DNA of 19,283 nucleotides. Source: Candidatus Cloacimonadota bacterium. GTDB lineage: Bacteria; Cloacimonadota; Cloacimonadia; Cloacimonadales; TCS61. How positions within the stretch are numbered: the stretch's first letter is position 1; the number at the start of each line of letters is the position of its first letter. The notes below the pieces were generated by a model. That model was not told the DNA's origin, did no database searches, and worked only from the letters and a program-made list of their open reading frames with translations. Below are positions 1 through 19,283 of the stretch, one piece after another. A program made the position numbers and the translations under genes. Location of the stretch: NCBI GenBank assembly GCA_030445745.1, contig JASUTE010000026.1:1-19283 (forward strand), read 5' to 3'.

Positions 1-57
1 GTCAGATGAGTATTCAAATGGAAACTCATCTTGCAAGATAATATTTGTATAGTTCAT
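1..57 (-). CDS. N-terminus of an unidentified protein, cut by the window edge
   Basis: Reading leftwards from an ATG at 57-55 there are 19 open codons (MNYTNIILQDEFPFEYSSD) that run off the window. The start is supported by an AAGGAG ribosome binding site at 68-63, five bases upstream on the same strand. It diverges from the cassette 1 gene. Nineteen residues are too few to name a family. In integrons the integrase gene lies divergent to the cassettes, so that identity was considered, but these residues do not resemble the usual IntI N-terminus. Confidence 0.5.
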   Translation of the reverse strand, partial: MNYTNIILQDEFPFEYSSD

Positions 58-144
58 CTTGGCTCCTTTTAATTTATTGTCTCGTAAGACACTAAGACAT
101 TTATTTGTCGATTAGGCGGGAGTCAAGATGATTTTTGTGAAATT

Positions 145-167
145 AACTCATTAAATAACAATGAGTT
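145..167. repeat. Short inverted repeat at the left end of cassette 1
   Basis: AACTCATT (145-152) and AATGAGTT (160-167) are exact inverted copies separated by seven bases. The right arm ends in GAGTTATGA, whose GTTATGA (165-171) resembles an integron R' core (GTTRRRY). At about 23 bases the hairpin is too short for a normal attC site. It could be part of an attI or attC junction, or a simple hairpin in the leader of the next gene. Confidence 0.4.
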
Positions 168-214
168 ATGAAATATGAAAAAGACTTATACAATGAAATA
201 AATAAGGAGAAAAT

Positions 215-2410
215 ATGATTAAAAAATCTATTTTAAATGTTTTTGTTTTGTTGTTAAATTTATCAATTCTTTCTATTGTAAGTTGTACACTTAGTTCTAA
301 AGATAATATTTCAAATAAAGAAGACCTCTGGGGAAATCAAGTTAATCTAAATGAGGATAAATTGACTCTAATAGAACCTTTTTCACCTGCGAATTGTGGT
401 TATTGTCTTTTTGATGGAGAATTCATTAAAGCAAATTATTTTAAAAATAACCTAGAAAATGGTGGTGAAAATTTTTTACAATGTCTTTTTAATCCACAAT
501 TGGATATTTACACTTACAAAAAACATTATCGAAGTAAAACACCTGTTTTGACTTTCCCGCCCAAACTACACCAATTTCATCGAAATGGGTTCCCATTTTT
601 ATTTGCATTAAGAGATGGATATGTAATTAGTAGAGGTCCTTCGTCTCCTTATGAAATGACCTTTAATATTCTCAAAGAAAAATTTTGGCCAGATAAAAAT
701 GTAATAATTGAATTAACTTCACCAATACATATGGCAACAAGGTTTATAAATGAAAATAATAACTTAGCTACAACTTTTATTATTCCTGATAATGATTCAT
801 TATATTTCAAACGTTCTTTTCAAAATGCAAACAAATATAAAAATGGTATTGTAAAATACGAAAGTGATATTAATGAAAAGGATTTGAAACGAAATATTTT
901 TTATCGAGGAAGGTTTAATGACTATATTGTTAATCTATTAAAAGATAAAGAAATACCATTTGAGATAAACGAAAAATATTTGTACATTGGTGATTATGTA
1001 TTCGCTCAGGATAGCATTTCTGTTTCAATTTGTTTTCCAAATCCTTACAACAATGAAAAATATGTATTTTTAAGGTTATCAGGTGATTTAACTAAAGGTA
1101 AGAATATTATGCAAAATTGGGTTGATTTTACTATAAGCAAGGTAAACCGTAATAATAAATTGTCAGTAGTGATGAATGGTTTTTTTGAAAAAAATAACAA
1201 CAAATGGACTTATTCTGATTCGCTAACATTTATAAATTCTAACTCTAATTTAAAATGTACAAATGGTATTTGTAACATGCCAGTAAAGAAGACTTTTGAA
1301 AAGGACAAGATTGAATTTGAGAAAGTGAAAACAGAACAGACAAAATATGGTAAGCTAACCACACTCGGAAAAGAAAATTGTCGATTTCCCGAAATCACGA
1401 CAGATGAAAAAGATGTTGTATGGTGTTGTTGGGAAGAAAATGGTAATATTCTTTTATCTTCCAAGGATAAATCATTTATTGTTGAGGGTGATAAAAGTGA
1501 TAGTTTCAATCCTGTGATAACATATGATGGGAATAATATCTGGATTTTTTATCTCAACAATAAATCCGGATTTTATAGAGTTTATGCCAAAATTTTTGCT
1601 GGAAGTAGAGTTTCAGGCGAAATTTTAATTTCTGATAATTTAGTTAATGATTCTATAAACCTAAGAGTTGCATAAAATTGTGAAGGAAAAGTTGTCATCA
1701 GTTGGACTGAATGGCAAGCAAACTATAAATATCCCAAATATAGAATAATCGATAATCGAATTTTGGGTGAAATTAAAGATATTGCTATAAAAAAGCCGGA
1801 AATTGACTACACAAATGCCTGGTCAACATCACTGACATTTTCGAGAAATGGAGAGCTTTGGGGAGCGTGGAACCAACATTATCCTGCAATATTAGGTGTA
1901 TGTTCCGGTGATTTGATTACAGAAGCAAAATCGGTTACTAACTTAAAACCTAATGAAGAACAAGGTGGTTATCCCGATTGTTTAAATGATTCGACAGGTA
2001 AAAGATGGGTTTTCTGGGAATCTTTTGGATGGGATATATTAAACAGTAAACCACAACAAATCAAAGCTGCATTTTATGATGAGAAATCTGAAAAATGGAG
2101 TCTTCCATATATAATTTCTAATGATTCTGAAACAGCATTTAATCAAACCCCTTCAGCTTCTCTTGATGAAAATGGAAATATTAATGTTGTTTGGAGTCAT
2201 AGAAACTTAAAATCAAAGTTTTGGGAAATTTGTTTTTCAACATTAAAAAATAACAAATGGTCAGAACCAATTTCAATTTCAGAACCAAATGTAAATAGTC
2301 GGGCTCCAAAAATTATTTCAAATTCTAAAGGAAAATTAATTATAACCTGGCACAGTGGAATAGGTCAAGAAATGAAAATTAAATTATTAGAGTTAGAGAA
2401 TACTTTGTGA
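215..2410 (+). pseudogene. Large lipoprotein with thioredoxin-like CxxC and propeller-like repeats, split by an in-frame stop
   Basis: One reading frame of 731 codons is interrupted by a single TAA at 1673-1675. The downstream part (open from 1676) stays in the same frame with similar composition, so this is one gene broken by a point change. A GTG at 1763 could restart it. The start ATG has AAGGAG nine bases upstream. Residues 1-24 are a lipoprotein signal peptide (IVSC, acylated C24). A CGYC motif at residues 61-64 after 'TLIEPFSPAN' looks like a thioredoxin-type redox site. From about residue 375 across the stop to the end there are repeated 'P.I..D..G.I.V.W' strands, as in sialidase-like or BNR-type beta-propellers. 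I infer an exported, membrane-anchored protein and do not recognise a specific family. It sits upstream of attC1 as the cassette gene. Functional readthrough cannot be excluded, but degradation is likelier. Confidence 0.7.
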
Positions 2411-2592
2411 TAGACATTCACATAACAAGCACCTCGTGCGACAAGAAGTAGTATAATTAATTGTGGAGAGATGAGTTACAGTCTTATTGATTCCACCTGA
2501 TTTTTCACAATCAGTAGCCTACCGGAATGTGCGTCGAGAGTAATTTCGGGGCAACATGCTACGAGAAATTCAGGAAGCAAATGGAGTTTTGT

Positions 2593-4062
2593 ATGAATAC
2601 AAAATATGCGTCTGGAACTGTTAAAGATGAAAATTGGAATAATATCCAATGGAGTGAAGTAAAGGAAACAGTGAGATTATTTATCGTAAAGGCAAGGCAG
2701 AAGGGGTAAAACCGCAAGGTAAAATCCCTTCAATTTATTTTAACCAGATCTTTTTCGGCTAAACTTCCCCCAGCCAAGAGAGTTACGGAAAACAAAGGTA
2801 AACGAACATCCAGCGTCGACCATCAGCTTTGGACTACCGCTAACACAAAATGGCAAGCTGCTTTAAATTTCAATTCAAAAGATTACTGAGCATCACTGCT
2901 GAGAAGAGTGAGTATCCCGAAATCAAATGGAAAAACCAGACAATTGGGAATTCTAACGATGCGGGATAGAGCATTTCAAGCTCTCTATCTAATGGCATTA
3001 GAACCGTTGGCGGAAACAACAGCAGACAGAAATTCTTATGGATTTCGTTCCAAAAGGAGTTGTGCTGACGCAATTCGTCAATGTTGCATTGTGTTAGATA
3101 GAAAGAGTTCAGCTCAATGGATTTTAGAAGGTGACATTAAAGGTTGTTTTGACCATATTAGTCACAAATGCCTTTTGGATAATATTCCGATAGAGAAGAA
3201 ATTCCTAAAGCAATGGCTGGAATGTGGTTTCATCGATGGGAATAATTTATTTTGGACAAAATCCGGAACTCCGCAAGGCGGAATCATCTCTCTAACTCTG
3301 GCGAATATGGCGCTGGGCGGATTGGAGAGAGTAATTGATATAGCTGGAAGAATTATAAAATATACTAAAACTGGAGAGAAAAGCAACAACAAATATCAGG
3401 TTCACTTCGTGCGATATGCCGATGATTTCATTGTAACTTGCAACAACAACAAGTATATATTAGAAAATCAGATAAAACCGGCAATCGAAGCTTTCCTGAA
3501 TCAAAGGAGATTAGAACTTTCAGATGAGAAAACGAGAATTGTCCATATTAATGACGGCTTTGATTTTCTGGGTCAGAATGTTCGCAAATACAAAGGGAAA
3601 TGTCTAATCAAACCTTCTAAGAAAAGTTTTCAAGCGAATGTTTGGAAGCTTCTAACCTTGATAAAAAAGAATAAGGCGATCAGTTCAGGAAAACTGATAC
3701 AAATTCTCAATCCAATTATTCGAGGTTGGTGCAATTATCATCGAAAGATCAATTCATCGAGAGCTTTTGCAAAACTTGATTCCATTATTTTCAAGAGCAT
3801 CTGGAACTGGGCAAAAAGAGGACATCCAACAAAATCAAAGGGATGGATAAAAAAGAAATATTTTACAGTAATTGGAAACAGAAATTGGATTTTCTTTGGA
3901 AAAGTGAAAGAAAAAATTGTAACCCTGATTTCTGCGCAGTCTATTAAGATTGTGAGACATCTCAAGATACGAAACACAGCAAATCCATTTGACAAGTGTC
4001 GGAAAGATTACTTTATTGCCAGGAAAAGAAATGGAACAGATATGCGATGCCGTGTCATTTAA
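2593..4062 (+). pseudogene. Intron-encoded reverse transcriptase/maturase with two in-frame stops
   Basis: This is the group II intron-encoded protein, which in intact form acts in splicing and retrohoming. The ATG at 2593 follows GGAG (2583-2586) by six bases, and the family-like N-terminus 'MNTKYASGTVKDENWNNI' begins there. The same frame continues to 4062 but is broken by TAA at 2707-2709 and TGA at 2887-2889. Homology is visible on both sides of each: 'KVKSLQ' and 'AKRVTENKGKRT' between them, 'LRRVSIPKSNGK' after the second. The TGA falls where relatives have Lys or Arg, so CGA to TGA would explain it. RT motifs are intact, including 'GTPQGGIIS' and YADD (3415-3426), followed by domain X ('NPIIRGWCNYHR', 'IGNRNWIFFGKV'). 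The protein ends just after domain X, with no HNH endonuclease. Near 'ETVRLFIVKA' about three codons seem missing compared with relatives. A GTG at 2908 could start a shorter 384-residue product. Confidence 0.85.
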
Positions 4063-4087
4063 TGAAATTAATGATATTTGAAAGGCT

Positions 4088-4121
4088 TGAGCCGTTTGCG
4101 GAAAAAATCGCAAGTACGGTT
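4088..4121 (+). ncRNA. Group II intron domain V
   Basis: This 34-nt hairpin has outer arms GAGCCGT and ACGGTTC, inner arms TTGCG and CGCAA, and an A-rich loop. It carries the AGC catalytic triad at 4089-4091. The form closely matches the conserved domain V of bacterial group II introns. It begins only 25 nt after the stop codon of the intron protein. Confidence 0.9.
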
Positions 4122-4127
4122 CTTAGG

Positions 4128-4163
4128 AGAGGGAGGAGCCGTGAGGATTCTTCCTTATCCGAC
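4128..4163 (+). ncRNA. Group II intron domain VI and 3' splice site
   Basis: A GGAGGA arm pairs with TTCTTCC around a GTGA-type loop. It is followed by an unpaired A at 4157, seven nucleotides from the proposed 3' end, where the branch-point A of group II introns lies. The intron then ends in CCGAC. Confidence 0.7.
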
Positions 4164-4216
4164 AACTCGGACTGGCAATTCCGCTGCGCTCCATTGCCAG
4201 CCGGTTATGCGGAGCG

Positions 4217-4894
4217 TTCTGCGAATTCACGAAGAGGAAAATGCCCATAGAGTAGCTGGTTGAAACCGCCAGGAGTAAGATGCAAGTTCAATACTCAAGA
4301 CTCGAATCAATGGATGCAGATCTAGTTCGGCAAATCGCCGAAATTCATGAGAACGCGCCTTCCGAATGGCGTGATGATCACGAGGTCTCAGACGATCGTA
4401 TTCAGCGCCGAATCGAAGATCTAAAGACAAAGATAACTGACTCCGGATTCTATCTTCTCATGGCGCAAGCACCTTCCGGAGATCTCATAGGCTTCCATTG
4501 GCTGGAAATCGAAGAAGAGAACAAGAGAAGAATCGGACATATAGGCTCCCTATGGGTCGCCCAAAAATATAGAAGACAAGGAATTGGCAAGAAAATGAAG
4601 GAGAAAGCAGAGGTATGGGCAAAGAAGGCCGGAGCAGAGGAGCTCCGCACTGAGGTTTACTTTGCTAATAGCCGGATGATAGAATACAATAAGAAACTGG
4701 GATATAGGCCAGGACAAGTTATTATGACAAAGGACCTAAGATGATCTGGGCGTGCCGACCCTATACCAATCCTATCGTAGCAATCTACCATAGTTAAATA
4801 GAGTGCAGAACAAGCGGCTGTAACGGAATTGCTGTTAGCTTTTTACAAGTATATGGCCAAAATAAATATAACCACCAGCAGCACCAGCCGCTGG
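4217..4894 (+). mobile_element. Integron gene cassette 2, carrying a GNAT acetyltransferase
   Basis: The cassette begins TTCTGC (4217-4222), just after the G of the attC1 R' core. Its own attC-like site begins GCAGAAC (4805-4811), the exact reverse complement of GTTCTGC. That match is expected because both come from one circular cassette. The single gene lies between them in the standard orientation. Base composition is richer in G and C than the neighbouring chromosome, which suggests a foreign origin. Confidence 0.7.
4280..4744 (+). CDS. GNAT family N-acetyltransferase (cassette gene)
   Basis: The 154-residue protein has the acetyl-CoA binding motif A at about residues 90-106, with the pyrophosphate loop 'RRQGIG' (98-103). 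Motif B is near 128-142 ('NSRMIEYNKKLGYRP'). This is a typical full-length single-domain GNAT, which moves an acetyl group from acetyl-CoA to an amine. The substrate cannot be read from the sequence; small-molecule amines, antibiotics and protein N-termini are all possible. AGGAG at 4271-4275 lies four bases before the ATG. It is the only gene of cassette 2. GNAT proteins are among the commonest integron cassette products, but no known resistance allele is recognised here. The codons are less A/T-biased than those of the neighbours. Confidence 0.88.
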   Translation: MQVQYSRLESMDADLVRQIAEIHENAPSEWRDDHEVSDDRIQRRIEDLKTKITDSGFYLLMAQAPSGDLIGFHWLEIEEENKRRIGHIGSLWVAQKYRRQGIGKKMKEKAEVWAKKAGAEELRTEVYFANSRMIEYNKKLGYRPGQVIMTKDLR

Positions 4895-4900
4895 TAATTC
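4805..4900 (+). other. attC-like site of cassette 2, with a degenerate R' core
   Basis: The R'' core GCAGAAC (4805-4811) is followed by an L''-like arm AGCGGCTG (4813-4820), which pairs perfectly with CAGCCGCT (4885-4892). A TGCTG/CAGCA pair lies further in. The R' side reads GTAATTC (4894-4900) instead of GTTRRRY. At 96 nt the length is within the attC range. The weak R' suggests an inactive or mutated site, or the end of the array. Confidence 0.6.
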
Positions 4901-4956
4901 TAGCCCAGGTGGAGTAGTTTGCGTAAGGCTGAATACATTCAGTTTGATTTCTCCAT

Positions 4957-5088
4957 TTTTCTTTCGCCATTTGTCACTTTAATTTACATGAAATTACTAC
5001 TTTTCTTTCGCCATTTGTCACTTTAATTTACATGAAATTACTACTTTTCTTTCGCCATTTGTCACTTTAATTTACATGAAATTACTAC
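4957..5088. repeat. Three exact tandem copies of a 44-bp unit
   Basis: Copies at 4957-5000, 5001-5044 and 5045-5088 are identical over 44 bp and directly adjacent. Each unit starts TTTTCTTTCGCC and ends ATTACTAC. Each contains a small inverted repeat, AATTT-ACATG-AAATT. There are no spacers, so it is not a CRISPR array. The frame is not open in a useful way. It marks the edge between the cassette region and the rsmI operon. Confidence 0.95.
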
Positions 5089-5428
5089 GGTAAAGCAAAT
5101 TGGGAATAATACAAAATTAAACAATTTTTAGCATTAACAAAAATTCAGTGGTATGGAATAATCTAAAAAAGCTTGACTAATTAGCTTGAAAACTGCTATT
5201 GAGTCAAAAACTATAAAATGAAATAAGAAGAGATAAATGAATAGAGATATTTTTCGATGAACATGCCTCAAAATATAAAAATGAAAGTTAAAGAACACTT
5301 GATAAGAAATTTTCATATGAGGAGACCTTTTATTTGAATAATGTAGCCAAAATAGAGGTTATAGCAAGCTTCGGTTTAGCTATTAAAGCTCTACTGAATT
5401 TTAGTAATTGGAATATTTAGTAAATTTT
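5089..5428. other. Non-coding stretch before rsmI
   Basis: This 340-bp AT-rich stretch shows no convincing gene. A 28-codon frame from a TTG at 5334 to a TAG at 5418-5420 follows an AGGAG and ends eight bases before the rsmI ATG. It could be a leader peptide, but nothing else supports it. A 60-codon minus-strand frame (5134-5316) has poor start context and no recognisable features. Confidence 0.4.
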
Positions 5429-6253
5429 ATGACTGAAAAAACTACTTTATATATTGTTCCCACACCCATTGGCAATTTACAAGATATCACTTTGCGCGCT
5501 TTGGATGTGCTGAAACAAGTTGACCTAATCGGTGCTGAAGATACCCGTAATTCTGGTAAATTATTAAAACATTTTTCCATTTCAACCCCTATGGTTAGCT
5601 ATCACAAATTCAACGAACAGGCCAGAGCAGAGTTCTTTTTGGAAAAATTAGCTGCAGGTAAGAATATTGCGATAATTTCCGATGCTGGCACTCCTGGCAT
5701 TTCCGATCCTGCTGAAATTATAGTTAAAAAAGCTATAGAGAAAGGCTATAGAGTAGAATGTTTGCCGGGAGCAACCGCCTTTGTGCCAGCTCTGGTTATT
5801 TCAGGGCTGGGCAGCCAGCGCTTCCAATTTGTGGGATTTTTGCCAAATAAGAAAAAAGAACAGGAAAAATTATTAACCAGTTTAAAATTGGAACAGGCGA
5901 CCTTGATATTTTATGAAGCTCCCCATCGAATCTATAAATTTTTGCAAATTATCAAAGAATTTTTGGGAAACAGGAAAATAGCGGTAGCTCGCGAGCTTAC
6001 TAAGCTGCACGAAACGGTTTATCGGGGAAAATTACAGGAATTTTTGGATAAACAGATTGAACTGATTTTAAAAGGTGAGTTTGTGATAGTGGTAGAAGGC
6101 GCTAGAGAAACAGAAATCAGTGATGAACGCATTTTGCAGGAATTAAACAAACAACTAGAGCAGGGCAAAACGAAAAAAGATGCCGTGAAATATGTGACTG
6201 AAAAATGGCAAATAGCTAAAAATAGAGTTTACAAGTTAGGTTTGGAATTGTAA
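5429..6253 (+). CDS. rsmI: 16S rRNA (cytidine-1402-2'-O)-methyltransferase RsmI
   Basis: RsmI methylates the 2'-O of C1402 in the 16S rRNA decoding centre using S-adenosylmethionine. The 274-residue protein has the tetrapyrrole-methylase fold with the RsmI signatures: 'VPTPIGNLQDIT' (10-21), 'GAEDTR' (35-40), 'SDAGTPGISDP' (84-94), 'LPGATAFVPAL' (112-122), 'FVGFLP' and 'FYEAPHRI'. The length fits the family (about 280). The ATG at 5429 is preferred to an in-frame TTG at 5408 because the homologous N-terminus 'TLYIVPTPIGNL' begins there, though no strong ribosome binding site precedes it. It heads a co-directional group with ybaB and recR. Confidence 0.95.
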   Translation: MTEKTTLYIVPTPIGNLQDITLRALDVLKQVDLIGAEDTRNSGKLLKHFSISTPMVSYHKFNEQARAEFFLEKLAAGKNIAIISDAGTPGISDPAEIIVKKAIEKGYRVECLPGATAFVPALVISGLGSQRFQFVGFLPNKKKEQEKLLTSLKLEQATLIFYEAPHRIYKFLQIIKEFLGNRKIAVARELTKLHETVYRGKLQEFLDKQIELILKGEFVIVVEGARETEISDERILQELNKQLEQGKTKKDAVKYVTEKWQIAKNRVYKLGLEL

Positions 6254-6258
6254 ATTAT

Positions 6259-6287
6259 TTGACTATAAAAAACATAGATTGTATTTT
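6259..6287 (+). promoter_or_regulatory. Candidate promoter for ybaB-recR
   Basis: TTGACT (6259-6264) and TATTTT (6282-6287) are separated by 17 bp, five and four matches to the sigma-70 consensus. They sit in the 65-bp gap between rsmI and ybaB, so the downstream genes may have their own transcription start. Confidence 0.45.
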
Positions 6288-6318
6288 GGAAAAAATTACA
6301 AAAAAGGAGAAAGATATT

Positions 6319-6657
6319 ATGGCAAAAGGTAATTTCCCAGGTGGCGGTAAAGGTATGAAAGACCTGATGAAACAAGCCCAAAAAATGCAACAAGATCTGG
6401 CAAAAGCCCAGGAAGAACTGGCTAATAAAGTTGAAGAAGGAACTTCCGGTGGCGGCATGGTGAAATGTGAAATGAATGGCAAAAACCAGATTGTTTCCTT
6501 GAAGATAGACAAAGAAGTGGTTGATCCGGAAGATGTGGAAATGCTGGAAGATCTTGTGATAGCGGCTATCAACGAAGCACAGGAGAAAATAAGCAAAAAC
6601 AGTGAAAATGAACTTGGCAAACTTACCGGCGGTATGAAAATACCCGGAATGTTCTAG
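6319..6657 (+). CDS. ybaB: YbaB/EbfC family nucleoid-associated protein
   Basis: This 112-residue protein belongs to the small dimeric DNA-binding YbaB/EbfC family. The coiled-coil-prone stretch 'MKDLMKQAQKMQQDLAKAQ' and the conserved core 'GMVKCEMNGKNQIVSLKID' are clear. The Gly-rich head and the 'LTGGMKIPGMF' tail are typical. The ATG at 6319 is chosen because AAGGAG (6304-6309) lies nine bases upstream. An upstream TTG at 6259 would add 20 non-homologous residues and overlaps the candidate promoter. The stop is three bases before recR, and ybaB-recR is a widely conserved pair. Confidence 0.95.
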   Translation: MAKGNFPGGGKGMKDLMKQAQKMQQDLAKAQEELANKVEEGTSGGGMVKCEMNGKNQIVSLKIDKEVVDPEDVEMLEDLVIAAINEAQEKISKNSENELGKLTGGMKIPGMF

Positions 6658-6660
6658 ACT

Positions 6661-7266
6661 ATGTTTCAAGGTTTATTAGCCGAATTAGAAAAAAATCTAA
6701 AAAGGCTTCCTGGAATTGGCAGTAAAAGTGCTCAGCGGCTGGCTATGTTCATACTAAATGATGATAAAGCGAGTGCACTGAAATTGGCAAATTCTATAAA
6801 AGAAGCAGTAGAAACCTATACTCATTGTTCGGTATGTAATATGCTCAGCGAAACCGATCCCTGTGAATTTTGCAGTGATGATAATCGTGATAATCAAATA
6901 ATCTGCGTGGTAGAAAATACTCAGGATATTTACTTAATTGAAAATACACATGCATATAACGGTACTTATTATGTTTTGAATGATTTGCTGTCTCCATTGG
7001 ATGGAATTGGTCCTGAACAGATTAATTTTGCTGGGTTGCAGCAGTTAATTTCAAAAAACAAAGTCAGCGAAGTAATTTTAGCGCTTAGCCCTTCTACCGA
7101 GGGAGAGACAACGATGAATTTCCTAGCTGAAGAACTAGCTTCTCAAACAGATAAAATAACGCGTCTTTCCACCGGTTTACCCTTTGGCGGAGATATAGAA
7201 TATACCAGCTCGCTGACCTTGATAAATGCTTTTAAACGGCGCTATAATGTGAAGGAAAATGGGTAA
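6661..7266 (+). CDS. recR: Recombination mediator protein RecR
   Basis: RecR works with RecO and RecF to load RecA on single-stranded DNA gaps. The 201-residue protein has the full family layout: a helix-hairpin-helix at 13-28 ('LKRLPGIGSKSAQRLA'), a four-cysteine zinc finger (C56, C59, C68, C71), a Toprim domain from about residue 80 ('ICVVENTQDIYLIE') and the 'EGETT' and 'GGDIEYTSSLTLINAF' signatures near the end. It follows ybaB by three bases and its stop abuts the GTG start of the next gene, so it is translated within an operon. Confidence 0.97.
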   Translation: MFQGLLAELEKNLKRLPGIGSKSAQRLAMFILNDDKASALKLANSIKEAVETYTHCSVCNMLSETDPCEFCSDDNRDNQIICVVENTQDIYLIENTHAYNGTYYVLNDLLSPLDGIGPEQINFAGLQQLISKNKVSEVILALSPSTEGETTMNFLAEELASQTDKITRLSTGLPFGGDIEYTSSLTLINAFKRRYNVKENG

Positions 7267-8538
7267 GTGAAGCGTTTTTTTATTTTTCTAATATTAGTTA
7301 TATTTTTGGTAGCTTGTGGACATAGAGAATCTCCCACTGGTGGGAAAAAAGATACTGAGAGTCCCAAAATTATCTCTATTTCACCAGTCGAATTTTCCGA
7401 TATTAGCAAATTGGAAAAAATCGAGGTAGTCTTTTCCAAACCAATAAAGCGTAATAGCCTTAAAACAGGCTTGCACATCTATCCTCCTATTTTGGAGAAA
7501 GAACTGAATTGGGATGGAGCTATTTTAAATATCGAGTGGCAGGAAAATTTGCAAGATTCTGCCAACTATTTTTTTACCTTTAATACCGATATAAAAGGTG
7601 AACATGATAATTTATTGGACAAAAATTATACCTTCGTATTTAGAAGTGGTAAAACTCTGGAAAGCACAATTGCAGGGAATTTTTCCTTTGAAAAAGTAGA
7701 AGATAAAGAAAAGGAAGTAACTTTAGCAGTTAGTACTGCCGATTCAGTGAATATTTTCACAAAAAAAATAACTGATTCCACTTTCCGCTTGGAACATCTG
7801 AATAGAATTCCTCATATTTTACAGGCTTATATCGATAAAAATAGGAATGGAAGTTACAACCCCAACAGTGAACCATACGATTATCGTTTTGTGCCGCAGC
7901 AAAAGTTAGCAAGTGTGAATCTGGAATTAACTTATCAGGATACAACTAAGCCAAAAGTAAATAGAATGCTGGTGCTAGCAGCAGATAAAATGCAAATGCA
8001 ATTAAGCGAACCAGTAAAAAAATATGATGAACTGCAGATCTATACGGCTGATTCTTTGAAAACTTCGCTCCAAATTATCGCTGCCAGTTTGGAAGACGAT
8101 GCAATTTTTGTGCTGTCTTCTCAGATGGACACCTTGAAATATACAGCAGAAATTTCGGAACTGGTCGATTTGAAAGGAAATGTGAAACAAAGGCAGACGA
8201 TCGAATTTGAAGGGATCGCCAAACCAGATACATTAGCACCAAAAGTTTTGTCTTTTTGGCCAGCAGATGGTACTTCTATTAAACAATTAATTCCAGATAT
8301 TGTCTATAAATTCGATGAGGTTATATTTGAAAAAGATATAAAAGCAGAGTTACTGCAGATAGAAACTGGACAACAACTTGAAGTAAAAATATCGGGTTGT
8401 CCAGCTCGCGAAATTCACTTCCAACCAAAAGATCCACTCCAAAACTACACATCATATAGTATTAAGCTGCAGGTAGCTGATAAAGATGGTAATGTAAGAA
8501 AAATCGAACCAATAACTTTTATTTCAATAGTACGATAG
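7267..8538 (+). CDS. Lipoprotein with SbsA-type Ig-like domain(s)
   Basis: The 423-residue protein begins with a lipoprotein signal peptide (LVAC, acylated C17) followed by 'SPTGGKKDTESPKIIS'. That start is shared with a family of Ig-like-domain (Big_5/SbsA) lipoproteins common in Bacteroidetes and relatives. The first Ig-like module spans about 30-125 ('IEVVFSKPIKRNSL', 'YFFTFNTDIKG'). A related strand pattern recurs near 325-420 ('SPADGTSIKQL'-like 'FWPADGTSIKQLIPDIVYKF', then 'NYTSYSIKLQVADKDGNVRK'). It probably sits on the periplasmic face of a membrane; the function is unknown. The GTG start immediately follows the recR stop, with AAGGA a few bases upstream, so translation is probably coupled. 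Confidence 0.85.
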   Translation: MKRFFIFLILVIFLVACGHRESPTGGKKDTESPKIISISPVEFSDISKLEKIEVVFSKPIKRNSLKTGLHIYPPILEKELNWDGAILNIEWQENLQDSANYFFTFNTDIKGEHDNLLDKNYTFVFRSGKTLESTIAGNFSFEKVEDKEKEVTLAVSTADSVNIFTKKITDSTFRLEHLNRIPHILQAYIDKNRNGSYNPNSEPYDYRFVPQQKLASVNLELTYQDTTKPKVNRMLVLAADKMQMQLSEPVKKYDELQIYTADSLKTSLQIIAASLEDDAIFVLSSQMDTLKYTAEISELVDLKGNVKQRQTIEFEGIAKPDTLAPKVLSFWPADGTSIKQLIPDIVYKFDEVIFEKDIKAELLQIETGQQLEVKISGCPAREIHFQPKDPLQNYTSYSIKLQVADKDGNVRKIEPITFISIVR

Positions 8539-8547
8539 GGATTCTTT

Positions 8548-10122
8548 ATGAGAAAATATGTAATTTTATTATTATTTCTAAGTTTATTTATATGTTTGAA
8601 TGCAGACTATTTTGTTCCAATTGAAGATCCTGTTTATGATTTTCTATCGATGATGGAAAATTTGAAATATCTATCTCAATCAGAAGATATCTATCCAGGA
8701 TATCATGCCGATATTTTAGATAAACTGCAAAAGCTTAAAGATAAAAAACTACCTGCCTCTTACCAAAAGCTATTAGAATACCATTTAGAAAGATTAAAAA
8801 ATGAGCCTTCTGAGGGAACAAGCTTAGCTTTTTATCCATTTCCCAAACTGAAAGAATCTATTGGGGAAGTTTGGCAGCCTCATTCTGATAAAAAACATTT
8901 AGCTACCTATAAAAAAGATAATTCCAGTTTTTTCCTCTCTGGTTTGTTGGGTTTGGAATATGATATAAAAAAAGATGATGGTTCTAAACTTTACAGAAAA
9001 AGAGAGTATTATGGTTTAGATTTTGGTGGAAATTTCTATGATAATTTTGGATTCAGGGTTGCTTTTAAAAAAGGTCATTTTAATGGCGATAACAGTTTTA
9101 TAGAAGAGAATCCCGACCTTTCCATAATGGGAAACAGTTTTTTTAAGGACGATGACACATATTATGAATTAAATTTGAATTCGCAGCTGGATTATAAGAA
9201 TAAATACCTGAATTTATCTGCAGGATACGGTACTTTTGGCTTAGGTAATACGATAAATAGTTCTATTATCTTAAATTCCACGGTAACACCCTATGGTTAT
9301 CTGAAATATTACAAGAAAATGGGTAATTTTAGTTATATGGGTCTCACAACTCAGCTAATTCCAGATAGCCTGCGCAATGAAACCGATTATAAGCCTAAAT
9401 CGATGGCTATTCAAACTCTGGGTTATACAAATGAATTTATTAGCCTTACTATTGGGAATACAATAATCTATGGTGATCGCACCCTTGACTTGGCTTATTC
9501 TACTCCTTTAGCGCTTTATAAAATTATGGATAACAAATATCATGGCCGCGATAATACCTCTGTTTTTGCCTTTGGTAAACTGGCCCCCTTTTCTGGATTT
9601 TCATTGTATGGGAATTTATTCTTAGATGATCTGAATAAAGAAAGGCTTAAAACAAAATATTGGGCTACTTCGCTGGCATTCCAGGGTGGAGTGGACTATA
9701 ACTGCAGGTCGTTTCCATTAGATGCGAGTTTTGAATTAACCGGAGTGGGGCCTGGAGTTTACACCCACAAAAGCAACAATATCGGCTACAGCAATTTACG
9801 CTACAGCCAAGATGATGAACTTTTGGGCTATGAATATGGCAGTAATCTGCTCACATTTGCAGGTGAACTTACTTTCTTGAATAAATATTTCAATGTAGAT
9901 GTAATTTACGAAAATATCCAGCAGGGAAATTTGGCTAATGATCCCTTTGGTGAATATGAGAAAGTAGAATTTTTGGCAGAGAGTATAAATAGATATCAGT
10001 ATCTTTCTGCTCTTCTGGAAATTAACTATGTCCCTGAGTTAAATTTATCTTTAGAATATAAAAAAGATTTGCAGTTATCTGAAAATTACTATATTTTCAG
10101 TAAGATTGAATTTAAATATTAA
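8548..10122 (+). CDS. Outer-membrane beta-barrel protein, possibly Wzi-like
   Basis: The 524-residue protein has a signal peptide (MRKYVILLLFLSLFICLNA), a mature start 'DYFVPIEDPVYDFLSMME', and a short helical segment to about residue 90. After that come many alternating amphipathic strands rich in Tyr, Phe, Asn and Gly. It ends in 'SKIEFKY', an aromatic terminus as in barrel proteins. The opening 'VP.EDPVYDFL' resembles capsule-assembly Wzi-type and other FCB barrel proteins, so a role in surface polysaccharide is possible but unproven. It starts nine bases after the Ig-like lipoprotein gene and probably shares its transcript. Confidence 0.75.
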   Translation: MRKYVILLLFLSLFICLNADYFVPIEDPVYDFLSMMENLKYLSQSEDIYPGYHADILDKLQKLKDKKLPASYQKLLEYHLERLKNEPSEGTSLAFYPFPKLKESIGEVWQPHSDKKHLATYKKDNSSFFLSGLLGLEYDIKKDDGSKLYRKREYYGLDFGGNFYDNFGFRVAFKKGHFNGDNSFIEENPDLSIMGNSFFKDDDTYYELNLNSQLDYKNKYLNLSAGYGTFGLGNTINSSIILNSTVTPYGYLKYYKKMGNFSYMGLTTQLIPDSLRNETDYKPKSMAIQTLGYTNEFISLTIGNTIIYGDRTLDLAYSTPLALYKIMDNKYHGRDNTSVFAFGKLAPFSGFSLYGNLFLDDLNKERLKTKYWATSLAFQGGVDYNCRSFPLDASFELTGVGPGVYTHKSNNIGYSNLRYSQDDELLGYEYGSNLLTFAGELTFLNKYFNVDVIYENIQQGNLANDPFGEYEKVEFLAESINRYQYLSALLEINYVPELNLSLEYKKDLQLSENYYIFSKIEFKY

Positions 10123-10149
10123 AATTTTAAAAATAAAAAATTAAAAAGG

Positions 10150-10179
10150 TTGACATAAAAAAAGAGACGGTTCTAAGTT
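10150..10179 (+). promoter_or_regulatory. Candidate promoter of the 311-residue barrel protein gene
   Basis: A perfect TTGACA (10150-10155) is followed 18 bp later by TAAGTT (10174-10179), a poor -10 match. The gap to the gene also has a strong AAGGAG ribosome binding site at 10207-10212. The -35 box is clear and the -10 assignment uncertain. Confidence 0.4.
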
Positions 10180-10218
10180 GTAAATAGGTAAAGGGGAAAA
10201 TTAAAAAAGGAGTTAATT

Positions 10219-11154
10219 ATGAAAAAAAGTTTAATTATTTTACTAACTCTAGCAATGTCGCTAGCATTAGTTGCCCATGAAGTAAGTATAGGTAAAGAGT
10301 TTATGGACACCTATGACACAGATGGAGATGGAGTAACCGAAAAAGGTTTTTATGCAAATCAAATTCGGTTGGGCTTCACTGGAGAAGACTATTCTTTGGG
10401 AATGGATTTTACCAAATATTTCAGACATGGCTATGAAAATATGAAGGATATCGAACTTAAATCTGCTTGGAAATCTTTCGATATGTATGGCTATGCTGAT
10501 TTTATCGTAGGTTACGATTCTTACGAGTTTGGCCGCATTACAACCAGCCTTGCTTCCCAAAACATGAGTATCTATCAGCTTTATGTACCACAAAAAAACT
10601 GGATGCTGAAGTTGAAAGGCGATGTTTCCTTCGTAGATTGGACAATTTATTATCCTTACGACACAGCCGTAACTAAAGACTTAGGTGGTCAGCTAGGCTT
10701 TAACGTGAAAAATGGCCGTTTAGGCTTAAGTTTGTTAGCACGTGATGTGATGGAAAATTGGGGTGGACGCTGGATCGATTATGCTGTAGATTTGGAATAT
10801 ACAATTCCTAATATCGTGAAAATAGCAGGCCAGGTTTACGAAATTGATGATGATTTAGACAATACCGATGATATCGATTTTTATGTAATTGCTAACTATT
10901 CTCCAGGCTTTGAATTACCACCACTTTTCGGACGTAACAATCCTAACTTTGGTATCTTGGATGGTGTATTCAAACCATATGTAGGCTATGCAACTTATCG
11001 TGATGCAGCTGGTGATGGTATGGGCGAAAATTACACATTGGCTGGTCTTAATTTTGAAACAAGAGTTAATGCTTTTTGGAAACTTGAATATATGATATGT
11101 TCTGAAGATGATATTGATGATAGATTAGCTCTGCAAATAGGTTATCATTTCTAA
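10219..11154 (+). CDS. Porin-like outer-membrane beta-barrel protein
   Basis: The 311-residue protein has a signal peptide ending near 'LALVA' (residue 19). The rest is made of alternating strands with many Tyr, Trp, Asp and Gly residues, and it ends 'LALQIGYHF' with the terminal Phe typical of Omp85-inserted barrels. An acidic 'DTYDTDGDGVTEKG' near residues 31-44 looks like a calcium-binding loop. The family is not recognised; a small porin is the best guess. AAGGAG lies six bases before the ATG. Its own promoter and a strong terminator suggest a single-gene transcript, plausibly abundant. Confidence 0.75.
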   Translation: MKKSLIILLTLAMSLALVAHEVSIGKEFMDTYDTDGDGVTEKGFYANQIRLGFTGEDYSLGMDFTKYFRHGYENMKDIELKSAWKSFDMYGYADFIVGYDSYEFGRITTSLASQNMSIYQLYVPQKNWMLKLKGDVSFVDWTIYYPYDTAVTKDLGGQLGFNVKNGRLGLSLLARDVMENWGGRWIDYAVDLEYTIPNIVKIAGQVYEIDDDLDNTDDIDFYVIANYSPGFELPPLFGRNNPNFGILDGVFKPYVGYATYRDAAGDGMGENYTLAGLNFETRVNAFWKLEYMICSEDDIDDRLALQIGYHF

Positions 11155-11168
11155 AAAAAGGTGAAAAT

Positions 11169-12062
11169 CTAACCCCGGGCTTTTTCAGTTCGGGGTTTTT
11201 TTATTATAAAATACAAACCAACCAAGCCAGGTAACACTGAATTGAATATAAATATTGTGAGCGAAGTAGTAACAGCTACATCAGTTAAAATAGCAAATCC
11301 AGCAAAAACTTTTATAGAAAATGACTCTCGTAGGCCTAATCCACTTATTGTAATGGGAATAACATTGGCAAAAAGAACTAACGGAACTCCTATCATTACC
11401 TTATTTAACTCAATTGTTTGAAAATTATTCAAGACTACATAATATTGTAAAATAGTTAGTAAAACAAAAATGATTTGAGAAAAAATGATGCGATAAATTA
11501 TTTTCCCATATTCATAGAAAAAATTCTTCACAATCTCTCGCTTTACTATTTTAGAAAAAAGTTTTACCAAAAATGGTAAAAACACCATTAAGATAACCAT
11601 TGAAAACTTAAGGATGATATGTAGATTTTGGAAATAGAAACAAGCAGCAATTGAAGCGGCTAATAGGTTTATCCAGATCTGGAAAAACTTTTCTACTCCT
11701 ATAGAGATAAAGGTAGAACTCTTCTTATTTTCTACAAAAAAAACCTTTCCTAAAGTAGCATGACCACCTGGCAGTAAAAATCTGAGTGCCGATCCTATAA
11801 AGTGAGTTCTGATGATCTCGGTAAGATTAAATTTATAATTTGGCCACATCCTTAAATAAATACCCCAATTAAAAATTTGGGTAACAAGTTTAATAATAGT
11901 TGTAACCAATAAAATAAGAATCGTGATGAGGCTGATATTAAAGAAATTGCAATAAAATTGCTTGAAATCAATTTTCCTAAAAATAAAATAAAGTATAGTC
12001 AAACTAACAAAAAATTTTAGGAAATAGAGGAGACGTTTGTTTTTCAACTTTTCCATTTCCAT
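11169..12062 (-). CDS. Flippase-like integral membrane protein (LPG synthase TM / UPF0104 family)
   Basis: The 297-residue protein is very hydrophobic, with about seven or eight membrane segments. It has the family marks 'LRFLLPGGHATLGKV' (around residues 93-107) and 'SGLGLRESFSIKVFAGFAI' near the C-terminus. The family includes the membrane domain of lysylphosphatidylglycerol synthase and proteins thought to move lipid-linked molecules. No catalytic synthase domain is attached. It overlaps the upstream glycosyltransferase gene by 19 bases (12044-12062), so the two are co-translated. I infer that the pair makes or handles a lipid-linked sugar. The last residues (about 'KKPRTEKARG') are encoded within the terminator of the opposite gene. 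Confidence 0.82.
   Translation of the reverse strand: MEMEKLKNKRLLYFLKFFVSLTILYFIFRKIDFKQFYCNFFNISLITILILLVTTIIKLVTQIFNWGIYLRMWPNYKFNLTEIIRTHFIGSALRFLLPGGHATLGKVFFVENKKSSTFISIGVEKFFQIWINLLAASIAACFYFQNLHIILKFSMVILMVFLPFLVKLFSKIVKREIVKNFFYEYGKIIYRIIFSQIIFVLLTILQYYVVLNNFQTIELNKVMIGVPLVLFANVIPITISGLGLRESFSIKVFAGFAILTDVAVTTSLTIFIFNSVLPGLVGLYFIIKKPRTEKARG
11171..11202 (+). terminator. Rho-independent terminator after the porin-like gene
   Basis: AACCCCG (11171-11177) and CGGGGTT (11191-11197) form a GC-rich stem with a 13-base loop, and the right arm runs into seven T (11196-11202). The stem also encodes the C-terminal residues of the convergent minus-strand gene, whose stop is at 11171-11169. Confidence 0.85.
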
Positions 12063-13069
12063 TTTCCTAAACTACCCCTTATAGTATGAAAAATGAGATA
12101 ATAAGGGTAAATCAGGTTAAAAAGTGCATACTCAGGCTTGAATTTTTCCCGATGTGTTACCAAAAAGGCAAACAGGAAAAACAGGGTTGAACTGAAATAA
12201 ATTCCAAATATGAAATAGGAAAAATTTGCTATAAGTTGAATGGGTAGAAAGATGTAAAAACAAAATACCAATATAGATAAGATTTGATAAAAGGGGGTCG
12301 ACATTGCAAATTTGCCGTAACGCCTCTTCTGTTGTTGAGAAAAATGTTCAACTTGAGGCTTGGTATATACTGCAACTCTAGGATTATATCTTACTTTATA
12401 CGAAGTTCGATTTATCAATTTCAGAAGCAATTTATCATCACCTGCCTGATATTGACCAATACTTTTGTATCCATCTACTGCAAAAAAAGCTTTTTTATTT
12501 ACAGCTAAATTTCCGCCTGAACAACTAAAAGGAATTCCCATCCCAGCTGTAACAGCGTAGATAGCAGCCGACATCATCCGGGTATAATATCTGAAGCTGC
12601 TAACACCAATCTCTGGTGAATAGCCAATCACCATGCCGGTTTTCTTATCGGTGAACTTGTTCATACTATGCAACCAATTAGCTGGTGGTAAGCAATCAGC
12701 ATCAAGAAAGAGTAAAAATTCGTACTTAGCTATTTCCGCAGCAGCTTGCAAACCAGCTTTCTTTCCTTTTAAAATTTCCGACTTTGTCTGCAGATGAATG
12801 TATTTAGCTTTCCTGTTATGTGAACTAAATTCCTTTATCATTTTTAAAGTATCATCTTGGGAGGCATCATCTACCAAAATAATTTCATATAATGGATAAT
12901 CAATCTTGTTCAAACAATTAAATAAATCTGGCAAATTTTTTGCTTCGTTTCTGCATATAACAATAATGCTAAAAGAGGTATTAGTTTTATCTTTAGAAAC
13001 AAAATTTCTAAACATAGCTAAACCCATGAATATGATGAATAATGAAAAAATAAGTATAATTAAATTCAT
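12044..13069 (-). CDS. Membrane-bound family 2 glycosyltransferase
   Basis: The 341-residue protein has one N-terminal membrane segment, a GT-A domain ('FSIIVICRNEAKNLPDL', 'IILVDDASQDDT', 'LLFLDADC'), the acceptor-site region 'CSGGNLAVNK', and a 'QQKRRYGK' box like the QxxRW motif of processive enzymes. About three C-terminal membrane helices follow. It would transfer a sugar from a nucleotide sugar at the cytoplasmic side of the inner membrane; donor and acceptor are unknown. The ATG at 13069 is preferred over an in-frame TTG at 13078. It is first in a two-gene unit with the flippase-like gene and divergent from gdhA. Confidence 0.88.
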   Translation of the reverse strand: MNLIILIFSLFIIFMGLAMFRNFVSKDKTNTSFSIIVICRNEAKNLPDLFNCLNKIDYPLYEIILVDDASQDDTLKMIKEFSSHNRKAKYIHLQTKSEILKGKKAGLQAAAEIAKYEFLLFLDADCLPPANWLHSMNKFTDKKTGMVIGYSPEIGVSSFRYYTRMMSAAIYAVTAGMGIPFSCSGGNLAVNKKAFFAVDGYKSIGQYQAGDDKLLLKLINRTSYKVRYNPRVAVYTKPQVEHFSQQQKRRYGKFAMSTPFYQILSILVFCFYIFLPIQLIANFSYFIFGIYFSSTLFFLFAFLVTHREKFKPEYALFNLIYPYYLIFHTIRGSLGKWKWKS

Positions 13070-13122
13070 ATTTTCCAATAAATAAATAAATTTTATAAAT
13101 AAATGCAGATTAAGCTGAATTG

Positions 13123-13198
13123 TGTCAAGTTAAACCTAAAAATAAATTTGTAGAAAAAAGGTTACAAACCTTGACAAGAAAAGCCAATACAATAAATA
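13123..13198. promoter_or_regulatory. Divergent promoter region between gdhA and the glycosyltransferase gene
   Basis: For gdhA, a perfect TTGACA (13171-13176) is followed 16 bp later by TAAATA (13193-13198). For the minus-strand gene, a perfect TTGACA on that strand lies at 13128-13123, with only a weak AT-rich -10. The two -35 boxes lie 42 bp apart in the 162-bp gap. Confidence 0.45.
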
Positions 13199-13231
13199 GA
13201 CGACAAAGAAAAATAAAAAATGGAGGCTGTA

Positions 13232-14563
13232 ATGACAAAGCAGGACTTTATGGAAAAAGTTACCGCAAAAAATCAGAATGAACCTGAATTTTTACAAGCA
13301 GTTGAGGAAGTAGTTAATTCTATTTGGGATGTCTATCAAGATAACCCTCGTTTTGTGGAAGCTAAAATCTTGGAACGTTTAGTTGAACCAGAACGCGTAA
13401 TTATGTTCCGGGTACCCTGGATGGACGATAAGGGTAACACCCATGTAAATCGTGGTTATCGAGTTGAGTTCAATAGTGCTTTAGGTCCATATAAGGGTGG
13501 ATTGCGTTTTCACCCTAGTGTAACCCTTAGCATTTTGAAATTCTTAGGTTTCGAGCAAATCTTTAAAAATAGTTTAACTACCCTGCCAATGGGCGGAGGA
13601 AAAGGTGGATCTGATTTTGATGCAAAAGGAAAATCTGATGCAGAGATTATGAGATTCTGCCAATCTTTCATGAGTGAACTTTTTCGCCATATTGGTCCCA
13701 ATACCGATGTTCCAGCTGGTGATATTGGAGTAGGGGGACGAGAAATCGGTTTTCTTTTTGGCATGTACAAAAAACTGAGAAATGAATTTACAGGCGTACT
13801 TACTGGTAAAGGATTAAACTGGGGAGGCAGCCTGATACGGCCCGAAGCTACCGGTTTTGGAGCTGTTTATTTTACACAAGAAATGTTGAAAACCAAAGGA
13901 GAAACTTTAGCAGGTAAAACTGTTGCTGTATCTGGATTTGGCAACGTTGCCTGGGGTGCAACCCAGAAAATAAATGAATTGGGTGGTAAAGTTGTTACTC
14001 TCTCTGGTCCCGACGGTTATATTTACGATAAAGAGGGAATTTCCGGCGATAAAATTGATTTCATGCTGCAAATGCGTGCCAGCAACAACGACCGTGTTCA
14101 AGATTATGCAGATGAATATGATGTCCCATTCTATCCAAATAAACGTCCTTGGGAAGTTAAATGTGATGTAGCTCTGCCATGTGCAACTCAAAATGAACTT
14201 TTCGAAGATGATGCCAAGAAACTAGTTGAAAACGGTTGTATATGTGTAACAGAAGGCGCTAATATGCCTTGTACACCAGAAGCAATAAAAGTATTACAAG
14301 CTAACAAGATCCTTTATGCTCCTGGTAAGGCAGCTAATGCTGGTGGTGTAGCTACTTCTGGACTTGAAATGTCTCAGAATAGTCTCAGATTCAACTGGTC
14401 ACGCGAGGAAGTAGACGAAAAATTACATACTATAATGAAGAACATTCACGATGCTTGCAAAAAATATGGCGAAGATGGTGATTATATAGATTATGCCAAA
14501 GGTGCTAATATTGCCGGTTTTATGAAAGTAGCCAATGCGATGTTAGATCAAGGTTTGGTATAA
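13232..14563 (+). CDS. gdhA: Glutamate dehydrogenase, hexameric NADP-type
   Basis: The enzyme interconverts 2-oxoglutarate plus ammonia and glutamate, linking nitrogen assimilation or amino-acid catabolism with carbon metabolism. At 443 residues it fits the small hexameric class. Glutamate-binding and catalytic motifs are present: 'GPYKGGLRFHP' (K88), 'PMGGGKGGSDFD' (K124) and 'PAGDIGVGGREIG' (D164). The Rossmann motif is 'VSGFGNVAWGA' (233-243). The strand after it ends 'TLSGPDGYIYD', without an acidic residue at the usual NAD-specific position, which favours NADP; this is inference. The ATG at 13232 is chosen because GGAGG (13222-13226) lies five bases upstream. The in-frame ATG at 13220 overlaps that site. 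It is a single-gene unit with promoter and terminator. Confidence 0.96.
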   Translation: MTKQDFMEKVTAKNQNEPEFLQAVEEVVNSIWDVYQDNPRFVEAKILERLVEPERVIMFRVPWMDDKGNTHVNRGYRVEFNSALGPYKGGLRFHPSVTLSILKFLGFEQIFKNSLTTLPMGGGKGGSDFDAKGKSDAEIMRFCQSFMSELFRHIGPNTDVPAGDIGVGGREIGFLFGMYKKLRNEFTGVLTGKGLNWGGSLIRPEATGFGAVYFTQEMLKTKGETLAGKTVAVSGFGNVAWGATQKINELGGKVVTLSGPDGYIYDKEGISGDKIDFMLQMRASNNDRVQDYADEYDVPFYPNKRPWEVKCDVALPCATQNELFEDDAKKLVENGCICVTEGANMPCTPEAIKVLQANKILYAPGKAANAGGVATSGLEMSQNSLRFNWSREEVDEKLHTIMKNIHDACKKYGEDGDYIDYAKGANIAGFMKVANAMLDQGLV

Positions 14564-14585
14564 GCATAACAACACTAACGATATT

Positions 14586-14614
14586 AGCCTGCCATTTTGT
14601 GGCAGGCTTTTTTT
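14586..14614 (+). terminator. Rho-independent terminator of gdhA
   Basis: AGCCTGCCA (14586-14594) and TGGCAGGCT (14600-14608) form a perfect nine-base-pair stem with a five-base loop, followed by seven T (14608-14614), 23 bases after the gdhA stop. Confidence 0.95.
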
Positions 14615-14680
14615 GTAAGAAAAATCTTTACTTGATATTAACTAAAATATAAATAGGTAATCTGTAGCATTGGAGGTTAA

Positions 14681-15439
14681 ATGAAAAATTTTATTGCTGA
14701 TACTGCCCAGATTGGTAAAGGTTGCAAATTTGGTTTTAATGCTGTGATATGCGAAGATGTGGAAATTGGGGAAAATTGTTTTATCGGTCATAATGTAGTT
14801 ATACATCCACACAGCAAAATTGGTGATAACGTAAGAATAGATGATAATACCGTGATCGGTAAAAAACCTCTAAGTTCTCCACGTAGCATTTTTAAAATAA
14901 AAGATAACTACTCACCTACAATTATTGGAAATCAGTGTCAAATAGGAGCCAATGTGGTTATCTATGTTCAATGTAAGATAGGAAACAATAACCTGATAGC
15001 AGATTTAGCTACGATTCGGGAAGATACTGTAATAGGGGATTTGAATATAATCGGAAGAAATGTAACAATAGAAAATTACTGCCAAATAGGAAATAGAAAT
15101 AAATTGGAAACAAATAGCTATATTACCGCCTATTCTAAATTGGAAGATTATTGCTTTGTTGCACCTTGTGCTGCTACTAGCAACGATAACTATATGGGAA
15201 GGGACCCTGAACGGTTTAAGCATTTTAAAGGAGTTACTATAAAAACTGGAGGCAGAATAGGGGTAAACTGCACTGTTTTACCTGGGAAAACAATCCGAGA
15301 AGATGCTGTAGCAGCTGCTGGAGCAGTTATCACGCGTGATCTTCCTAAAAAACAGATATGGGCCGGTAATCCTGCCAAAAATTTTAAAGAAGTACCCAAA
15401 GCACAACTTATAAAATATAATTTGGATAAGAAAAAATGA
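14681..15439 (+). CDS. Left-handed beta-helix (hexapeptide-repeat) acyltransferase
   Basis: The 252-residue protein consists almost wholly of hexapeptide repeats ('IGKGCKFGFNAVICEDVEIGENCFIGHNV' type), interrupted near residues 65-90 by a loop. It closes with 'GAVITRDLPKKQIWAGNPAKNFK', the standard end of sugar acetyltransferases. A trimeric enzyme moving an acetyl or acyl group to a nucleotide sugar (WlbB or NeuD-like) is the likely role; the substrate cannot be assigned. GGAGG (14672-14676) lies four bases before the ATG. A TTGATA at 14632-14637 may be the -35 of the operon promoter, with no good -10. The 3' end overlaps the next gene by four bases (ATGA). Confidence 0.85.
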   Translation: MKNFIADTAQIGKGCKFGFNAVICEDVEIGENCFIGHNVVIHPHSKIGDNVRIDDNTVIGKKPLSSPRSIFKIKDNYSPTIIGNQCQIGANVVIYVQCKIGNNNLIADLATIREDTVIGDLNIIGRNVTIENYCQIGNRNKLETNSYITAYSKLEDYCFVAPCAATSNDNYMGRDPERFKHFKGVTIKTGGRIGVNCTVLPGKTIREDAVAAAGAVITRDLPKKQIWAGNPAKNFKEVPKAQLIKYNLDKKK

Positions 15440-16149
15440 AAGCTTTAGTAATAATTCCTACCTACAATGAAGCTGAGAATATCAAACAGATAATCGAAGC
15501 GGTATTGAAGCAGAACAACATAATTAGTGTGTTGATAGTGGATGATAATTCTCCTGATGGAACTGCTCAAATAGTGAAAAATATTCGCTCGACAAGCGAT
15601 AGAGTTCATCTAATAGAACGTCATGCCAAATTGGGTTTGGGCTCTGCCTATGTGGAAGGGTTCAAATATGCTTTAAACGAGGGATATGACTATATTTTCG
15701 AGATGGATGCCGATTTTTCCCATGATCCGTCTGAATTAAACAATATGTTGGCAGAAATAAAAGATAATGACCTGGTGATTGGTTCCCGCTATATAAAAGG
15801 TGTGAACGTGGTAAATTGGCCTTTGCGGCGCTTAATATTAAGCTATTTCGCCGCACTTTATGTTCGGTGCATTACAGGTATGAAGATAACTGATCCTACT
15901 AGTGGCTTCAAATGTTTTAGAAAAGAAGTTCTGCAAGCTATCAACTTAGACGAGATTCTTTCTGATGGATATTCTTTCCAAATAGAAATGCATTACAGAA
16001 TTTGGACTAAGAAATTTCGTATTAAAGAAATTCCTATAATATTCACCGATAGACGTAGTGGAAAAAGCAAGATGAGCAAAAAAATAGTACGCGAAGCTAT
16101 TCTTATGGTTTGGAAACTTAAGTATTTGCATTTAAAGGGAAAAATTTGA
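15436..16149 (+). CDS. Polyprenyl-phosphate glycosyltransferase, DPM1-like (GT2)
   Basis: The 237-residue protein is a soluble GT2 enzyme resembling dolichol-phosphate mannose synthase. It shows 'VIIPTYNEAENI' (5-16), 'LIVDDNSPDGT' (33-43), 'LGLGSAYVEGFKYAL' (66-80), the metal-binding 'MDADFSHDP' (90-98) and 'DPTSGFKCFRKEVL'. It lacks the C-terminal membrane helices of GtrB-type proteins. It probably moves mannose or another sugar to a polyprenyl phosphate for later use in glycan or glycoprotein synthesis. ATGA and TTGA overlaps on either side place it firmly in the operon. Confidence 0.9.
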   Translation: MKALVIIPTYNEAENIKQIIEAVLKQNNIISVLIVDDNSPDGTAQIVKNIRSTSDRVHLIERHAKLGLGSAYVEGFKYALNEGYDYIFEMDADFSHDPSELNNMLAEIKDNDLVIGSRYIKGVNVVNWPLRRLILSYFAALYVRCITGMKITDPTSGFKCFRKEVLQAINLDEILSDGYSFQIEMHYRIWTKKFRIKEIPIIFTDRRSGKSKMSKKIVREAILMVWKLKYLHLKGKI

Positions 16150-17465
16150 TAATAGATAATCTATCGATAGAAAAAATGGCCTACAAAGGTTTCGGTTTGG
16201 GGTTTCATAATTCCCAACCAGTTTTTGTATCACAAGCTGTAGCAGGCGATGTGGTAAAAACTACGGTTATTAATAAAAAACGGGGAGTTTATTTTGCCAA
16301 AATAGAAAAAATATACATTAAATCTGAGGCAAGAAGAAAGCCAGATTGCCAAGTTTTTAGTGTTTGTGGAGGTTGCGATTGGCTGCATATATCCTATAGT
16401 AAACAACTAAATTTTAAGCAAAAGATAGTAGAAGAAATTTTTAGAAATGATGCAGTAGAGAAAATCGAGAATATTGAAGCATCTGAGAATGAATTTGCCT
16501 ACAGAAATAAAGTGTTCATGCCTGTTCAGCAAGATCCAAACGGCAAACCAAAATTGGGAATATTTGCGAAAAATACTCATGAAGTTATTGCCCATAAAAA
16601 CTGCAAATTACAACCACCTATTTTCGACGAGATAGCGTATGTTTTCCAAAAATATCTCATTGCTTCTAAAGCCACAATTTATGATGAGAATACTAATACC
16701 GGCAATATTAAACATCTGGGTATAAGATATTCTAAAAAAAATGATGAAATTATTGCGGTAGTGGTGAGTAGGAAGACCAAATTACCTTTCAGCAAACAAC
16801 TTGTGCGGATATTAACCGATAATTTTCCTAATATTGTGGGAATTGTACACAATATTAACAAGGAAAAGGGAAATAAAATATTAGGAAAGCAGAGCAGAAC
16901 ACTTTTTGGACGCAATTATATTAATGAAAATTTGGCAAACAGAGTGTATCAAGTAGATTATCGTTCTTTTTTTCAGGTTAATATATTAATCGCAGAAAAA
17001 ATGTTAAAATTTGTCAAAGAAAATATAACTCAGCAAGATGTAGTTTTGGATGCGTATTGTGGAGTGGGTGCAATCGGAATTTTCTTAGCCGCTAAAGCCA
17101 AGTGGGTAACTGGCATTGAAAATAATGAAAATGCTATTAACGATGCCCAAACAAATGCTGAATTGAATAATATCAAGAATATTGATTTTTTCCATATGGA
17201 TACCAAAGATCTGACATTAGATAAATTATCCGGAGTAGATTTTACTACAGTAGTATTCGATCCTCCGCGCAAGGGATTGAATAAAACTGATATAGATTTT
17301 GCCAAGAATGTTCCTAAAATTATCTATATCAGCTGTAATCCTACTACTCAAATGCGAGACGTACATCTATTTGAAAAATATGGATTTAAAATAAAGAAGT
17401 TAAAGTGTTTTGATATGTTTCCGCAAACATATCATATTGAAAATGTGGTTGTTTTAGAAAAATGA
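16146..17465 (+). CDS. rlmD: 23S rRNA (uracil-1939-C5)-methyltransferase, RlmD/RumA type
   Basis: The 439-residue protein has an N-terminal TRAM domain (1-56), an iron-sulfur cluster site (C68, C74, C77 in 'CGGC', and C153), 'SFFQVN' (274-279), the SAM motif 'VLDAYCGVGAIGIFLA' (300-315), 'DPPRKGL' (372-378) and the catalytic cysteine in 'YISCNP' (C397). All key residues of the TrmA/RlmD family are present. U1939 of 23S rRNA is the likely target, though in some phyla paralogues modify U747. The TTG start at 16146 overlaps the previous stop (TTGA). The next ATG (residue 11) would cut the TRAM domain, so TTG is preferred. Confidence 0.92.
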   Translation: MIIDNLSIEKMAYKGFGLGFHNSQPVFVSQAVAGDVVKTTVINKKRGVYFAKIEKIYIKSEARRKPDCQVFSVCGGCDWLHISYSKQLNFKQKIVEEIFRNDAVEKIENIEASENEFAYRNKVFMPVQQDPNGKPKLGIFAKNTHEVIAHKNCKLQPPIFDEIAYVFQKYLIASKATIYDENTNTGNIKHLGIRYSKKNDEIIAVVVSRKTKLPFSKQLVRILTDNFPNIVGIVHNINKEKGNKILGKQSRTLFGRNYINENLANRVYQVDYRSFFQVNILIAEKMLKFVKENITQQDVVLDAYCGVGAIGIFLAAKAKWVTGIENNENAINDAQTNAELNNIKNIDFFHMDTKDLTLDKLSGVDFTTVVFDPPRKGLNKTDIDFAKNVPKIIYISCNPTTQMRDVHLFEKYGFKIKKLKCFDMFPQTYHIENVVVLEK

Positions 17466-17884
17466 GATATTTTGTTTTTTTCTTAAGCCTTATTATATTA
17501 ATTTCTTGCTCAGGAACTACCTCACCTAATCAAGTTAGCCAATATGAAATTGAAGAGATTTTGGAAAATATCGAGGATGATTTCAATTTTGGGGATCTGG
17601 AAGGTATTATGAGCTATTACCATGAAGAATTTAGACATAATCAAACAAACTATTGGGAAGAGGAAACAATCTGGCAGTTGCGGTTAACGGATTATAATAT
17701 TTTAAAATTTGAAAATATCGAGATCGACCTGAACCTGCCTTTTGCTCAAGCAAGTTTTACTATGAACTTAACCAATGAAGAGGGAACAGATTCTTTTCAA
17801 GAACCTGAAGATCATGGTGATATCTCATATTTTTACCGCGAAGATGGAGTTTGGAAAATTTATGGTAATCAAGTAGATGACTAA
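17462..17884 (+). CDS. Small lipoprotein with an NTF2/SnoaL-like domain
   Basis: The 140-residue protein starts with a lipoprotein signal peptide (LISC, acylated C16). The rest has the pattern of NTF2-like folds: an N-terminal helix ending in 'IEDDFNFGDLEGIMSYYHEEFRHN', then beta strands with 'ISYFYREDGVWKIYGNQ' at the end. The fold is inferred from pattern only and the function is unknown. The ATG overlaps the rlmD stop (ATGA). The stop overlaps the stop of the convergent Cache-domain gene by three bases (17882-17883 shared within CTAA). Confidence 0.75.
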   Translation: MRYFVFFLSLIILISCSGTTSPNQVSQYEIEEILENIEDDFNFGDLEGIMSYYHEEFRHNQTNYWEEETIWQLRLTDYNILKFENIEIDLNLPFAQASFTMNLTNEEGTDSFQEPEDHGDISYFYREDGVWKIYGNQVDD

Positions 17885-18426
17885 TTTTCTACATAGGCTC
17901 CGCAACCAATTATATAGTTTCCTACACGTTTCAAATAAGCTTTCTTTTTTTCTATTTCATGGGTTTCATAATTGCGCCAATAGTAGGTAATCCATCCACT
18001 ATCTTGCCTTTGCATTAGTTCCAAAATTTCTTTAATGAAATAATTTCCTTTTGAATCCTTCAAGTTATAAAGATTTTTATCTACAAAAGAAGGATCTTGG
18101 CCGTGTACTATAGCCTTACCTTCCATATCCAACACACATAGATAGAGATCTTGGTAAAAGAATTGACTGGTAGGACGCATAAATACTATTTTTGATTTTT
18201 CTTTTCCATATTCTTGCCAAAACTTTTCCGCCATTAATACTAAATCTTTGGCTGTTAAGGCATGAGCACGCTTTTTTGGCATTACAAAACCACTTCCTGC
18301 CGATTTAGATATTTCTGGATCTACCTTATTAAATATAGGACCGCCCATCTCTGGTGGTTGTTTTGCAGTTCTAGCATTACATGTTATAAAACAAAATATT
18401 GAGAAAATTAAAATTAAAAATTTCAT
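17881..18426 (-). CDS. Lipoprotein with a single Cache (sCache_2-like) sensor domain
   Basis: The 181-residue protein has a lipoprotein signal peptide (FITC, acylated C16), then a Cache-like domain from about residue 58. It begins with the long helix 'AKDLVLMAEKFWQEYGKEK' and shows 'LYLCVLDMEGKAIVHG', 'LKDSKGNYFIKEILELM', 'GWITYYWRN' and 'KKAYLKRVGNYIIGCGAYVE'. Such domains bind small ligands outside the cell, usually fused to chemoreceptors or kinases. Here the domain stands alone on a lipid anchor, so it may be a binding partner for a separate receptor (inference). GAGGG lies five bases before the ATG. Confidence 0.82.
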   Translation of the reverse strand: MKFLILIFSIFCFITCNARTAKQPPEMGGPIFNKVDPEISKSAGSGFVMPKKRAHALTAKDLVLMAEKFWQEYGKEKSKIVFMRPTSQFFYQDLYLCVLDMEGKAIVHGQDPSFVDKNLYNLKDSKGNYFIKEILELMQRQDSGWITYYWRNYETHEIEKKKAYLKRVGNYIIGCGAYVEN

Positions 18427-18446
18427 AACATCCCTCTTAAAGTAAT

Positions 18447-18474
18447 ATTATAATTACTTCAAGGTGAAATACAA
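18447..18474 (-). promoter_or_regulatory. Promoter of the Cache lipoprotein gene, with palindrome over the -10
   Basis: On the minus strand, TTGTAT (18474-18469) and a perfect TATAAT (18452-18447) are 16 bp apart. The -10 box is the loop of a perfect inverted repeat, AAGTAAT (18440-18446) and ATTACTT (18453-18459). That symmetry could be an operator, though AT-rich palindromes also arise by chance. Confidence 0.55.
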
Positions 18475-18609
18475 GATATTTTAGCAGTTCTAATACTTAC
18501 TTTAAATTATCGCAAAAGGTGGCGAACCAATAGTATTGAACTTTTAAATGAAGAAATCTGAAGGAGGGAAAGGATAATAAGAGAAAAATAAAAATAAGCT
18601 AAAACTGAA

Positions 18610-18649
18610 AAGTGCTTAAATCCTTGATGAGGAATTTACACACTTTTTT
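18610..18649 (+). terminator. Terminator-like hairpin in the right intergenic region
   Basis: AAGTG (18610-18614) pairs with CACTT (18641-18645), and inside it AAATCCT pairs with AGGAATTT with one bulge. A run of T follows. No upstream plus-strand gene is evident, so it may end an unseen small RNA or be a relic. Confidence 0.35.
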
Positions 18650-18900
18650 GGACTTGACTAAATGTAGTTCCTAAAATTATAATTTATTAATAGATATTAT
18701 AAGAATTTTTGTCTGGACAATGGGAGCAGGTCACTTCGCTGCAAATCCATTTATAGTTTTCCCTTGCCACAGCAAAGGAATACTTATGAGATTCAAGGAG
18801 AAAATGACAGAACCAGGATAGCCGGGATTATATGATTAGCATGATTTATGAAACCTCAATTTCCGCTTGTCTGCTCAGGATATCGGAATGTTAGAGTTTA
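18650..18900. other. Gene-free region with short inverted repeats
   Basis: No open frame with gene-like features is seen. Small palindromes occur: TTGTC-TG-GACAA near 18709, GCAG...CTGC near 18727, and TTGC-CACA-GCAA near 18763. They resemble scattered intergenic repeat fragments. Confidence 0.4.
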
Positions 18901-18952
18901 GATTCTTCGTCGAACGAGTTCGGAGAATGCCTCAGAATGACAGCATTTTTTG

Positions 18953-19040
18953 CTCCCCTTTTAAGGGGAGAAGCTCTGCCCTAGTGGAATCGGCAAAGCC
19001 GGCAGCATAGCTGCATTCCTTAAGGCAAGCGTAGCAGAGC
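18953..19040. repeat. Compound palindromic (REP-like) element able to fold as a cloverleaf
   Basis: CTCCCCTT-TT-AAGGGGAG (18953-18970) is a perfect hairpin. Next to it, GCTCTGC (18973-18979) pairs with GCAGAGC (19034-19040). These enclose GGAAT (18986-18990) paired with ATTCC (19015-19019). Inside that sit two adjacent hairpins, CGGC-AAA-GCCG (18991-19001) and GCAGC-ATA-GCTGC (19002-19014). AGAGGGGTTTTT follows. This nested layout is typical of mobile intergenic palindromes. It is preceded by a 'TTCTTCGTCGAACGAG...CAGAATGACA' motif (about 18903-18942). Confidence 0.75.
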
Positions 19041-19062
19041 AGAGGGGTTTTTGAGAACTGCA

Positions 19063-19135
19063 TTGTCATCTCGAGCGGAACGAAGTGAAGTCGATATTTA
19101 TGTGCCACAGGCACATTTATGCGTCCTCTGGCGCA
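19063..19135. repeat. Second palindromic repeat block
   Basis: The block begins TGTCATCTCGAGCGGAACGA, a motif common in dispersed intergenic repeats. It continues with ATGTGCC-ACA-GGCACAT, a perfect seven-base-pair hairpin, and TGCG...CGCA. The 60- and 68-codon frames across this region (18932-19114 minus, 19051-19257 plus) are judged chance openings. The rest to 19283 shows nothing recognisable. Confidence 0.6.
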
Positions 19136-19283
19136 GATCTCATTGTAGGAAGAAAAGTTTTAAATCTAACATTGTTGCTTTTTTAGATTTCTCCATTCCA
19201 GCCTACGGCTTCCAGTCGAAATGTACTATGTTTCAAGTCAAACATTTTCTGCAATAATCAGGCCTCCAAATTCTATTATATTT

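Follow-up and report, generated by a model that had tools for sequence, protein, structure and literature searches.

Gene cassettes and the interrupted attC

The window (the whole stretch of DNA analysed, 19,283 bases) is an entire contig (C37) of a genome (G000) of 2.04 Mb in 38 contigs, estimated to be 99.3% complete. Misbinning of this contig was considered and is disfavoured, since recR is single-copy in the genome and lies on it. A defective group II intron, co-oriented with the cassette genes, separates two integron cassettes (Table 1). The downstream cassette is genuine, because its two ends, GTTCTGC at 4216 and the R'' box GCAGAAC at 4805, are complementary to each other. The 5' boundary of the upstream cassette is weak: its GTTATG is complementary to its own R'' over 6 nt, and no long match was found. 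A stop at about 1675 breaks the gene of this cassette into two frames, 486 and 215 aa long, neither of which has a Pfam match. Just past the last cassette, a 44-nt unit is repeated three times in tandem without differences (4957-5088). No integron integrase in the genome scores above the curated cut-off, so in the present assembly the array is a CALIN (cassette cluster without integrase).

Table 1. Positions of the features of the interrupted attC and the adjoining cassettes in the window
Feature	Position	Strand	Details
Upstream cassette	165..2426	+	Possible 5' end GTTATG at 165; gene remnant 215-2410; R'' ACATAAC 2420-2426
5' exon (5' part of attC)	2420..2435	+	R'' ACATAAC 2420-2426, A, A, L'' GCACCTC (about 2429-2435)
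Proposed IBS2 / IBS1	2423-2427 / 2430-2435	+	TAACA / CACCTC, in the 5' exon (R''/L'')
Group II intron, defective	2436..4163	+	Co-oriented with cassette genes; 5' GTGCG at 2436, 3' end CCGAC at 4163
Domain I deletion site	2551..2567	+	About 485 nt gone (L029 positions 117-601); about 15 nt of unrelated sequence at the joint
RT/maturase pseudogene	2596..4062	+	RVT_1 and GIIM; no HNH endonuclease
Domains V and VI	4087..4163	+	Rfam; domain V starts GAGCC
3' exon (3' part of attC)	4164..4222	+	AACTCGG; stem CTGGCAAT/ATTGCCAG; L' (about 4209-4215); R' GTTCTGC 4216-4222
Downstream cassette	4217..4811	+	GNAT acetyltransferase gene 4280-4744; R'' GCAGAAC 4805-4811

The first-pass annotation had placed the intron inside an integron attC whose rejoined flanks form a 75-nt hairpin with a perfect stem, and this holds in each part: excision of 2436-4163 yields a canonical attC of exactly 75 nt, running from R'' to R' as listed, with the stem arms at 4172-4179 and 4193-4200. 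Its R'' ends in AAC, its R' starts with GTT, its length falls within 55-140 nt, and the bottom strand gives a hairpin with L''/L' and an extrahelical base. Folded as single-stranded DNA, the bottom strand (-15.4 kcal/mol, with 9 of 300 shuffles as low) is better than the top strand (-13.1 kcal/mol, 24 of 300), which is the usual asymmetry of attC sites. Fold energy by itself is only weakly better than chance, and not conclusive.

The comparative proof is stronger. When the 3' flank was used as a query against the phylum, uninterrupted homologues, i.e. empty sites, came up in G031:C197 and G107:C131, 93-95% identical to the flank over 55-56 nt. Both cross the junction gap-free: the window's TAACAAGCACCTC|AACTCGGACTGG corresponds to TAACAAGCGCATC-AACCCGGACTGG in the former and to TAACAACCGAATT-AACTCGGACTGG in the latter. 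A third similar uninterrupted site (G114:C81) has more differences. An alignment of six sites, one of them from a Geoalkalibacter plasmid, folds as an attC bottom-strand hairpin, with four pairs kept by changes on both sides; a search of plasmids for the empty site returned just a Geoalkalibacter attC with the same apex. The joined flanks are a real attC.

Class and condition of the intron

Rfam models for domains V-VI and for D1D4-7 (2496-2657) both hit above gathering thresholds, and together with the RVT_1/maturase domain they set the intron's extent from GTGCG to CCGAC, with the ends and the cassette-like orientation that were first proposed for it. By far the best solved relative of the reverse transcriptase (RT) is that of the group IIB intron T.el4h (Thermosynechococcus, PDB 6me0), at 515 bits against 133 for LtrA and 126 (GsI-IIC) and 119 for IIC enzymes. 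The match covers 480 of 562 residues; T.el4h runs some 80 residues further, a stretch that we take to be the position of its endonuclease domain and that is without counterpart in the window lineage. In a tree of 88 proteins, the RTs of the window and of two relatives (L003 and L029) form one clade with support of 100/100, far from the IIC proteins. Domain V of the window intron and its relatives has the triad AGC, as in IIA and IIB introns, and not the CGC of IIC (PMC7923331). Judged by the best match to T.el4h, the RT groups with the proteins of group IIB, chloroplast-like (CL) introns and not with those of IIC.

The closest RT kin are T.el4h and IIB introns of enterobacterial plasmids, the latter about 55% identical. 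Unlike the window lineage, the T.el4h-related loci whose 5' end could be located have no attC junction, and to our knowledge neither T.el4h itself nor the enterobacterial plasmid introns target attC. Likewise, introns of about 50% identity from Vibrio, Shewanella, Peptoniphilus and others have no attC motif wherever the 5' end was located; a lone relative at this distance (L060) has a bare AACA at that spot, in a different context.

The window copy is dead. Compared with the full-length relative L029, its domain I deletion takes away both the EBS1 loop and the EBS2 candidate discussed below, and its RT frame has two in-frame stops (TAA at 2707-2709 and TGA at 2887-2889).

A recurrent junction in attC sites

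Of 124 genomes from the phylum, nine carry relatives of the intron, and every one of these belongs to the window's own bacterial family. A further relative, the best full-length one (L029), lies on a 3.2 kb contig (JAGHAO010000150.1) from a MAG labelled Caldisericaceae, possibly through misbinning or transfer. Most copies are truncated or broken by contig ends: only three extend beyond EBS1, and a fourth stops at it. The 5' junction was readable in 15 cases, from the nine genomes and one metagenome contig.

These junctions, window included, are alike. AACA lies exactly at -12 to -9 in 14 of 15, with A at -12, -11 and -9 in all and C at -10 in 14; the exception (G028:C43) has AATA. T at -13 and C at -1 are each found in 14 of 15, and the L'' positions between are variable. 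The same base pattern was seen independently in a separate comparison. In all 15 cases the intron occupies the top strand, has the orientation of the cassettes and lies between L'' and the remaining arm. A scan of viral contigs for the attC-intron junction found none.

Five of the 15 junctions lie at cassette 3' ends, with a cassette 5' end 0.7-1.2 kb upstream that is complementary to R'' over 16, 11, 9, 9 and 8 nt, respectively. Complementarity of at least 9 nt occurs in 4 of 15 own contexts against 7 of 210 swapped ones (Fisher p 0.003); with this control, the complementarity shows that the 5' exon consists of R'' and L'' from real cassettes. Most 3' exons start with CAC, the arm segment whose partner is the GTGG before L'. 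This second attC type is found uninterrupted in G002:C164 and G009:C498, and the 5' end of the L029 contig is also an empty site; a regular-expression search for this type gave just two intact examples. Convincing attC on both sides of a single intron is seen only in the window and L029.

Two alternative explanations are disfavoured. An ordinary site-specific IIB intron might have landed by chance in an attC-like sequence, as would befit the unrelated sites of most related introns and a fold energy that, taken alone, is weakly unusual; the motif common to 14 of 15 junctions, the complementarity of cassette ends and the uninterrupted attC homologues make this negligibly probable. Alternatively, a single insertion into one attC could have spread along with cassettes by integron recombination, the junction being shared by descent. 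All copies are indeed related and confined to one family, yet every site has a 5' exon that differs in L'' and further upstream, the cassettes differ, empty homologous sites exist, and an integrase moves whole cassettes and cannot swap the exon around an intron, so we regard this as very improbable.

Some copies and sites deserve separate description: (i) In L141:1-172 (G004:C268) two copies stand head to tail without an intervening exon (CCGAC|GTGCG), which would fit insertion of a second copy at the 5' exon already used by the first. (ii) A 128-nt internal-deletion remnant (L136:2356-2483, G013:C92) keeps both of its ends at a TAACATTCGCTTC junction, 80 nt ahead of a tRNA-Val gene (2563-2639). 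(iii) The ORF-less copy L138 (G036:C145), complete at both ends, has in its 3' flank (L138:3510-3653) another attC-like hairpin with a TTCCGCTTCGCTCCA apex, and this hairpin is no match for the R''-L'' on the 5' side of the copy. (iv) Several attC sites of the window's bacterial family have R' ATTRRR and not GTTRRR (L137:6387-6460, L139:5066-5143 and L029:1-57), for example CACCTAAC with ATTAGGTG and CCCATAAC with ATTATGGG; this suggests an integron type whose crossover base is altered. (v) In L111:1-60 (G035:C175) an integron integrase gene is followed, directly after its stop codon, by an attC of the second type; integrase and cassettes are therefore co-oriented there.

Proposed pairing between intron and target

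In the consensus fold of the full-length relatives, a variable EBS1 candidate sits in the loop of the ID3 hairpin. The loop of L138 (GACACG) pairs at 6 of 6 positions with its own L'' (CGTGTC), as does that of L029 (GGTGCG) with CGTGCC, including two wobbles; the loop of L003 (GAGCTG) pairs 6 of 6 with CAGCTC, an L'' predicted from that copy's own L', GGCAGCTG. The permutation p for EBS1 and L'' is 0.027 for the two observed pairs and 0.0018 with the predicted third. The fourth copy, L131 (G003:C47), was rejected as a fitting case because its EBS1 is out of register (2.5 of 6, reaching 5 of 6 only when shifted by 3 nt); with all four taken in register, L131 included, p is 0.011. EBS1 thus fits its target in three of four copies.

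The EBS2 candidate is a conserved unpaired ATGTT upstream of the EBS1 loop, complementary to the AACA of R''. It is invariant among the copies and does not covary with R''. A CTGTT(G) loop considered for this role was dropped, as it is not kept in L003, L138 or L131. The pairings make R'' as IBS2 and L'' as IBS1 a well suggested, though not proven, mode of recognition.

Guidance by the folded attC, as in class C-attC introns, with the top strand used merely as the exposed one, is the other way in which these sites could be recognized. Every target is an attC, which folds, and a DNA stem-loop is what IIC-attC introns use (PMC7923331). In the window lineage, however, insertion takes place upstream of the hairpin and not downstream of it, and the two attC types that are hit differ in their central parts, yet AACA at -12 to -9 fixes the junction. 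The IIB-like RT, the AGC triad and the 6-bp pairing of EBS1 with L'' in three of four copies further weigh against hairpin guidance, which we consider unlikely.

The reading we prefer, with a probability of about 0.8, is that of a IIB (chloroplast-like) lineage that retrohomes into attC by exon pairing, with the window intron as one of its dead copies. The intron RNA would read the attC top strand through ordinary exon pairing: the conserved EBS2 would pair with AACA of R'', the EBS1 loop with six nucleotides of L'', and the RNA would reverse-splice precisely at the boundary of L'' and the remaining arm, 9 nt past the R'' AAC, presumably independent of an endonuclease. As the protein lacks an endonuclease, priming by replication would be expected. 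With R'' nearly invariant and L'' variable, the lineage would follow attC diversity by changes in EBS1. Being co-oriented with the cassettes, the intron could splice out of cassette transcripts, and IntI should be unable to recombine an attC that is split in this way.

A narrower claim also seems rather probable to us: that this is a dedicated IIB-attC lineage, which reads R''/L'' as IBS2/IBS1 without need of the hairpin and whose EBS1 tracks L'', so that its attC homing would be of independent origin.

Relation to other introns of integrons

Class C-attC introns, e.g. S.ma.I2, are likewise group II introns that home to attC at many loci. They target TTGT/T in the R'' bottom strand and are oriented against the cassettes (PMC7923331), with the hairpin upstream and with IIC RT and ribozyme; the window lineage has an IIB-like RT, uses the top strand with the hairpin downstream, and shows neither the TTGT/T site nor the CGC triad. 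The window insertion (2435/2436) is indeed deeper in the arm, 11 nt from the class C-attC point (2424/2425). A different targeting mode or lineage, raised by the first-pass annotation as a possibility, is supported by the top-strand junction at 14 of 15 sites and by the RT clade (100/100), with the qualification that the window copy is dead and that both a co-oriented IIB intron beside an attC and a top-strand IIC intron have been published.

The former is UHB.I2, a CL1/IIB1 intron in a Tanatar-5 cassette array on the soda-lake contig LFIK01005957, which is co-oriented and immediately follows an attC (PMC7923331). It resembles the window lineage in being chloroplast-like IIB, in its cassette orientation, in its adjacency to attC and in lacking an endonuclease domain. 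It differs in that it is a single case, lies after the attC and not inside it, and has the boundaries UUGCG..GU; its exons are without conservation relative to those of its homologues (PMC7923331). The latter is one IIC intron in the top strand of an attC in Enterobacter cloacae (Rodriguez-Martinez 2012, cited in PMC7923331); going by that description, it is co-oriented like the window lineage but is IIC and a single case. Truncated class E introns are also known from one Halorhodospira cassette cluster (PMC7923331). Our literature search, which mostly covered papers outside subscription journals, found no report of a IIB lineage that inserts repeatedly at one fixed attC position. Both IIB introns within integrons and a single top-strand insertion have been published before; the new elements are the recurrent IIB-attC lineage and the site it uses.

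Homing to attC has so far been tied to IIC introns and hairpin recognition. At least a dozen other cassette sites are occupied at this same point by relatives of the window intron from neighbouring species, and this points to a second, different way of exploiting integrons; if a IIB lineage does read R''/L'' as sequence, attC homing evolved on at least two occasions and in different ways. Since EBS1 and L'' can be compared copy by copy, the family offers a natural experiment in retargeting, and the intron may serve as a marker for attC sites locked by insertion. In this way, cassette arrays would offer many sites to a homing element that otherwise uses a single one.
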